Shown here: positions 1-64,000 of the stretch, piece after piece | How positions within the stretch are numbered: the first letter of the stretch is position 1 | Layout of the letters: each line of letters opens with the position of its first letter | Origin: Bdellovibrionales bacterium | GTDB taxonomy: Bacteria; Bdellovibrionota; Bdellovibrionia; Bdellovibrionales; UBA1609 | Length of the DNA: 64,000 nucleotides | Assembly: GCA_028819545.1 (NCBI GenBank) | Contig: JAPPLG010000028.1 | Coordinates: forward strand, 116,987-180,986 | Direction: 5' to 3' | The notes under the pieces: model-generated | Told to the model about the DNA's origin: nothing | The model's input: the letters and a program-made list of their open reading frames with translations, nothing else | The model's database searches: none | Position numbers and translations under genes: made by a program

Positions 1-50
1 AAAAGGTGACTAAGTTTTAAGTCCTTATACACTTTCCTTTACAGGTTTTG

Positions 51-109
51 ATGAGTTTAACAGGCCTTCACGCTGTATTTGGTTTTAAGAGTTTACATAA
101 GTTCGATTT
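51..109 (+). pseudogene. possible 5' remnant of an ABC transporter ATPase
   Basis: A short frame opens at ATG 51 after a weak AGG ribosome site. Its first 20 codons read like the N-terminus of an ABC ATPase (hydrophobic-x-x-L-x-x-x-F-G-x-K-x-L pattern, FG at residues 10-11). The frame then runs into the terminal inverted repeat of the element at 110-250 and stops at 170. An ABC-2 permease follows at 353 with no ATPase between, so a truncated partner gene is a reasonable reading. Twenty residues is weak evidence and chance is not excluded. Confidence 0.25.
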
Positions 110-250
110 GAAATACATTTGTATAAGTGTCTCAGGCGAGTTCGGCTTTGAAGTGGAGCAGATTCTTTGACAGCCTTCGCTCAGCAGTTTCAGTTGGCAC
201 CTGCACTGCTTCGTTGTTTGAGCTTTGAGTCACTTATACAAATGTATTTC
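110..250. repeat. MITE-like element, copy A (141 bp)
   Basis: The element has perfect 20-bp terminal inverted repeats: GAAATACATTTGTATAAGTG at 110-129 and its reverse complement at 231-250. A second complete copy in opposite orientation lies at 42365-42503. The inner core (about 172-216, GCTCAGCAGTTTC-GTTGGCACCTGCACTGCTTCGTT in pieces) also recurs at 9592-9637 and 42590-42632. No reading frame for a transposase fits inside, so it would be non-autonomous. Confidence 0.75.
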
Positions 251-352
251 CGATCTTTTAAAATTAAAGCTAAAAAGGACAGACATGAAGTTCTATAACG
301 AAGAGAAGATAAAACTTTTGCTTCTTTTTTTAAAAGAAGTTAAAAAGTAACA

Positions 353-1366
353 ATGCAAACTTTTATCAAAGCTGTAAAAGCTATTTTTATTGCCCGTTTA
401 AAAGAGTTTTACAGGGACAAAGCCGCTTTTTATTGGCACCTGGTTCTTCCTTTTTTTATTATTGCTTCTTTTTATTTTATTTTTGATTCTGATCAAACCC
501 CTTCATATAAAGTAGGGGTTGTTGGAGAGAGTTTAAATGATTCGGAAGAATTTTTTCAATTAAAATATATTCAGTTTATTCCTCAGGAAAAAGATATCGC
601 TTTAGATAAAATTCGAAATCACACTTTGGATATGTTGGTTCAACCGGGACAGCCCTTGCAGTATTGGGTTAATGATTCTAATCGGAAAGCTTATTTTTTG
701 GAAAAAATTCTTAAAGGCTCTTATAACAAATCCATTGAAAAAAATCCTTCTCTGAGCCGGACTATCAGTTATGTGGATTGGGTGTTTCCAGGCATTTTGG
801 CTTTAAATATTATGTTCAGTTGTCTTTGGGGTGTGGGCTGGTTGATTGTGAAGTATCGTGATGATGGTTATTTAAAAAGATTAAATGCCACTCCTTTGAA
901 AGTTTATCATTTTATATTGGGTCAGATGCTTGCCCGCTTGATTATTATTCTTTGCGGGACAAGTGTTATTTTTATAGTAGGAGCTTGGTTTATTGATTTT
1001 GAAATGCAGGGTTCTTATTTGGATTTGTTTATCTGTTATCTTTTTGGGGTGTTGTCTTTAATTTCTATAGGATTGTTGGTGGCCACACGAACTACAAGCA
1101 AAGAGTTTGCAGATGGAGCTTTGAATTTATTTTCATGGCCTATGATTATTTTTTCAGGCATATGGTTTTCTCTGGAGGGTGCTCCCTCCTGGCTGTTGGC
1201 TTTTGCTTATTCTTTGCCCTTAACTCATTTGGTGGAGTCCACAAGGAAAATTATGTTAGAGGGAGCTATGTTGTCTGAGTTATGGTTTAATGTATCTGCA
1301 ATGGTGATTTTTAGTGTGACGGCTTTTGCCTTGGTTGCTGTCTTGTTTAAATGGAATGAGCGATAA
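353..1366 (+). CDS. ABC-2 type transporter permease
   Basis: A 337-residue inner-membrane protein of the ABC-2 permease family, which exports drugs, lipids or polysaccharides together with a separate ATPase. Residues 1-40 hold a cytoplasmic lead and the first membrane span. A soluble periplasmic loop of about 110 residues follows, then five hydrophobic segments from about residue 145 to the end, as usual for the family. The PxxxxSGxxF-like motif typical of ABC-2 permeases is visible as PMIIFSGIWFSLEG near residue 265. No ATPase gene lies beside it: upstream is a MITE-like repeat and a possible ATPase remnant. A 21-codon frame at 285-350 with a fair ribosome site ends two bases before this start. 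Substrate unknown. Confidence 0.85.
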   Translation: MQTFIKAVKAIFIARLKEFYRDKAAFYWHLVLPFFIIASFYFIFDSDQTPSYKVGVVGESLNDSEEFFQLKYIQFIPQEKDIALDKIRNHTLDMLVQPGQPLQYWVNDSNRKAYFLEKILKGSYNKSIEKNPSLSRTISYVDWVFPGILALNIMFSCLWGVGWLIVKYRDDGYLKRLNATPLKVYHFILGQMLARLIIILCGTSVIFIVGAWFIDFEMQGSYLDLFICYLFGVLSLISIGLLVATRTTSKEFADGALNLFSWPMIIFSGIWFSLEGAPSWLLAFAYSLPLTHLVESTRKIMLEGAMLSELWFNVSAMVIFSVTAFALVAVLFKWNER

Positions 1367-1371
1367 ATATT

Positions 1372-1890
1372 TTAATTCAATTCCATAATGTAGTTCATGA
1401 TCTCAATACAGTTTTTAGATTTTATAAAAATTCTCTCGATATTTTTACGTTTTATATTTTCCAAATAACTCTGTAATTCTTTGTTGCGTTTTTTATTGGG
1501 CGAAAAGCTTCTATGTAGAATTAAATTTCGCTGTCTCCTTAGTTTGTCAATGAAAGTTTCTATATCTCTTGTTTTTCTGAAATCTATATATTGTTTTGAT
1601 TGTAAAAGAAGATCAATTTTCTTTGTGTGATCTATATGTGTAAAAAAAGATTTCCATCTATAATTTCCGGTCTTTTTATCTTTTTTTATAGACAATTTTT
1701 CACAATAAAAATCACGGAGAGTCTCTAAAGAAATGTAGTTAAATATGATTGAAATACGGGACAAATGTATTAAGTTTTTATTCTCAACTGTCTTTAGAGT
1801 GTTTTCCAAATAGAAAATGTCCTGAAGTATTGAATTAAATACTTTTTTCTGACTCTCAGTCAGTTGAGGGTTTAAAATGTTAATTGGCAA
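1372..1890 (-). CDS. HEPN-like small protein, candidate ribonuclease/toxin
   Basis: A 172-residue soluble, basic, mostly helical protein not recognised as a named family. Residues 121-126 read RNLILH, which fits the R-N-x3-H catalytic motif of HEPN-domain ribonucleases; it sits after a Lys/Arg-rich helix in the C-terminal half, where HEPN motifs normally lie. It starts two bases after the stop of the DUF2188-like gene at 1893-2111 on the same strand, so the two are almost certainly co-translated, an arrangement common for toxin-antitoxin or defence pairs. It converges on the ABC permease with a 5-bp gap. Assignment rests on the motif and gene pairing only. Confidence 0.55.
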   Translation of the reverse strand: MPINILNPQLTESQKKVFNSILQDIFYLENTLKTVENKNLIHLSRISIIFNYISLETLRDFYCEKLSIKKDKKTGNYRWKSFFTHIDHTKKIDLLLQSKQYIDFRKTRDIETFIDKLRRQRNLILHRSFSPNKKRNKELQSYLENIKRKNIERIFIKSKNCIEIMNYIMELN

Positions 1891-1892
1891 TT

Positions 1893-2111
1893 TTAACCTG
1901 TTGGAGGAAAGGGATCAGATCCGTAGCTGTTTTTTTCTCTTATTCTGCCATTTCTGCCATGAACTGATAATTCTCCATGTGTGAGTTTTGCAATTACTTT
2001 TCCTGATTCAATAGCTTGTTTTTGGGTATTGTGACCGGATAGAGTCATACCATTACTTTTCACAGCCCAATGGTTTCCTGATTTAACTACATGATAATTT
2101 TTTTTAGACAT
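1893..2111 (-). CDS. DUF2188-family small protein
   Basis: A 72-residue protein matching the DUF2188 pattern throughout: YHVV-x6-WAVK near the N-terminus, a TQKQAIESGK helix in the middle, then ELSVHGRNGRIREKNSYGSDPFPP at the C-terminus (described by its key HGR-x-GRIR and DPFPP residues). The family's biochemical role is not established; such proteins are small, soluble and often encoded next to accessory genes. Here it leads a two-gene unit with the HEPN-like gene, so an antidote or nucleic-acid-binding partner role is possible but inferred. Upstream lies an IS3-type insertion end at 2137-2154. Confidence 0.85.
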   Translation of the reverse strand: MSKKNYHVVKSGNHWAVKSNGMTLSGHNTQKQAIESGKVIAKLTHGELSVHGRNGRIREKNSYGSDPFPPTG

Positions 2112-2136
2112 TTTTTACCTTTTAAGATTCTATTAT

Positions 2137-2316
2137 AGTGTCGCGGCCCCCGTTTCAACTAGACAGCCTGGTTAATTAATTTTCTATATTCTACAGGACT
2201 TTTCATACCCAGTCCAGAGTGTGGAGCCACATTATTGTAGTCTTTAATCCATTTTTTAACTAAATTCATAACAATTTGTGCAGAAGAGTACGGTCTGAGA
2301 GGAACAGTTTTATCAA
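2137..2316 (-). mobile_element. IS3-family element remnant (transposase C-terminus plus end)
   Basis: Read on the minus strand, 2300-2159 encodes the last ~47 residues of an IS3-type OrfB integrase, including WIKDYNNVAPHSGLGMKSP and the stop TAG at 2159-2161. Just beyond the stop is the GC-rich 18-mer AGTGTCGCGGCCCCCGTT (2137-2154), placed where an IS3 right inverted repeat should be. The 5' part of the transposase is gone, replaced by the 3' end of the gene at 2317-3966. The same 18-mer, inverted, occurs alone at 21050-21067. Confidence 0.8.
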
Positions 2317-3966
2317 TTAACGTGCATTTAAAGAGTCTTCACGCTCTTGATAACCGCGGGAAACCATATCAAAAATATTATCATGAGCTGTTCCGATAGG
2401 TTGATTGCCTAATTTTGCAGGTTTGTATCCATGTTTTTTTACTGAAGATTGATGGTTCTTTTTTTGTTGATCCAATAGGGATTGAAGCTGTCTGGAAAAA
2501 CCTGGAGCGCTTGCTCCTCTTTTGCCGCCTGAGTTTCCTTTGTTCGCAGAAGATCCTCCTCCATTACTGAGAGAAGGCTCAAAGTTTTCACCAGAAAGAG
2601 AGGATTCTCCTGTATCATCATCAGCTAAAAGGGGGATTCCTGAATTTTTCGATCCACTTGTTGAACCTGAACCGGCGCCCACTTGATTTGAGGCATTTTT
2701 ATGAGTTTGCTGTAATTCATCTTTTATACCTTCCATCTCATCAGGATTTACCCCTAATTGTCTGGCTAGATCTTCCAGGTTGCCGTGAGTGATTGGATTT
2801 CCATCAGGGTCATAAAATACAGGATTGCCGTTTGAAGGATCAATTTTGCAATGAGGATTTGCCTGCAGGCACGCATTTCTTATAGCTGTGTCACAGTCAT
2901 TTCCGGTCAGCTCTATACATAAGTCATTATCATCAGGATCCTGATCAATTCTGGTATCAGGGTTTGTGCACGTACCGTTACTGCAAATTTGTTCATTAGA
3001 GCAGTCAGAGTCATTTGAGCAGGTGTTAGTAGGGTTTGTGCACGTACCGTTACTGCAAATTTGTTCATTAGAGCAGTCAGAGTCATTTGAGCAGGTGTTG
3101 GTGTTAATGCATGTGCCGTTACTACAGACTTGTCCGTTAGAGCAGTCGGAGTTGTTTGAGCAGGTGTTGGTGTTAATGCATGTGCCGTTACTACAGACTT
3201 GTCCGTTAGAGCAGTCGGAGTTGTTTGAGCAGGTGTTGGTGTTAATGCATGTGCCGTTACTGCAGACTTGTCCGTTAGAACAATCGGAGTTGTTTGAACA
3301 GGTAGTTGTAGAAGGGCCGCAGGTGGAGCCGTCAGGGCAGATGCCGTTTGCAGGACATGCAGATCCGTCAGGACACTGACAAAGAGGTGAGTGTGGAGAT
3401 TCCTGGCAATGTATTAATCTACATTGTGGGTCTGTAAAAGGATTGCAAGGGCCTTCATCTCCTCCAGTTGTGTTTCCTGCAGTTGCAGTTCCTCCTAAAT
3501 CTTCTGCGGCATCTTTTGATTTTTTGGAGGATTTCATAGAGGCGGCTCCATTTGCTACAGCAGATATTCCATAAATACATTTAAGCACTCGACCTGGAGT
3601 GTGAGGGGGAGGACAACTCTTAGGTATCAGAATTCCTCCTGTAGTGATATCTATCATTCCTGTAACTTTTTGTGCTGTTTCTGCATCAAAAGCCAGAGTG
3701 GCTAAATTTCTGGCAATAGCTGAAGTTATCATAAAGTTTGTCATGCCATCACCTGTTGAGCCTTGTTCTGTATCTTTTATTTCATTTTTTATATCTTGTA
3801 CTTCATGTGATTTTACTCCTAACCCACTGGCCAACTCATCAATTGCTTTCATTGTATCTTCTGAAGATCCAGAGTCTGGTACAGCATTATCAGGCAATTC
3901 AAAGTTCTCTGAGGATTGAGCAAATAAGCTATAAAAGAAAAAGAAAAAAAGAAAAAGTTTTTTCAT
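2317..3966 (-). CDS. exported Cys-rich tandem-repeat protein
   Basis: A 549-residue protein with a strong Sec signal (MKKLF then a run of Phe, cleavage near AQS). Residues ~220-335 hold five near-identical 23-24-residue units of the form TCSN(N/D)SDCSN-x-Q-(V/I)-CSNGTC, four Cys each, resembling disulfide-rich modules of surface proteins. Two related segments flank this array: LASGLGVKSHEVQDIKNEI near residue 45 and LARQLGVNPDEMEGIKDEL near 405, suggesting an internal duplication. The C-terminal third is Ser/Gly-rich and low-complexity. Its last codons abut the IS3 remnant, so the C-terminus may have been altered by insertion. No enzymatic motif is visible; a surface or secreted role is inferred. 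Confidence 0.8.
   Translation of the reverse strand: MKKLFLFFFFFYSLFAQSSENFELPDNAVPDSGSSEDTMKAIDELASGLGVKSHEVQDIKNEIKDTEQGSTGDGMTNFMITSAIARNLATLAFDAETAQKVTGMIDITTGGILIPKSCPPPHTPGRVLKCIYGISAVANGAASMKSSKKSKDAAEDLGGTATAGNTTGGDEGPCNPFTDPQCRLIHCQESPHSPLCQCPDGSACPANGICPDGSTCGPSTTTCSNNSDCSNGQVCSNGTCINTNTCSNNSDCSNGQVCSNGTCINTNTCSNNSDCSNGQVCSNGTCINTNTCSNDSDCSNEQICSNGTCTNPTNTCSNDSDCSNEQICSNGTCTNPDTRIDQDPDDNDLCIELTGNDCDTAIRNACLQANPHCKIDPSNGNPVFYDPDGNPITHGNLEDLARQLGVNPDEMEGIKDELQQTHKNASNQVGAGSGSTSGSKNSGIPLLADDDTGESSLSGENFEPSLSNGGGSSANKGNSGGKRGASAPGFSRQLQSLLDQQKKNHQSSVKKHGYKPAKLGNQPIGTAHDNIFDMVSRGYQEREDSLNAR
2962..3303 (-). repeat. five tandem ~69-bp coding repeats
   Basis: Five consecutive units of about 69-72 bp inside the Cys-rich protein gene. 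The three N-terminal units are nearly identical at DNA level and the two C-terminal ones form a second subtype, so the array has grown by at least two recent duplications. Copy number is likely to vary between strains. Confidence 0.85.
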
Positions 3967-4110
3967 ATTAATATTTATCGGTTAAACACGGATTTTTCTA
4001 AACCATAAATATAGTGAAAAATCAAAAAAGGGCTTGAGAAATAGAGGGTTTTTTCCGTTAAGTAAATAAGGTATTTTTCAGCTGGAATCCCATCCATCAG
4101 GAGTTTTTAA

Positions 4111-5910
4111 ATGAATAAGTTTAATAAAGAACGTCATTCCTGCGAAGGCAGGAATCCAGTGTGCGAAAATGACAGTGTATGCGGCAGGTGGATCCCCGCC
4201 TTCGCGGGGATGACGGGTGTTGCGGGGATGACGAAACAACACACGGGGATGAAGTATCTCATAAAAATTATTTTATTTACTTTAGCTGGAGCTTTTCACT
4301 TTTCTGCTTTTGGCTGGGTGGCTGATGAAGATAACTGTAAAGAGTATAAATATGGTTTAGAAAAAGAATCAGTTTTGAGATGTAGTGTGGGTGAAGGGGT
4401 ATGTGGTAGTGAGGGCGACCCTTGCGGGCCACAAAATAGCAGTGGGGATCCTAGTGGTAGATGTCGAACGGTTGAAATTTATGATGATCAGGAATTAGAG
4501 CGTAGAGATAGGGAATGCCAGGATTGGAAAAGTGATAAAGAAAAAGCAGAAGAAGAGGAGCGAGAAAGAAAAGAAAAAGAAGAAGAGGAACAGTTGGAGT
4601 TTGCAAAAGAGCAGGCTGAAAAAGCAGAAGAGGAACGACAAAGAGCTTTAGAAGAGCAACAGAAAATGATGGAGGAGGCTCGAAATGAGTGTAAATCCTC
4701 TTATGATGCTGTTGTTCGCGAAAGACGTGGAATTGAATCTGAAGTGGAAAGTATACAAAAACAGATGGATAAAATGGAAGATGCTATTACTTCACATTAT
4801 GCCTCTATTTCCGAGGGAGAGGATAGAGTTCGGGATGAAATTTTAAAATTGAAAATGGAAGAACGTCAGGCAATGAATAGCTTTAAAAGCAAGAAAATGG
4901 AAGCTGAGAAAATGGAGCAGGAAGGAGATCGAGCTTTACAGGAGGCTATTGAAGGTATTGAAGAGGATCTTTTTAACAGTGACATTACGCTAGAGGATAT
5001 CGCTAGAGCTAAGGAACAAGTTTGCTCTGACCGTTCAACGGAATATTTAAAAATTTCAGTCGAATGTTATAATGAAAAATTAGTGCAAGTTACAGCAGAA
5101 AGAGAAGAGCTTTTTAAAAGAATTCATTCAGGAAAATATACAGCCGCTAACGTCAGTAATTTGTTTCAAATGGATGCTCAAAATATTGATCTAACTTTTA
5201 AAAGCCGTTTAGATGCGCTTCATGCTCATTGTTTTTCAGAAAAAACAGGTGAGAGCCTTCCTGATCCCGGTCAGTCTTTGGCCGCTCAGATTCCCTGTAA
5301 TTTGCAGGTATTTGAGCAAAGAGCCAGGGATTGCAAAGAAAACAATACTCAGCGAGCATGCCCGTCAACTCCAATTGTACAGGCTATTGAACAAAAAGTT
5401 TTGGTACAATTAAGGCAAATAGACAGAGATGTACAAAAAATAGAAAGAGCAAGGGAACAAGCTATAGAGCATATCCAAAAATTAAAAGAAAAGCATAGAG
5501 AAGACAAGGAATGGATGGCCAAAGGTTTAGCGGATCTTGAAGAAAATCTAAGGCTGGCTAAACAAGACTTTAAAGAAAGACATGAAAGAGCAGAGAATGC
5601 ACTGTTAAGAGTTCGTGAAACAGCAGAAAACAGTATTCTGCAACTGGAAAGAGATAAAATTCGTTTGTTGTCTTCAGATCCTGCAAGGCACTTTGAAGAA
5701 CAGTTGGTTGTAGCAAGAGTTTCCTGCTGTCATTCAGTCAGTCCACAGCAAACATCTCAGCAGTGTGCTTTACTTAATCGTTATGAACAGGATGTTTCCC
5801 GTTTTCAATTTGCTTTTGCCCGTCCTTTGCCTGCGATTCGTTCGGCAAGCGGGCCAAGCTCCACTCGGGCAAGCAGTCGAAGTGGTGCAAGCAGTAACGG
5901 CACTCGATAA
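4111..5910 (+). CDS. exported coiled-coil protein with repeat-invaded N-terminus
   Basis: ATG 4111 has a good AGGAGT ribosome site eight bases upstream. The first ~46 codons are mostly palindromic-repeat sequence (two GGAATCCAG/GGATCCCCGC units in frame). A normal signal peptide then begins at internal Met (ATG 4249, MKYLIKIILFTLAGAFHFSAFG). The mature part has a Cys-containing head, a long Glu/Lys/Arg coiled coil (about residues 140-230), further helical segments with scattered Cys, and a Ser/Gly/Arg tail ending R-S-G-A-S-S-N-G-T-R. Either translation starts at 4249 or the export signal is now internal. Function unknown; the tail resembles that of the protein at 33591-34421. Confidence 0.75.
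   Translation: MNKFNKERHSCEGRNPVCENDSVCGRWIPAFAGMTGVAGMTKQHTGMKYLIKIILFTLAGAFHFSAFGWVADEDNCKEYKYGLEKESVLRCSVGEGVCGSEGDPCGPQNSSGDPSGRCRTVEIYDDQELERRDRECQDWKSDKEKAEEEERERKEKEEEEQLEFAKEQAEKAEEERQRALEEQQKMMEEARNECKSSYDAVVRERRGIESEVESIQKQMDKMEDAITSHYASISEGEDRVRDEILKLKMEERQAMNSFKSKKMEAEKMEQEGDRALQEAIEGIEEDLFNSDITLEDIARAKEQVCSDRSTEYLKISVECYNEKLVQVTAEREELFKRIHSGKYTAANVSNLFQMDAQNIDLTFKSRLDALHAHCFSEKTGESLPDPGQSLAAQIPCNLQVFEQRARDCKENNTQRACPSTPIVQAIEQKVLVQLRQIDRDVQKIERAREQAIEHIQKLKEKHREDKEWMAKGLADLEENLRLAKQDFKERHERAENALLRVRETAENSILQLERDKIRLLSSDPARHFEEQLVVARVSCCHSVSPQQTSQQCALLNRYEQDVSRFQFAFARPLPAIRSASGPSSTRASSRSGASSNGTR
4132..4247. repeat. palindromic repeat pair (CGTCATTCC...GGAATCCAG)
   Basis: Two inverted units: 4132-4159 (CGTCATTCCTGCGAAGGCAG then GAATCCAG) and 4189-4215 in opposite orientation (GGATCCCCGCCTTCGCGGGG then ATGACG), followed by two truncated GGGGATGACG units. 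They belong to the dispersed repeat family also seen at 9371-9570, 20316-20446, 40591-40620, 42325-42353, 42539-42693 and 43308-43335. Here the pair is read through in frame. Confidence 0.9.
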
Positions 5911-6057
5911 ATCTTAGATTTATTATATAAGTGTGTAAAAAATACTCACATAGTATGCGTTTATTGTTATTTTCTTTAACATATGATAAATATTTTTTGG
6001 ATTTGTTAGGGCAAATCCAAGTGAACTATTTGTTTGTTATTTGTTAAGGAATTTAAA

Positions 6058-6747
6058 ATGATTAAACAAAATTTTCCAAAATCTATTTTATTCATTTTAT
6101 TTTTTATTATCAGTTGTAATGAGAATGCTTCAAAGTTGGAGAATCAACAAAAAAGTGTTCAAGAGGATATTCAAGAAGGTATTTGCAATAGAACTCCAGT
6201 GGTTCAACAAGCTATTTTAGATAGTATCAAAAAAGTGGATTGCTCAGAGATAACAGCTGAAGATTTAAAAATAATTAAAGAACTGACATTAAGCTCACAG
6301 CAGTTAGAGATACTTCATGAGGATGATTTTTCAGGCTTGAATAATTTGGAGATATTAGTGCTTCATACTAATCATTTGTCATCTTTGCCTATGCGAATAT
6401 TTTCAGACCTCACTTCTTTAAAAAAACTTTTTTTGAATCACAATCAGTTGTCCTCTTTACCTCTTGGTATATTTGCAAATCTTACTTCGCTGACAAACCT
6501 TAGTCTTTCACATAATCAGTTAGTCTCTTTGCCTGAGGGGATATTTGCGGATTTAACGGCTTTGGAGACTCTACGTCTTCACAACAATCAGTTATCCTCT
6601 TTGTCAGCCGAAGTATTTTTAGAACTTCATTCTTTAAAAGAGATGTCTATTTCAAATAATAATATTCCGCTTTCATACAGAAGTTATTTTAAACAAGTGA
6701 TGGGAAGCCAGATCCGCATAATAGATGGCAGATCTCCAAGTTTATAA
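6058..6747 (+). CDS. leucine-rich-repeat lipoprotein
   Basis: Start ATG 6058 is chosen for the AAGGA site at 6046-6050; it gives a lipoprotein signal with lipobox FIISC (Cys 20). After a linker comes a C-N-R-T-P-x-V head, then about five leucine-rich repeats of ~24 residues with the xxLxxLxLxxNxLxxLP pattern (residues ~95-205). The CNRTP head and LRR layout match the lipoprotein at 36292-37086, so the two are paralogues. It likely sits in the outer or inner membrane with the LRR solenoid exposed for protein binding. No catalytic motif. The gene stands alone, followed by a structured RNA candidate. Confidence 0.88.
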   Translation: MIKQNFPKSILFILFFIISCNENASKLENQQKSVQEDIQEGICNRTPVVQQAILDSIKKVDCSEITAEDLKIIKELTLSSQQLEILHEDDFSGLNNLEILVLHTNHLSSLPMRIFSDLTSLKKLFLNHNQLSSLPLGIFANLTSLTNLSLSHNQLVSLPEGIFADLTALETLRLHNNQLSSLSAEVFLELHSLKEMSISNNNIPLSYRSYFKQVMGSQIRIIDGRSPSL

Positions 6748-6788
6748 ATACTTTATACTTAATAACAATTTTGATTTTTAGATAAAAG

Positions 6789-6972
6789 AGTGCTCGCAGA
6801 AGGGGAGAGGTCTTCAAGAAAATCCCGTGTTTGCTTCAGGTGGGCGTCACGTTGATGGCTTTAGGCTTCCTGTTTTTCTATAATAGAATCAGGCTTGCAC
6901 ACCGCCAACAGAGGCAACTCCCTTTTCATTACTTGTAGGGATTTCTTTACAACATCACCCTAAGCAAGCACC
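6789..6972 (+). ncRNA. ssrS: candidate 6S-like structured RNA
   Basis: This non-coding stretch between the LRR gene and xseA can form one long rod. Outer closing stem 6790-6797 with 6964-6971 (GTGCTCGC/GCAAGCAC, one mismatch); inner closing stem 6816-6826 with 6938-6947 (AAGAAAATCCC/GGGATTTCTT, one bulge); an open central region; then an apical hairpin CCTG-n-TTCTAT/ATAGAA-n-CAGG near 6869-6894. Length (~184 nt) and closing-stem/bubble/apical-stem plan fit 6S RNA, the RNA polymerase-sigma70 decoy. Pairing was done by eye and could differ; strand is uncertain. I saw no signature of tmRNA, RNase P or a named riboswitch. Confidence 0.45.
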
Positions 6973-7058
6973 TTATTTATAACACAAATTTTTTAAAAAT
7001 AAAAACTTTTTTTGTACTATTGACTGTTTAAAGTTTTTAAGAGTAGTTCATATATCTT

Positions 7059-8255
7059 ATGGCTATAACTCAAAGTCGGACTTTATTTAGTGTTAAGGAA
7101 ATTACTTCCAATATCCGTCAATTTTTGGAGGCTCAGTTTTCAAGAATTGGTATAAAAGGGGAGGTGTCCAGTTTTACATGTCATTCCTCTGGACATTGGT
7201 ATTTTAATTTAAAAGATTCTTCTGCTCAAATTTCAGCAGTGATGTTTCGAAATGCTAATCAGAAAATGACTTTTCAACCTAAAGTAGGTGAGGAGGTGAT
7301 CTTATGGGGGCGTATTACTGTTTATGAACCCAGGGGGACTTATCAAATACTTGCAGATCGAATGGAAAGATCTGGAGATGGTGCTTTGCAGAAAGCCTTT
7401 GAACAGCTTAAAACAAAGCTTAAAAATGAAGGGCTCTTTGATCAAAAACGTCCTTTGCCTTATCTCCCCCGCCATATTGCTATTGTGACAGCTCTTACAG
7501 GAGCGGCTCTTCGTGATGTTTTGAGTGTGTTGAATCGAAGGTCCAAGGGAATTCGTATTACAGTGGTTCCTGCTTTGATGGAGGGAAGTCAGGCCAGTGC
7601 TTCTGTTCAGCTGGCTTTAAAACAAGCATGGAAATTAAAAGATTTGGATTTAGTTTTAATCACTCGAGGGGGAGGCAGTGCGGAGTCGCTTTGGGTTTTT
7701 AATGATGAGGCTTTAGCTCGCCTGGCTTTTGAGTGTCCTGTCCCTTTAGTGAGTGCTATAGGGCATGAAATTGATTTTACAATTATGGATTTTATTGCCG
7801 ACTTAAGAGCGCCTACTCCTTCTTCTGCGGCAGAGCTTATTTCTAAAAGCAATGTGGAGTTGTTAGAGAAAATTCAAAGCAATAAAAAAAGTTTGGTTTA
7901 TAGTCTGGTAAGAGTGGTTCAGCAAAAAGTGAAAGATTTAAACAGCTGTAAAAGGACTTTGGCTTCTCCTCTTTCTAAAGTTGAAGATGCTTTATTGAAA
8001 TGTGATGATTATGTGGTCAGAATGGAACAAAATTTGAAGAATTTTCTTGAATTAAAAAAACATTTGTTGCACAAGTTAAAAGACGTTCTCATTCAGTTGG
8101 ATCCTCAACAAATTATGAGTCGAGGGTATTCCCTGTGTTTAAAAGAGGGTCAGGTGATTCGAAATTCTGCTGAATTAACTTTGAAAGATGTAGTGGACAT
8201 CAGATTTTTTAAAGGAAAAGTGAAAGCTCAAGTCACTAAAAAGGAGAAAACATGA
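7059..8255 (+). CDS. xseA: exodeoxyribonuclease VII large subunit
   Basis: A 398-residue XseA, the catalytic subunit of exonuclease VII, which degrades single-stranded DNA from both ends into acid-soluble oligonucleotides. An N-terminal OB fold (about 1-105, with FTCHSSGHWYFNLKD and VGEEVILWGRI) is followed by the catalytic domain with RGGGSAESLWVFNDE (about 200-215) and VSAIGHEIDFT-x-D (about 232-245), both diagnostic. The long coiled coil that binds XseB follows. Somewhat shorter than the E. coli protein, as in many lineages. It opens a tight operon: xseB overlaps its last four bases (ATGA). Confidence 0.97.
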   Translation: MAITQSRTLFSVKEITSNIRQFLEAQFSRIGIKGEVSSFTCHSSGHWYFNLKDSSAQISAVMFRNANQKMTFQPKVGEEVILWGRITVYEPRGTYQILADRMERSGDGALQKAFEQLKTKLKNEGLFDQKRPLPYLPRHIAIVTALTGAALRDVLSVLNRRSKGIRITVVPALMEGSQASASVQLALKQAWKLKDLDLVLITRGGGSAESLWVFNDEALARLAFECPVPLVSAIGHEIDFTIMDFIADLRAPTPSSAAELISKSNVELLEKIQSNKKSLVYSLVRVVQQKVKDLNSCKRTLASPLSKVEDALLKCDDYVVRMEQNLKNFLELKKHLLHKLKDVLIQLDPQQIMSRGYSLCLKEGQVIRNSAELTLKDVVDIRFFKGKVKAQVTKKEKT

Positions 8256-8491
8256 AAAAGACAGTGAACTTTGAATCCAATATGAAAGAGTTAGAAAGTA
8301 TTGTAGAAAAAATGAGCCAAAATACACTCTCTCTTGAACAATCTATTGAGCTATTTGAAAAAGGAATGTCTTTATCTAAAAGTTGTTCAAAAGAGCTGAC
8401 TCAGGCACAGCAAAAAATACAGAAAATTATTAATTCCAATACGGACGAAGATTTAAAGCTGGAAGATTTTTCCGTACCTGACGACTCATGA
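8252..8491 (+). CDS. xseB: exodeoxyribonuclease VII small subunit
   Basis: A 79-residue XseB with the typical two-helix hairpin: FESNMKELESIVEKM and LSLEQSIELFEKGMSL (residues 5-45), then a Gln/Lys-rich helix. Several copies bind the coiled coil of XseA in exonuclease VII. It overlaps xseA by four bases upstream and ispA by four bases downstream, so the three genes are translationally coupled, the order seen in many proteobacteria. Confidence 0.96.
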   Translation: MKKTVNFESNMKELESIVEKMSQNTLSLEQSIELFEKGMSLSKSCSKELTQAQQKIQKIINSNTDEDLKLEDFSVPDDS

Positions 8492-9333
8492 CACATTCTT
8501 ATTTACAGGATTTATCTCAGGAAATTTCAGAGTTTGAACTGTTTTTGAGAAATTATCTGGAACAGCGTTTTGATGAAGAGTCCAACCCTGAAAAAGGTCT
8601 TTCGGAATTAAGAAAATCTATTCAATACACTTTATTTTCTTCATGCAAGAGATTTCGTCCTGCTTTAGCGGTGAGTGTTTGCAAAACTTTGGGAATTGAT
8701 TACAAATTGTGTTTTCCTCTGGCTTCAGCTTTAGAGATGATTCATACGGCCTCACTTATTCATGACGATCTTCCTTGTATGGATAATGATTCAGAAAGAA
8801 GAGGGCAGGCTTCAAATCATATTGTCTTTGATGAGGATATGGCTTTGCTTGCCGGAGACAGCTTGTTGATTGAAGCTTTTGTTTTGCTATGTCACTTTAA
8901 TCAAAAGTCTTCTGTCGTTGAGGTGGTTGCCAATGCCTCTTCTTTAAGCGGCATGATGGGAGGGCAAGCTTTGGATCTTCGGGTGCAGAATCCTGTTCAG
9001 GAGTCTTATCTGAATAAATTGCATCGGATGAAAACCGGAGCACTGATTCAAGCCTGCGTTGAAGGCTGTTTATTACTTGATTCTCATAAACAAAGAAGTC
9101 ATCAGGAATTAAAATCTTTTGCTTATTATTTGGGGAAAGCTTTTCAGTTGGCGGATGATTTGGAAGATTCTCATTCCAATGAAAAATCAAATATGTTAAA
9201 TGTATTAGGTAAAGATCAAACTCTAAAGCAGTTGAATGAGTTAACTCAAAAAAGTTTACAGCTTATAAAAGGACAGCCTTTATTGGAAAAGGCGATCCTC
9301 TTTAATCAGGCCCGTGTCTGTGTTGATAGGTGA
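8488..9333 (+). CDS. ispA: polyprenyl (farnesyl/geranyl) diphosphate synthase
   Basis: A 281-residue trans-prenyl synthase that condenses IPP with allylic diphosphates, supplying precursors for undecaprenyl phosphate and quinones. The first Asp-rich motif is HDDLPCMDND (about residues 91-100) and the second is QLADDLEDS (about 222-230); GKRFRP-type substrate binding appears as CKRFRPAL near 52. The DDLPCMDND spacing (two residues inserted) is typical of bacterial IspA. The second motif reads DDLED rather than DDILD, a mild change. Operon with xseAB; its stop overlaps the region of the next start by a few bases of spacing only. Confidence 0.95.
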   Translation: MTHSYLQDLSQEISEFELFLRNYLEQRFDEESNPEKGLSELRKSIQYTLFSSCKRFRPALAVSVCKTLGIDYKLCFPLASALEMIHTASLIHDDLPCMDNDSERRGQASNHIVFDEDMALLAGDSLLIEAFVLLCHFNQKSSVVEVVANASSLSGMMGGQALDLRVQNPVQESYLNKLHRMKTGALIQACVEGCLLLDSHKQRSHQELKSFAYYLGKAFQLADDLEDSHSNEKSNMLNVLGKDQTLKQLNELTQKSLQLIKGQPLLEKAILFNQARVCVDR

Positions 9334-9337
9334 GTTT

Positions 9338-10519
9338 ATGCGGAAAATAAAGTTATCCCTGCAAAAGCAATTGGATTCCTGCCTTCGCAGGAATGACGTT
9401 CGTCCGTCATCCTCGCAACATCTGTCATCCTCGCAACATCTGTCATCCTCGCAACATCCGTCATCCCCGCAACATCCGTCATCCCCGCAACATCCGTCAT
9501 CCCCGCGAAGGCGGGGATCCAGTTATTTATGTCAAAAGACCCCTGCCTTCGCAGGGGTGACGAAAAGAGCAGGGGTGACAAAAAAAGCAGGGGACGAAGC
9601 AGTGCAGGTGCCAACCGAAACTGCTGAGCGAAGGCTTGCAAATAATCCCGGAGTTTCTAGATTCCTGTCTTTGCAAACGACGATCAAAATCTTTTTTATT
9701 GCTTTCATTGTCTTTATATCAGGAGGATGTCATTTACTGCCTAAAAAACTACAAACAGAAGACGCAGATGTAAAAGTGGGGGTTATTGTCGGCCCCGGGG
9801 GTGCTAGAACGCTAAGTGCTTTGGGGGTGTTGAATGCTTTTGAAGAAAATAATATTCCTGTTCATCACATTGTAGGAATGGGATGGGGGGCTTTTCTGGC
9901 TGGTGTCTATGCTAAAAATCAAAGTATTGATGAAGTACAGTGGAGTTTTTATAAACTGTTAAAGAGAGGATTTTTTGAAGCCTCTTTATTAAAGCATCCT
10001 TTAAAGCCAAAGAGTCTGGATTTAATGAATCAAAGTCTGGAAGAAAACTTGAATGCAAAAACTCAAATTCAATTTTCATGTCCTGTGATGAATAAACGAG
10101 GAAAAAAAATTTGGCAGACAGAAAAATTTCTGGAAAATTCTGTTCGAAGCTGTCTAGCTGTTCCACCTTTCTTTAAGCTTGATCAAAGTACAGGGTCTCT
10201 TTTTTCTGTACGTTCTGCAATTTCTTACTTAAAAAAGAAAGATATAGATATTATTATTTGGATCCATGCTTTGGATACAACCCCTTTCTTTCCTCGTGAA
10301 TTTTCATCAGCGGAAACTGTATTTTTATGGAACGAATTGGCAGATTCTTTTCGTTTGATTCCTGAAGAATCTTCTGTATATAAAATAGCTCCGTCTTTAG
10401 GCGGTTTTTATCTGAGTGATTTTTCAAAAATGAGAGAGATTATTGCAAAAGGTAAAAAAGAAGGTGTGTTTTTTGCAGAAAAACTGCAAAATAAATTTTT
10501 GAGAAGGAGCCGACAATGA
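9338..10519 (+). CDS. patatin-like lipoprotein lacking the catalytic serine
   Basis: Start ATG 9338 follows AGGTGAG at 9328-9334. Residues ~11-108 are translated repeat sequence (palindromic units plus six SSxQHx repeats). A lipoprotein signal then appears at 113-131 (TTIKIFFIAFIVFISGGC); TTG 9671 (codon 112) could be the real start and would restore a normal N-terminus. The body is a patatin fold: oxyanion loop GPGGAR (152-157) and a nucleophile elbow that reads G-M-G-W-G (180-184) where active enzymes have G-x-S-x-G. The DG[GA] Asp motif is also not visible. A lipid-acyl-hydrolase fold without activity is the best reading. It sits inside the xseA operon; pepP overlaps its stop by four bases. 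Confidence 0.8.
   Translation: MRKIKLSLQKQLDSCLRRNDVRPSSSQHLSSSQHLSSSQHPSSPQHPSSPQHPSSPRRRGSSYLCQKTPAFAGVTKRAGVTKKAGDEAVQVPTETAERRLANNPGVSRFLSLQTTIKIFFIAFIVFISGGCHLLPKKLQTEDADVKVGVIVGPGGARTLSALGVLNAFEENNIPVHHIVGMGWGAFLAGVYAKNQSIDEVQWSFYKLLKRGFFEASLLKHPLKPKSLDLMNQSLEENLNAKTQIQFSCPVMNKRGKKIWQTEKFLENSVRSCLAVPPFFKLDQSTGSLFSVRSAISYLKKKDIDIIIWIHALDTTPFFPREFSSAETVFLWNELADSFRLIPEESSVYKIAPSLGGFYLSDFSKMREIIAKGKKEGVFFAEKLQNKFLRRSRQ
9371..9570. repeat. palindromic repeats with embedded 18-bp minisatellite
   Basis: Palindromic units at 9371-9398, about 9496-9522 and about 9538-9563 bracket six units of an 18-bp tandem repeat (GTCATCC-Y-CGCAACATCY, starts 9406, 9424, 9442, 9460, 9478, 9496). Each 18-bp unit looks like half a palindromic unit, so the array probably grew by slippage from the repeat itself. 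All units are in frame with the surrounding gene. Confidence 0.9.
9592..9637. repeat. core fragment of the MITE-like element
   Basis: GACGAAGCAGTGCAGGTGCC followed by AACCGAAACTGCTGAGCGAAG matches, in reverse, the core of the elements at 110-250 and 42365-42503. No terminal inverted repeats are present here. It is translated in frame as part of the N-terminus of the patatin-like gene. Confidence 0.75.
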
Positions 10520-11808
10520 AAATACCTCAATGTTCAATGGATATTTTTAAGAAAAGAAGAGATGAATTGATTTCCTCTCTTAAAGATAATGAAATGATTA
10601 TTTTATCTTCCCAGCCTCTTTATCTTAGACAGCACGATGTTGCTTTTCCTTATAGGCAGGATAGTTTCTTTTATTATTTAACAGGGTTTGAGGAATCAAA
10701 TTCTTGCTTGGTTTTAAGAAAAAAGTCTCCATCCAGTATTTTATTTGTGCAGAAAAATGATCCTGAAAGAGAGCTGTGGGATGGAGCTTTATTTGGCCCT
10801 GATAGAGCCAAATCAACTTTTCTTATGGATGCTTGTGTTGATGTCGAAGAATTCCAGGACACTCTTCTGAGTCTGTTGGAGAATATTACAAATATTTATC
10901 GTATTCGCTCAGTGAATAAAGTTTTTGACCACGAATTGGATCAGGTTTTTGTAGAACAAAAGGCAAAGTATCCGGATCGGCGCACACCTTATCGTTTTTT
11001 GGATGCAAGGGATTTAATTTCAAAAAGACGAATGATAAAAAGTGAGTTTGAGATCAAACAAATCAGAAAGGCATGTCAGATTTCAACGTTAGCGCATACT
11101 CAAGTGATGAAAGCCTGTAAACCCGGGGTCACTGAACGTCATTTACATGGGATATTTATTCAGTCTCTTATGAGCCAGCAGGCTGTCAGAGAAAGTTATG
11201 GGGGTATTTTTGCTTCCGGAGATCATGCTTTAGTTCTTCATTATATGGATAATGCGGACACCTGTCAGGATGGAGATCTTATGCTTGTGGATGCAGGCGC
11301 TGAGTGGGAATACTATGCTTCCGATTTGACGAGGACTTTTCCGGTTAATGGTAAATTCTCTGCAGAACAAAAAATTATTTACAATCATGTGCTTAATGTT
11401 CAAAAAGAATTAATTCAGGCAGTTCGTCCGGGGGTCACACATAGAAGTATTAACACAAAAGCATTGGAATTGATATTTGCTGTGTTGAAGCAGGAAGGGG
11501 TTATTAAAAATAAAAAAGATATTAGAACTTTTTATCCACATGGTTTTGGACATTTATTAGGATTGGATGTGCATGATGTGTATTGTTTGGACGAAGATGA
11601 CGCCACTTTCACTTTGCAGGCGGGGATGACTTTGACTGTAGAGCCTGGTATTTATATACCTAGATCTGCTGAGGTTCCGGAAAAATTTAAGGGTATAGGA
11701 ATACGTATTGAGGATAACGTATTAGTGACAGAAACAGGTTCAGAGGTTTTATCCTGTCATCTTCCAAAAGAAGTAGATGAAATTGAAAGTTTAATGGCAA
11801 AATCATAA
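10516..11808 (+). CDS. pepP: Xaa-Pro aminopeptidase (M24B)
   Basis: A 430-residue aminopeptidase P that removes N-terminal residues preceding proline. The N-terminal creatinase-like domain spans about 1-170. The C-terminal pita-bread domain has all five metal ligands: Asp in VDAGAEWEYYASDLTRTF (two Asp, about 256-268), His in HGFGHLLGLDVHD (about 346), Glu in LTVEPGIYIP (about 378) and Glu in GIRIEDNVLVTE (about 402). Cytoplasmic, binuclear Mn-type enzyme. Overlaps the patatin-like gene by four bases and is three bases from the PBP1A gene. Confidence 0.96.
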   Translation: MKIPQCSMDIFKKRRDELISSLKDNEMIILSSQPLYLRQHDVAFPYRQDSFFYYLTGFEESNSCLVLRKKSPSSILFVQKNDPERELWDGALFGPDRAKSTFLMDACVDVEEFQDTLLSLLENITNIYRIRSVNKVFDHELDQVFVEQKAKYPDRRTPYRFLDARDLISKRRMIKSEFEIKQIRKACQISTLAHTQVMKACKPGVTERHLHGIFIQSLMSQQAVRESYGGIFASGDHALVLHYMDNADTCQDGDLMLVDAGAEWEYYASDLTRTFPVNGKFSAEQKIIYNHVLNVQKELIQAVRPGVTHRSINTKALELIFAVLKQEGVIKNKKDIRTFYPHGFGHLLGLDVHDVYCLDEDDATFTLQAGMTLTVEPGIYIPRSAEVPEKFKGIGIRIEDNVLVTETGSEVLSCHLPKEVDEIESLMAKS

Positions 11809-11811
11809 AAA

Positions 11812-14409
11812 ATGAGATTAACAACACGGCAATGGCTCTTATTAACTCCTCTAGTTTTCCTATTATTAATAGGAATCTATATTTTTATTCTCTATAAAGA
11901 CTTGCCCAGAGCTTACAGCTTGGAGGATTACAATCCTCCTTTGATCACTTTGGTTTTTGATAGAAACGGAGAGCTAATAGGAGAGTTTTTTAAAGAAAGG
12001 CGTATACTCACGCCTTTTGAAGAATTTCCTCCTTATTTGATTCAGGCTTTTATTTCAGCTGAGGATGGACGTTTTTTCGATCATAAAGGGTTGAATTACA
12101 AAGCTATTTTTAGGGCTTTGCTTGCAAATATTAAGGCGGGGAAGAAGGTGCAGGGGGGATCCACGATCACTCAGCAAGTCGCCCGCTCTCTTTTGCTTTC
12201 CAGAAAAAAAACTTATACAAGAAAAATTCAAGAGGCTATTTTAGCTTCCAGAATGGAAGCCAATCTCACTAAAGAGGAAATCTTATACTTATACTTGAAT
12301 CAAATTTATTTAGGACACGGAGCTTATGGAGTGGGCATGGCTTCCCGTATTTACTTTAAAAAAGAAGTCAAAGATTTAACTTTGGAAGAGTGCACTCTTT
12401 TGGCTGGACTTCCGCAGGCTCCTTCCAGATTTTCTCCGATATCAAATGCCGGGAAAGCCAAGAGCCGTCAAAATTATGTTTTATCTCGAATGGTGGAAGA
12501 AGAGTACCTGTCAGAAGAACTGGCTCGTGAGAGTCAGGCTAAACCTGTAAAGGTTTTTATGCGCGAGAATTACTTAAGCAAAGCTCCTTATTTTGTTGAA
12601 ACTGTTCGTCAGCTGTTAAATGATGAAATTGGAGAAGAGGCTTTACTCACAGCTGGGTTGGAAGTGCATACGTCTTTAGATTTGAATATGCAAAAAACAG
12701 CTCAAATTGAGTTGAAAAAAGGCTTGCAGGATTTGGATAAAAGGCAGGGTTTTAGGGGGTCTATAAAAAATATTTCAAATTCAGAAGAGCAGTTGCAGTT
12801 TTTTGAAGAACAGGAAAAGAGTTGGATTTCCCGTAATAAAAATTATCGGATTGTTCTAGCGGACGGAACAGACGGTTTTGATTATTCAGATTTAAAAAAA
12901 TTAAATGCGGGAGAACAAGTGCAGGGGGTTGTTCAGGAAGTGAAAGCAGATCGGGCTTATGTTGCTCTTATGTTTGGACTGAAGGGGGTTATCCCTCTGA
13001 AGACTTCCAGATGGGCCAGAAAACCCAATAAGAAATTGGATTACAGTTATAATCAGATTGATTCTATGGAAAGCGCTCTCAAAAAAGGTGATGTGATATG
13101 GGTGGAAGTTCAGGATATTCAGAAGGAAAAAGAATTAGTGTCTTCTTTAGGAGAAAATACCTTTAAAGATCACCTGCTGATTTCTTTGGAGCAGGAGCCT
13201 TTGGTGGAGGGAGCTTTAATTTCTTTTGATCAGGATACCAGTGATATTCTGGTTATGGTTGGAGGTTACGACTTTTCAAGATCTCAATTTAACCGAACTT
13301 ATCAGGCGAAAAGGCAAACAGGTTCTGTTTTTAAGCCTATTGTTTATACGGCGGCTTTGGATAAGGGGTTCCTGCCTAACTCAATTATTGCAGATGAACC
13401 TGTGGTTTATGAAGACGAACAGGCGGATTTGTTATTAAAGGCTCAGGCCGATGATGAAGATGAGGAAGAGTTGACAGATATGGAACAAGATGAAAAAAAA
13501 TGGAAGCCTTCCAATTACTCCATGCAGTTTACCGGGGATATTTTATTTCGAAATTCTTTGATTAAGTCTTTGAATATTCCTACGGTAAAATTAATTGAAA
13601 AAATCGGTATCCCATGGGTGGAATTTTATTCCAGAAGATTAGGCGTCACCAGTTCGCTCAATTCAGATTATACTTTGGCTTTGGGTTCAAGTTCGACGAC
13701 TCTATATGAAATGACAAAAGTGTTTTCTATTTTTGGCAGAGGAGGAAAAAATGTTTTTCCTTCTATGATTCGAAAAGTGACCAACCCTCAAAATCAAGTG
13801 ATTGTTTCTCATTTGAGTTTGGATCGAAAGTTTCCTTTAGAAGAAATGCAGGAAGAATTTAAAATCAGCTGGGAAGATTACTGGAAGTCCAATGAAGAAG
13901 AAAATAATGTCTTTTTTAAAGATCTCCAGCAGGTTATTTCCGAGAGTACATCTTATCTCATTACTTCTTTGCTTCAGGGAGTGATTTCAGAGGGAACGGG
14001 TATTAGAGCTAAGAGGATCAATCGTCCTGTTGCTGGTAAAACAGGCACGACAAACGGTTATTACGATGCCTGGTTTATTGGTTATTCTCCGCAAGTTGTT
14101 ACAGGAGTGTGGGTGGGTTTTGATAATGAAGACAGTTTAGGGCAGTCTGAAACGGGTGCGAGGGCGGCTTTGCCGATATGGTATGAGTTTATGAACACCG
14201 TTCATAAGGATCTGAAGCCCCTTGAATTTAAAGTGCCTGAATCTATTGTGTTTGCTCATATAGACAATGAAACGGGATATCTGGCCGGCTCTTCTTCTTC
14301 AGATATAGTCAAGCAAGCTTTTTTAGAGGGAACTGAGCCTCGAGAGCAGAAGGAGACTCTTACAGATCATGAGGATCAGGATTTTCTAAGAGAAGATATG
14401 GCTTTATGA
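11812..14409 (+). CDS. mrcA: class A penicillin-binding protein 1A
   Basis: An 865-residue bifunctional peptidoglycan synthase anchored by one N-terminal membrane span (about 8-30). The GT51 glycosyltransferase domain has EDGRFFDHKG (about 84), GGSTITQQ (about 120) and RKIQEAILASRME. A PCB-OB domain follows (about 310-440). The transpeptidase domain carries SVFK (SxxK, about 504), SLN (SxN, about 587) and KTGTTN (about 743). An acidic insert DDEDEEELTDMEQDE lies between SxxK and SxN. C-terminal acidic tail. uvrA overlaps its stop by four bases. It would act with the elongasome genes at 18475 and 56341-60765. Confidence 0.96.
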   Translation: MRLTTRQWLLLTPLVFLLLIGIYIFILYKDLPRAYSLEDYNPPLITLVFDRNGELIGEFFKERRILTPFEEFPPYLIQAFISAEDGRFFDHKGLNYKAIFRALLANIKAGKKVQGGSTITQQVARSLLLSRKKTYTRKIQEAILASRMEANLTKEEILYLYLNQIYLGHGAYGVGMASRIYFKKEVKDLTLEECTLLAGLPQAPSRFSPISNAGKAKSRQNYVLSRMVEEEYLSEELARESQAKPVKVFMRENYLSKAPYFVETVRQLLNDEIGEEALLTAGLEVHTSLDLNMQKTAQIELKKGLQDLDKRQGFRGSIKNISNSEEQLQFFEEQEKSWISRNKNYRIVLADGTDGFDYSDLKKLNAGEQVQGVVQEVKADRAYVALMFGLKGVIPLKTSRWARKPNKKLDYSYNQIDSMESALKKGDVIWVEVQDIQKEKELVSSLGENTFKDHLLISLEQEPLVEGALISFDQDTSDILVMVGGYDFSRSQFNRTYQAKRQTGSVFKPIVYTAALDKGFLPNSIIADEPVVYEDEQADLLLKAQADDEDEEELTDMEQDEKKWKPSNYSMQFTGDILFRNSLIKSLNIPTVKLIEKIGIPWVEFYSRRLGVTSSLNSDYTLALGSSSTTLYEMTKVFSIFGRGGKNVFPSMIRKVTNPQNQVIVSHLSLDRKFPLEEMQEEFKISWEDYWKSNEEENNVFFKDLQQVISESTSYLITSLLQGVISEGTGIRAKRINRPVAGKTGTTNGYYDAWFIGYSPQVVTGVWVGFDNEDSLGQSETGARAALPIWYEFMNTVHKDLKPLEFKVPESIVFAHIDNETGYLAGSSSSDIVKQAFLEGTEPREQKETLTDHEDQDFLREDMAL

Positions 14410-17195
14410 AAAGTAAAAAGTGTATTGAAATTCGAGGAGCAGAACAAAATAACCTTAAAAAAATTGACGTTGATATTCCTCTTCATACTTTTACAGTGAT
14501 TTGCGGACCCAGCGGCTCCGGCAAAAGTTCTTTGGCTTTTGAAACTCTTTTTGCTGAAGGACAAAGACGTTATACAGAAACACTTTCCAATTATGCCAGA
14601 CAGTATATTAAAGAAGCTGTGAAACCTTTAGTGGAAAGTGTAAAAAATGTGCCTCCTCCTATTTTATTAAGTCAAAGAAATAATGTGCGCTCTTCCCGCT
14701 CCACTGTGGGCACTCACTCAGAAATTTTGGATCATTTAAGAATTATCTTTTCTAAAGTGGGGGTTGTTCAATGCCCAAAACACAAAGTTCCTTTAAAACA
14801 ATATTCCAGTTCTCAAGGGGCTTTAGAGATCAGCAGAAAATTTGATAGAGGCTATTTGCTTTTTCCTATAGAAAGAATTTCCAAGAAAAATAGAGAGTTT
14901 TTTCGAAGACAAATGATTACAGAAGGGTTTAATAGAATTGCGGTTATAAAAAAAAATAAAATTGATGTTCAAGAATTAAGTCATCTCAAACAGCTTCCCT
15001 CTTCTTTATTTTATGTGGTGGTGGACCGCCTGAATTTTTCAGATACTTCTCGTGTGTCTGACTCTTTATCTCAATGTTACAAGGCTTCTCTTCAATACAA
15101 CCCCCACTTTCATGCAGGACAGGCTCTGCTTTTTGATTTAAAAGGAGTTTCTTTTTTTCTTAATGAAAAACCTTCTTGTCCTGTTTGTCTTTTTGAGTTT
15201 CCTTTATTTTCAACTCCGTCTCTTTTTAATTTTAACTCTCCATTAGGGGCTTGTTCTGTCTGCAAAGGGTTTGGAAATAATTTAACTGTGGATATCAATA
15301 AAGTGGTGCCGGACCCTCATCTTACTATTGCAGAAGGGTGTGTTCATGTTTTTTCTACACCTGCGGCGGCTTTTGAAAGAAGAAGACTGCATTCCTTCTG
15401 TAAAGAAAAAGGTATTGATACACATACTCCCTGGCGTCAGCTCCATAAAAAGCAAAGAGAGGCTATTTTGAAAGGGGATAAAAGTTTTTTTGGAGTTAAA
15501 GGTTTTTTTGATTATTTGGAAACTAAAAAATATAAAATGCATGTTCGTGTTTTTCTTTCCAGATATAAGACAGCTGAACTGTGTTCAGAATGTAAGGGGA
15601 GCCGTTTAAGAGAAGAGGTCAAATGGGTTTTGTTTCAGGGAAAAAGTATTCATGAGTGGTCGCAGATGACTTTGTTGGATTTACAACAAAACTTAAATTC
15701 TTTAAAGTTATCTTCGTCTGAAAAAGCTCTTATTAAAGAACCTTTAAAAGCTCTGATTAGAAAAGTTCAGTTTATTAATGATATTGGCTTGGGGTACTTA
15801 CAACTGGACCGTCCCATTCGCACTTTGTCGGGAGGAGAGCTTCAAAGGCTGAACTTATCCGGACAGCTGGGTGTTGGGTTTTCTGAAATTCTTTATATTT
15901 TGGATGAACCGACTATCGGGCTTCATGCTTATGATTGTCATCGGTTGATGTTAATTATCAAACAATTGAGAACTTTAGGCAATACAGTGGTGGTGATTGA
16001 ACATGATCCTGAAGTGATTCAAACAGCTGAACATATTATAGAAATGGGACCTCATTCTGGATTTAGAGGTGGAGAGGTGATCTACAATGGCTCTAAAAGT
16101 TCTTTTTTTAAAAATAAAAAATCATTAACTGTTCAGGCTTTGTCTTCCAGAAAGATGGGGTCACACAGGGAAATTGATTTGAAGAAATTTAAATATTTTT
16201 TAAAACTTAAAGGCTGTCACTTGCACAATTTGAAAAATATTAATGTGCAGATTCCTTTAGGACGCTTGAGTGTTTGTACAGGGGTGAGCGGCTCCGGCAA
16301 ATCATCTTTAATTACAGATACTTTGTATCGTGTGGTTGACAATACGTTAAAAAAGAAATCAGTTTCATTAAAGGATTATTTTCTAACTCACATTGAAGGA
16401 TGTGAAAACCTTCAGAGAGTGGTGTTGGTGGATCAATCTCCTGCAGAACAGCACTCCAGAAGTTTAGTTTGTACTTATATTGGGATTTATACTTTTATCA
16501 GAGAACTTATGGCGACAGCTTCCAATGCTTATCCAAAATCTTTTAAATCTAGAGATTTTAGTTTGAATGTGGATGGGGGGCGCTGTCCTGAATGTAAAGG
16601 ATTGGGATATCAGGAAATTGAAATGGTTTTTATGGATCCTGTAAGATTGACTTGTGATATGTGCAAAGGGTTGAGATTTCAATCTTCTGTTTTAGGAGTC
16701 CGTTTTAGAAATAAAAACATCCATCAAATTTTACAAATGACTGTTCAGCAGGCCATGGAGTTTTTTACAGCTTATCCTTCTGTTTTTAGTCGTTTATCTA
16801 TATTAAATAAGGTGGGTTTGGGTTATTTGACACTGGGGCAAAGCCTTTCCACTTTGAGCGGTGGAGAGTCTCAAAGGCTCAAGCTTTCCAGGGAACTGTC
16901 TTCTTCAAAAATAGATGGGACTCTTTATATTTTTGATGAACCTTCAACTGGACTTCACTTTAAAGAAGTGGATTTATTAATTCAGGTGTTGAATCAATTG
17001 GTGGATCAAAGGGCTACAGTGGTGCTGGTGGAGCATAATTTACAGCTGATTTCTCATTGTGATTATGTTATTGATTTAGGTCCTTTTGCAGGGGAAAAGG
17101 GCGGTTGTTTAGTTGAACAAAGTCCTTTGCCAAAATTTATTAAAAGTAAAAAAGGAGTGACTGCCCGTTGTTTGAGAGAATTTTTGAACCTCTAA
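14406..17195 (+). CDS. uvrA: UvrA-family excinuclease ATPase
   Basis: A 929-residue protein with two ABC ATPase modules: Walker A GPSGSGKSS (about 36) and GVSGSGKSS (about 630), signatures LSGGELQR and LSGGESQR, Walker B ILDEP and IFDEP, and the zinc hook CPECKGLG-n-CDMCKG in the second half. This is the damage-sensing subunit of nucleotide excision repair. It is diverged: the first signature reads GGELQR where E. coli UvrA has GGESQR, and the segment after VDQSP (IGRTPRSNPATYTG in standard UvrA) reads AEQHSRSLVCTYIG. It could be the only UvrA or a second, UvrA2-like paralogue. Coupled to PBP1A upstream; comF overlaps its end by 28 bases. Confidence 0.88.
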   Translation: MKSKKCIEIRGAEQNNLKKIDVDIPLHTFTVICGPSGSGKSSLAFETLFAEGQRRYTETLSNYARQYIKEAVKPLVESVKNVPPPILLSQRNNVRSSRSTVGTHSEILDHLRIIFSKVGVVQCPKHKVPLKQYSSSQGALEISRKFDRGYLLFPIERISKKNREFFRRQMITEGFNRIAVIKKNKIDVQELSHLKQLPSSLFYVVVDRLNFSDTSRVSDSLSQCYKASLQYNPHFHAGQALLFDLKGVSFFLNEKPSCPVCLFEFPLFSTPSLFNFNSPLGACSVCKGFGNNLTVDINKVVPDPHLTIAEGCVHVFSTPAAAFERRRLHSFCKEKGIDTHTPWRQLHKKQREAILKGDKSFFGVKGFFDYLETKKYKMHVRVFLSRYKTAELCSECKGSRLREEVKWVLFQGKSIHEWSQMTLLDLQQNLNSLKLSSSEKALIKEPLKALIRKVQFINDIGLGYLQLDRPIRTLSGGELQRLNLSGQLGVGFSEILYILDEPTIGLHAYDCHRLMLIIKQLRTLGNTVVVIEHDPEVIQTAEHIIEMGPHSGFRGGEVIYNGSKSSFFKNKKSLTVQALSSRKMGSHREIDLKKFKYFLKLKGCHLHNLKNINVQIPLGRLSVCTGVSGSGKSSLITDTLYRVVDNTLKKKSVSLKDYFLTHIEGCENLQRVVLVDQSPAEQHSRSLVCTYIGIYTFIRELMATASNAYPKSFKSRDFSLNVDGGRCPECKGLGYQEIEMVFMDPVRLTCDMCKGLRFQSSVLGVRFRNKNIHQILQMTVQQAMEFFTAYPSVFSRLSILNKVGLGYLTLGQSLSTLSGGESQRLKLSRELSSSKIDGTLYIFDEPSTGLHFKEVDLLIQVLNQLVDQRATVVLVEHNLQLISHCDYVIDLGPFAGEKGGCLVEQSPLPKFIKSKKGVTARCLREFLNL

Positions 17196-17842
17196 GAGAA
17201 TATAAAATTTGGAATTGGTTTAGGCATTGTCCGGTTTGCCGTCAGTCTTTTCCTCCAATGGAATGGCTTTGTGCTCATTGTTTACAAAAGTTAAAGAAAA
17301 ATTATTTGGAGCCTCAAAACTTAATGCGTATGCAGTCTTCTTTTCGTCATCTTCGTTTAATAGATTGGACGCAGGAAAATGACTCATTTATTCGAGCTGT
17401 GTTGATGAGTTTGAAAGGGCCCAGACGTTCCTTATTTTTTCAGGTGTTGGCGCAAGAATTTTTTATGAGAGTTCAATACCTTCCATCTTTAAAAAGGGAC
17501 CATCCTTTGATTTTAATTCCATGTCCTTCAAGAGATTCTTTAAAAGATCATGGATTCTTTTGGGCGCAGGCTTTAGGTGAACAATTTGGTTTGTCTGTTT
17601 ATCAGGCTTTGAGTCCTTTGGGCTCTCATGTAAGTCAGAAAACAAAGAAACTCTCTTTAAGGGGGGATAGAAAATTTCTGCTAAAGGAGGATAAACAGAA
17701 TTTGAAAAATAAAAATCTGATATTTGTGGATGATGTTGTGACATCCGGAGCAACAGCCAAAGCGGCTTATCTGGCTTTTGGAAAACCTGAGTCTTTTATG
17801 GTTTGGAGTATTTTTTGGAGAAGGAATTTTAACCAATGCTAA
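17168..17842 (+). CDS. comF: ComF-family phosphoribosyltransferase-like protein
   Basis: A 224-residue ComF/GntX-type protein. A zinc-binding head CPVCRQ-n-CAHC lies at about residues 18-38; the C-terminal phosphoribosyltransferase-like domain has the PRPP-loop motif IFVDDVVTSGATAKAA (about 182-197) and IPCPS-type residues near 118. ComF proteins take part in DNA uptake or recycling of DNA; the reaction is not defined. Only a TTG start at 17168 precedes the first Cys pair, and it overlaps the uvrA end by 28 bases. The lolA start overlaps its stop by seven bases. Confidence 0.9.
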   Translation: MFERIFEPLREYKIWNWFRHCPVCRQSFPPMEWLCAHCLQKLKKNYLEPQNLMRMQSSFRHLRLIDWTQENDSFIRAVLMSLKGPRRSLFFQVLAQEFFMRVQYLPSLKRDHPLILIPCPSRDSLKDHGFFWAQALGEQFGLSVYQALSPLGSHVSQKTKKLSLRGDRKFLLKEDKQNLKNKNLIFVDDVVTSGATAKAAYLAFGKPESFMVWSIFWRRNFNQC

Positions 17843-18432
17843 AACTTCTTTTCTGTATTTGTTTACTCTTTCAAACTTTTGCATTTTCTCTTTCAAAAGA
17901 TTCGGAGAAGCCTAAAAGCAATAAAGATGTTCCTATTCATAAAATTTTATCTGATTATCAAAGAAGGGAGTCTGTCACAATGGAAGTGACAAAAACTCTC
18001 ACTCAGCCGGTCTTAAAAAGGGAGACTCAATCGCAGGGAACATTTTATTTTGCAAATCAGCTTTGGCGGTTTGAGGTGACCTCTCCTCACCCATCTGTCA
18101 TTTTTTATGATGGGAAGAGGGTCACTTATTTTGCAAATAATGTTTCGCATCACACTCCAAGCGGGCAAGAGATGATCTTATCGACCTTGTTGGATCCAGA
18201 GGCCTTCTATAAAAAATTTACTTATCAAGGGGTGCATCAAAAAGGGAGAACTCAGATTTATTCTTTCAGGGGAAACCCCCCAGCTCCTCAAAAACTCTCT
18301 ATTCAAGTGGAAAGGGATCGTATATTAAGCCTTCGTATTCACTGGGATTCGGACTTGGGAGAGGAGTTCTATCGTTTTCGTTCTATTCGATTTGATCAAA
18401 AACTTGATAAAAAATTATTTCAAGAACCTTAA
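17836..18432 (+). CDS. lolA: LolA-like outer-membrane lipoprotein carrier
   Basis: A 198-residue periplasmic protein with signal peptide MLKLLFCICLLFQTFAFS. The mature part follows the LolA plan: a leading helix with YQRRES, then a beta-rich half-barrel including GTFYFANQLWRFEVTSP, VIFYDGKRVTYF (the typical 'Y-D-G-x-x-x-W/Y-x-Y' strand) and a final RF-x3-RFDQKLDKKLF. LolA ferries lipoproteins from LolCDE to the outer membrane, which fits the many lipoproteins in this window. Last gene of the xseA-initiated operon; mreB follows after 42 bases. Confidence 0.88.
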   Translation: MLKLLFCICLLFQTFAFSLSKDSEKPKSNKDVPIHKILSDYQRRESVTMEVTKTLTQPVLKRETQSQGTFYFANQLWRFEVTSPHPSVIFYDGKRVTYFANNVSHHTPSGQEMILSTLLDPEAFYKKFTYQGVHQKGRTQIYSFRGNPPAPQKLSIQVERDRILSLRIHWDSDLGEEFYRFRSIRFDQKLDKKLFQEP

Positions 18433-18474
18433 TTCTAGTGATATGGTAGTTGAATAAGTGTATAAGAGAGGACT

Positions 18475-19560
18475 GTGGAAATCGTGGAAATGGACAATCA
18501 GACTTTAAAGCCAAAGAATAAAACTTTCTTTGAAAAGGTGTATGAGTATTTCACTCAGGATATGGCTATCGATTTGGGAACTGCCAACACTTTGGTTTAC
18601 ACCAAATCCAAAGGTATTATTCTTAATGAGCCTTCTGTGGTGGCTGTTCAGAAGAATGAGAATAATCAAAATCGTGTTTTGGCTGTTGGACAGGAGGCCA
18701 AACATATGTTGGGTCGTACTCCTGGCTCCATTGTCTCTGTTCGACCTATTAAAGATGGGGTTATTGCTGACTTTGAAATTACTCAAAAGATGCTTAAGTA
18801 CTTTATAGCCAAGTCGAATAAAAATACTCCGAAACTGATTCGTCCAAGTATTATTATTTGTGTGCCTTATGGCATTACTCAAGTGGAGAAGAAAGCTGTT
18901 AAAGAGTCAGCTCTTTCTGCTGGAGCCAGGGATGTGTATTTGATTGAAGAACCTATGGCCGCGGCTATAGGAGCAGGTCTGCCGATTACTGAACCTACAG
19001 GGAATATGATTGTGGATATCGGAGGGGGTACAACAGGTATTGCTGTTATTTCTTTGGGCGGCATTGTGGACTGTGAATCTATTAAAGTTGCCGGAGATAA
19101 GCTGGATGAAGCCATTATCTCTTATGTTCGAAAAAAGTTTAATTTGCTGATTGGAGAGCGGACAGCGGAAAATATTAAAATTGAATTAGGCACGGCTTAT
19201 CCTGATACAGCCAAGAGAACTATGGAAATTAAAGGAAGAGATTTAATTAAAGGAACTCCAAAGACCATTGAAATTACCAATCATCAGATTAATGAGGCTT
19301 TGACAGATTGTTTGAATGAAATTGTTAATGCTGTGGGAACAGCTCTTGAAAAAACTCCTCCGGAATTGGCGGCGGACATTGTGGACAGCGGCATTGTATT
19401 GACGGGAGGAGGAGCCAACCTGGGTAACTTGGATATACTTTTAAGAGAAAGAACAGGGCTTCCTATTACTATTGCTGAGAACCCTCTGTATTGTGTAGTG
19501 TTGGGTGCAGGCAAAGCTTTGGATCAAATTGATCTCTTGAAAAGACTTTCCATAAACTAA
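18475..19560 (+). CDS. mreB: rod-shape actin MreB
   Basis: A 361-residue bacterial actin that positions wall synthesis during elongation. Phosphate 1 motif DLGTANT (33-39), phosphate 2 IVDIGGGTTGIAVIS (about 178-192) and the adenosine motif VLTGGGANL (about 312-320) are intact; IEEPMAAAIGAGLPI is also diagnostic. An N-terminal lead of ~25 residues precedes the fold. The start is ambiguous: GTG 18475 lies close to AGAGAGGA, while GTG 18484 or ATG 18490 are also possible. It is not next to mreCD, which lie at 59418-60765 with mrdA and rodA. Confidence 0.97.
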   Translation: MEIVEMDNQTLKPKNKTFFEKVYEYFTQDMAIDLGTANTLVYTKSKGIILNEPSVVAVQKNENNQNRVLAVGQEAKHMLGRTPGSIVSVRPIKDGVIADFEITQKMLKYFIAKSNKNTPKLIRPSIIICVPYGITQVEKKAVKESALSAGARDVYLIEEPMAAAIGAGLPITEPTGNMIVDIGGGTTGIAVISLGGIVDCESIKVAGDKLDEAIISYVRKKFNLLIGERTAENIKIELGTAYPDTAKRTMEIKGRDLIKGTPKTIEITNHQINEALTDCLNEIVNAVGTALEKTPPELAADIVDSGIVLTGGGANLGNLDILLRERTGLPITIAENPLYCVVLGAGKALDQIDLLKRLSIN

Positions 19561-19575
19561 CTTTTTTAAATTTAT

Positions 19576-20292
19576 ATGAAAGCTTCATTAGATAAGTTGA
19601 TGGTTTCTATTGAGCAGGCTCAGCGCGGACTGTCTCATAAAATTGCTGTTTTTGATGCTGATGGGACTTTGTGGCCGGAAGATGTGGGTTTTGGTTTTTT
19701 TGAATACCAGGTTAAAAATAATTTATTGCCTTACAAAGATTTTTTTAAAAGTATTGATGAATGTTACAAAGAAAATAAAATAAAAACTTGTTCAATTATA
19801 CTTCAAAAAAACAAAGGTGTGCTGTTTGATCAGTATCTTTCCTGGTGTCAGAGTTTTTTTAAAACGGATCCGTTAACAATTTTTTCTTTTCAAAAAGAGT
19901 TGATCAAGTATTTAAAAAAATTGGATGTGACTGTTTATGTGGTATCAGCTTCCCCTCAGTGGGTGGTTCAGCAGGCTGTTAGACATTATGAATTGCCTGT
20001 TGATGTTGTCGTGGGGTTGAAGACAGTTGTAGATGATAAAAGAGTGATTACAGATCAGCTGGTGTATCCTTTGTCGATGGATTCTGGAAAGGTGACAGCT
20101 TTTTTAGAAAGATCTAAAAATATTTATCCCTTTTTTGCTTCTGGCAATACTGTTTCTGATTTGGATTTATTGGAGTCTTCCACACATATTAAATGTGTTG
20201 TGGCTAAAGCTCAAAAAGAAGAGAGGCAGTATGAATCAGAGCAAGTTCTTCTCTCTATAGCCCGCCAGAAAAATTGGTTTTATTTCTCATAA
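19576..20292 (+). CDS. HAD-superfamily (IB, phosphoserine-phosphatase-like) hydrolase
   Basis: A 238-residue HAD hydrolase. Motif I is FDADGTLW (about 26-33), giving the nucleophile and acid Asp; motif II is VYVVSASPQW (Ser near 121); motif III Lys lies in MDSGKVTAF; motif IV is ASGNTVSDLDLL. The helical cap between motifs I and II fits subfamily IB (phosphoserine phosphatase and relatives). Substrate unknown. It follows mreB by 15 bases on the same strand, and its downstream side enters a repeat cluster. Confidence 0.88.
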   Translation: MKASLDKLMVSIEQAQRGLSHKIAVFDADGTLWPEDVGFGFFEYQVKNNLLPYKDFFKSIDECYKENKIKTCSIILQKNKGVLFDQYLSWCQSFFKTDPLTIFSFQKELIKYLKKLDVTVYVVSASPQWVVQQAVRHYELPVDVVVGLKTVVDDKRVITDQLVYPLSMDSGKVTAFLERSKNIYPFFASGNTVSDLDLLESSTHIKCVVAKAQKEERQYESEQVLLSIARQKNWFYFS

Positions 20293-20315
20293 ATAGATCC
20301 TTCACGCTTGTACAC

Positions 20316-20446
20316 CCGTCATCTCTGTAAAAAAACGTCATCCCAGTGAAAGAACGTCATTCCTGTATGTAAAAGTCATTCCGGACTTGATCCGGAATCC
20401 AGTCGTACCCTGCAAGCCTCACCACCTTACCCCCGCGAAGGGGGGC
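20316..20446. repeat. palindromic repeat cluster
   Basis: Contains degenerate CGTCATCCC and CGTCATTCC half-units (20336-20370), one complete GTCATTCCGGACTTGATCCG-GAATCCAG unit at 20375-20402, and a CCCCCGCGAAGGGGGGCAT unit at about 20429-20448 that abuts the Sel1 fragment. Non-coding. Confidence 0.85.
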
Positions 20447-20563
20447 ATGTATGAGATGGGAGAGGGGATAAAGGATCTTGAGAAAGCTGTGTATTGGTAT
20501 CAGCAATCAGCGGGTCAGGGACATGATCAAGCCCAATCTCAACTAAATCGTCTATTAAATTAA
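20447..20563 (+). pseudogene. 3' fragment of a Sel1-repeat gene
   Basis: In frame from ATG 20447, 38 codons read as the last Sel1 unit of a protein like those at 21392 and 23159: GEGIKDLEKAVYWYQQSAGQ, then GHDQAQSQLNRLLN and a stop. The N-terminal remainder is missing and the fragment is joined directly to a palindromic repeat, which suggests the repeat cluster marks a deletion junction. No ribosome site or signal peptide. Confidence 0.75.
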
Positions 20564-20572
20564 TAACTATTG

Positions 20573-21190
20573 TTATGAAACTTTTTCCGGTTCCTGGTAG
20601 AAGAGTTGGTTAATTATTTGAATTCTATGTTCTGCTTTTTCCTTGACTGTCATTTGTTCTAGATTTGGGGCATTAAAAAAATTAGAGATGCTTAATGATC
20701 CTGTTATTTTATACTGCAGTAGAAAATATAGTATAGAATCAAAGTGTTGTTTTACAACAGGTGAAGGGAAGCTGGGATATATTATATTTATATTAGGTTC
20801 TCCTCTGAAGATGGATTTATATAGAGCTTGTAATATTCTATATTTTAATTTTTGGTCTATATAACTCAATTGATCAACAATCCATTCAAGAATTATATCA
20901 TACTGCTCAGTCAATTCGCTTCCAGTAAATCCAATCGGAGGAAGTGTGTCTATGAAATCTTCTTTCTCTGCTGTTCTGAAGTCAAACCCAGCGTTATAAC
21001 GTAAAGTGGTTTTAATCAGCTGTAATTTCACATCTAAAGGGAAATTTGCAACGGGGGCCGCGACACTGTCGTTATTTGTAATCAACCTTAGAGGAGTAAA
21101 ATGAGGAGAGCAGTTATCGTCATCAGTTGCTAACACAGTGTAAGGAAAACAAAAGCAATAAGTAAAAAAAATGATTATATAAATTTTCAT
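20573..21190 (-). CDS. exported protein of unknown function
   Basis: About 205 residues from ATG 21190 (preceded by a weak GAG site); a longer GTG start at 21217 would put nine residues before the signal peptide and is less likely. Signal peptide MKIYIIIFFTYCFCFPYTVLA. The mature part is helical with no recognised domain. Codons at 21050-21067 (SVAAPV) are encoded by an 18-bp GC-rich sequence identical to the IS3-remnant end at 2137-2154, so part of the frame may be insertion-derived. Its 3' end abuts the Sel1 fragment. Confidence 0.65.
   Translation of the reverse strand: MKIYIIIFFTYCFCFPYTVLATDDDNCSPHFTPLRLITNNDSVAAPVANFPLDVKLQLIKTTLRYNAGFDFRTAEKEDFIDTLPPIGFTGSELTEQYDIILEWIVDQLSYIDQKLKYRILQALYKSIFRGEPNINIIYPSFPSPVVKQHFDSILYFLLQYKITGSLSISNFFNAPNLEQMTVKEKAEHRIQIINQLFYQEPEKVS
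21050..21067. mobile_element. solitary IS end (18 bp) inside a gene
   Basis: AACGGGGGCCGCGACACT is the exact reverse complement of the sequence beside the IS3 transposase remnant at 2137-2154. Such a GC-rich 18-mer is unlikely to recur by chance in this AT-rich sequence. It looks like the scar left by insertion and loss of the element. Confidence 0.55.
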
Positions 21191-21391
21191 ATTTATCTCA
21201 AGTTGAAACAAGTGCACTTTAATATAAAATAACTTATTCGTCGATCCCCTTTAAAGAGTTTTATTTTTTATGTAAAATTTACACATACTGTGAGGAATTG
21301 GGCTGTTTATTACCATAATTAAAATAAATAAATAGGTGTAAAAATTAAATCATTTCCAGTATGATCAATTTTATATTTCAGGTGTTCAAAT

Positions 21392-23026
21392 ATGGAAAAT
21401 ATGTGGGTTTTTGAAGATAAATTTAAAACTGCAAAAATATTTATAACAAATGTGTTTTGTGTTTTTTTATTATTTTTTTCGGTTGCTGTTTATAGTCAGC
21501 CCAGTGTTACAGAGGCTTCTTCAAATCATACACAACCGCAAGCAAGTTTGTCCGTATCGAATGAGGATAAGAAAATACCTCACATAAAAAATACAAACAT
21601 TCATGAGCATGTTAAGAGTTCTGTATGGAAAATGAATGTTATAGATAGAGCAAATGTGAGAAAAGGGGTGGGGTCAGGGTTTTTTATATCTCCTAATTTA
21701 TTTGTTACTAATTTTCATGTTTTGGGAGCTATTAAACATGACAATTTAGATCATATCAATTTGTCAAAAGATGACAATGACAAAACTCTCAGCATCAAAA
21801 GGATCGTATCTTTATCTGCTGTGTATGATTTAGCTCTCTTTGAAGTAGAGTCGGAGGTTGATTCTTTTTTGCAAATTAGAGAACATTCGCTTGATGAAAC
21901 TGAAAATATTTTTGTTACCGGTTATCGACAAAGAAGCCTTCATACAATGAAAGCAACAGACAACCATATTTTTTATGATGAAAATATATATAATTTTAGT
22001 GTTAATTATTATGATGGTCTTTCTGGGTTCAGTGGAGGTCCTGTTGTTGATGAGCAAGGTCAGGTTGTAGGTATTGTATTTGCTGGTTTGGATAACTATA
22101 TTTTCTCAATAAACTTAATGCAGTTACAGACTTTTATTAAAGAAGGTGTAGTGTTGAATTGTATAGATTTTGTATGTATAGAACAAGAAATAGAACGTCT
22201 TGAAGTAAAGGCAAAACAAGGAGTTTCCTCTGCACAATTTAGTCTTGCAATGGTATATAAAGCAGGAGTAGGGGGGATAGAGGAAAATCTGGAACAGGCC
22301 TTTTATTGGTATAAACAATCTGCCAAACAAGGGCATACTCAAGCTCAATACAATTTAGCCAGTATGTATCGGGACGGAATAGGTGTGGATCAGGATCTTA
22401 AAAAAGCTTTTGATTTGTATCATCAAATTGCGAATCAAGGGTACATTCATGCTCAATTTAATTTATCTATTATGTATAGAGCAGGAAAGGGAGTGGAACC
22501 AGATGTTGAACAAGCTTTCTATTGGTATGAGCAGGCCGCTGAACAAGGGCATGCTTATGCTCAATTCTTATTAGCTAATGCATATGAATTTGGAGAAGGA
22601 GTGGAGCGAGATCTTGAAACAGCTTTTTACTGGTATGAACAATCTGCTAAACAAGGGTATGCGGATGCTCAGTTTCATTTAGCTGTCATTTACGGAACTG
22701 GTGAATTGGTAAAAGAAAATTTGGAACAGGCACTGTATTGGTATGAGCAGGCGGCAGAGCAAGGACATGATCAAGCTCAATTTATAATTGCTTTTATGTA
22801 CGAATCTGGAATAGGGGTAGAAGCAAATTTAGAGCGGGCTTTTTACTGGTATAATCAATCTGCCGAACACGGATATATGGAGGCTCAATTTCATTTAGCC
22901 ATAATGTATGAATCAGGAATAGGAGTGAAAGCAAATTCTGAGCAGGCACTCTATTGGTATAAACAGGCCGCTGAACAAGGACATACTCAGGCTCAATTGG
23001 CATTAGATCGTCTCTTGACGTCGTAA
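21392..23026 (+). CDS. exported trypsin-like protease fused to Sel1 repeats
   Basis: A 544-residue protein. A signal or membrane anchor lies at about 14-35. Residues 75-245 form a trypsin-like (S1C) domain with an apparent complete triad: His 109 in TNFHVL, Asp 146 in YDLALFE, Ser 214 in SGFSGGPVV. From about 262 to the end run seven full and one partial Sel1 repeats of 36 residues (pattern A-x-QGH-x-x-AQF-x-LA-x-MY-x-x-G-x-GV-x-x-x-x-x-QA-x-YWY). Sel1 arrays bind protein partners, so a substrate- or complex-directed periplasmic/secreted protease is inferred. It heads the Sel1 cluster; the next gene has the same repeats without the protease. Confidence 0.9.
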   Translation: MENMWVFEDKFKTAKIFITNVFCVFLLFFSVAVYSQPSVTEASSNHTQPQASLSVSNEDKKIPHIKNTNIHEHVKSSVWKMNVIDRANVRKGVGSGFFISPNLFVTNFHVLGAIKHDNLDHINLSKDDNDKTLSIKRIVSLSAVYDLALFEVESEVDSFLQIREHSLDETENIFVTGYRQRSLHTMKATDNHIFYDENIYNFSVNYYDGLSGFSGGPVVDEQGQVVGIVFAGLDNYIFSINLMQLQTFIKEGVVLNCIDFVCIEQEIERLEVKAKQGVSSAQFSLAMVYKAGVGGIEENLEQAFYWYKQSAKQGHTQAQYNLASMYRDGIGVDQDLKKAFDLYHQIANQGYIHAQFNLSIMYRAGKGVEPDVEQAFYWYEQAAEQGHAYAQFLLANAYEFGEGVERDLETAFYWYEQSAKQGYADAQFHLAVIYGTGELVKENLEQALYWYEQAAEQGHDQAQFIIAFMYESGIGVEANLERAFYWYNQSAEHGYMEAQFHLAIMYESGIGVKANSEQALYWYKQAAEQGHTQAQLALDRLLTS

Positions 23027-23158
23027 CAGTATTCCACTGCTAATGTACTCTAAATATTTGTTTTTCATGTAAAGTTTACACTCTATCTTTATTATATGGA
23101 CTGCATCATGTAATATTCAAACAAATTGATTAAGATCACAGCAAAGGTTTTTTAAAAA

Positions 23159-24475
23159 TTGAAAAGTGTAAATATTTTTAAGACAAATTTTCAAACTGTC
23201 AAAACTTCAATAAGACATATCTGTTTTATTTTCTTAATACTTGTGCCTGTAATTTCCTACGCTGTTTTGAACTCTACCAGTACAAGTGATAGAGCTGTAA
23301 TGGCTTTACCTTCGTCAAGTTTAGCAGGTGACTCTGTTCAGCCTTCGGAATTTTTGAAAGATGATCTTATAACTTGTCCGGGTATGTTTTGCGTTGATGG
23401 GGGTATGGCAAATATAAACAGTATAGAAGGTATTAAACCTTTAGCAGAAATAGGGTTTCCTGGTGCTCAATTTGTACTGGCGAATATGTATTATGTTGGA
23501 GAGGGAGTGGATCAGGATTTTGAACAAGCACTTTACTGGTATGAACAATCTGCTAAGCAAGGGGATATTAGGTCTCAAGTGGTTCTTGCGAATATGTATT
23601 ATGTTGGAGAGGGAGTGGAAGAAAATTTTAAAAAGGCACTTTACTGGTATGAAAAAGCGGCTGTGGCGGGGCATGCTGAAAGTCAGTTTAACTTAGCTGG
23701 TTTGTATTTTTTGGGAAATGGAACAGATCAGGATTTTGAACAAGCACTTTACTGGTATGAACAAGCGGCTTTGCAGGACAATTCTATGGGTCAAAACAAT
23801 CTAGCCAATATGTATCAGCACGGAGTAGGAGTGGAGCAAGATTTTGAGCAGGCTGTTCACTGGTATAGGAAATCAGCTCTACAAGGTTATCCTCAGGCCC
23901 AATTTAGTTTAGCTGGTATGTATGATGAGGGCACGGGAGTGGATCAGGATTTTGAACAAGCTCTCTATTGGTATAAACAAGCCGCTGAACAAGGACATAT
24001 GGAAGCTCAATACAAGGCAGCTGCTATGTATGGTCAGGGAAAAGAAGTGGAACAAGATTTTGAACAGGCTTTTTACTGGAATAAGAAGTCTGCCGAACAA
24101 GGATTTGCACAAGCTCAATTTAGTCTAGCTGGTCTGTATGCTCAAGGGAAAGGTGTAGAGCAAAATCTTGAGCAGGTTTTCTATTGGGTTCAACTGTCAG
24201 CTCGTCAGGGATTTGCTCTAGCTCAACATCAATTAGCTGTTATGTATTACAAAGGAGATGGAGTGGAACGAGATTTTAAAAAGGCTTTCTTGTTGTTTCA
24301 ACAAGCGGCTAAAAAAGGTTACCATAATTCTCAATTTCATTTAGCTAGTATGTATGCTCAAGGAATTGGAGTGAGTCGAGATCTTTCCTATGCTATTTAC
24401 TGGTATCAGCAAGCGGCAGAACGTGGACATGTTCGCTCCCAACTTGAACTGAATCGCCTTTTGTATCATCGGTAA
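23159..24475 (+). CDS. exported Sel1-repeat protein
   Basis: A 438-residue protein starting at TTG 23159, the only start that keeps the signal peptide (hydrophobic IRHICFIFLILVPVISYA, about 19-37); AAAGG lies ~12 bases upstream. After a short linker, nine full and one partial Sel1 units of 36 residues occupy about 95-438. Units share long stretches with those of the gene at 21392 and with the fragment at 20447, pointing to local duplication. Role probably protein binding in the envelope or outside the cell. Converges on mutY with a 10-bp gap. Confidence 0.88.
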   Translation: MKSVNIFKTNFQTVKTSIRHICFIFLILVPVISYAVLNSTSTSDRAVMALPSSSLAGDSVQPSEFLKDDLITCPGMFCVDGGMANINSIEGIKPLAEIGFPGAQFVLANMYYVGEGVDQDFEQALYWYEQSAKQGDIRSQVVLANMYYVGEGVEENFKKALYWYEKAAVAGHAESQFNLAGLYFLGNGTDQDFEQALYWYEQAALQDNSMGQNNLANMYQHGVGVEQDFEQAVHWYRKSALQGYPQAQFSLAGMYDEGTGVDQDFEQALYWYKQAAEQGHMEAQYKAAAMYGQGKEVEQDFEQAFYWNKKSAEQGFAQAQFSLAGLYAQGKGVEQNLEQVFYWVQLSARQGFALAQHQLAVMYYKGDGVERDFKKAFLLFQQAAKKGYHNSQFHLASMYAQGIGVSRDLSYAIYWYQQAAERGHVRSQLELNRLLYHR

Positions 24476-24485
24476 CAATTTTTTT

Positions 24486-25442
24486 TTACTGATTTATTCT
24501 TTTTAAAACTTTTTGTAAAAGAGAAGAGGGGTTAACTTTTTGAATCTCGTTAACGGCATACCACTTTGAAGGAACCTTTGAGCTTTGTTTTTCACTTAAG
24601 CAAATAAAAATATCATGATGAGTAATAGAGTGTTTGAGAGCATATTTTTGAGGGGGGGTTTTCTTTTTGTGGATAGAGCCCGGGAAAAGCCATGAGTTTT
24701 TCAAAAAAGGGCAGGAATGTTTTTGAGTTAAAAGAACTTTATTATTTTTAAACATCACCTGTGGCTTCCAAATCCAGATTTCTTTATTTTTTCGAGGTCT
24801 TTTGAGGGGCAGGGTATGGATTTTATTTAATTTATTAGCCTGGCAGGTTTTACTTATAGGGCATTGATTGCATGAAGGAGACTTGGGTGTGCAGATAGTG
24901 GCTCCAAGCTCCATAAGAGCCTGGTTCATATCTCCTATAGGAAGATTCTTACTCCAGCTTTGAGCAATTTGTTCAAGTTTTTTTGTATTTTTCCACCAAA
25001 GAATTTTTAAATTTTCATGACGGCAAAGAACACGAATCACATTTCCGTCAACGACACTGACAAACTCACCAAAGGCAATGGAGCTGACAGCTTTGGATGT
25101 GTAAGGTCCAAACCCAGGGTATTTTTTTAATTGATCTGCTGTTTTTGGTATTCTTTTTTCTTTAAAAAACATTTGAGCGGATTTATGCAGATTTTTCACT
25201 CTGGAGTAATAACCCAAACCGGCCCAATAAGGCAGTACCTCCTCCAGAGGGCTTTTTGCCAGAGATTTTAAATCAGGAAATTTTTTAATAAATTTTTTGT
25301 AATAAGGGATCACAGCCTGCACTGTAGTTTGTTGAAGCATCACTTCTGAGACCCACACATGGTAAGGATTGGTGTTTTTTCTCCAAGGAAGATCCCTTTT
25401 ATTTTTTTGATACCAATTGAAAATTTTTTGGCCTGTTTTCAT
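24486..25442 (-). CDS. mutY: A/G-specific adenine DNA glycosylase
   Basis: Start ATG 25442 is preceded by a clear GAGGAG site and gives 318 residues; an in-frame extension upstream lacks one. MutY removes adenine mispaired with 8-oxoguanine. The helix-hairpin-helix is YPGFGPYTSKAVSS with the catalytic Asp in SVVDGNVIRVL; the catalytic Glu is in WVSEVMLQQT. The 4Fe-4S loop is C-x6-C-x2-C-x5-C (CTPKSPSCNQCPISKTC). The NUDIX-like C-terminal domain is short and divergent. Confidence 0.96.
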   Translation of the reverse strand: MKTGQKIFNWYQKNKRDLPWRKNTNPYHVWVSEVMLQQTTVQAVIPYYKKFIKKFPDLKSLAKSPLEEVLPYWAGLGYYSRVKNLHKSAQMFFKEKRIPKTADQLKKYPGFGPYTSKAVSSIAFGEFVSVVDGNVIRVLCRHENLKILWWKNTKKLEQIAQSWSKNLPIGDMNQALMELGATICTPKSPSCNQCPISKTCQANKLNKIHTLPLKRPRKNKEIWIWKPQVMFKNNKVLLTQKHSCPFLKNSWLFPGSIHKKKTPPQKYALKHSITHHDIFICLSEKQSSKVPSKWYAVNEIQKVNPSSLLQKVLKRINQ

Positions 25443-25831
25443 CTCCTCATAAAATTTACATAATTCACAGAGTGAAACAACATATTTCTCTTTACAGACG
25501 CTGTGCTGTCCTCCAATGTACAAGTGTATAGTACAGTGACTTATGCTGGAGTCTCTTATTGTGCCTGATGAGGGTCTTTTTCATCTCCTTATTATTATGA
25601 TCTTTTTTTTGTTTGAGCATGAGATGGACTGAGAAAGAAGAATATCAAAATAAGACAGTATTTCATTGCTTCATTACATGTAGAATAGAAAAATAAAGTC
25701 CACCTGACACAGGTCCAGAAAGATTTGAAGTCAGTGAATTTTCATTTTTTTGTTTTCTTTGAGTTTTTGTTTGAAATTTGAAGTTTTTTTCTGCTTGCAG
25801 TTTTTTGGTTTTTATTATTCAGTGTATTTAG
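25443..25831. other. 389-bp intergenic region, nothing recognised
   Basis: The divergent gap between mutY and the vWA gene is AT-rich with long T runs. I saw no tRNA, terminator hairpin, repeat of the dispersed families or convincing frame. It presumably holds the two divergent promoters. Confidence 0.5.
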
Positions 25832-26998
25832 ATGAAATTCGTACTGCTTATTTTCTTATTTGCTTTTTTTGCTTATTCAGCAGAAGAGTCTAGTTCTGAA
25901 AACTCAGAAGAAAGAGTGATGTTTACAGTAGAGGATACTCCTAAAGAGTTCTTCGACGTCGAAGATACAAAAAAACCAGATGTTGAAACAGCTGTAGTTT
26001 CTTCTGAATCTTCTGAAACCCCGAAGTCTGTTGAAGAAGAAGCTCCTTCTGTATTGCCTGAAGAAATTCTTGTTTCTTCTGAAGCCCCCAAACCTGAAGA
26101 AGAGTCAGCTGTTGTAGAAGAAACTCCTTTAGCAGAAGAAGAGTTAGCGGATGCAGATCCGGAAAAAGAAGAGGATTTTATTGAACCGGAAATTAAAACA
26201 GAAAGTGCTGATGAAATAGCAATATCTCAAGTAGAAGAATCTGTTTCAGCTGAAACAACACAAAAAGAGATATTAGATTGGAAGCTTCCTAAGCCTAAAG
26301 TGGATGTTTTGATAGTCATTGATAATTCAGGTTCTATGAAATTTATTTTAAGAGGTATTGGCAGGAAAATGCAGACTTTTAAAGAGGTTTTGGATCTTTT
26401 TGTTGATCATCAGATTGGCTTTTTAAGTGCCAGGGTCAATCCCAACCAGGATAAACGTTTAATGGCTTTGGAATACAGAGGACGCATTTTTACACAGCAA
26501 ACATTTCTGAATCCGGAGACAGACACTCAGGTGTTGATAGATACTTTGGTGCGCGGAAAAGGAGATAAGTGCGACAAGCCTCCTTACTGCGGTGGAAGAA
26601 GCGAACGGCCTTTAGGAGCTTTGGAGGCCTACTTTTTTTCTGATCATGTAGATCATTTTATTAGGGAAGAGAGTGAAGGGTTGGCTGTTGTTTTAATCAC
26701 AGATAATGAAGAAAATCAAAAATCTAGGGTTGAGCCGGCGACTAAAGTAGAAGATGTTTTGAGTATTTTTGATCAGAGGTATCCGGACAGAAATTTTAAG
26801 GCTTACACACTCACTATTTTAGATACAGAATGTCAGACTGAAATTAGAAATAAGCAATTGTTCTTCAGAGAAGGAAACTTTGCTCCAGGTATTGTTGCAT
26901 TAGCAAACTGGACAGAAGGGAGAAGCTTTAGTTTATGTCTTCCGTCTTATCAGGAAGTGGCGGAACAAATCGTCAGTGATTTTTCCTTCAATGAATAA
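25832..26998 (+). CDS. exported von Willebrand A-domain protein (paralogue 1)
   Basis: A 388-residue protein with signal peptide MKFVLLIFLFAFFAYSA, then about 130 residues of Glu/Ser/Pro/Val low complexity. The vWA domain starts near 155: MIDAS DNSGS at 164-168, an AVVLITDNEEN strand near 290, and a family-specific KCDKPPYCGGRSERPLGALEAY segment with two Cys near 245-260. Two further Cys lie near the C-terminus. The same layout, with the xCxxPPxC...PLxAL signature, is shared with 28000-29151 and 61938-63158. MIDAS domains bind metal and protein ligands; a surface adhesion or envelope role is inferred. Converges with trpS, overlapping it by 11 bases. Confidence 0.85.
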   Translation: MKFVLLIFLFAFFAYSAEESSSENSEERVMFTVEDTPKEFFDVEDTKKPDVETAVVSSESSETPKSVEEEAPSVLPEEILVSSEAPKPEEESAVVEETPLAEEELADADPEKEEDFIEPEIKTESADEIAISQVEESVSAETTQKEILDWKLPKPKVDVLIVIDNSGSMKFILRGIGRKMQTFKEVLDLFVDHQIGFLSARVNPNQDKRLMALEYRGRIFTQQTFLNPETDTQVLIDTLVRGKGDKCDKPPYCGGRSERPLGALEAYFFSDHVDHFIREESEGLAVVLITDNEENQKSRVEPATKVEDVLSIFDQRYPDRNFKAYTLTILDTECQTEIRNKQLFFREGNFAPGIVALANWTEGRSFSLCLPSYQEVAEQIVSDFSFNE

Positions 26999-27974
26999 TG
27001 CCTGTAGTTTTTCTCACTTGTTGCATGAACTCTTTAGCTTTTATTCGAGCTTTTACAGCTCCTTCATTTAAAATCTGATCCAATTTTTTCTTATTTGACA
27101 AAAATTCCTGATACGTCTCTTTTTGTGTTTGAAACTTTTTTTCCAGTAGTTCAAATAATTCCAGTTTAACTTCACCCCAGCTACAGCCCTTCTTGAGTTT
27201 ATGTTCTAAGTCTTGGATTTGTTGAGCGTCAGCAAATTCCTTGTAGATCTGAAAAACAATAGAGGCTTGAGGGTCTTTTGGAGCTGTTGGGGGCAAAGAG
27301 TCTGTTTTAATTTTCATAATCTTTTTTTTCAGTTCTTCGGAGGAACAAAAAAGAGGAATGTGGTTATTGTAGCTTTTGCTCATTTTTCTTCCGTCTATGC
27401 CCGGCAAAGAAGTTTGTTCTTCTTTTAAAGGTTCCGGAGGAACCATTAAAGAAGTTTTAAAAGTGTGGTTAAATTTACCTGCCAGATCACGAGTAATTTC
27501 CAAATGTTGAAGCTGATCAGAGCCCACCGGAACAAAATCAGACTGAAACAAAAGGATATCCGCCGCCATTAAAATAGGATAATTGAAAACACCCATTTGA
27601 ATTTGAAAGTCTTCTTTTTTTTCTTGAATATGGGCTTTATAGGAATGAGAGCGATTTAAAAGTCCTTTTGGGGTCAGGCAGGATAAAACCCAATACAGTT
27701 CAAACAGTTCAGGAATATCTGATTGTTTATAAATAATGGTTTTATTTGGATCTGTTCCGCAGGCCAGCCAGGCTGAAGTCACTTCATAAACATTTTGTTT
27801 AAATTCTTGGGGGTCGGGGAGAGTTGTTAAGGCATGGTAGTCCGCTATAAACAGATAGCTTTGACCTTTTAAATTTTGAATTTTTTCTAAAGCAGGTTGA
27901 ATGGCCCCTATGTAATTTCCAAGGTGGGGAACTCCAGTGGGCTTGATTCCAGTTAAAAGTGTTGAGTGGTTCAC
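26988..27974 (-). CDS. trpS: tryptophanyl-tRNA synthetase
   Basis: A 328-residue class I synthetase that charges tRNA-Trp. The HIGH-type motif is PTGVPHLGNYIG (residues 12-23) and the KMSKS motif is GRKMSKSYNN (about 195-204). TDQLQHLE-type residues appear as GSDQLQHLEITRDLA (about 145-160). Normal length for bacterial TrpRS. Its 3' end overlaps the vWA gene on the other strand. Confidence 0.97.
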   Translation of the reverse strand: MNHSTLLTGIKPTGVPHLGNYIGAIQPALEKIQNLKGQSYLFIADYHALTTLPDPQEFKQNVYEVTSAWLACGTDPNKTIIYKQSDIPELFELYWVLSCLTPKGLLNRSHSYKAHIQEKKEDFQIQMGVFNYPILMAADILLFQSDFVPVGSDQLQHLEITRDLAGKFNHTFKTSLMVPPEPLKEEQTSLPGIDGRKMSKSYNNHIPLFCSSEELKKKIMKIKTDSLPPTAPKDPQASIVFQIYKEFADAQQIQDLEHKLKKGCSWGEVKLELFELLEKKFQTQKETYQEFLSNKKKLDQILNEGAVKARIKAKEFMQQVRKTTGIIH

Positions 27975-27999
27975 AATATTCTCTTTAAATTTTTAAAGA

Positions 28000-29151
28000 T
28001 TAGCGACGTTTTAAACCGCCATAAATATCATCTTTTAGGCTTCTGTGGGATTCTTCCTGTTTTTGCTGGAAAACTCTTCGTCTTGCAACAGCTTTGCCCT
28101 GTTTTTCTCTAATAAAGTCAATAATAGTTTGAGCGTAGGTATTTGAGCAAATGCTGGCTGTCAGCCCTCCGGTAAGTCTTGCAAGCTGTGGAATATTGGA
28201 AGAAGCTTTTCCGTCTGTACAATTGGAGTCTGTTGATCTCACGACAAAAGTGATGGCATGCCATGTTTTGTCTGAAAAATCCTCTTGTAGCTGGTCTTGA
28301 ATATATGTAGGAGCAAAAGGCTCTTTTGGTTTTGTTTCCGAAGGTCTCTCGTCTTGATTGCTTATAATGATCACCACAAGGTCTGCATCATTTCTTAAAA
28401 GTTCATATCTGGAGGCAACATTTAGAAAGCCGCTTAAAGCTTTTAAAGGGCGATTTTCTTTATCTTTGTAGCAGAAAGGAGGCATATCACAATTTCGCCT
28501 TTTTGGATGGCTTATGGTGTCTATAAACACTTCTGAAATATAAGCTTTAGGATCTCTGGCATTGTCAGCACTCAAAACCTCATTATCTAAATATAAGAAT
28601 GGAATAATAGTGCCTCGGTGTTCTAGTTCGTGCAGTTTACCATTATACAAAGGCTCGTCTTTATCTGTCTCTCCAGAGGTTGTATAAATACGCCAGTTAA
28701 TGTTTTCTTGATCAAGCTTTTCAATAAAAGTTCCAAGTTTTTTTTGAATGACAGACTCTTCAATATAGTCTTGATTGGAGCGAGAGGCGTCTAAAATAAA
28801 TAAGAAATCAATTTTGTTAGATAAATTTCTTTGGTCATCTGAAGGATGTATTGTTATGACCTCTCTTGTTTCTTCTGAATCGGGATGGATTTCTTCGTCA
28901 TCATCTGAGCGGAAGCCTTGACCGCCAGAGTCGTCTGTATTTCCCAGGTCTTCGTTTCCTCTATTTCGATTTCCCCTGCCATCAGGGCCTCCTCTTCTTG
29001 ATAGCCGATCTTGTCTATCCAGACGATTGTCGTCCCTTAGGTCATCATCGCCTCCAGACATACCTCCACATCCTTCCAGGACAAGAAAAACAGCCAGGCA
29101 TAAACAGGAAAGAACAGCAGAGATTCTTAGAATATTTCGAAATAAATACAT
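28000..29151 (-). CDS. vWA-domain lipoprotein (paralogue 2)
   Basis: A 383-residue lipoprotein: signal with lipobox LEGC (Cys near 28). A charged Asp/Arg/Gly linker (about 30-90, DRQDRLSRRGG and relatives) precedes the vWA domain with MIDAS-like DASRS near 122. The family segment RNCDMPPFCYKDKENRPLKALSGF and a DLVVIIISNQDE strand match the other two paralogues. The MIDAS reads D-x-S-x-S, so metal binding remains possible. Likely anchored in the outer membrane. Upstream of trpS by 25 bases and probably co-transcribed with it. Confidence 0.85.
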   Translation of the reverse strand: MYLFRNILRISAVLSCLCLAVFLVLEGCGGMSGGDDDLRDDNRLDRQDRLSRRGGPDGRGNRNRGNEDLGNTDDSGGQGFRSDDDEEIHPDSEETREVITIHPSDDQRNLSNKIDFLFILDASRSNQDYIEESVIQKKLGTFIEKLDQENINWRIYTTSGETDKDEPLYNGKLHELEHRGTIIPFLYLDNEVLSADNARDPKAYISEVFIDTISHPKRRNCDMPPFCYKDKENRPLKALSGFLNVASRYELLRNDADLVVIIISNQDERPSETKPKEPFAPTYIQDQLQEDFSDKTWHAITFVVRSTDSNCTDGKASSNIPQLARLTGGLTASICSNTYAQTIIDFIREKQGKAVARRRVFQQKQEESHRSLKDDIYGGLKRR

Positions 29152-29336
29152 AAATTAAAGATAAGTCATATAGTGATTTGAAAACAAGCCTTGGACTGGT
29201 TTTCAGGACTATTCTTATCTTTGTTGTTTCCTTATGGCGTGCTGAATGCTCTCATTTTTATTTGGTGCAATGTGCTATGTTTAGATGGGTTCTATTGAAT
29301 AATGTTAGATTCTCTTAGCATTTGTTTGGGGTCAGT

Positions 29337-30059
29337 ATGAAAATAGCTCTTTATTCTTTTTTACTTATTTTTAGTGTGGCTCTTTTTTATTCTTTTTCCT
29401 TTCATTGGACTCGTGTTAATGAAATTTCTTTTTCCGCTCAGGATTTATGGCTGAAAGAAGAAGAAAAATTAAAATTAATTGATGAGCTGAAAGAGCAAAC
29501 ACGCCCTCTTTTAAACAGTTGGTTTTGGCAATTATCTATTCAAAAACTTCATCAAATAGTACAAAAGCATCCTAAAGTGGAAGAGGTCAAAGTACGCCGC
29601 TCTTGGCCTAATCGTTTTTTTGTAATGTTGTCATCCAGTGAGCCTGTGCTTTTGCTGATGGGCCATAAAGTTTTTTATCCAGTCACGGATGAGGGGAAGT
29701 TGCTTAGCCCTTTGGCCAGCTCAAATATCCCTAATTTACCTATATTGAGGGGGGATATTTTTCGCACAAAAGAGGATTTAAGAAAAAAAGTTGTTCAGTT
29801 GTTTCAGTACCTTCCGGAAGAAGGGCTTTTTTCTCAAAAAAATATTTCTGAAATTAAGTATTCGACTAAAGACTCGAATTTTCATTTATATCTTGTACAC
29901 TCCGGATCCGTTGTACGTGTGGGAGAAAGTTTATCTGAATTTCGCCCGGACCGTGTGGAAAAAGTGCTAACATATCTGGAACAGAAGAAAATTAATTGGC
30001 GCGTTATAGACGCCAGATATTCTCAGAAAGTCGTAGTGAGTCTAGTTAAAGGTATTTAG
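29337..30059 (+). CDS. ftsQ: cell division protein FtsQ/DivIB
   Basis: About 240 residues from ATG 29337 (a TTG at 29322 is possible). One N-terminal membrane span (about 3-22), then the POTRA-like part with HPKVEEVKVRRSWPNRFFVMLSSSEPVLLL, the signature FtsQ segment. The protein links the early divisome (FtsA/FtsZ) to septal wall synthases. Followed by ftsA after 102 bases and then ftsZ, the classical dcw order. Confidence 0.92.
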   Translation: MKIALYSFLLIFSVALFYSFSFHWTRVNEISFSAQDLWLKEEEKLKLIDELKEQTRPLLNSWFWQLSIQKLHQIVQKHPKVEEVKVRRSWPNRFFVMLSSSEPVLLLMGHKVFYPVTDEGKLLSPLASSNIPNLPILRGDIFRTKEDLRKKVVQLFQYLPEEGLFSQKNISEIKYSTKDSNFHLYLVHSGSVVRVGESLSEFRPDRVEKVLTYLEQKKINWRVIDARYSQKVVVSLVKGI

Positions 30060-30161
30060 TCTTTTCTTCAGCTGAAGATTTTGTGATTATATTTAAGAGG
30101 TCCCTTGGAGTTTTAAAAGCTTAGGCGGCCCATGTATATACACCGTATGTGAAGGCTTAGG

Positions 30162-31343
30162 ATGAGTTTGAAGCAATTTAACATGGATGATCGTAAAATC
30201 ATTACGGGTTTGGACTTGGGAGCAAACTCTGTCAAATGCGTGATGGGAGTTATCGGCGAAGCTGTAGAGGTGATCGGTTCTGCTGAAGTTGAACACCAAG
30301 GTATACAAAATCAACAAATTGTTGACACTCGAAATGTGGCGGAAGCTATTCGAAAAGTTTGTCAGGAAGTTGAAATTGTTTCTGAAAATTCAATTACAAA
30401 TTTATGGGTGTCTTTGGGCAATTCGTTTCGAATGTTTTCTTCAGAAGGCATGTCTATTATTACCGGAGGAGGGGTGACTCAGAAACATATTCTGCAGTCT
30501 ATTGCCACAGCCCGTGCAGTTCCTCTGCCTGAAAGACAAGAGGTTGTGCATATTTTACCCAGCTACTTTAAGGTGGATCGAAAAGATCATGTTTTTAATC
30601 CTATTGGCCTTTCCGGACTGCGATTGGAAACATCTGTGTTGTTAGTCACCTGTGACACTTCTTCTATTCAGGATTTAAGACGTTGCTTGAATGAGTCCGG
30701 GCGGACGGTGAGAGGTTTTGTGGTTCAGGCTTTAGCATCCGGGTTGGCGGTGGCCTCTGAAGAAGATAAAAACCAGGGTGTTTGTGTTATTGATATTGGA
30801 AAAAATTATTCTCAGCTTTCTGTCTTTTTAAGAGGCAGAGTGGTTTATATGTCGCAAGTCCCTTTTGGCGGCGATGATATTACAGGAGAGCTGGTCAATC
30901 GCTTAAAAGTTTCACCTGCGCTTGCTGAAAATTTAAAAATTCAGTATGGCTTGCCCTTAGCTGGAGACTTTTCAAAGACAATTAATTTAAGTGAAGATTT
31001 TTCCATCAAGGGGCAGGAATTGTACTCTGCTTTAGCTCAATCTCTATCTCACTGTTTTTATCATATTAAAGAAGAGTTGAAGGAAAAGAAATTACTCGAT
31101 CAAATCTATAGCGGCATTATTTTAACAGGCGGAGGCAGTTTGCTGAAAAATATTGTTGCCTGGGCCAGAGAATATTTTGAAAAACCTGTTCATCAGGGGA
31201 AAAACTCCTCTTCTTTTGGAGATCGTTTGAAATACAGTACGGCTTTAGGTCTTATTCAATATGCTAAAGATGATCGATTGGATTTTAGAACAAAACCAAA
31301 AACATTAACTTTTACCAATTGGTTTAAAGATTTGATTCCATAA
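30162..31343 (+). CDS. ftsA: cell division actin FtsA
   Basis: A 393-residue actin-fold protein tethering FtsZ to the membrane. ATPase motifs: TGLDLGANSVKCVMG (about 14-28), GVCVIDIGKNYSQLSVF (about 205-220) and GIILTGGGSLL (about 318-328). The 1C domain, specific to FtsA, lies between the first two. The C-terminus ends in a short hydrophobic-basic helix (TFTNWFKDLIP) suited to membrane binding. ftsZ follows after 16 bases. Confidence 0.96.
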   Translation: MSLKQFNMDDRKIITGLDLGANSVKCVMGVIGEAVEVIGSAEVEHQGIQNQQIVDTRNVAEAIRKVCQEVEIVSENSITNLWVSLGNSFRMFSSEGMSIITGGGVTQKHILQSIATARAVPLPERQEVVHILPSYFKVDRKDHVFNPIGLSGLRLETSVLLVTCDTSSIQDLRRCLNESGRTVRGFVVQALASGLAVASEEDKNQGVCVIDIGKNYSQLSVFLRGRVVYMSQVPFGGDDITGELVNRLKVSPALAENLKIQYGLPLAGDFSKTINLSEDFSIKGQELYSALAQSLSHCFYHIKEELKEKKLLDQIYSGIILTGGGSLLKNIVAWAREYFEKPVHQGKNSSSFGDRLKYSTALGLIQYAKDDRLDFRTKPKTLTFTNWFKDLIP

Positions 31344-31359
31344 TTAAAAAGAGGGAAAG

Positions 31360-32613
31360 ATGTTTGAAATTGTAAATGAAAATATTAAACGTGAAGGGGC
31401 CCGTATTAAAGTCATTGGTGTGGGGGGTGCCGGAGGCAATGCTGTTCAGACGATGATTGCCTCTAAATTGTCCGGCGTTGATTTTATTGCCGCGAATACG
31501 GATATGCAGGCTTTGGAAAAAAATAAATCAGAGATGAAAATTCAGCTGGGTGAAAAACTCACGCGTGGATTAGGTGCTGGCGCCAATCCGGATATAGGAA
31601 GGCAGGCGGCTATTGAATCTTGTGAAATTGTCGCAGAAGCTTTGGAAAATGTGGATATGGTGTTTATCACAGCAGGCATGGGAGGGGGCACAGGTACAGG
31701 GGCCGCCTCTGTTATTGCAGATATTGCCAGACAACAAGGGGTGTTGACTGTTGGAGTGGTGACTCGTCCTTTTTCATTTGAAGGGCGCAAGAGATCTTTG
31801 CACGCTGAACTTGGAATTTCAGCTTTGAGAGAAAAAGTGGATACCTTAATTGTTATTCCAAACGATAAACTTCTTACAGTTTCAGACCGTGAAACACCTA
31901 TTTTAAACACTTTCAGAAAAGTGGATGAAGTATTACTGCAGGCTGTTCAGGGAATTTCTGATTTAATTAACGTGCATGGTTTAATTAATTTGGATTTTGC
32001 AGATATTCGCACTGTTATGTTTGAAAAAGGTGTGGCTATTATGGGTGTCGGTTCAGCCCAAGGGGAAGATCGTGTCGTCAATGCTGTCAAACAGGCTATT
32101 TCCTCTCCCTTGCTTGATGACATTTCTGTCAGCGGTGCAAAAGGGGTTATTATCAATGTGACAGGAGATAAAGAGCTTTCTTTAACAGAAGTGAATGAAG
32201 CTTCAAGTATCGTAACACAAATGGCTCATCCGGATGCTGAAATTATTTTCGGAGCTGTGATCAATGAGAATGGAGATAAGACCCAAGGGGTTCGAGTCAC
32301 TGTTATTGCAACAGGCTTCGATGGTACAGAAAAACAAACTTCTAAATCTGATTCATCTTTAAAAAATACAGTCGAAACTAAAAAACCTGCTCCTGCTGAA
32401 GAAAAAAATAAAGTTCTTCCCAGAGATCGATTGTTGGAAAAAGCTAAAAGCTACAGAGCAGGTCAAAATCTGCCTCAAATGGAAATGCAGGAAAAGCCTC
32501 AATTCAGTATGGATTTGGCCAGTGAGAATTCAGAGAAAGAAAAATCTTCTCCATTTTCCTCCACGAAAGGTTTAATCAGCAAGTCTATATCCTTTTTTAA
32601 AGATGATGAATAA
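31360..32613 (+). CDS. ftsZ: cell division tubulin FtsZ
   Basis: A 417-residue FtsZ with a strong AAAGAGGGAAAG ribosome site. The GTP-binding loop is GGGTGTG at 108-114; [11 protein letters not shown] (18-29) and NTDMQAL are intact, as is the T7 loop with [11 protein letters not shown] (about 207-217). The globular domain ends near 320 and a charged linker follows. The usual conserved C-terminal peptide (DIPAFLRRQ-like) that binds FtsA and ZipA is not visible; the end reads [15 protein letters not shown] instead. Confidence 0.98.
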
Positions 32614-32628
32614 TTTGAGAATATACCA

Positions 32629-33489
32629 GTGAGTGAAGTTAAAAATGAAACAGGCTATTTTTATGGTGAACATAAAAGGAAGCTCTTTTATCAATCATGG
32701 AAAATCAAGGATCCTCAGGGTATTGCTTTTATCACTCACGGTCTTTCTGAAAATACAGATCGATATGACCGTTTAGCCCTTCAGCTGAATAAAGATAAAT
32801 GGAATGTTTATGCCTGGGATTTAAGGGGGCATGGGCGCTCAAGCGGCATTAGAGGGTACATTAGAAAGTTCAGGCTGTATGAAAGAGATTTGGTTCGTTT
32901 TTTGGATTTTGTATTAACTCGTGAGCAAAAACTACCTTTTATTTTATTTGGACATTCTCTTGGGGCTTTAATTATTGCCAGAGGGTTGTTGCATGAGGAG
33001 GATATTATTTCTTCAGCAAATGGAATTTGTCTTGCGGCTCCGGCTTTTGGATTGAGCATTAATTTATCTCTTTTTAAATTAACAATGAGTTATTTGACCA
33101 ATACTGTTTTTCCCTGGTGGGCTTATTACAATAAAATTTTATCTGTTCATTTAAGCCGCGACCCTTATTTTTTAAATTTAATTGAACATGATCGATTTCG
33201 TCATAATAGAGCTTCTCCGGAAGTTTATTTGACTGTTTTTAAAAATCCAAAAATTTTATGTGTTCCTCAAAAGATAAACACCCGTCTCTTGATACAGCTG
33301 GCTGGAAATGATGTGATTGTGGATAATCGGGTAGCCAAACATTATTTTGAGTGTGTAAAAAGTTCACGCCCTAAGAAATTAATTTCCTATTCAGCAAGTC
33401 TGCATCAAATGTATGAAGATTTTGGCAATGAAAGAATCACTGAAGATTTCAAATTATTTATGCGCCCTATACTTCTGGGTGAATCTTAA
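32629..33489 (+). CDS. alpha/beta hydrolase, lysophospholipase/monoacylglycerol-lipase-like
   Basis: A 286-residue serine hydrolase of the Hydrolase_4 type. HGLSENTDRYDRLA (about 36-50) and AWDLRGHGRSSG (about 66-77) are typical; the nucleophile elbow is GHSLGA (about 105-110), the acid is Asp in GNDVIVDNRVAK and the base is His in SASLHQMYEDF. Starts at GTG 32629, 15 bases after ftsZ. Its last 19 codons and stop lie in a 61-bp segment that is repeated perfectly at 34456-34516. Confidence 0.92.
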   Translation: MSEVKNETGYFYGEHKRKLFYQSWKIKDPQGIAFITHGLSENTDRYDRLALQLNKDKWNVYAWDLRGHGRSSGIRGYIRKFRLYERDLVRFLDFVLTREQKLPFILFGHSLGALIIARGLLHEEDIISSANGICLAAPAFGLSINLSLFKLTMSYLTNTVFPWWAYYNKILSVHLSRDPYFLNLIEHDRFRHNRASPEVYLTVFKNPKILCVPQKINTRLLIQLAGNDVIVDNRVAKHYFECVKSSRPKKLISYSASLHQMYEDFGNERITEDFKLFMRPILLGES

Positions 33490-33493
33490 TTGA
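33433..33493. repeat. 61-bp direct repeat, left copy
   Basis: This contains the final codons and stop of the hydrolase plus four bases. An identical 61-bp copy lies at 34456-34516. The two bound a 962-bp segment with one gene. This is the pattern expected from insertion of a cassette into the 3' end of a gene with reconstitution of that end, or from a recombination-mediated duplication. Confidence 0.95.
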
Positions 33494-33590
33494 TAGGGTT
33501 CATGGTAATAGATTGTATTTTTTTAATTAAAAAGGTTTATGTGGCTCGCGATAAATTCCGATTGTTATTAAAGTAGTCTGGGAGGGAAAC

Positions 33591-34421
33591 ATGAATAAAT
33601 CATTGATTTTAATTATAAGTGCTTTGATTTTTATCCCTGTTGTTGGTTATACACATGGTACATCAAATTCTGAACACCACCACCACCTTACATGTGATAA
33701 AGCTACAGAAAACTCTGGTTTAGAATTATACGAAGCTTTGGATAGAGCTCGTGAATCTTTTCCAGAGTATACGTCTTATCTTCAAGCTAAACGTGCTGTG
33801 ACTGACTCTTTTGCGGCATTTCACGATCTTTCTGATGCTTTACCAGAATATACTGCTAATCGAAAAACCTATGATGTTTATTACAACGCTCGCTCTGCTT
33901 ATGAACGAGCTCAGAGAGTTTTACCAGAATATACAGCTTATATAGAAGCTCGCAATGCTTATGATACAGCCAGAAATGCTAAAAAAGGTGATCATGAAGC
34001 TTATAGACCAGCACAGATAGTAGCTTATCTTGAAGCTCGTACTGCTCTTAAAGAAGCTGGAAAATCATTACCGGAATATACCGTCTATTCGGAAGCTAAA
34101 AATAATTATGATAAAGCCCGGGCTGCTTATACAGAAACTCGTGAAGCTTTGCCTGAGTACACAGCTTATATAGAAGCCTATGAAGCTGAAGAAAAAGCGG
34201 ATAAGGCTTTAGAAGAAGTTTCCAAGCCATTACCTGAGTGGACAGCACTTATGTCTTTTTTTAAAGAAGCAGGTGACGATTGTAAGAGAAGTATTCAGAT
34301 AGAATATGGGTATAGAATACGTTCAAAAAGCAAGCGATTAAGTCAACCAAGTCAGTCAGAATCATCTGTCAATCGAAACTCTCAGGAAAGACGTTCTGGA
34401 AGCAGTAAAGGCGTTCGATAG
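33591..34421 (+). CDS. exported helical-repeat protein (LPEYTAY repeats)
   Basis: A 276-residue protein with signal peptide MNKSLILIISALIFIPVVGYTHG, a His-rich start (HHHHLTC) and six irregular repeats centred on (L/F)PE(Y/W)T(A/S)(Y/N)-x-EA-x-x-AY-x-x-A between about residues 50 and 230, each roughly 22-35 residues and predicted helical. One Cys lies before and one after the array. The C-terminal tail RRSGSSKGVR resembles the tail of the protein at 4111-5910. It is the only gene between the 61-bp direct repeats. GGGAGG ribosome site is strong. Function unknown. Confidence 0.8.
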   Translation: MNKSLILIISALIFIPVVGYTHGTSNSEHHHHLTCDKATENSGLELYEALDRARESFPEYTSYLQAKRAVTDSFAAFHDLSDALPEYTANRKTYDVYYNARSAYERAQRVLPEYTAYIEARNAYDTARNAKKGDHEAYRPAQIVAYLEARTALKEAGKSLPEYTVYSEAKNNYDKARAAYTETREALPEYTAYIEAYEAEEKADKALEEVSKPLPEWTALMSFFKEAGDDCKRSIQIEYGYRIRSKSKRLSQPSQSESSVNRNSQERRSGSSKGVR

Positions 34422-34455
34422 TTTTTTACTTTTTAGATGGCATAAAAAAGTATTT

Positions 34456-34516
34456 AGAATCACTGAAGATTTCAAATTATTTATGCGCCCTATACTTCTG
34501 GGTGAATCTTAATTGA
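34456..34516. repeat. 61-bp direct repeat, right copy
   Basis: Perfect copy of 33433-33493, non-coding here because the rest of the hydrolase frame is absent. Centre-to-centre distance is 1023 bp. Confidence 0.95.
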
Positions 34517-34607
34517 CATCTATGTTCAGATCATAATAAGTTACGTCCTTTCCAATTAAAGTGAACTGCTTTATTGGGAATTTTCAAAGAAAGTGAAAGA
34601 TATATAT

Positions 34608-35444
34608 ATGTATCGAGTGCTTTTTATTTTGTTTATTGTTCCATTCTCTTTTGCTCTTCAAAAAGATTGTCCGGATGTTTTTTCTTTAGATGAATACATG
34701 AGTTATGAAGAAGCTAAGTCTTATGTGCAGACAGTTGTTCACCCACACTGCAAGAAAGATTTTTATGAATGGCTGTTCAGTGATGAAAGACCGAATGATT
34801 TTCCAAAGCATCCGAGTAAAGCATATAGAGATGAGTGGGAGGGTATTGATAAGTTTTTGAATATTCAAAAAGACGATCATTTACGTGAAACATCGGAAGA
34901 ACAAAAACTGAGACTTGCCATAGAAAGGCCGCATGGGCAAAGTCCGCTTAATAATGTTATGGCATTTCATTCACCCAGTGCAAAAGGAAATGAACAAAAA
35001 AGAGCAACTGGAACATCAAAGCCAAAACCTCATTCAAAGGCATCAAAGAAAAAACCAGAAAAGAACCCTGTAGTTAGAAAGACAAATTATATGCCTTTTA
35101 GAGAAGCCAGGGAGCAAGTAAGACAACAGGGATTTACTAGTAGAAATCAATATAAAAGGTGGGTGAGAGAAGAGAGAGTTGGGCTGGGTAATTTACCGAT
35201 AAATCCTGATGTGGTGTACGCAGATGAATGGGAGGGCTGGGAAAATTATTTGGGGATTAAAGAGGATATGACTTTTGAGGAGGCGCGTGAACACATTAAG
35301 CCATTTAACCTAAGCACTAGTACAGAATTTAGTAAGTGGTCTTCTTCAGGGAAGAGGCCGTCGAATTTTCCATCAACTCCAAAACTAAAATATTATAAAG
35401 AGGGCTGGATAAACTGGAAACATTTTTTAGGTGCTGAAGATTAA
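34608..35444 (+). CDS. exported protein with integrase-type W/P repeats
   Basis: About 278 residues from ATG 34608 (GTG 34593 is an alternative). Signal peptide MYRVLFILFIVPFSFAL. Three copies of a ~55-residue unit: (M/F)-x-x-EA-x-x-x-V near its start, K/RW in the middle, then P-x-x-(F/L)P-x-x-P-x-x-x-Y-x-x-EW-x-G/N-x-x-x-(F/Y)LG; units lie at about 31-90, 162-220 and 224-278. This pattern matches the small repeat known from some phage integrases and algal proteins, here in an exported protein without a catalytic domain. A Lys-rich linker separates unit 1 from units 2-3. Confidence 0.75.
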   Translation: MYRVLFILFIVPFSFALQKDCPDVFSLDEYMSYEEAKSYVQTVVHPHCKKDFYEWLFSDERPNDFPKHPSKAYRDEWEGIDKFLNIQKDDHLRETSEEQKLRLAIERPHGQSPLNNVMAFHSPSAKGNEQKRATGTSKPKPHSKASKKKPEKNPVVRKTNYMPFREAREQVRQQGFTSRNQYKRWVREERVGLGNLPINPDVVYADEWEGWENYLGIKEDMTFEEAREHIKPFNLSTSTEFSKWSSSGKRPSNFPSTPKLKYYKEGWINWKHFLGAED

Positions 35445-35457
35445 ACTTTTATTCTTG

Positions 35458-36279
35458 TTAATGATTGAAATGAAGTTTTAATCCTGCTTTGCCGAATAAA
35501 GGATGTTTGCCAATGAGTCGAGTGCGCTTTTTTGTATTTTTCTGTAAAGCCCTCTCAAAAAATAAGTAAGCCAGTCCGGTAGATAGAGTGACTCCCCACC
35601 TAGGAGTAAACCAAAGAGTATTGGAAATATCCACTGAGCCGTAGATCAAAAATAAGATGTGATCAATATTTTGAGATACTTTTGACATATCCACTTCTTT
35701 ATATTTTTTATATCTGACCAGAGCTGTTTCAAGAGGTGAAATAGACCCAAGGCGAACAGGGGTAAAAGACCCTGTTTGATCGGATTGGATAATATGAAAA
35801 GATCTACTTGAAGAATGTTGATGTATTTTTGCATTCAATGCTATTTCATAGCTTTGATAAGGTTTAAAACTGTAAACAGAAGCAATATAACTAAATTGGT
35901 TGTGCCATTCATTGGGGGTGGATCCTCCGCCAAAAAGTAAAGATACAGCATATCCTGAGCTGTTGGCTATTTGATATTTGCCTTCTAAGCCAATAGCTCC
36001 TTTTGTGTGAATAACGGGGATTTCTATAAATACACCCAAGTCAAAGTTATTGAAGATTCCTCTTGTATATCCTACTGCAAAATAAGGGAAGGGGATTTCG
36101 CTGTGGTCTTTATTTGGATCTTTGTTTGTCAGTACATCAAGCACTCCGCTTGAAAGCTCCCACTCGTTGTTGCCTTTGCCGAGGGTGCGGGCTGTATGAG
36201 GCTCTGCAAGACGTGTAGAGACACAGCCTAGAAACTGAAATGTACAAAGGATTAAAAATAATATTTTAAATATGGACAC
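35458..36279 (-). CDS. lipoprotein, probable outer-membrane beta-barrel-like
   Basis: A 273-residue protein with lipobox FLGC (Cys near 19). The mature part is rich in alternating hydrophobic/polar strands with aromatic ends (YAVGYTRGIFNNFDLGVFIEI and similar), resembling small outer-membrane porin-like proteins of this lineage with a leading RLAEPHTARTLGKG segment. Not assigned to a named family. It lies 12 bases downstream of the LRR lipoprotein on the same strand, likely one unit. Confidence 0.7.
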   Translation of the reverse strand: MSIFKILFLILCTFQFLGCVSTRLAEPHTARTLGKGNNEWELSSGVLDVLTNKDPNKDHSEIPFPYFAVGYTRGIFNNFDLGVFIEIPVIHTKGAIGLEGKYQIANSSGYAVSLLFGGGSTPNEWHNQFSYIASVYSFKPYQSYEIALNAKIHQHSSSRSFHIIQSDQTGSFTPVRLGSISPLETALVRYKKYKEVDMSKVSQNIDHILFLIYGSVDISNTLWFTPRWGVTLSTGLAYLFFERALQKNTKKRTRLIGKHPLFGKAGLKLHFNH

Positions 36280-36291
36280 AACTCAATTGTA

Positions 36292-37086
36292 TTAGTAAGA
36301 ACACTCTCTGTCCAGGGAGTTTACCGGCCGGGAGCCGCAGTCTATCGGGCCTTCAAATAAATTGTTTCGAAGATTAACAACTTTTAAATATCTGAAATTG
36401 GAAAGAAAGCCTGGAGGAAGATTTCTAATTGCATTATCTGAAAGATTAATATCTTCCAATAAAATCATATGTGCAATCAATGTATCAGGCAGAATTTCAA
36501 TTTTGTTGTTTTCTAAGTATAAATTTTTTAAATTGTTAAGGCCTGCAAAAGCCTGTGGGTCCAAGTGATTGATCTTATTTTTTGCAAAGTTTAACTCTTC
36601 AAGGTTCGTTAATTCCGCAAACCAGCCCGGGCCTATATGAGAGATATTATTCTCTGAAAGATTCAATTCTTTTAATGACGGCAGATCTGAAAAATCACCT
36701 GCTTTTATTCCAGGGATGGATTTTTCTGATAGGTCCAGCTCTTCTATATGTTTTAAACTGTCAGCATTCAATTCTTCACATGAAAGATTTGTCCATATAT
36801 ATCTTCTCCACATAGGTGTTGCTTTAAATTCCAATGCGTCTCGTACAGCCGGTGTTCTGTCACAAACCGGAACAGATAGGGCTCCCGGAAATTCAATAGG
36901 AACATTAATAGTATTTCTTGGAGAAGAGGGTACAGCGGGGGGAGGAGGATTTGTTCCAGGGGCTTGTGTATCATCTTGATTTGATCCCGGAGGGCCTATT
37001 CTATCATGCTCACCTCCTTTTGGCCTTTCTTGCTGGGGAGCCTTGCAGGAGAGAGTTAAGAAAAATAAAAATAGTAATAATTTCAA
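36292..37086 (-). CDS. leucine-rich-repeat lipoprotein (paralogue)
   Basis: A 264-residue lipoprotein with lipobox LTLSC (Cys near 14), a Pro/Gly-rich linker, a C-D-R-T-P-A-V-R-D-A head like that at 6058, then five LRRs (about 130-245; xxLxxLNLSENxIxxI, LEELNFAKNKINHL, LKNLYLENNKIEIL and so on) closed by a two-Cys cap. Surface protein-protein interaction is the likely role. Transcribed just upstream of the barrel-like lipoprotein and 12 bases downstream of the M23 peptidase gene. Confidence 0.88.
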   Translation of the reverse strand: MKLLLFLFFLTLSCKAPQQERPKGGEHDRIGPPGSNQDDTQAPGTNPPPPAVPSSPRNTINVPIEFPGALSVPVCDRTPAVRDALEFKATPMWRRYIWTNLSCEELNADSLKHIEELDLSEKSIPGIKAGDFSDLPSLKELNLSENNISHIGPGWFAELTNLEELNFAKNKINHLDPQAFAGLNNLKNLYLENNKIEILPDTLIAHMILLEDINLSDNAIRNLPPGFLSNFRYLKVVNLRNNLFEGPIDCGSRPVNSLDRECSY

Positions 37087-37098
37087 AAGTGTGCTCTT

Positions 37099-38058
37099 TT
37101 AAAAGTCTAACATGTAGTGTTCAGGGTTAACGGCTTTATTGGAAATACGAACTTCATAATGAAGATGGGGCCCTGTTGAGCGTCCTGTGTTGCCCACAGT
37201 TGCAATGGAATCTCCTCTTGTGACTGTCTGGGACTTTTTTACGAAGACTTGATCCAGGTGTGCATATAAAGTTTTTAAATCATAACCGTGGTTGATAATA
37301 ATATAATTACCCATTCCTGCATCGTAACCTACAGCCAGAACCACTCCATTTCCTGGAGCCATCACTTTTTCACCTCTTCTGGCCGCAATATCCAAGCCTC
37401 TATGAAAGTGAGGGTTATCAGAAAACCCCACGTGTAAAATAGGGTGTTCTCTGTAGCCAAACTGTGAAGTGACCCATCCGCGTTGTACAGGGCTTACTGT
37501 CGGAGTAAAAGCCAGAAGATGATTGACTTCTTCCAAGGCTCCTATGGTTTCCCAAATTTGTTTTTGTAAAAGGTGAGTGTGCCTTTGCAGTTGATCCAAG
37601 TGATTTTCAAAATTTTTATTATTCTCTAAAAGACTTTTTTTTTTGTCTGTGGAGTAAGGGGGAGTGGTTTCCACTGAATCTGTTGAAAAGCTGTTGTTAT
37701 TAAAAGTATCTGACAATACTCTGTAAGGCAGAGGTCCTATAGCTCCAGCCCCTTGCCGGGCAATAGTTTTCAGTTTCATCGAAAAATCTTCCACTCGCTG
37801 TAATTGAATTTCTAATTGTTCTGTTTTGTTAGAAATCACTTTGACATGACGGTTGAGCTCTCCATTTTCTGCACGAAGCTTTTTCAATTCGGCTTGTTTA
37901 AAAACAGCCATGGAGTAATCCAAAGTGCCCACAGCAAAAAGCAGAAGAAGAACTAAAGCTCCTCCGAGTGCAATCTTCAATTGACGAGTGGACAAAGAAA
38001 GAGAGCGCATGGAGCCTGCTTGAGAATTATCCGTAATGAAAATAGAGTATTTCTTCAT
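37099..38058 (-). CDS. M23 (LytM-type) peptidase, membrane-anchored
   Basis: A 319-residue protein with one membrane span (about 32-50), a coiled coil (about 55-90) and a C-terminal M23 domain. Zinc ligands are visible: His and Asp in HFHRGLDIA (about 218-226) and the HLHYEV pair (about 298-303). GYDAGMGNYIIINHGY is typical. Such proteins cleave peptide crosslinks or, if inactive, activate amidases; here all ligands are present, so an endopeptidase is likely. Possible operon with the LRR lipoprotein. Confidence 0.92.
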   Translation of the reverse strand: MKKYSIFITDNSQAGSMRSLSLSTRQLKIALGGALVLLLLFAVGTLDYSMAVFKQAELKKLRAENGELNRHVKVISNKTEQLEIQLQRVEDFSMKLKTIARQGAGAIGPLPYRVLSDTFNNNSFSTDSVETTPPYSTDKKKSLLENNKNFENHLDQLQRHTHLLQKQIWETIGALEEVNHLLAFTPTVSPVQRGWVTSQFGYREHPILHVGFSDNPHFHRGLDIAARRGEKVMAPGNGVVLAVGYDAGMGNYIIINHGYDLKTLYAHLDQVFVKKSQTVTRGDSIATVGNTGRSTGPHLHYEVRISNKAVNPEHYMLDF

Positions 38059-38103
38059 ATTTGAGTCCCTATACTTATGAAATAAGCCAGAATACCCATA
38101 TTT

Positions 38104-38835
38104 TCAACAAGAAATAATTTTGACCGCGATAACAGCCACATTGTCGTATCCTCCCGCAGATAGGGCTTTATTTATGCATTTTTGCGGTATATTTTTTAAT
38201 TCTTCAGACTGGAATACATCTAAAATAACCTGATCTGAAATCATGCCATGCAGACCATCTGAACAAAGCAGATAAATATCTCCAGCGGTGGTGTCCCGAG
38301 TAAAAATATCAACCTGCAGATTTTCTCTAAAACCTACACTATTGGTAAGTAAATTTCGACTTGCGGCAATATTTTCCTGAATATCAAAACCTTTTTTTGA
38401 AGCTTCTGTAAATATGGCATGGTCATCAGTTAACTGCCAGAGCTGGGAGTTTCGATAAAGATACACTCTGGAGTCGCCGACATTGCCAATAAAAACCTGT
38501 TTATCTTGAACCCAAATCATAACCAAAGTGGTGCCCATTCCTTTTAAACTGGTGTACATCTGGCCTTGATTAAAAATATCCTGGTTTGCTTTTTTGAAAG
38601 CTTTCTTAATGAGGGAAGGTGGGTTCGTTCTGAAGGAACCGCTCATGTTTTCTATAATAGATTCATTCATCAAACTTAATGCCATGGAAGAAGCCACTTC
38701 GCCTCCCAAGTGTCCTCCTAATCCGTCAGCGACAGAAAAGATATTCAATTTTTCATTGATAAATAAAGAATCCTGATTATTCGTTCTTCTCAATCCAATA
38801 TCAATGCCTGAATAGTATTCCAGTTGTAATCCCAT
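38104..38835 (-). CDS. PP2C-type Ser/Thr protein phosphatase
   Basis: A 243-residue bacterial PP2C (Stp/PrpC-like). Metal ligands are in RRTNNQDSLF (about 15-24), SVADGLGGHLGGE (about 34-46), LLCSDGLHG (about 192-200) and GGYDNVAVI (about 229-237). VGDSRVYLYR is also typical. Such phosphatases oppose Ser/Thr kinases acting on wall and division proteins; no kinase is in this window. Divergent from the TonB-like gene. Confidence 0.95.
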   Translation of the reverse strand: MGLQLEYYSGIDIGLRRTNNQDSLFINEKLNIFSVADGLGGHLGGEVASSMALSLMNESIIENMSGSFRTNPPSLIKKAFKKANQDIFNQGQMYTSLKGMGTTLVMIWVQDKQVFIGNVGDSRVYLYRNSQLWQLTDDHAIFTEASKKGFDIQENIAASRNLLTNSVGFRENLQVDIFTRDTTAGDIYLLCSDGLHGMISDQVILDVFQSEELKNIPQKCINKALSAGGYDNVAVIAVKIISC

Positions 38836-38897
38836 TGTTTTTACTTATCCTTTGTGTTACTCTGTACTTTCTCCGATCGTTGTAAGGGGTTATATTA

Positions 38898-39659
38898 GTG
38901 AGTCGGAAATTTATTTTCTTTATATTTTGTTCCCTCTGCCTTCATTTGCTTTTACTGTTCACTTTTAACTACTTAGGTCCTATTTCTTTTAAAGAGTATG
39001 ATGTGTCTATTCAGGTGGAGGAAAAAGAGGACCCGCAGTCTTTGCAAATTGTTGAACAGAATCAGTTTAATCAGCAAGCTCCTGAAGAGACCCGTTATCT
39101 TAGCCAATATAATAATACTACTGCGGAAGAGCAGAAAGGTAAACTAGGGGAAAGTCCTAATCCATTCTTCCAAAATTTTTCTCAAAAAGAGGGGGATTCT
39201 TTAATATCGATTCCAAATGCTTCCTTATTGCCTCTATGGGGGCGCATTGACTATTTGGGCCCTGTTCAAACGGAAGGCGATCAAACTCTTTTAAATACAA
39301 AAGAAGTTTCTTTTTTTACTTTCTATTCCAGAGTAAAATATCAAATTTATTGGCATTGGATTCGGCAGTTGAAAATGGAAATACAAGATATAAAACAAAT
39401 AGATTCTATTTTTGCAAAAGGGCTTATCACTGCTCGGGTTGAAGCTTTTTTGGATGAAAGAGGACGTTTAAGCTCTCTTGTTTTAAGAAAAAAAAGCGGA
39501 TTGAATGAGTTGGATACAGCTTCTCTTGAAGCTATTAAAAGAGCGCATCCTTTTCCAAACCCTCCAGAGCCTCTTATTTCAGAAGACGGTAAAATTCGTC
39601 TGCAGTACACATTTGCTTTAACAAGCCAGAGTCCTTCCCGCCAGCCTTCATCTTTGTAA
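38898..39659 (+). CDS. TonB-like energy-transducer protein
   Basis: A 253-residue protein from GTG 38898 (AAGGGG site). One N-terminal span (about 4-24), a polar linker without the usual Pro-Lys richness, and a C-terminal TonB-type domain: RVEAFLDERGRLSSLVLRKKSG and LDTASLEAIKRAHPFPNPPEPL (about 180-225). It may energise outer-membrane receptors or serve another periplasm-spanning task; no ExbB/ExbD genes are beside it. aceE begins seven bases after its stop. Confidence 0.85.
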   Translation: MSRKFIFFIFCSLCLHLLLLFTFNYLGPISFKEYDVSIQVEEKEDPQSLQIVEQNQFNQQAPEETRYLSQYNNTTAEEQKGKLGESPNPFFQNFSQKEGDSLISIPNASLLPLWGRIDYLGPVQTEGDQTLLNTKEVSFFTFYSRVKYQIYWHWIRQLKMEIQDIKQIDSIFAKGLITARVEAFLDERGRLSSLVLRKKSGLNELDTASLEAIKRAHPFPNPPEPLISEDGKIRLQYTFALTSQSPSRQPSSL

Positions 39660-39665
39660 ACTTTT

Positions 39666-42341
39666 ATGAAAAACTCCTCCCATAACTTAAACTGGAAACT
39701 GATGAACTCTATTGCAATGGGGGCTCATTACTTATTGAATCAAATGATTTTAAAAGCCAACTCGCGCCCTGATAAACAAAAAGGGGATCCTAAAGTTGGA
39801 GGACACAGCTCTGCCAGCACCAGTGCTCTTCATATTTTAGGAGCTTTGCATTTAGTGGTTCGAAGAGGTTTTGATTTTATTGTGAATAAACCTCATGCTT
39901 CGCCGACAGATCATTCTTATCATTATTTATTAAATTTACTTTTAAATAAAGAAAACAATCAGCCTCTTTCTGAAAAAGAGGCGGAACAGTCCATGGGCTG
40001 TTTAAGGGATTTTGCAACAAAAGATCAGCCTTATGTTTTTCAATCCTATCATTCTCATTATGATCCGGATCACCATAATTTTCTTCCTTCCGGTACTGTG
40101 GGTATTCCTCCAGTGGTGTTGGGTTATTTGGCTTTGGCTTATAATTATTTAAGGGATCAGGGATATAAAACTCCTTCTGCTCATTTCTGGGCGCTGATTG
40201 GAGATTCAGAATTTCGGGAGGGTTCTTTGTTTGAAGCTATTCCGGATTTTGCTGAAAGAGAGCTTGGGTCTCTCACATGGATTATTGATTACAACAGGCA
40301 GAGTCTGGATGGACATCGTGTGCCCTTTTCTCCTATGGGAACAGACGATAAAAGAATTGAACAGACTTTTTTAGCCAATGGCTGGGATGTTCTTCAAGTC
40401 AGACATGGTGAGAAACGTCTTCAGTTGTTTAAAAAACAAGAAGGCTTTCTTTTTAAAGAATTTTTAGAAAAACTTTCTGATTGGGATTTGCAGATGCTCT
40501 TGCAATTTGAAAGTTCTCAAATTCGTGAATTTATTTTAACTAAGTCTTCATCTTCTGCCCTTGGCTCGGCGGTTTCGACTGGCGTCTCACCGTCTCGCTC
40601 CCGCGAAGGAGGGAATCCGGCACTTAAAAAGTTTATAAAAAATCTCAGCGATTCAGAATTAAAAGAAGCAGTTCATGATTTAGGCGGCCACGATATAAAA
40701 ATTATGGCTGAGGCTTTAGAAGAATCCAAACGTAATGATAAAAAACCCTGTGCTGTTATTGCCCACACCATTAAGGGGTGGGGTTTAAAGATGGCTGTTC
40801 AAGGCGGAAACCATTCCACACTGCCTTCAGCTCAAGAGCTTTCAGAATTAAAGAAAAAGATAAATTTTTCTAAAAGTGAAAAGGATTTTCCTAAATTTGA
40901 CAAAAAATCTTCAGAAGGAAAGTTTTTGCAAGCAAGACATGAAGATCTTTTTGAAGAAATGAAAAATCAAAAAGAAATTTGTAATCAAAATAAAAAGAAA
41001 TTTGAAGATATTGCAACAAATCTTCCTCAGGAATTGGGTATTCCTTTGAAGATGATGAGTTACCCTCACACACAGTGGATGTTTGGGCAGTGGATGTCCA
41101 AGCTCAGTCGTATTGCGGAAAGCTCTACTTTGAAAGAGCAGGAAAAACCTTTTCAAAAAGTTTCAAAAATGCTTGTGTCTTTATCTCCTGATGTGGCGAC
41201 ATCTACAAATTTATCTTTCAGTATGGATCAAAAAGTTTATCAAACGTCTCATCTTACTTCAGAAGATTCCAAGTGGATTGTAGAAGATAAGAAAACCCCT
41301 GATGTGCAACCGGATACAAAACCGGATCATCGTTTCTTAAGATTTGAAATTGCAGAAGCTTCTGCAATTTCCTGTCTGTCTGCTTTTGGAAAAATCAAAG
41401 ATATACTTGGAGTTCCACTTGTTCCTTTTATGACTGTTTATGATTTTTTCATCAAGAGAGCTTTGGATCAATACTTCTATGCTCTTTATTGGAAATCCAA
41501 TTTTATTTTAGCAGGAACTCCGTCTGGTGTGACTCTTTCTCCGGAGGGGGCTCAGCATGGCTGGAAGTCTGATTTTCAAATTCCGGGACAAGTCACTTTC
41601 GAGCCTTATTTTTGTATTGAGGTGGATTGGATTTTAACAGAGGCTCTTTATCGCCATATGACGGGTGAGAATCAGGATCGAACAGGTGTGTTGTTAAGAG
41701 CTGTGACTCGTGGTGTGGATCAAAAACAATTTGTACATTATTTGAGCCAGCAGGCCAGATTTAAAAAATCTTTAGGAGGTCAAAAACTTCATCCCAAAGG
41801 TTTTTCTGTTTCATCTGCAGTGGATGAATCTCAAGTTCAATCTATCTCAGAAACAGAAATGATGTCTGTGATTCGGGAAGACGTTTTAAAAGGGGCTTAT
41901 CGTTTGATTGATTTTAAAAATTATGCAGATTACCGGGTGGATGAAAATGTAGTCAATATTTTTGCCATGGGAGCATTGGGAAGGGAAGCCAGCGAGGCTT
42001 CTATGGAGTTATTAAAAAAGGGTATTTATGCCAATGTGATTATTGTCACCAGTCCTGATTTATTGTTGGGGGGATTAGCTCATGGCAATGAATATGTTCA
42101 TTTGAAAGAGAATTTAAGTTCGGCTCCTATTGTGAGTGTGCATGACGGGGAGCCTGGTTTACTGGATAATATTGGATCAATACTAGGTCTTCCTCAGGAG
42201 TCTTTGGCGGTGAGAAAACATTCTGTCTGCGGAACACCTTCAGATATTTATGAGTATCATGGTTTGGATCCTTCAAGCATTATTCAGGCTTCTCTAAAAG
42301 TATTGGACAGAGCCTCTTCTTTGTCGTCATTCCGGACTTGA
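39666..42341 (+). CDS. aceE: pyruvate dehydrogenase E1, homodimeric type, with repeat insertions
   Basis: An 891-residue AceE-type E1, the thiamine-diphosphate enzyme that decarboxylates pyruvate and acetylates the E2 lipoyl group. Evidence: KVGGHSSASTSALHILGALH near 45-65, the ThDP motif GDSEF-n-DYNRQSLDG (about 179-217), HTIKGWGLK near 367, and transketolase-like C-terminal domain with GALGREASEASMELL. A ~20-residue segment near 300-318 is translated palindromic repeat (SRSREGGNP at its core). The last four residues and stop codon come from another repeat unit at 42325-42353. Both events keep the frame open, so the enzyme is probably active. No E2 or E3 gene is in the window. Confidence 0.95.
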   Translation: MKNSSHNLNWKLMNSIAMGAHYLLNQMILKANSRPDKQKGDPKVGGHSSASTSALHILGALHLVVRRGFDFIVNKPHASPTDHSYHYLLNLLLNKENNQPLSEKEAEQSMGCLRDFATKDQPYVFQSYHSHYDPDHHNFLPSGTVGIPPVVLGYLALAYNYLRDQGYKTPSAHFWALIGDSEFREGSLFEAIPDFAERELGSLTWIIDYNRQSLDGHRVPFSPMGTDDKRIEQTFLANGWDVLQVRHGEKRLQLFKKQEGFLFKEFLEKLSDWDLQMLLQFESSQIREFILTKSSSSALGSAVSTGVSPSRSREGGNPALKKFIKNLSDSELKEAVHDLGGHDIKIMAEALEESKRNDKKPCAVIAHTIKGWGLKMAVQGGNHSTLPSAQELSELKKKINFSKSEKDFPKFDKKSSEGKFLQARHEDLFEEMKNQKEICNQNKKKFEDIATNLPQELGIPLKMMSYPHTQWMFGQWMSKLSRIAESSTLKEQEKPFQKVSKMLVSLSPDVATSTNLSFSMDQKVYQTSHLTSEDSKWIVEDKKTPDVQPDTKPDHRFLRFEIAEASAISCLSAFGKIKDILGVPLVPFMTVYDFFIKRALDQYFYALYWKSNFILAGTPSGVTLSPEGAQHGWKSDFQIPGQVTFEPYFCIEVDWILTEALYRHMTGENQDRTGVLLRAVTRGVDQKQFVHYLSQQARFKKSLGGQKLHPKGFSVSSAVDESQVQSISETEMMSVIREDVLKGAYRLIDFKNYADYRVDENVVNIFAMGALGREASEASMELLKKGIYANVIIVTSPDLLLGGLAHGNEYVHLKENLSSAPIVSVHDGEPGLLDNIGSILGLPQESLAVRKHSVCGTPSDIYEYHGLDPSSIIQASLKVLDRASSLSSFRT
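40591..40620. repeat. palindromic repeat unit inside aceE
   Basis: CGTCTCGCTCCCGCGAAGGA then GGGAATCCGG is a diverged copy of the dispersed unit, read in frame. The insertion (with flanking 40555-40590 of atypical composition) lies between the ThDP motif and the HTIKGWG segment. Confidence 0.85.
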
Positions 42342-42353
42342 TCCGGAATCCAG
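42325..42353. repeat. palindromic repeat unit at the aceE stop codon
   Basis: CGTCATTCCGGACTTGATCC-GGAATCCAG, a perfect-arm palindrome. The TGA in its loop (42339-42341) is the aceE stop codon, so the repeat has replaced the original C-terminus. Confidence 0.9.
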
Positions 42354-42364
42354 TCATTATCAGC

Positions 42365-42503
42365 AAAATATTTTGTATAAGCAACTCAAAGCTCAAACAA
42401 CGAAGCAGTACAGGTGCCAACCGAAACTGCTGAGCGAATGCTATCACAGAATCTGCTCCACTTCAAATCCGAACTCGTTTGAGCCGCTTATACAAACTAT
42501 TTT
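42365..42503. repeat. MITE-like element, copy B (139 bp, inverted)
   Basis: The ends AAAATATTTTGTATAAGC (42365-42382) and GCTTATACAAACTATTTT (42486-42503) are near-perfect inverted repeats. The inside matches copy A at 110-250 in reverse orientation along its whole length, with scattered differences. Non-coding. Confidence 0.75.
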
Positions 42504-42538
42504 ACTGTCGTTTCTTGCTCCATACTCCTACGAAAGAA

Positions 42539-42693
42539 CGTCATTCCGGACTTGATTCAGAATCCGGTCGTACCTGTTATTCTCAATCCTTCTGCTCAGT
42601 GATTTCGGTTGGCACCTACACTACTTCGTTTTCATCTCCACGTTCTTCGTCATCCCCGCATTCTTCGTCATCCCCGCGAAGGCGGGGATCCAG
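42539..42693. repeat. mixed repeat array (palindromes plus MITE core)
   Basis: A CGTCATTCCGGACTTGATTC unit at 42539-42567, a MITE core copy at 42590-42632 (TCGGTTGGCACCTACACTAC in the middle), then two CTTCGTCATCCCCGC units ending in a complete palindrome at about 42664-42693. Non-coding, between aceE and hsp20. Confidence 0.85.
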
Positions 42694-42697
42694 AAAC

Positions 42698-42728
42698 AAA
42701 AACAGCGCCCAATAGAGCGCTGTTTTTT
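42698..42728. terminator. Rho-independent terminator
   Basis: AAAACAGCGC / GCGCTGTTTT stem with a short CCAATAGA loop and a T tract on the plus strand; the A tract on its left side makes it usable for hsp20 on the minus strand too. It lies between the convergent aceE and hsp20 genes. Confidence 0.85.
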
Positions 42729-42748
42729 ATGTCATCATCCTGTGATTT

Positions 42749-43207
42749 TTAATGAGCTTTATTAAATTGCTTTTTTACTTTTTCTATAAAGCCCTTGGAG
42801 GAATGAGATTGCACAGGAATTTCTTTTATCTGCGCTGTTTGTTTTTTTGGCAGAACAATATCCATCACACCGTTTTCCACGTTTGCTGAAATGTTTTCAG
42901 CATCTACATATGTAGGCAGTGAAAAAGAAGTTTTAAACGTTCGACTTTGTCTCCAGTCTTTTTCTTTTTTATTTTCATCAGCGGACACTGATAAAGTCTG
43001 CTCTTGCACTTTGACACAAATATTTTTAGGATCTACTCCCGGAATATCCAATTGTAGGCGATAATATTCGTTTGTCTCCTGTACATCGTAAGGCACTCCA
43101 GAGTGAAAGAGTTTTTGATCCTCCAATGAAGAAGGCAATAACTCTTCAAAATCACTCAACCACAGGCTTGGCCATTTTACAGGTGTTTTGTAATTATAAG
43201 TTTTCAT
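42749..43207 (-). CDS. hsp20: small heat-shock protein Hsp20
   Basis: A 152-residue alpha-crystallin-type chaperone that holds unfolding proteins. The crystallin domain spans about 45-135: YYRLQLDIPGVDPKNICVKV, RTFKTSFSLP and the closing NVENGVMDIVLPK (G-V-M in place of the usual G-V-L). A perfect AGGAGG ribosome site precedes ATG 43207. Single gene. Confidence 0.95.
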   Translation of the reverse strand: MKTYNYKTPVKWPSLWLSDFEELLPSSLEDQKLFHSGVPYDVQETNEYYRLQLDIPGVDPKNICVKVQEQTLSVSADENKKEKDWRQSRTFKTSFSLPTYVDAENISANVENGVMDIVLPKKQTAQIKEIPVQSHSSKGFIEKVKKQFNKAH

Positions 43208-43307
43208 ACTTTACCTCCTATTTTTAGATTTTCATCCATAAGGTGTGTTGCTTTTTTAATTTGTCAAGCGCATGCCTTTAAAAAAATGTTATCCCGGCAA
43301 ACATGAC

Positions 43308-43335
43308 TGGATTCCGGATCAAGTCCGGAATGACA
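43308..43335. repeat. palindromic repeat unit upstream of ggt
   Basis: CTGGATTCCGGATCAAGTCC-GGAATGAC, one complete unit in the hsp20-ggt intergenic region. It precedes the chosen ggt start by 60 bases; an upstream in-frame extension through it is not taken as coding. Confidence 0.9.
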
Positions 43336-43394
43336 ATGTAGCTCTTGTCCATTTCAAAAAAATATGCCACAAAAAGAACGCTGGAGGTTTTTTT

Positions 43395-44987
43395 ATGAAA
43401 AAATTCTTTTTTATCTTTTTACTCATTCCTTTTTTATCAAGTGCTTTACCTTTTGAGAGCCAAAACGTTTCTATCAGTGGCCCTTCCATACATATGAAAG
43501 AAACTGTCGAAAGAGTTTACAAGTCTGGAGGAAATGTTGTGGATATGGCAGTGGCTTCTGCTTTAGTTCTTTCAGTTGTGACTCCTTTTTATGTTTCTTT
43601 GGGTGCAGGGGGTTTTGCCTTAGTGGATATGGGAGATGACGTTACAGCTTTGGATTTTAGAGAAATGGCTCCAAAATCTTTTCACCCTGATTATTACAAA
43701 GATAAAAGCTCTGTAAAAGGAGGAAGCGCTGTAGGGGTTCCGGGTTTTGTAGCGGGTCTTTGGAGTCTTCATCAAAAGTACGGAAAACTTTCCTGGAGGC
43801 TTTTATTTAAAGAAGCTATTGAGCTGGCTGAAAAAGGCCATCCTGTGGGAACTGAGTGGGTTCGTATCACTAAAGAAATTTCTATACTGGATTATGGAAT
43901 GGCTCAGTTTTTCAAAAGAGGTGATCCTTATAAATCTGGAGATTTATTTAAACAGCAAAAGTTAGCTAAAGCTTTAAAACTCATTCGGGATAAAAACATC
44001 AAAGGTTTTTATCAAGGTAAGGTAGCTCAGGATGTTGTGAACTCTGTAAACAATTATGGTGGGTCTCTAAGTCTTGAAGATTTAAAAGATTATGAAGTCA
44101 GGTGGCTCAAACCCATAGAAAAAGATTTTATGCACTATACGGTTTACAGTATGCCTCCGCCAAGCTCTGGAGGGATTGTTCTTGCAGGTGCTTTGGATCT
44201 CATTCATCAAAAAAAATTATCCAAGCAAAAGCTTTTAAGCCTTAATGAAATACATTTGCTTTCAGAGATTATGTCTCGTGCTTTCAGGTCCAGAAGCTTA
44301 ATTGCAGATCCGGATTTTTATACTACTCCTTTTGATCAAATACTTTCTGTCGAATATTTAAAAAAGATGAGCGACTCTATTGCTGTCCAAAAAGTAAAAA
44401 ATCTAAAGCCTTTAAAAGAAACCACTCATTTTGTAGTGATGGATAAAGAAGGAAAAACAGTCACAATGACATTAACTCTTAATTTAAGATATGGTTCAAA
44501 GGTCGTAACTCCTCAATACGGAATTGTTTTAAACAATCAAATGGATGATTTTACAACAAGACTTAATCAACCCAACTCTTTTGGATTGATTCAAGGGCAG
44601 GGCAATAAGGTCGAAGCGGGAAAAAGGCCTTTAAGCTCCATGAGCCCCACCTTAGTTAAGGATGGCAAAAAAACTATTATGGCTTTAGGGGGAAGCGGAG
44701 GTCCTCGTATTATCAGCGGAGTTTTACAGGTCCTTTACCGTTCGTTAGTGAACGAGCTGGATATTGATCAGGCTATTCAGTTTCCACGCATTCATCATCA
44801 GTTTTTACCGAGAAAAACTTATGTGGAAAAAAACCGTTTTAGTCCGGATTTGTTGAAAATGCTTTCTAAAAGAAAACATAAAATTGAGGACGCTAAGAGT
44901 GTTGGAAAGATTTATGGTGTTAGAAGAGATGAGATTTTAAGCTCTGCTTTTGATCACCGCGGAGATGGTGTGGCCTGGGGCTTTTAG
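43395..44987 (+). CDS. ggt: gamma-glutamyltranspeptidase
   Basis: Start ATG 43395 has a GGAGG site and directly opens a signal peptide (MKKFFFIFLLIPFLSSA), giving 530 residues. The enzyme hydrolyses or transfers the gamma-glutamyl group of glutathione in the periplasm and matures by self-cleavage at Thr 343 in ETTHFVVMDKEG. ALDFREMAP, GGSAVGVPGFVAGLW and GGSGGPRIISGVLQV are family hallmarks. Its stop overlaps the convergent lipoprotein gene by four bases. Confidence 0.95.
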   Translation: MKKFFFIFLLIPFLSSALPFESQNVSISGPSIHMKETVERVYKSGGNVVDMAVASALVLSVVTPFYVSLGAGGFALVDMGDDVTALDFREMAPKSFHPDYYKDKSSVKGGSAVGVPGFVAGLWSLHQKYGKLSWRLLFKEAIELAEKGHPVGTEWVRITKEISILDYGMAQFFKRGDPYKSGDLFKQQKLAKALKLIRDKNIKGFYQGKVAQDVVNSVNNYGGSLSLEDLKDYEVRWLKPIEKDFMHYTVYSMPPPSSGGIVLAGALDLIHQKKLSKQKLLSLNEIHLLSEIMSRAFRSRSLIADPDFYTTPFDQILSVEYLKKMSDSIAVQKVKNLKPLKETTHFVVMDKEGKTVTMTLTLNLRYGSKVVTPQYGIVLNNQMDDFTTRLNQPNSFGLIQGQGNKVEAGKRPLSSMSPTLVKDGKKTIMALGGSGGPRIISGVLQVLYRSLVNELDIDQAIQFPRIHHQFLPRKTYVEKNRFSPDLLKMLSKRKHKIEDAKSVGKIYGVRRDEILSSAFDHRGDGVAWGF

Positions 44988-46774
44988 TTTCTGCGTGCTA
45001 GCTCTTGATGTTCCATAATTTCATTGACTTTATTTCTAATAAATTTATTTTGTTCTTCTGATAAAGAGTGATTGGGGTCTTTGGTAAATTGAATCTTTTT
45101 GTTTTTGGACTGTAGTTTCCATGTGCCTTGATGAGCAATAGATATTGGGTCAAATCTGCTCGTTTGAAATGCAGTGCATGTATTGTTATAAAAATGTTTA
45201 TTTATATTTCTTGTGGGAGTTAATCCTACATCCAGACGAAAAGCATTTTGTTGAGGGTTATTCATTATAGAGCCAATAATTGTTTTTTGAGCAGACTCAA
45301 CATCTGTTACATCAAGAACTCTGTAAATCGGAAGTATATCCCCTTCGAAAACCATACCCACATTTTGAATATTGTTTAGCATTCGTTCTTCACCTGTCCA
45401 ATTATTTTTGAAATCGCACTGTCTTTCTATATTCACGGAAAGTGGAATAAGAGCTGTGGCCCCTGCTGTTAAAGTAAGTAGAGCATGATTGTTTTCATAA
45501 ACTATATGATAACCTTCATCACTAACTTCCATGTTTTGATCTTTTGCTTTGATCAGACTTGGAGTCAAAATAAATTGAGCAGACTCTGGCATAGTCACAA
45601 AAACTCCTTTGTCGTACATAAGGTACATTCGATCTTCTATCAGAACTTCATGAAAAAAGTCGTTATAGAAAAAATGAGTGTTTGTATAAAAACTTGTATT
45701 AGGTATATATAGATGAACCTGGTCAGCACTGGAGTTTTCAATTTTTAAAACAGCAAGATTGTGATAAGAACCTAAACTATTATCTTTTTTAAAGTCAGAC
45801 ATCATCTGACTGATTCCATTAAAGTCGTAGCCTTCAACACTTAAAGGATAGTGATCTTTTAAAGCCTCTATTTCTGTAAAATCTGTGATCAGTTGAGTGG
45901 TCATTTCTTGTGCTTGAAACACAATGGGAAAAAGCTGTGAAATACCTACAACATGCTCGTCATTAAAGCTTACAAAACGGCAGGGCTGGTTGATTCTAGC
46001 TTCCTGTTCAATGGATGCCCAGCCTTGGAGTTTCCACAAGTCATAATGAATTAAATCATCAACATCAAAAGAGAGATTAAAAGTTTCACAAATCAGTTTG
46101 AGTTGATCTACTGTGGTGTTTTTGCCAGAGATCACTGCATAATCTTCAATTTGATCAAATTTTAATATAGGAAACTGTGAAACTCTTTCAACTTCGTTAG
46201 AAGGGATTTGCTGTTCAATAAGACTGAGGTTTTGGCTATTGTCAAAAGAGAGAATAGGAAGATGAGGGAGTTCAAAAATATGGATGTCACCTGCTTTATT
46301 TTTAGCTTCAAATTGAAAACTGCAAGTGGGGTTATAAGTTGTTTCATTCAGCCACCAGGAGTTGCCGTAAGAAAAAAGTTGTTCGGGAATAAGTTCAATC
46401 AGCATAATTGCATCTTTGTATTCCATGGAAACATTTTGAGTAAATTTTTTCTGTGTTTCTGATTCAATACATTGTGTGTGAACATGTAGTGTAATGTTTT
46501 TGTTTGCTTGTCCATTTTCATCTTTTGAGAAGACAATATTGTCATTGATGTAGAAACTGGAAGTTTCCAAGTTTTTTATCAGATCATTCAGTTTTATAGA
46601 TCGTTCTTGTTTGTCTTGCAGTGTGGAGATGAGTCTTGGATCAAAGTTTCTTAAGATGTTTGGTTGTGAGACCACTCCGTCTGTATCTGGTGTTGAGTTG
46701 AGCGGGCTGTTGTTGTTACAACCGAAAGCACTTATCAGTGATAAATATAAGATAGCTCTTAATACACACTTCAT
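44984..46774 (-). CDS. large lipoprotein of unknown function
   Basis: A 596-residue protein with lipobox AFGC (Cys near 19) followed by an Asn/Ser/Pro linker. The remainder has no recognised domain; it is rich in beta-type stretches with pairs of Cys that repeat at intervals (about 99, 151, 230, 262), which suggests repeated disulfide-linked beta domains. Single gene, convergent with ggt. Possibly surface-exposed. Confidence 0.75.
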   Translation of the reverse strand: MKCVLRAILYLSLISAFGCNNNSPLNSTPDTDGVVSQPNILRNFDPRLISTLQDKQERSIKLNDLIKNLETSSFYINDNIVFSKDENGQANKNITLHVHTQCIESETQKKFTQNVSMEYKDAIMLIELIPEQLFSYGNSWWLNETTYNPTCSFQFEAKNKAGDIHIFELPHLPILSFDNSQNLSLIEQQIPSNEVERVSQFPILKFDQIEDYAVISGKNTTVDQLKLICETFNLSFDVDDLIHYDLWKLQGWASIEQEARINQPCRFVSFNDEHVVGISQLFPIVFQAQEMTTQLITDFTEIEALKDHYPLSVEGYDFNGISQMMSDFKKDNSLGSYHNLAVLKIENSSADQVHLYIPNTSFYTNTHFFYNDFFHEVLIEDRMYLMYDKGVFVTMPESAQFILTPSLIKAKDQNMEVSDEGYHIVYENNHALLTLTAGATALIPLSVNIERQCDFKNNWTGEERMLNNIQNVGMVFEGDILPIYRVLDVTDVESAQKTIIGSIMNNPQQNAFRLDVGLTPTRNINKHFYNNTCTAFQTSRFDPISIAHQGTWKLQSKNKKIQFTKDPNHSLSEEQNKFIRNKVNEIMEHQELARRN

Positions 46775-47183
46775 AATTAAAAGTGTATTTATGCCAGTGC
46801 ATAAAATGTGTGCACTAAAATTTATATATATGTAAACTTTTCATACTTTTTGTAGAATTTACCTAGTGTTTTCTTCGTATGGGGAAGTAAGAGCTTTATT
46901 AAAATCAAGTGAAGAGATTGAATCAGTTGAAGAAAGTGAAAGTAAGGCTTCTTAATTATTTGTTCTTACATTTTTTTGAATAGAAAGGCTTGGACTGACT
47001 TGGTTTATTATTCCCTTGTTATAATTGGTCTTATGATTTTGATTCTGTAGATATTAAAGAAACTGAAAAGCTTATTTTTAAGCTGTTTTACACTATTTTC
47101 AGATTATGAAATAAAATCTTAATAAACACACTATGAGACTGAAAACTACATTTTGGTGGGATTTTGATCGATTTTTTCTTATG
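46775..47183. other. 409-bp intergenic region with little content
   Basis: AT-rich. A 28-codon open stretch ending at about 46956 (Glu/Ser-rich, EEIESVEESESKAS then stop) has no convincing start and may be the tail of a lost gene. No terminator or repeat of the dispersed families was seen. Confidence 0.4.
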
Positions 47184-47286
47184 ATAGATATACAAAAACG
47201 GATTTTGTATATCTATTATCTTGATAGATATACGATATATATGTATTCTGGGGATAGATATACGATTTGGCTGTTTGTATATCTAT
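47184..47286. promoter_or_regulatory. operator array upstream of the Fic gene
   Basis: Two operators share the architecture TAGATATAC-N13-GTATATCTA, at 47185-47215 and 47255-47285, centres exactly 70 bp apart. The first extends to 14-bp arms (47184-47216). A further half-site TAGATATAC lies at 47225-47233 with a degenerate partner. The array ends 23 bases before the fic ATG, so it almost certainly controls that gene. A dimeric regulator is implied; its identity is unknown. Confidence 0.75.
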
Positions 47287-47308
47287 ATGAACTAAATGGA
47301 GAGGATGT

Positions 47309-48394
47309 ATGAACCCTAGAAAACCTTACAATAATTTGCCTAAATTACCACCTAAATTAAAAATTACTTCTGAAATAGGGTTAAAGTGCAGTGATGCCAG
47401 AGCGGCTTTAGCAGAATTAAAAGGAGCTATAAATATCATTCCAAACCCTGCGGTCTTAATTAATACTATTCCTTTGCTTGAAACCCATAGCAGTAACCAG
47501 ATTGAAAATGTTGTTACTACCCAAGATAATCTTTTTCGTTTTAGTGCTTTGGATCGTCTTGCAGATCCTGCAACAAAAGAAGCTTTGAGATACAGAACAG
47601 CTTTACGACGTACTGTTGGCAAACCCATTAGTATTTCACTGATGGAAGAAATATGTTCGATTATAAAAAATAAAGATATAAATTTAAGGTCCAAAGCACT
47701 ACGAATTGCAAATGAGAGAAAAGAAACAGTTTATATTCCTCCGGATGATAAAAAAGTCATACATCAGTTACTAACAAACTGGATAAAGTTTGCAGACAAC
47801 TCTAATATCGATCCTCTTGTACAGATGGCTGTCTTACATTATCAGTTTGAAGCTATTCACCCCTTTCCGGATGGCAATGGAAGAACAGGCCGAATATTAA
47901 ATCTTTTGTTTTTAGTACAAAAAAAATTACTTGATTTGCCAATTTTATATTTAAGTCGTTATATACTTGAAAATAGAACTGAGTATTACACTTTATTAAA
48001 GCAGGTTACAGAGCAAAAAAATTGGAGTGCATGGGTTCTTTATATGTTGTCTGCTGTAAAGCAAACATCTGTGTGGACTTTACATCATATACAATCTGTT
48101 AAAAAATTAATGGATCATACAAAAAAATACATAAAAGAAACTTTAAATGCACCTCACTATAGGGGTTTGTTATTGGAAGTGTTATTTACTTATCCTTATT
48201 GCCGCAGTTACAATTTACAAGAGTTAGGGATTAAAAGCCCTATTACCAGCAGGAAATATTTAAGACAATTAGTTGATTTAGGTATCTTGAAAGAAGAAAA
48301 GGTAGGAAAAGAACTAGTTTTCATACATGAAAAATACCTCAAACTTCTGATGAACACTCGTCATACATTTGATGAATATCAATTAAAACAGTAA
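47309..48394 (+). CDS. Fic-domain protein (class II, HTH-tailed)
   Basis: A 361-residue Fic protein, expected to AMPylate target proteins. N-terminal Fic_N region carries the inhibitory motif S-x3-E-N (SNQIEN, residues 62-67), so it is a class II Fic with built-in auto-inhibition. The Fic core motif is HPFPDGNGRTGR (184-195), complete with catalytic His and acidic residue. The C-terminal ~80 residues look like a winged helix. GGAGAGG ribosome site. The promoter holds a two-operator array with 13-bp spacers. Stands alone between a lipoprotein gene and dapD. Confidence 0.94.
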   Translation: MNPRKPYNNLPKLPPKLKITSEIGLKCSDARAALAELKGAINIIPNPAVLINTIPLLETHSSNQIENVVTTQDNLFRFSALDRLADPATKEALRYRTALRRTVGKPISISLMEEICSIIKNKDINLRSKALRIANERKETVYIPPDDKKVIHQLLTNWIKFADNSNIDPLVQMAVLHYQFEAIHPFPDGNGRTGRILNLLFLVQKKLLDLPILYLSRYILENRTEYYTLLKQVTEQKNWSAWVLYMLSAVKQTSVWTLHHIQSVKKLMDHTKKYIKETLNAPHYRGLLLEVLFTYPYCRSYNLQELGIKSPITSRKYLRQLVDLGILKEEKVGKELVFIHEKYLKLLMNTRHTFDEYQLKQ

Positions 48395-48423
48395 GAGGAA
48401 ATGTAGAGCTTAAGCAGTTAAAT

Positions 48424-49236
48424 TTAAACTGGAATATCTCTTAGGACAGAGTTCAAAGAAGTTTTTAAATCTGTAGAACTGGATCGTTTTCCAATAATAA
48501 GAGAGCAGGGAATAGAGTATTCACCGGATGGAAATTGTTTTTTTCTTGTTCCTGGAATTACAACAGAATTTTCAGGCACAATACCTGTAAAAACTTTTTC
48601 TTCTTTTGAAGTCACATCAATAATTTTAGAGCTTTTTGTGATGACAACACCAGCCCCTAACACAGCTCCTTTTTTAACCTGCACACCTTCCACAATAATA
48701 CATCTGCTTCCAATAAACACATTGTCTTCGATAATCACAGGTTGAGCCTGCAAAGGCTCCAAGACTCCGCCTAAACCTACACCGCCTGAAACATGCACAT
48801 TTTTTCCCACTTGAGCACAAGAGCCTACAGTGGCCCACGTGTCGATTAAACTTCCTGAATCCACATAAGCTCCAATATTGATATAAGAGGGCATAAGCAC
48901 TGTGTTTGATGCAACATAAGAGCCTTGCCTCACAAGTGCTTGAGGCACCACTCTTACTCCTTCATTACCAGTCCACTGTTTTAATGGGATTTTGTCAAAA
49001 TACGAAAAGTCTTCTCCTATAGAAATAACTGTGGATTTTTTTAATTGAAAGTAAAGCAGGATGGACTTTTTCACCCATTCATTGACCTGCCATGTGTCTT
49101 CTTTTTTTTCACAAACCCGAATTTTCCCCTGATCCAAAAGACTGATCGTTGTTTCAATTTCAGAGCCTGCTTTTTCAACTTGTTTGGACTCAAAAACTTC
49201 TTTAATCACTTGTTTTAAATTTGAAAATTCTGACAT
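48424..49236 (-). CDS. dapD: tetrahydrodipicolinate N-succinyltransferase
   Basis: Start ATG 49236 (AAGGGA site) gives 270 residues, close to the family's usual ~274. DapD succinylates tetrahydrodipicolinate on the way to meso-diaminopimelate and lysine. A helical N-terminal domain is followed by the left-handed beta helix (hexapeptide repeats, about 95-235, e.g. SYINIGAYVDSGSLIDTWATVGS, GVGLGGVLEPLQAQPVIIEDN). Divergent from the MpaA-like gene, which acts on DAP-containing peptides. Confidence 0.95.
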   Translation of the reverse strand: MSEFSNLKQVIKEVFESKQVEKAGSEIETTISLLDQGKIRVCEKKEDTWQVNEWVKKSILLYFQLKKSTVISIGEDFSYFDKIPLKQWTGNEGVRVVPQALVRQGSYVASNTVLMPSYINIGAYVDSGSLIDTWATVGSCAQVGKNVHVSGGVGLGGVLEPLQAQPVIIEDNVFIGSRCIIVEGVQVKKGAVLGAGVVITKSSKIIDVTSKEEKVFTGIVPENSVVIPGTRKKQFPSGEYSIPCSLIIGKRSSSTDLKTSLNSVLRDIPV

Positions 49237-49350
49237 TTGGTTTTCCCTTAAAAAAAAGTTTAAAGCTTTCATACAATAAAGAGGGGTTTCAATCAATTAG
49301 AATATTGTTTCTTGACAAGAATAAGTTTGTAAAAGTATGAGAATTGAATC

Positions 49351-50010
49351 ATGAAAACAATTACTTTAGGACATAGTGTTTCCGGGTTTCCGATTATGGC
49401 TTATGAATGGGGAGAAAAAGGGCCTCATATTTTCATTATGTCCGGAGTGCATGGAGATGAGGTCGAAGGAGTTTATGTTGGCTACAGATTATTGGGAGAG
49501 TTTAGTAAAAATTACTCCTATCAAATGAAGTTGACTCTTATTCCATTTTTTAATCCGGACGGGATTTTACAAAACAGAAGAACTAATGAAAATCTTGTAG
49601 ATTTAAACAGAAATCTTCCAACAACAGATTGGACCAAATCTTTTTCTAAAGAAAAGTATCACCCGGGGTCTAAGCCAAACAGTGAACCGGAAAACCAAAT
49701 ACTTGTAAACTGGATTGAAAAAAATAAACCACAACTTATTATTTCTCTTCATTCCTGGAAGCCTGTAATTAACGTTAATGGAAACTGTTCTCCGGAGGCA
49801 GAGGTGATCTCTCAAGAAACAGGTTATAAAATTGTTGAAGATATCGGTTATCCCACACCTGGCAGTTTAGGCACTTATACCGGTCAGGAGCGAAATATTC
49901 CAACAATTACATACGAAGTGGAAAGAGGAGCAAGCTTTCGGGATATTTTAAAACTTCATGTTCCTGCCATTAAAAAGGCTTTAGAAAAAAGTCAAAGTCG
50001 TCATATATAA
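49351..50010 (+). CDS. M14-family zinc peptidase, MpaA-like
   Basis: A 219-residue cytoplasmic metallocarboxypeptidase. Zinc ligands: His and Glu in SGVHGDEVEG (HxxE, about 32-41) and His in ISLHSW (about 134). Substrate-binding NRNLP and PDGILQNRR segments are present, and the catalytic Glu is in ITYEVERG (about 190). The family cleaves gamma-D-glutamyl-meso-DAP bonds in murein tripeptides. Its position across from dapD suggests DAP recycling. No signal peptide. Confidence 0.88.
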   Translation: MKTITLGHSVSGFPIMAYEWGEKGPHIFIMSGVHGDEVEGVYVGYRLLGEFSKNYSYQMKLTLIPFFNPDGILQNRRTNENLVDLNRNLPTTDWTKSFSKEKYHPGSKPNSEPENQILVNWIEKNKPQLIISLHSWKPVINVNGNCSPEAEVISQETGYKIVEDIGYPTPGSLGTYTGQERNIPTITYEVERGASFRDILKLHVPAIKKALEKSQSRHI

Positions 50011-50046
50011 AGGTTGAGTTTTTAAAAAATTTTTGTAGTAGAGAAA

Positions 50047-50628
50047 ATGAATAGCATAAAATATATTTTTGTATTGTTTTTATTAAATCCTGGTGTGGGT
50101 GTTTCTGAAAAGTGTTCCAATTCTTTTTCGCCTCGAAAGCAATACTATGAATATATGCTAAGGTTAGCGAGTGATCGCGGTTATGTGAAAACAGTAAAGA
50201 AGATGTTGAAAAAAGATATCAATATTGATGCTCAAAACAAAGAAGGGCAGACTGCTTTGCATAGAGCAAGTGATAAAAACCATCCGGAGATAGTGAGCTT
50301 GCTGTTAGAAAACAAAGCGAATGTGGATATTCAAGATGAAAAGGGTGAAACAGCTTTGCATTTGGCAAGCAAGGGAGATTATTTGGAAGTAGCAGAGTTG
50401 TTATTACAGGGGGGTGCGAATGTGGACATTCAAGATGAAAACGGTGCAACAGCTTTGCACTTTGCTGTTTGGCAGAAGCATAAAAAGATGGAGGCTTTGT
50501 TGTTGAAAGAAAGAGAAGGTGTGTATTTACATGGCCAAACAAGCGGTGCAGATTTATTACAATTAGCTAAAGATTTAGGTCCGGAAAAGGTAGAGGAGTT
50601 ATTAAAGAGACAATTGGGCAAACTGTGA
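50047..50628 (+). CDS. exported ankyrin-repeat protein
   Basis: A 193-residue protein with signal peptide MNSIKYIFVLFLLNPGVGVS, an N-terminal helix pair and three full ankyrin repeats (about 55-155) with the G-x-TALH-x-A motif (GQTALHRAS, GETALHLAS, GATALHFAV) and NVDIQDE starts. A helical cap ends the protein. Being exported makes protein binding in the periplasm or outside likely. 37 bases after the MpaA-like gene. Confidence 0.9.
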   Translation: MNSIKYIFVLFLLNPGVGVSEKCSNSFSPRKQYYEYMLRLASDRGYVKTVKKMLKKDINIDAQNKEGQTALHRASDKNHPEIVSLLLENKANVDIQDEKGETALHLASKGDYLEVAELLLQGGANVDIQDENGATALHFAVWQKHKKMEALLLKEREGVYLHGQTSGADLLQLAKDLGPEKVEELLKRQLGKL

Positions 50629-50794
50629 AGCCACTTATTTCCGGTTGTAATACCACTGCTTTTTGTGTCTAAAATTTAGAAATAAATCCTTTAAAAATAC
50701 TTTAATACTGTAAAATAAATCTTTTAAATTGTGTTAATTTTCTGTTTCAAAATAAGTGATATGAGTTTCAGAAAAGTTTTGCTATATAGTGGCT

Positions 50795-51301
50795 ATGGAC
50801 TTTTTTGATATATTCAGTAAGTTCTTTGATCACATGGGCATAGCGGGTATATCTTTACTTTTTTTACTCACTGTCTATATTCTTTATAAAGCATACAAGG
50901 CAGAGCTTCCTTCATTGGATGCTGATTTATCTATTATAAATAAGGATACTTATAAGGAAATACTTGAGAAAAAATCACCGAATCAAACAGCTGTAAAATT
51001 AGATCATGATTTATATCTTGTGGTTTACATAGTTAATACAGGAAAAAGAATAATATGTCCGACTCAAATTTGTAATGATAAGGGAAAGAAGGTTATTAAT
51101 ATTTTAACAGAAACAGGATTTGAATATGTTCTCAAAAAAGGTGAAGAGTATTCAAACATTCACCCTTTAGATGAAAATTCGATAAAAGTTATAAAAGAAT
51201 CAAAGCATCTTTATATTCTGGATTTTGCTAAAAGAAAATTTCCTGTCTTAAAGGAATATCTACGCACAATGCGTTCAGAACTCAATCAACACAAAAAGTA
51301 A
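50795..51301 (+). CDS. small membrane protein of unknown function
   Basis: About 168 residues from ATG 50795 (GTG 50789 is possible; no clear ribosome site). One N-terminal span (about 15-36), then a soluble Lys/Glu-rich domain with alternating strands. Not recognised. It and the next gene (51376-51831) have lower GC and many AAA/ATA codons compared with neighbours, so the two may be a recently acquired pair. Confidence 0.6.
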   Translation: MDFFDIFSKFFDHMGIAGISLLFLLTVYILYKAYKAELPSLDADLSIINKDTYKEILEKKSPNQTAVKLDHDLYLVVYIVNTGKRIICPTQICNDKGKKVINILTETGFEYVLKKGEEYSNIHPLDENSIKVIKESKHLYILDFAKRKFPVLKEYLRTMRSELNQHKK

Positions 51302-51375
51302 AATGAGTTTTTAAATTCTCAAAATAATACATGAGGTTGATGTATAACTTAAATTAACTTAATATTAAATATAGT

Positions 51376-51831
51376 ATGGTTAAGTGGATCAAAAGAAAAT
51401 TATTAAAATATAAGTTTTTAAAACGGTTCGTATATTTTAATAAGTACACCAAAGAAGCATTTAAAGTCAGTACAGATGAAGAGTTTAAAAGGCTGTGTTG
51501 GACGTGTGTGGATGAAATTGCAAAAAATAATAATAAAGATATAAAATCAGTAAGCTTGGAAGATATTTATATGGTTTTGTATAGGATAAGGAAAAGAACC
51601 CCTAAACTTTTAAGAAGAATAACTTTACACCAGGTAATAAAATTCAAAGATATAAGCTCTAAGACAGGAGACACTTTTAATCTCGTTACTGCTATAGGGT
51701 ATGCAACCCCAGTGCCTTTAATGTATGTTGGATTAAAGAAGATTATTGGCAATAGAGTGGAATATGCATTCAAAATGTATATTATTAGTTTGATTGCTGA
51801 AGAGATTTATAAAAAAGATCAGAAAACTTAG
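51376..51831 (+). CDS. small basic protein of unknown function
   Basis: A 151-residue basic protein without signal peptide; a Lys-rich start is followed by helical segments and one weakly hydrophobic stretch (TAIGYATPVPLMYVGL, about 105-120). No family recognised. Same strand and similar codon bias as the membrane protein 75 bases upstream; a two-gene unit is possible. Convergent with murI. Confidence 0.6.
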   Translation: MVKWIKRKLLKYKFLKRFVYFNKYTKEAFKVSTDEEFKRLCWTCVDEIAKNNNKDIKSVSLEDIYMVLYRIRKRTPKLLRRITLHQVIKFKDISSKTGDTFNLVTAIGYATPVPLMYVGLKKIIGNRVEYAFKMYIISLIAEEIYKKDQKT

Positions 51832-51833
51832 TC

Positions 51834-52610
51834 TTAAAAAGATTTTAACACTGTGATTTGTGGGTCTTTTACAATTTGATGGGCTGATTTTATAAACTCA
51901 GGCTGTTCTTGACTGAGATACATTTCAACTTTTGAAGACGTTTTTTCTTCTTTAATATCTTCTTCATCCGGCAAGATCAAACAATCCAAAGGGTCCACAA
52001 TTTTAACATGAGATGGAAGAAGTTTTTTTATTTCATCTTTCAGGAAAAAATAATGAGTACACCCTAAAACCAAAATATCTATTTCCTGTTTAAGCAAAGG
52101 CTCAAGATGTCTTTTTAAAGTCTCTTTACATTTTGGATGATGAGCAAAACCCCTTTCCACTAATGGAGCAAGCTCAGGTGCTGACTCCTGAAAAACCTGT
52201 AGCTTGGGATTCAAAGGCTGAATGGCTGTTGGATATACATTTGAATTCACAGTAAAGCTTGTGGCCAATACCCCCACTTTGTCATTTTCTGAGCTGACTT
52301 CGATAAGCTTTTTTACTGTGGGTGAAATAACGTTAATTAAAAGAACATTCTTATAATATGTTTGATCCAAATACAAACAGCTTGCGGCATTGCAGGCGAT
52401 AACTAAAGTGTCTGCTCCTGAAGAAAGCAGGAAATCTTTGACTTTGATGCAACACTGACTCAGTTCTTCTTTACTTTTCTCTCCGTAAGGTAAATTTAAA
52501 ATATCTCCAAAATATACAAAATCTTTATTTGGAAATTGTTTTATAAGAGCTTGCAGTATTGAAAGCCCTCCCATACCGGAGTCAAATAAGCCAATCTTTT
52601 TTGTGTTCAT
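51834..52610 (-). CDS. murI: glutamate racemase
   Basis: A 258-residue MurI, which makes D-glutamate for peptidoglycan. Start of the fold GLFDSGMGGLSIL (7-19), VYFGDILNLPYGEKS (32-46), catalytic Cys 73 in IACNAAS and the second Cys in LGCTHY. It overlaps the preceding membrane-protein gene by four bases on the same strand. Confidence 0.96.
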   Translation of the reverse strand: MNTKKIGLFDSGMGGLSILQALIKQFPNKDFVYFGDILNLPYGEKSKEELSQCCIKVKDFLLSSGADTLVIACNAASCLYLDQTYYKNVLLINVISPTVKKLIEVSSENDKVGVLATSFTVNSNVYPTAIQPLNPKLQVFQESAPELAPLVERGFAHHPKCKETLKRHLEPLLKQEIDILVLGCTHYFFLKDEIKKLLPSHVKIVDPLDCLILPDEEDIKEEKTSSKVEMYLSQEQPEFIKSAHQIVKDPQITVLKSF

Positions 52611-53512
52611 TTAATGTGAGCTTGATCTTTTTGGACATACATAAAATATAGTACAGCAATGTAAATAATATTAACTAACATACGAAATAAAGAATCTACC
52701 CCTATATGCAACAGTTGAATAGACTCCAGTAAATCCACTAAGTAGAGAATAGGTTGATAGATCAGGTTTACAGCAAATAAAGTGACAGCCATGGGGATGA
52801 CAATTCCTTTAGCGGCTTTACTGGATAAAGGAAGAGAATTGTTTGTAAACTTTTGATGAAAGAAAACCACATAAGGCATTAATAAATACTGCAAAGCTTT
52901 GATGATTGCCGGGATCACCGCAACAAAGAGGATAATCAGCATAACAACAGCATCCATTGATTTAAATGTGGAGTCGGGGTCGCCGACTAAAGTTACAAGT
53001 CCTAGCAAAGCATTGTCCACAAGACCTAAAACACCTCCTAAGCTTTGAGTGATCGTAAAGATTATGAGAGAGGTTAAAATGGATACTGTGATGATTCCGC
53101 CTATTACATATCCAATAAGAACGAAAAATACTTTTATAGATTCCACAACAATAGGCCAAATATTATTTGCTACAAAAGTTTTTAAAACCAAAGGAGCTTT
53201 TTTTGCAATGTAAGTTTTATTGTAAAGAAAATAAGGAACAAGAAAAACAAGAAAAGTCCAACTTAAAACGGAAAAAGAAAGCTGGACAGAAGACATCATT
53301 AAGTTTTTTATTCCTAAAGGGGCATAAACCAGTTTGCTTGAAATCCAATATGTGTAAGCTATTTCCAAAATTAATATGATTAAGATAAAAATGCTGTTGA
53401 ATACAATCAATCGAGGTAGCATATGATAAGTTTGAACCAAAGACTTCCAGGTCAAATCCCAATCGGCCTTAGTAGTCCATAGACTTTTAAATCCCAACAT
53501 AAAACGCTCCAT
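52607..53512 (-). CDS. multi-pass membrane protein of unknown function
   Basis: A 301-residue protein with about six hydrophobic segments (about 35-55, 72-95, 118-150, 186-206, 235-256, 275-293). MERFMLGFKSLW starts it with a short amphipathic lead. No family recognised with confidence; it resembles the EI24/CysZ-like or DUF4013-type plan (two-residue Gly-rich loops between helices), but this is weak. Translationally coupled to murI. Confidence 0.65.
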   Translation of the reverse strand: MERFMLGFKSLWTTKADWDLTWKSLVQTYHMLPRLIVFNSIFILIILILEIAYTYWISSKLVYAPLGIKNLMMSSVQLSFSVLSWTFLVFLVPYFLYNKTYIAKKAPLVLKTFVANNIWPIVVESIKVFFVLIGYVIGGIITVSILTSLIIFTITQSLGGVLGLVDNALLGLVTLVGDPDSTFKSMDAVVMLIILFVAVIPAIIKALQYLLMPYVVFFHQKFTNNSLPLSSKAAKGIVIPMAVTLFAVNLIYQPILYLVDLLESIQLLHIGVDSLFRMLVNIIYIAVLYFMYVQKDQAHIK

Positions 53513-53609
53513 GAAAATTTGTGAATTTTAGTGTTTATCAGCTCTTTTACAATTAAACAATGAAACTTCTTAAGATTCTATATGAATTGCATATATTTTC
53601 TATATTCCA

Positions 53610-53637
53610 TTGAATTTTAGACTAAACTGTCTATACT
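53610..53637 (+). promoter_or_regulatory. promoter of the tRNA-Leu gene
   Basis: TTGAAT (53610-53615), 16 bp, TATACT (53632-53637), 12 bases before the tRNA start. Confidence 0.6.
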
Positions 53638-53649
53638 TTTCAAATGCTT

Positions 53650-53737
53650 GCCCGAGTGGCGGAATGGTAGACGCACAGGACTTAAAATCCTGGGGTTTTT
53701 AAAAACCGTGCCAGTTCAAGTCTGGCCTTGGGCACCA
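53650..53737 (+). tRNA. tRNA-Leu (UAA), CCA encoded
   Basis: A full class II tRNA: acceptor stem GCCCGAG/CTTGGGC, anticodon loop ACTTAAAAT with anticodon TAA, a variable arm with GGGGTTTTTAAAAACC, T arm with GTTCAAGTC, discriminator A and encoded CCA. Its final 33 bp are duplicated at 55074-55106 as an integration target. Confidence 0.97.
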
Positions 53738-53738
53738 C
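53706..53738. repeat. attL: 33-bp tRNA-Leu 3' end
   Basis: CCGTGCCAGTTCAAGTCTGG followed by CCTTGGGCACCAC, shared perfectly with 55074-55106. Confidence 0.9.
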
Positions 53739-53841
53739 TTTCATATTTATTTTTTGATTTTGTTTCCATAAATGTTTAAATCTATAATTAAATTAGATAT
53801 ATCTACTGACATTCTAGATTATACTAAAAAGCATAATTTAT

Positions 53842-53892
53842 GGTGCATTGTAGTGCACCAAACAAATATTTTATGGTGCATTGTAGTGCACC
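53842..53892. promoter_or_regulatory. two identical operators of the mystery-protein operon
   Basis: GGTGCATTGTAGTGCACC occurs at 53842-53859 and 53875-53892, 33 bp apart (about three helix turns), just upstream of the -35 box. Flanks are also copied (TTTATGGTGC...CCAAA). A natural binding site for the HTH protein encoded next to it. Confidence 0.75.
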
Positions 53893-53901
53893 AAAAAAAG
53901 C

Positions 53902-53929
53902 TTTACAAAAGTCATTTGTAATATATAAT
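53902..53929 (+). promoter_or_regulatory. mmpA promoter, leaderless or nearly so
   Basis: TTTACA (53902-53907), 16 bp, TATAAT (53924-53929). Transcription would start around 53936, at or just before ATG 53938, so the mRNA has essentially no leader. No ribosome site is visible. Confidence 0.6.
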
Positions 53930-53937
53930 ACTTGATT

Positions 53938-54441
53938 ATGAAGACAAATAAACAAAAACTCAAAAATCAAAGGCGCATAATAGAGATGAAAATCAATCCC
54001 TGGAAAAAACTAAGAACAGGGAAAAGGCCTCCTATGGGTTGGTTAAAAGCTATACGAGGAGCTTTGGGAATTAATACCAGGCAGTTAGCAAAAAGATGTG
54101 GTATTCAGCATTCTTCTATTTTACGAATTGAAAAAAATGAAACTCAGGATAAAGTATCTATTGAGTCGCTTAAGAAGCTGGCATCGGCTATGAACTGTCA
54201 GTTGGTGTATGCTATTGTTCCAAAAACAGGGTATAACAGCCTTGAAGAAATTATAAACTACCAAACAGAAATTCTTGCTCATAAGTTAATTAAACAAGTT
54301 GACCACACAATGCGACTGGAGGCTCAGGGAACTTCCACCAAGGAAATACGAAGACAAACCAGAAAACTGGCTAATGAATTAAAAGATAAAATGGATCCAA
54401 GAATTTGGGAAAAAAGTTCAAAGAAACAAAGAAATAGATGA
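53938..54441 (+). CDS. mobile mystery protein A (HTH regulator)
   Basis: A 167-residue protein of the mobile mystery protein A family. Basic start, the family's PP-x-GWLKAIR (about 34-44) then a Cro/XRE-type helix-turn-helix: LGINTRQLAKRCGIQHSSILRIEKNE (about 45-70), followed by LKKLASAMNCQLVYAIVP and a helical tail. It likely binds the paired operators upstream and controls its own operon. ATG 53938 chosen (a TTG six bases upstream is also possible). mmpB overlaps its stop by four bases. The family is typically found in mobile and accessory regions. Confidence 0.92.
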   Translation: MKTNKQKLKNQRRIIEMKINPWKKLRTGKRPPMGWLKAIRGALGINTRQLAKRCGIQHSSILRIEKNETQDKVSIESLKKLASAMNCQLVYAIVPKTGYNSLEEIINYQTEILAHKLIKQVDHTMRLEAQGTSTKEIRRQTRKLANELKDKMDPRIWEKSSKKQRNR

Positions 54442-55040
54442 GTAAGTTCAAACTGGCATATCCTTCTGGTGCAACCCCACTTGATCCAAATGAAATTGAA
54501 GGGCTCATCCCTGATTATATTACGACTCAAAAAGAATTAAATATATTGGAGCAACAAAATATTATAGAAGGAGTAAATTGGGCTGATCGGCAGAAAAAAT
54601 CTGATGTATTAAATATGAAGTTCAATTATGAGTTGCATAGACAGATGTTCAATCAGGTGTGGAAGTGGGCAGGAAGTCCACGAACAATAGATAAAAACAT
54701 CGGCGCCTATTGGCAGCAAATACCAGCACAATTAGAAAATCTTTTTAGTAATACTCGATATTGGATTGAAAATAAAACTTATAAATGGAATGAGTTAGCA
54801 GTTCGATTCCATCATAAGTTAGTTTTTATTCACGTTTTTCCAAATGGTAACGGCAGGCATGCTCGGTTGATGACAGATATACTTCTGAAATTCAATCAAC
54901 AAAAACCATTTACTTGGGGGCAGAAGATGTATTCGCTTCCGATTGAAGTTGAAGGTAAAACCCGCAAAGTTTATATATCTGCTTTGAAAAAAGCAGATGA
55001 AAATAATTTTGTTGATCTGATTAAGTTTGTTAATAACTAA
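54438..55040 (+). CDS. mobile mystery protein B (Fic-fold)
   Basis: A 200-residue protein of the mobile mystery protein B family, a Fic-fold protein always paired with protein A. LDPNE-x-EGLIPDYITT at the start and WADRQKK are typical. The Fic motif reads HVFPNGNGRHAR (132-143): catalytic His and the GNGR loop are present but the usual Asp/Glu before GNGR is Asn 136. Nucleotidyl transfer may be weakened or altered, as seems common in this family. Coupled to mmpA inside the island. Confidence 0.93.
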   Translation: MSKFKLAYPSGATPLDPNEIEGLIPDYITTQKELNILEQQNIIEGVNWADRQKKSDVLNMKFNYELHRQMFNQVWKWAGSPRTIDKNIGAYWQQIPAQLENLFSNTRYWIENKTYKWNELAVRFHHKLVFIHVFPNGNGRHARLMTDILLKFNQQKPFTWGQKMYSLPIEVEGKTRKVYISALKKADENNFVDLIKFVNN

Positions 55041-55073
55041 ATTGTAGTAGCTAGTATATGATCGGACAGTTAC

Positions 55074-55106
55074 CCGTGCCAGTTCAAGTCTGGCCTTGGG
55101 CACCAC
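55074..55106. repeat. attR: 33-bp copy of tRNA-Leu 3' end
   Basis: Perfect copy of 53706-53738. Read on the minus strand it encodes the C-terminal GGAQGQT and stop of the antiporter. Confidence 0.9.
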
Positions 55107-56301
55107 CACTATCATCACCTTTTTTTATAGTCTGCCTGTATAACATAGGATTAATAATCAAACTGGCAAGGCTGGTGCAAATAAGAATAGAAAATATTTT
55201 GGAATCTACATATCCCTTGGAAAAAGCAATTTCTGCAACGATAAGATCCAAAGTTCCTCTGGAGTTTAAAGCAATGCCTATTCGACTGGACTCCCTTGTA
55301 TTAAAGCCCACCCACTTGGCGCCTATTCCAGACCCCACAATTTTAGAAAGATAAGCCACTCCCATAACAGAGAGAAGAAGAGCCGGCTGATCAAAAGCTT
55401 CTATCGAAAAGTACAGTCCAATAGAGGCAAAAAATATTGGAGTTAGAAATTGATCTGTAATGGAGTTTAAAGTTTTTGTCATAGAGTCGAAAGCACCTAC
55501 CCCAATAATATCTTTATTTAAAAGCAGACCGCCGAAAAAAGCTCCAATAATAAAGTGAAAGCCCAAAGCTTCAGTGGCTGTACTGAAGAGTAATACAAAG
55601 ACAACTCCTGCTCCAAAAATAGCTTCTTCTCCAAGATAGCTGACCAATTTTAAAATAATGTTTTTGGACTGTGGTGTACTTAAAAGTTCAGATCTTAAAA
55701 ATTTATTAACCAGCATGACGATAATGAAAAAGAGCACCATGCCTGCCATTTTTGAACTGATAATTTTAAAAAACACCAGAGGGTGTTGTATATGCTGTAC
55801 GTTTAAAATCACTCCCAAAAATAAAAGAGCAAATACGTCCAAAATAACAGAAGCTCCCATAATAGCATGACCCATCTTGGTGTCGATCAAATTATAATTG
55901 TTCATAAATCGAATAACTATAGGAAGGGCTGTAATAGAAAAACATAAACCTAAAATAGTGGAAGATAAAAAAGGCAGACCCCAAAAATGACCGATACCAA
56001 GCCCTGCAAGAAAAGAGAAAATAAAACCTGATAGTGAACACAGTAGTGCTTTTTTCCGAATGGCTCCAAAAATATCCTGTAGATCCATTTCCAAACCTGC
56101 CGCAAAAATCATAAGGAAAATACCTAAATCTATAATTCCGTTTAATTCTTTAGACGGCATAACTGCATTAAAAATGGTGGGGCCTAAGAGAAGACCGGCT
56201 AAAATTTCCCCCATGATTGTAGAAAATCCGATGGCTTTAAAAAAGCGTCCGAAAAGCCTTGCACCGGCCAATAGTAAAAGAAGGTGAGTGATCACATTCA
56301 T
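55084..56301 (-). CDS. cation:proton antiporter (CPA2, KefB-like)
   Basis: A 405-residue membrane protein with about twelve hydrophobic segments and no C-terminal nucleotide-binding (RCK) domain. MGEILAGLLLGP (about 30-41), ILDVFALLFLG and SRGTLDLIVAEIAFSKG (about 350-366) match the CPA2 exchangers; Asp 153 in SVILDVFALL is the likely ion-coupling residue. Its final residues and stop lie in the attR repeat, so the gene overlapped the tRNA-Leu 3' end in the ancestral chromosome. Mediates K+ or Na+/H+ exchange. Confidence 0.92.
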   Translation of the reverse strand: MNVITHLLLLLAGARLFGRFFKAIGFSTIMGEILAGLLLGPTIFNAVMPSKELNGIIDLGIFLMIFAAGLEMDLQDIFGAIRKKALLCSLSGFIFSFLAGLGIGHFWGLPFLSSTILGLCFSITALPIVIRFMNNYNLIDTKMGHAIMGASVILDVFALLFLGVILNVQHIQHPLVFFKIISSKMAGMVLFFIIVMLVNKFLRSELLSTPQSKNIILKLVSYLGEEAIFGAGVVFVLLFSTATEALGFHFIIGAFFGGLLLNKDIIGVGAFDSMTKTLNSITDQFLTPIFFASIGLYFSIEAFDQPALLLSVMGVAYLSKIVGSGIGAKWVGFNTRESSRIGIALNSRGTLDLIVAEIAFSKGYVDSKIFSILICTSLASLIINPMLYRQTIKKGDDSGGAQGQT

Positions 56302-56340
56302 ATACTTATGAGCATTATAAAAAAAACGGCTCTTGTCTAT

Positions 56341-57477
56341 CTAAGAATATAAATACCGCCTTATAGAAACAGAGGAAACCAAACCTAAAGCTATAAAAGT
56401 GGTTATTGTGTTGGATCCTCCGTAAGAAAGTATGGGCAAAGGCACTCCCACAATAGGTAAAAGCCCTATAGCCATATTAATATTAATAATGGTATGCCAA
56501 AAAATGATAGATAAAGCTCCAAGGCATACATACGCTCCCATCTTATCTCTGGATTCAGAAGAAATTTGGAAAATTTTTAGTATCAATATGAGAAAAATAG
56601 CCGCGGTAAATAAACTGCCGGCAAAACCATGCTCTTCACTGAGCACACTGAACACAAAGTCTGTATGTCTTTCAGGTAAAAATTCAAGTTGGGCTTGTGT
56701 TCCTTGTTGAAAGCCTTTGCCAAAAACCTGTCCGCTTCCTATGGCAATCTTAGATTGTATCGTGTTGTATCCGGCGCCATAAGGATCCTTGTCTGCAGAC
56801 ATAAACATAAGCACTCTGTTTTTTTGATAATCTTTTAAAACAAAAGTCCAAAGCGTGGGGATAAAAATAATGAACAAAGCAAAAAAAGCAATCCAAAGGT
56901 TTCTGTTCATTCTTAAAAATAAAGCGACAGTTCCTCCCTGAATGCCAATCAGTAAAGCTGTTCCCAAATCCGGTTGATACACAATGAGAGCCATTGGCAA
57001 CACTGTTAAGAAAAGAGGCCAGATGATTTGCTTGAATCCGTAAATGTGTTGAGTGGATTTTTTTGAAAATATAGAGGCTAAAACACAAATCAACGCCACC
57101 TTCATTGTTTCAGAAGGCTGATAAGAAAACCAGCCAAAATCAAACCATCTTTGTGCTCCATGAGAGCTTTGCCCCACAAATAAAACAGCAACTAAAGCCA
57201 GGACGTTGACTGTATAAAAGAAATAACTGAAACGGCAAAAGAATTGATAGTCTATGGCTGAAAGAATAAAAAATATAAGAAAACCAAGAATAATCCATAA
57301 AACCTGTTTCCAAAAAACAGAAACCATAGGGGAGGCTGGAGTTTGAGTGATGCTGTAAAAATTTATCAGAGCAATAAGGGTGATTAATCCAATAATGGCA
57401 AGAAACTGGAAATTTAATTTCGAGTACCAATGAGTATCTGTATAATTGTCGCTGTTGACGTTTTTATAAGGAGTCAT
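56341..57477 (-). CDS. rodA: peptidoglycan glycosyltransferase RodA
   Basis: Start ATG 57477 with AGAAGGA site gives 378 residues; an in-frame upstream extension lies inside mrdA. A SEDS-family protein that polymerises glycan strands with PBP2. About ten membrane spans; signature residues include YQPDLGTALL (about 169) and the C-terminal GVPLPILSYGGSN (about 345-357). Overlaps the end of mrdA by 14 bases. Confidence 0.95.
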   Translation of the reverse strand: MTPYKNVNSDNYTDTHWYSKLNFQFLAIIGLITLIALINFYSITQTPASPMVSVFWKQVLWIILGFLIFFILSAIDYQFFCRFSYFFYTVNVLALVAVLFVGQSSHGAQRWFDFGWFSYQPSETMKVALICVLASIFSKKSTQHIYGFKQIIWPLFLTVLPMALIVYQPDLGTALLIGIQGGTVALFLRMNRNLWIAFFALFIIFIPTLWTFVLKDYQKNRVLMFMSADKDPYGAGYNTIQSKIAIGSGQVFGKGFQQGTQAQLEFLPERHTDFVFSVLSEEHGFAGSLFTAAIFLILILKIFQISSESRDKMGAYVCLGALSIIFWHTIININMAIGLLPIVGVPLPILSYGGSNTITTFIALGLVSSVSIRRYLYS

Positions 57478-59413
57478 GATTTTTTCCTTCTGGGTGATGA
57501 GAAACTTTTGTTTCTGGATACTTGTCAAAATAAGCTTTAAGAATATCTCTTGCAATCGGCGCTGAACCCACAGAGCCTGAACAAGAGTGTTCTGTTAAAA
57601 CAGCCACTGTGACTTCAGGGTTATCTGCAGGGGCAAAAGCCACAAACCAGCCGTGATTTCTGTCTTTAAGAGGTTTGAGGCGGCAGTCCTTATATAAATT
57701 TTCCCTGTTAAAAGAGCGCACCTGACTGGTTCCTGTTTTTCCGGCAATTAAGCGGTTTTTAATTCTCCACCATCTGGCAGTTCCTTTTGATCCGTGCACA
57801 ACACGTACGAGGCCCTGTTTAATAGTTTCAAAATGTGATGGATCTATCTCTTCGCTTAAGTCTTTAATCACTTTGCTTGAAATTTTTTGAATCACTTTAT
57901 TTTCTGAATTAATGATGGACTGCACGGCATAGGGCCGAACTATTTTTCCGTTTGTAGCAATAGCATTGTAAGCCACTAAAGCTTGAATAGGTGTTGCTAG
58001 AATATAACCCTGTCCGATGGCATGAACTAAGTCTTCACCTCCTTGCCATTTTTCATTAAGAGTTTCTTCTTTCCACTGGGTGGTTGGAACAAAACCTGAC
58101 ACTTCTCCACTCAGATGAATTTGAGTGGATGTTCCCAGGCCAAAAGCTTTGTAGTATTCCGCCATTTTATCCATGCCCAACTGCTGTCCAAGTTGATAAA
58201 AAAAAGTGTTGGAAGATTCTTCAATAGCCTGAAGGACGTTAATTCTGCCGTAACCGACCTGTTTGTGATCATGGAAGGTTCGTCTTCCTATACGTATTTT
58301 AGACGGGGAGTTGATTAATGTTTCTGCTGTGATGAGTTCTTCCTGCAAAGCCGCCAGAGCTAGAAGAGGTTTGATGATGGATCCGGGAGGGTAGTGGTTT
58401 TGAATAGCTTTATTGAGCATAGGTTTATCCGGATTTTTCTTTAATTCCTTCCAGTAATCATCAGACAAAGTATGTGAAAATAAATTAGGATCAAAACCTG
58501 GAGAGCTGACCCAGGCTATAATTTCTCCATTGGTTTTCATTGCAATGGCTGAACCGTTTCTCGGGCCGATGCGGTCCATACGGTTCATAGCCTGAAAGGC
58601 GGCCTCTTGCACATCTGAATCGATAGTGAGAACCAGGTGATGTCCGGAGCTGGGTTTTTCAGATTTAAAATCAAAAGGAAATTCAGACTGGGTGATCACT
58701 TGTCTGGAATGAGCATCCACTTCAATAAAAGAAAGTCCGTCCTGCCCACGGATTTCTTTTTCAAAAGACTGCTCCAAGCCGTTTTGTCCGATAATATCTC
58801 CTGATTTAAAGTGGAGTTCTCCTTTAAACTTTTGGTTTAAATCTTCAATTTGTTTTTTTGAAATTTGCCCTGTGTATCCAATGAGATGAACCCCTTGATT
58901 TTTTTGAGGATAAAACCGGACAATGTATTCTTTAATATTGAGCTCAGGAAATGTCTCTTCCAACAGCCTTAGATGATAAACTTGTTTTAAATTAAGTTGT
59001 TTTTTTAGTGAGATGGGAAAAAACTGACCTCGTTCTTTTGCACTTTTTTTAATTTGTTGTACTAATTCTTTATAGGGAGTTTCAATAATAGGGGAGATGA
59101 TTTTTGCCACCTGTTCAATATTTTTCGAATATTGAGGTGTGAGAAACAACTCCAGCTCCAAATAATTGTTTGTTAAAACTTTTTGATCACGGCTGAGAAT
59201 TAAACCTCTTGGAGCTTGAAGAATTTGTTTTTTTAAACGATTGTTTTCAGAATAGCGTCTGAGATCGGGGCCTTTGTATATTTGCAAATACCAGAGGCGT
59301 CCTGCAATGATGAGGAAAAAAACAGAAAAAATATATTTAGCATAGTGGATTCTTTTCGATAGAGTTTTTAACTCTGTATCCATTCTTGTAAATTCACTCA
59401 TTGGTTTTAGCAT
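57464..59413 (-). CDS. mrdA: penicillin-binding protein 2
   Basis: A 649-residue elongasome transpeptidase. One N-terminal membrane span (about 27-45), the dimerisation domain (R-x-x-P-RGLILSRD near 69-77), then the catalytic domain with SIIK (SxxK, about 348), SSN (SxN, about 401) and KTGTS (about 571). AGGA site precedes ATG 59413. Lies between mreD and rodA on the same strand. Confidence 0.96.
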   Translation of the reverse strand: MLKPMSEFTRMDTELKTLSKRIHYAKYIFSVFFLIIAGRLWYLQIYKGPDLRRYSENNRLKKQILQAPRGLILSRDQKVLTNNYLELELFLTPQYSKNIEQVAKIISPIIETPYKELVQQIKKSAKERGQFFPISLKKQLNLKQVYHLRLLEETFPELNIKEYIVRFYPQKNQGVHLIGYTGQISKKQIEDLNQKFKGELHFKSGDIIGQNGLEQSFEKEIRGQDGLSFIEVDAHSRQVITQSEFPFDFKSEKPSSGHHLVLTIDSDVQEAAFQAMNRMDRIGPRNGSAIAMKTNGEIIAWVSSPGFDPNLFSHTLSDDYWKELKKNPDKPMLNKAIQNHYPPGSIIKPLLALAALQEELITAETLINSPSKIRIGRRTFHDHKQVGYGRINVLQAIEESSNTFFYQLGQQLGMDKMAEYYKAFGLGTSTQIHLSGEVSGFVPTTQWKEETLNEKWQGGEDLVHAIGQGYILATPIQALVAYNAIATNGKIVRPYAVQSIINSENKVIQKISSKVIKDLSEEIDPSHFETIKQGLVRVVHGSKGTARWWRIKNRLIAGKTGTSQVRSFNRENLYKDCRLKPLKDRNHGWFVAFAPADNPEVTVAVLTEHSCSGSVGSAPIARDILKAYFDKYPETKVSHHPEGKNHDSL

Positions 59414-59417
59414 CTTG

Positions 59418-59957
59418 TTATCCTAAAAATCTTTTTTCAAACGGCAGGCGCAAAGATTCCAGCCAGCGGTCCAGATGAAATATGAGAGGTTTAAGCAAGA
59501 GTACAGCTATAGATGTATTAACAATCGTTAAGAGCCATCCAAAAATAGGGTAGTGTTGGATGGGTTGCAGAGGAATCATGGTAGAGATGAGCCAGTCTAA
59601 AAGAGGCAGTAAAGTGGTAAATGATGTGCAAAAGATAAAAAATATTTTTCGATTTTTTAAATTCAAATGTTTTCCAAACCAGGGAATTGTAAAAAGAATA
59701 GAGCTTAGAAAAAGCATTTTTCCAAAACTCATGGAAGTGAGTGTGGAATAAAAAAAAGATGTCAGGTAAATCATGAGAAGAGCTGGAACTGGCGGTTTAT
59801 ACACAGAAAAATAGGCAATCAAAAGAATCCAAAGCTGAGGGGGAGATCCTAAACTGAGGTTGTTTATAAAAAGAGAGCTTTGGGCAATAATGAACACCAT
59901 CATTATGCTTGCAAAAATAAAAAAAATTAAAATATCCAGTTTATACTCTTTAATCAT
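59418..59957 (-). CDS. mreD: rod-shape protein MreD
   Basis: A 179-residue inner-membrane protein with about five spans and a charged C-terminus (RWLESLRLPFEKRF). MreD is poorly conserved in sequence; the call rests on length, topology and position between mreC and mrdA (overlapping mreC by eight bases and four bases from mrdA). Confidence 0.85.
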   Translation of the reverse strand: MIKEYKLDILIFFIFASIMMVFIIAQSSLFINNLSLGSPPQLWILLIAYFSVYKPPVPALLMIYLTSFFYSTLTSMSFGKMLFLSSILFTIPWFGKHLNLKNRKIFFIFCTSFTTLLPLLDWLISTMIPLQPIQHYPIFGWLLTIVNTSIAVLLLKPLIFHLDRWLESLRLPFEKRFLG

Positions 59958-60765
59958 TGCTTGCTTTTATTATAATAAATAATTCTTCAATTTGGGAGAG
60001 CTTGGCTGTTAAACGGACATCCACGTCCTGACTTAAACCGTATTGTTCTTTTTGCACTTGGGATATAGTCCCGACAGGCAGTCCTGGAGGGAAAAAGGAG
60101 TCAATACCGCTTGTCACTATTTGGTCATTGACCTGTACATCATCTTCGTTTCTTAAATATTTCAGTTTTAGAAATTCCTCATCATATCCTTCAATCAATC
60201 CATGCACCCTTGACCTTTGCACAGTGGCGGGAAGGACTGCGTTTCTGTCAGATAAAAGTAAAATTTGTGCAGTGTCTCTATAAACACGAAACACATAGCC
60301 AATCACTCCTTCTTCAATAATGGCTCCCATATTTTTTTTCAGTCCGTCTTTTTCTCCTTTATCAATAGTTAAAAGGCGGTAGTTTGGAAAAGGATCCATG
60401 GCGATGACTTTTGCAGGAAGAAGCTGAAAGCCCTCTTGTTTGCTGAATTGAAGGAGTGCATTGAGCCTGTCGTTTTCGATTTGAATTTCTCTCATTTGCA
60501 TCAATTGAATTTTTAATTGGTTATTTTCTTTTCTGAGAGCCTGGTTGTTTTTTTTGACTTGAATGATGTAGGTGTACAAAGTCACTGTACTGCTAATAGT
60601 GTTGATGTAGTGAGAAAAAAATTGGTGTGTTTTGTGGGTTATAAACACCCCTGGTTTAAATATGAAGTTTTTTTCCAATTGGCTGTCTTGGATATTGACA
60701 AAAATTAAAGGGATGATAATGATGAATATAATAAATAAGGATATTTTTAAATTTAGAAAGTTCAT
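59950..60765 (-). CDS. mreC: rod-shape protein MreC
   Basis: A 271-residue elongasome protein: N-terminal span (about 9-25), a coiled coil (about 65-105, LRKENNQLKIQLMQMREIQIENDRLNALL) and the two-barrel periplasmic domain with VIAMDP, IDKGEKDGLKKNMGAI and VIGYVFRV-x-LLSDRNAVLPATV. Bridges MreB to the wall synthases. First gene of the mreC-mreD-mrdA-rodA operon. Confidence 0.95.
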   Translation of the reverse strand: MNFLNLKISLFIIFIIIIPLIFVNIQDSQLEKNFIFKPGVFITHKTHQFFSHYINTISSTVTLYTYIIQVKKNNQALRKENNQLKIQLMQMREIQIENDRLNALLQFSKQEGFQLLPAKVIAMDPFPNYRLLTIDKGEKDGLKKNMGAIIEEGVIGYVFRVYRDTAQILLLSDRNAVLPATVQRSRVHGLIEGYDEEFLKLKYLRNEDDVQVNDQIVTSGIDSFFPPGLPVGTISQVQKEQYGLSQDVDVRLTAKLSQIEELFIIIKASND

Positions 60766-60807
60766 AAAGTGTTCCTTATTATTTTTTAAATTATAGGTTC
60801 AACAATT

Positions 60808-61797
60808 ATGTTTGAAAAGATTAGAAAGCCTGGTCGCGCTAAAAGTATATTTGCTTATATTATATTTGGCTTAATCTGTCTTGTTTTCATTTTTTTAGGG
60901 GTGCCGACAGACCCTATGTCAGGGGCAGGAGGCTTTGCGGCTATTGTAGATAAACAAGTGATCTCTATTGCTTCTTTTTACGAAAGACTGAGTTTCTTGC
61001 AGGAAAATCAAGGTGCGTCTTTAAAACAAGATACTGAGCGTCAAAAAGCTGATCAAAGGCTGGCTTTAAACCAACTGATTGATGAGAAGGTTATGTTTAT
61101 AGCGGCTCAGCAGGCGGGCTTAAAAGTTTCTGATCAAGAACTTAGAAATCAAATCAAATCTTTTCCTGCTTTTCAGGAAAATGGAAAATTTCAAAATTCT
61201 CTTTATAGAAATTACCTTAAAGCCACCCGTAAATCTCCAGAGGACTTTGAAAATGATATTCGAACATTTGTATTGTTGCAGAGAATAGAAGCATTGTTTA
61301 ATCGTATTCTTTTTGTTTCCACACCAGAGAAGGAAAAAAACTCGGACTTAAATAATTTTGAATTTCAATTTAAGTACGTGCGCATCCCTTTAAATACTTT
61401 ATCCGGAGAGTCTACAAACTTAAGTCAGTGGCAGGATTTGCTAAATAGCCCTGAGTTGCTGGAACAAGAGTTAAAGGCAAAAGGCTTGGGGTGGATTCAA
61501 GCTTCGCCAGTGACTTTAAACAACTGGAGCAGTGTTTTACCTGTGTTAGTTGATGAAACTGAGCTTTTTGATTCTACTCTCGAGATTCTTCCAAATAAGG
61601 GGGTTGTTCCTAAACTGCTGGTGCAGGCGGATTATTTAGTTTTGGCTTATTTGACTGACTTTAAAGTGAAACCGGCTCAGGAAGTTAAATTATCCCAGGA
61701 TATTTTGTCTTTTTCTATTTCCAGAATTATTTTTTCTTCCTGGTTGCAGTCCATAAAAGAATACGTCCGTATTCAGTTCAATTCAAAATTGCTTTAA
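60808..61797 (+). CDS. PpiD/SurA-like periplasmic folding factor
   Basis: A 329-residue protein anchored by one N-terminal span (about 13-32). Residues 44-170 match the SurA_N domain of PpiD: ...VDKQVISIASFYERL, RQKADQRLALNQLIDEKVMFIAAQQAGLKVSDQELRNQIKSFPAFQENGKF and LYRNYLKATRKSPEDFENDIR. The parvulin peptidyl-prolyl isomerase domain expected next is not evident, so it is probably a chaperone-only form. Divergent from mreC. Confidence 0.85.
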   Translation: MFEKIRKPGRAKSIFAYIIFGLICLVFIFLGVPTDPMSGAGGFAAIVDKQVISIASFYERLSFLQENQGASLKQDTERQKADQRLALNQLIDEKVMFIAAQQAGLKVSDQELRNQIKSFPAFQENGKFQNSLYRNYLKATRKSPEDFENDIRTFVLLQRIEALFNRILFVSTPEKEKNSDLNNFEFQFKYVRIPLNTLSGESTNLSQWQDLLNSPELLEQELKAKGLGWIQASPVTLNNWSSVLPVLVDETELFDSTLEILPNKGVVPKLLVQADYLVLAYLTDFKVKPAQEVKLSQDILSFSISRIIFSSWLQSIKEYVRIQFNSKLL

Positions 61798-61937
61798 AAC
61801 GAAACACTTATTAGAAAAGCTCCAACAAAGGTCGAGATTCGTTTCATCCTTCGCTGTTTAACACATCGCTTCCATAAAGTTTGCTCAGGGTGATTCCGAC
61901 AAACTCTTAGAACGAATTTTTTTTGGAGGGCGGACTA

Positions 61938-63158
61938 ATGAGATTTTTAATTATTTATTTAGCTTGTTTATTTTTGCTTGGGTGTAATAGTGGAGGCTTT
62001 TCTGTAGGGTCAGAACTAGAGACTCAAAAAGTTTTAGATATGGATTTAATGGCATCAGAAGATTTTGATGGTGCTGAAGATGTAGAAGCCGCTTTAAATG
62101 TTGCAGAAGGTGATCCGGATAAACCTGCTGGAGTTATGCTGGCTCAAAATGAGTCTCAAAAACCAAGAAACAGAGAGTTTGGAAAGAGATCGCAAAGAGC
62201 AGAAAAACCGCAAAGGGCAGAAAGACCCCAAAGAGCGGAAAAACCGCGAGGATCTCAAAGGTCTTTTGGTAAAAGAAAAAGTGACTCTGATTTAGTGGCG
62301 AAAGCAGAAGAGGTTTCAAAGCCTGAAAAAGTAGAAGGAGTTGTTGAAATTCAAGATATCAATAACAAAGTCGATGTACTTGTTGTTGTTGATGGCTCTT
62401 TTTCTACAAGAGATGTTTTAAGGTCTATGCCTGAAAGAATGGATGGTTTTATTCCTGCTTTGAGTGAGTCTTTGGATTGGAGAGCTGCATTTTTAAGTGC
62501 TCATGTCAAAAATAACCAGAATAAAGAACTTTCTCCTATGGAAATTGATGGAGCTATTGTTGTGGAAAGAAAGTATATTACACAGGGCACTCGTTCAAAC
62601 GAAAGTATTTTTATAGATTCTTTAACAAGAAACAGCGGTCAAAAAAGATGTGCATTTCCTCCTCAATGCGGAGGATTTAAAGAAACTCCTTTATTGGCTT
62701 TAACTGAATATATTTTATCTCCTACAAGATCTGTGAACAATGGAACTCGTTTTATTCGGGATGATGCTCACTTGGCAGTTGTGATTGTGACGGATAATAA
62801 AGAAAATAAAAGAAAAGGGCATATAGTGACTGCTGATGAAGTTGTGGACACGATCAGACAGGAGTTTGGTGATGAAAAAGAATTTTCTGTTCATACTTTA
62901 ACAACAATGAATGATGCCTGCCGGAGTCAGTTAAAAAGGGATCACTTTTTTGCAGAAGGAAACAGAGCCGCAGAAATGCTTCTTCTTACTGAAGAAACCG
63001 GAGGGGCAAGTTTAAGTCTTTGTTCTCATGACTATGCTGTGCCTTTGGCAGAAGCTATTGAAAAAAGTGTATTAGGTGAAGAAGTGGACTGTAGTGCTTG
63101 TGAAAATTCAGGTGATGCAGTTGCTATTTCAGATCACCAAGAAGACGAAAACGTATAA
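61938..63158 (+). CDS. vWA-domain lipoprotein (paralogue 3)
   Basis: Start ATG 61938 with GGAGGG site gives 406 residues; lipobox LLGC (Cys near 16). A charged linker has three QRAE(K/R)PQRA units (about 88-108). The vWA domain begins near 137 with VDVLVVVDGSFS in the MIDAS position; KRCAFPPQCGGFKETPLLALTEYIL and LAVVIVTDNKEN match the other two paralogues. Extra Cys pair at the C-terminus (CSAC). Same MIDAS D-x-S-x-S as at 28000-29151. A terminator follows. Confidence 0.88.
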   Translation: MRFLIIYLACLFLLGCNSGGFSVGSELETQKVLDMDLMASEDFDGAEDVEAALNVAEGDPDKPAGVMLAQNESQKPRNREFGKRSQRAEKPQRAERPQRAEKPRGSQRSFGKRKSDSDLVAKAEEVSKPEKVEGVVEIQDINNKVDVLVVVDGSFSTRDVLRSMPERMDGFIPALSESLDWRAAFLSAHVKNNQNKELSPMEIDGAIVVERKYITQGTRSNESIFIDSLTRNSGQKRCAFPPQCGGFKETPLLALTEYILSPTRSVNNGTRFIRDDAHLAVVIVTDNKENKRKGHIVTADEVVDTIRQEFGDEKEFSVHTLTTMNDACRSQLKRDHFFAEGNRAAEMLLLTEETGGASLSLCSHDYAVPLAEAIEKSVLGEEVDCSACENSGDAVAISDHQEDENV

Positions 63159-63167
63159 TCTATCTTT

Positions 63168-63205
63168 AGTAAGCCATATAAGCCCTCTTATATGGCTTAC
63201 TTTTA
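63168..63205 (+). terminator. Rho-independent terminator
   Basis: Perfect 15-bp stem AGTAAGCCATATAAG / CTTATATGGCTTACT with a CCCT loop, followed by TTTT. Lies just after the vWA gene. Confidence 0.93.
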
Positions 63206-63367
63206 AATCTCTTTTTCAGTTCTTTAATACAAACTTGTAAAATTTTCATTGTTTTTGGATTTTTTGACTAACTGTCTTGTATAAAGTAATATTCACTTGA
63301 ATTTTTATAAAGATATTTTCTTTAGAGAATATTTTTTTGTTAAATTATTTCAACAAGAGATAGTTTT

Positions 63368-64000
63368 ATGGGTTACTATCGTTTTTTCATTATTATTTGT
63401 AAGTTAATTTGTTTACTCTACCCTTCTGTAGTTTTAGCTGATTCCAAGCCTGAAAGACAATTGAACAAATTGACATTAGAGGAAACAAGATCTGCGATTC
63501 AAGAGTATAATAAGACGGCTCCAGAGGGCGAAGAAATTGTATCTGAACGCTCTTATAGTAGTTTTCGTCATAAGATTGGAACTCCAGTATTTAGAACTCT
63601 ACGTCGTTATCATGATAAGATTGGAACTCCAGTATTTAGAACTCTACGTCGTTATCATGAAAAGCAATTTGGCACTAGTGCAGGATTAGCTGAATACCTC
63701 TTTCCTACAAGGAGCAGAACAGCAAGAAGACAATCAAACAAATTGACATTAGAGGAAACAAGATCTGCGATTCAAGAGTATAATAAGACGGCTCCAGAGG
63801 GCGAAGAGATTACATCTAAACATTCTTACAGTAGTTTTCGTGATAGAATACCGAGAGCGCCATCAATTCCTACTCTATATAGTTATCATGAAGAGCAATT
63901 TGGCACTAGTGCAGGATTAGCTGAATACCTCTTTCCTGCAAGGAGCAGACCAGCAAGAAGACAATCAAACAAATTGACATTAGAGGAAACAAGATCTGCG
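63368..64000 (+). CDS. exported tandem-repeat protein (incomplete at window edge)
   Basis: ATG 63368 opens a frame that is still open at the end of the window (211 codons seen). Signal peptide near residues 3-25 (RFFIIICKLICLLYPSVVLA). Then repeats begin at residue ~33: KLTLEETRSAIQEYNKTAPEGEE, SYSSFR, a variable segment, YHE-x-QFGTSAGLAEYLFP-x-RSR. Two complete repeats (91 and 77 residues) and the start of a third are visible. A 15-residue block (KIGTPVFRTLRRYHD) is duplicated in tandem within repeat 1. Family not recognised; no function can be given. Confidence 0.75.
   Translation, partial: MGYYRFFIIICKLICLLYPSVVLADSKPERQLNKLTLEETRSAIQEYNKTAPEGEEIVSERSYSSFRHKIGTPVFRTLRRYHDKIGTPVFRTLRRYHEKQFGTSAGLAEYLFPTRSRTARRQSNKLTLEETRSAIQEYNKTAPEGEEITSKHSYSSFRDRIPRAPSIPTLYSYHEEQFGTSAGLAEYLFPARSRPARRQSNKLTLEETRSA
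63464..64000 (+). repeat. nested tandem repeats, 231-273 bp
   Basis: Repeat starts at 63464, 63737 and 63968. Flanking sequence is almost identical at DNA level between repeats while the middle varies. A 45-bp direct duplication (63572-63616 and 63617-63661) inside the first unit explains most of its extra length. All events keep the frame. Confidence 0.9.

Follow-up and report, generated by a model that had tools for sequence, protein, structure and literature searches.

How small genes that lack an integrase enter bacterial chromosomes is poorly resolved, and one- or two-gene islands mostly carry no readable scar. Genomic islands that sit at gene 3' ends between att repeats rebuild the 3' end of the host gene and leave the old end at the far side of the island. 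The minimal mobile elements of Neisseria are small alternative cassettes that lie between conserved genes and are spread by transformation; their exchange is by double crossover and leaves no duplicated gene end, unlike the arrangement described here.

The closest experimental parallel comes from Escherichia coli, in which DNA with a lacZ 3' end integrated without a site-specific enzyme, so that the insert came to lie between the gene and an incomplete second copy of the gene's 3' end (PMC3240628). A duplication PCR product was obtained from 56 of 60 screened Lac-negative integrants, and the 14 integrants that were sequenced carried a duplication of 109-950 bp of the lacZ 3' end (PMC3240628). 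In the authors' account the linear DNA was trimmed and re-circularised and then integrated by a single crossover that depends on RecA; the resulting duplications were about 10 times commoner than classical homology-facilitated illegitimate recombination (PMC3240628). In T6SS/Rhs immunity arrays an incoming gene is accompanied by a homologous anchor, and serial events push old 3' ends downstream until arrays form (PMC5361080). In the transformation merodiploids of Streptococcus pneumoniae, the uptake of partly repeated DNA leads to tandem duplications by unequal crossing-over (PMC3784515).

The locus considered here lies in the window, a stretch of 64,000 nucleotides from a Bdellovibrionales genome (contig JAPPLG010000028.1), in which ftsA and ftsZ are followed by a hydrolase gene, a 962-bp segment with one gene, and then an unrelated gene (Table 1). 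The earlier note, made from the letters of the window, had described perfect 61-bp direct repeats around this segment, with the last codons and stop of the hydrolase present twice, a single gene between the copies and an unrelated gene downstream, and each of these points is borne out. The two copies are exact and are spaced 1023 bp from start to start; 57 bp of gene end lie within each, which in the first copy are the final 18 codons of the hydrolase and its stop, and 4 bp follow. Their edges are abrupt, with 9 of 40 and 14 of 40 positions matching in the 40-bp flanks on either side, approximately the level of chance, while about 4e-27 chance pairs of 61-mers are expected in 64 kb. The segment between the copies has no second copy in the genome, and its composition is ordinary for that genome. 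The gene downstream shows no relationship to the cassette gene, either by BLASTP (E 0.19) or by DNA comparison, which gave no match. It is predicted to be exported and carries an integrase repeat unit (INT_rpt), a repeat named after integrases. The host gene had been labelled a lipase; it is better described as an alpha/beta hydrolase of the S33 (Hydrolase_4) type (Pfam E 6e-47).

Table 1. Features of the window locus (window positions) and duplicated gene ends at the seven host genes in the genome sample (contig and sampled stretch).
Feature	Position	Strand	Repeat or other evidence	Cassette
Alpha/beta hydrolase, host gene, intact, 286 aa	32629..33489	+	Pfam PF12146 Hydrolase_4, E 5.9e-47; ORF list	
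Repeat copy R: last 57 bp of the hydrolase including stop, plus 4 bp	33433..33493	+	exact 61-bp direct repeat	
Inserted cassette, 962 bp, single copy in genome	33494..34455	+	GC 0.368 vs sample mean 0.362	
Cassette gene, predicted exported protein, 276 aa	33591..34421	+	ORF list	
Repeat copy R': orphaned, truncated second hydrolase 3' end	34456..34516	+	exact repeat, abrupt edges	
Next gene, predicted exported, 283 aa, INT_rpt repeat	34593..35444	+	PF14882, E 1e-6	
(A) Hydrolase	window		61 bp, 100%	one gene, 962 bp
(B) Class-V aminotransferase	C7 (L064)		90 bp, 100%	240-aa gene, family unassigned
(C) CADD-family folate-metabolism gene	C34 (L113)		148 bp, 94.6%	small aspartyl protease + 82-aa gene
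(C2) 225-aa gene, convergent neighbour of (C)			59 bp, 96.6%	exported -SSKGVR protein + small exported partner
(D) pheT, first further copy	C34		131 bp, 96.9%	6 kb (1358-aa + 554-aa proteins) and ~1.5 kb (DUF4143 protein), for both copies of (D)
(D) pheT, second further copy	C34		64 bp, 100%	
(E) asnS	C1 (L099)		106 bp, 92.5%	RelE/HI1419-type toxin-antitoxin pair
(F) Pilin	C29 (L111)		699 bp, 99.7%	AbiEi-AbiEii pair

Beyond the window, the genome was sampled in stretches totalling 0.905 Mb of 1.45 Mb (62%), and direct repeats were sought there in which an intact gene ends in one copy and the second copy is truncated. The search for further genes with duplicated ends that the earlier note had proposed returned the same geometry at six genes besides the hydrolase. 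The scar is thus present at seven host genes in six loci, a lower bound given that the sample covers 62% of the genome. The anatomy is shared by all seven: an intact gene, a cassette, and downstream of it a truncated copy of the 3' end (59-699 bp, 90-100% identity). The cassettes mostly measure 0.7-1.9 kb, two stand in series at two of the loci, and the cargo differs at every locus, with clear toxin-antitoxin pairs in two of the cassettes. Mirror-image cases, with a duplicated 5' end and the truncated copy upstream, were absent from the sample besides tandem paralogues and dispersed repeats; the truncated copy lies upstream in one pair on C29 (641-699/2887-2945) and in one weak 41-bp pair on C35.

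Several candidates were set aside, namely a duplicate of an internal gene segment that lies upstream of the gene concerned (L078:2638-2704) and tandem paralogues at L034, L085, L100 and L112. In two of these paralogue sets (L112:18391-19952 and L085:452-5022), similarity is higher over the 3' ends and the flanks downstream than over the remainder of the genes, as if those parts had been homogenised. Repeats of other kinds also occur: long exact tandem repeats of up to 107 bp lie inside coding regions of the window (2959-3260 and 63454-64000), and palindromic repeats of the GTCATTCCGGACTTGATCCGGAATCCAGTC type are dispersed in many genome copies, including at 4129-4216, 9372-9650, 20375-20404, 42326-42690 and 43303-43334 of the window. 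One repeat of this type sits within the pheT repeat copies.

The likeness to the described systems has limits on each side. The duplicates are of similar length to those of E. coli lacZ (59-699 bp here, 109-950 bp there), but that system was a laboratory conjugation construct (PMC3240628), whereas the events here are natural and repeated and involve housekeeping genes, divergent donors and cargo encoded by the genome. In the T6SS/Rhs arrays the anchored gene is a variable toxin (PMC5361080), while here the anchor is an unrelated housekeeping gene that stays intact, and the cargo bears no relation to it. The pneumococcal duplications are large (107 kb) and consist of resident DNA (PMC3784515) rather than single foreign cassettes. 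Unlike islands flanked by att repeats, the present cassettes are mostly of only 0.7-1.9 kb, lack an integrase and a common core, and have repeats of up to 699 bp.

The direction of the event can be read at pheT. Of 24 relatives, 21 have ihfA immediately after pheT. Here, too, a pheT 3' end is separated from ihfA by 49 bp and merR comes next, as it does in most relatives, but the complete pheT gene is found 7.8 kb upstream, on the far side of two cassettes. Because most relatives have both this adjacency and this order with merR, the stranded pheT end beside ihfA is the native one. The comparison shows an insertion at pheT-ihfA, in which the intact pheT has received an equivalent end. The pre-insertion order in relatives thus upholds the earlier note's preference for insertion over tandem duplication. 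For the hydrolase, ftsZ is absent from the ~1.5-kb flanks of the hydrolase matches in relatives. The genus has a single member among the genomes compared, and accordingly neither a donor nor an empty-site strain was found.

The same scan, applied to 1.29 Mb from eight relatives, gave one convincing gene-end scar against seven in this genome (binomial p ~0.01, a value that is indicative only, the thresholds having been set after the first cases were seen). This one case, in genome G013 (L219:10836-13464), is the end of an aminotransferase gene behind an inserted lysC gene, with a decayed scar, and it indicates that the pattern extends beyond this species.

The differences between the copies bear on where the duplicated ends came from. 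If an end had been copied from the resident gene at insertion, one of the two copies would have been non-coding and random change would be expected in it. In the four diverged pairs, however, the coding differences are 15 synonymous to 3 non-synonymous; these comprise 6:1 for asnS, 2:1 for pheT and 2:0 for the pilin as counted by script, and, read off the alignment by eye, 5:1 plus one frameshift for the CADD pair. In simulations of neutral change the synonymous fraction came to 0.27-0.30, against which 15:3 has a binomial p of ~1e-5. Mostly synonymous differences imply that each copy changed under selection, as the end of a functional gene in a genome of its own, before the two were joined, and hence that one copy was imported. 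The G013 pair, with 1 synonymous to 7 non-synonymous differences, displays a pattern of decay and no sign of import. The argument for import rests on the other loci of this genome, since the window copies are identical; by extrapolation, their identity would mean that the window donor was close or that the event was recent.

Together, these observations are best explained by the integration of DNA from relatives, consisting of a gene end and a cassette, through single-crossover homologous recombination at the gene end, a reading that we regard as probable. The 61-bp repeat is then best explained as the scar of a non-disruptive insertion, in which the gene end most likely acted as the stretch of homology. 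In the donor strain, the cassette gene would have stood next after the hydrolase gene, so that the incoming fragment would have comprised the hydrolase 3' end and the cassette gene. This fragment would have been trimmed and re-circularised as in the E. coli model, with the gene end serving as homology for a RecA-dependent single crossover. The product would be the gene, R, the cassette and R', an order in which the host gene retains a full 3' end while its former end lies beyond the cassette. The process would have been repeated at least seven times in the sampled genome, and in succession twice at two loci. What the data show is the arrangement, the fact that it recurs, the pheT-ihfA insertion and coding-type divergence in four pairs of copies; the mechanism itself, the donor, the route of entry, a circular or one-sided intermediate and the dependence on RecA are all points that we infer.

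The repeats themselves are compatible with this reading in most respects. Their lengths range from 59 to 699 bp and their positions around the stop codon from -12 to +87 bp, and no common core was found among them, the longest motif common to two repeats being 10 bp; such variable length and position without a core fit homology rather than a site-specific enzyme. Any gene end would be usable, as expected of homologous recombination as a general reaction, and the bias toward 3' ends would be due to selection, since insertion there leaves the gene whole. One end of the insert is homologous to the host gene at these loci. At four sites, the right-hand boundaries lie within ~4 bp of the stop codon, which is tighter than plain homology requires and counts against the proposal, as do the C29 and C35 pairs with an upstream truncated copy and the decayed G013 pair. 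Natural uptake of linear DNA is plausible, since the genome encodes proteins of the ComEC and DprA families and has pilin-like genes. As a suggestion, retention by addiction would fit the two toxin-antitoxin cassettes.

The earlier note had favoured gene-end-targeted integration or a cassette swapped by recombination. Integration at gene ends is supported by the recurrence of the scar and by the pheT-ihfA comparison, but the element of targeting by a site-specific enzyme is not, as neither a core nor a hairpin nor an integrase accompanies the cassettes. Such targeting would have small non-autonomous elements use the gene 3' end as an att site and rebuild it, with a tyrosine integrase acting in trans. 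The geometry is identical to that of attL and attR at gene 3' ends, seven Phage_integrase matches in the genome exceed the cut-off, and one integrase (L111:15104-16279) lies near the pilin case. Yet no integrase was found in the cassettes among their ORFs or by Pfam, the repeats of 59-699 bp have no motif in common, and seven unrelated targets would need seven specificities. Furthermore, the repeats fold no better than shuffles: in the search for an attC-like hairpin, four repeats gave z of -1.7 to +1.4 against shuffled sequences, no better or only weakly better. tRNA genes are the usual place for integrase islands, and of the four integrase loci checked, three have an integrase adjoining a tRNA gene instead. 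Site-specific integration is therefore unlikely. We give no more credence to a bolder reading, in which integrase-free units of cargo and neighbouring gene end would form a dedicated gene-adding route of this lineage, using the gene end as recombination site in an integron-like manner, with each end serving as its own attachment site, building up serially behind housekeeping genes with toxin-antitoxin and exported -GVR cargo, and perhaps being re-excised via the repeats.

Classical homology-facilitated illegitimate recombination follows the same logic of anchoring in the gene end, without a circle and with a random join upstream of the old end. It has been proposed for the T6SS immunity arrays of V. 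cholerae, where the old effector 3' end is shifted back (PMC5361080). In the E. coli study, however, a deletion is expected from this process, and duplications belong to the single-crossover class (PMC3240628). This route is accordingly rather improbable here.

An artefact of assembly, arising from a strain mixture or a collapsed k-mer loop, could be suspected in a draft of 35 contigs in which a 61-bp repeat is of short-read scale, and a true seam does exist elsewhere, where a 55-bp repeat abuts an N-gap (L109:10572-10919). However, in nearly all pairs the overlaps between contig ends do not exceed 55 bases, and they plateau at exactly 55, which sets the assembler k at 55. At 61 bp, the repeat does not qualify as a k-mer seam, and a k-mer artefact at the window repeat is ruled out. 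Nor would k-mer joining fit repeats of 59-699 bp, several of them 3-8% diverged, with no N-gap at the junctions of any gene-end case, and we consider the artefact reading very improbable. It is possible that the window locus is a collapsed array of several cassette copies. Contigs of G000 mostly end within a few common sequences, probably recent insertion-sequence copies, and poly-G runs occur at two G000 contig ends.

Tandem duplication of the hydrolase end and the downstream gene, followed by loss of most of one unit, would also yield direct repeats and a truncated copy downstream, but it is the least likely of these readings and highly improbable, for the downstream gene is unrelated, the window cassette is single-copy, no two loci share a cassette and the pheT-ihfA order shows insertion. 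The earlier note had also held it to be less likely. A dispersed repeat family is ruled out by the genome-wide check for further 61-mers, which found the two window copies only, and an insertion sequence or transposon by the variable repeats of 59-699 bp and by the termini of the window cassette, whose terminal 60 bp hold no inverted match longer than 7 bp.

To our knowledge, gene-end duplication by single crossover has so far been known mainly as a laboratory by-product, and a limited search of the open-access literature met no earlier description of the pattern at housekeeping genes. The class of outcome is thus known from experiments; the novelty lies in its occurring in nature, repeatedly and at housekeeping genes, with insertions in series and donor ends that have diverged. 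This points to a recurring recombination route for gene gain without a dedicated integration enzyme. At seven genes the scar is readable, and with it the direction and order of events and the divergence of the donor. As the signature of intact gene, cassette and truncated 3' end can be searched automatically in any genome, the contribution of the route is measurable. The direct repeats that flank the cassettes also make them losable, and the perfect 61-bp repeat of the window predicts clean loss of its cassette by recombination.

The protein encoded by the window cassette has a signal peptide as read by eye and five to six repeats of 27 aa with an LPEYTxY motif, and it ends in -SSKGVR. No family was assigned above the cut-off in Pfam, PADLOC or NCBIfam, and no relatives were found in 40 related genomes, GTDB genome contigs, phages, plasmids, viral contigs or PDB sequences. 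The single-sequence structure model is all-helical (mean pLDDT 78.5); a PDB fold search with it returned weak matches to helical-bundle proteins (best E 9e-3, TM 0.25), which were treated as uninformative. The -SSKGVR ending recurs in other exported proteins of the genome, one of them within the gene-end cassette C2. A -GVR C-terminus, which may represent a C-terminal sorting signal or mark a module of effector and partner, is present in 5 of 841 sampled ORFs (window 33591-34421, L026:126-1430, L054:1572-2639, L108:18751-19752 and L113:36-920), all five with a signal-peptide-like start and two of them ankyrin-like. After three of these five ORFs comes a small exported protein of ~85-97 aa that belongs to one family.
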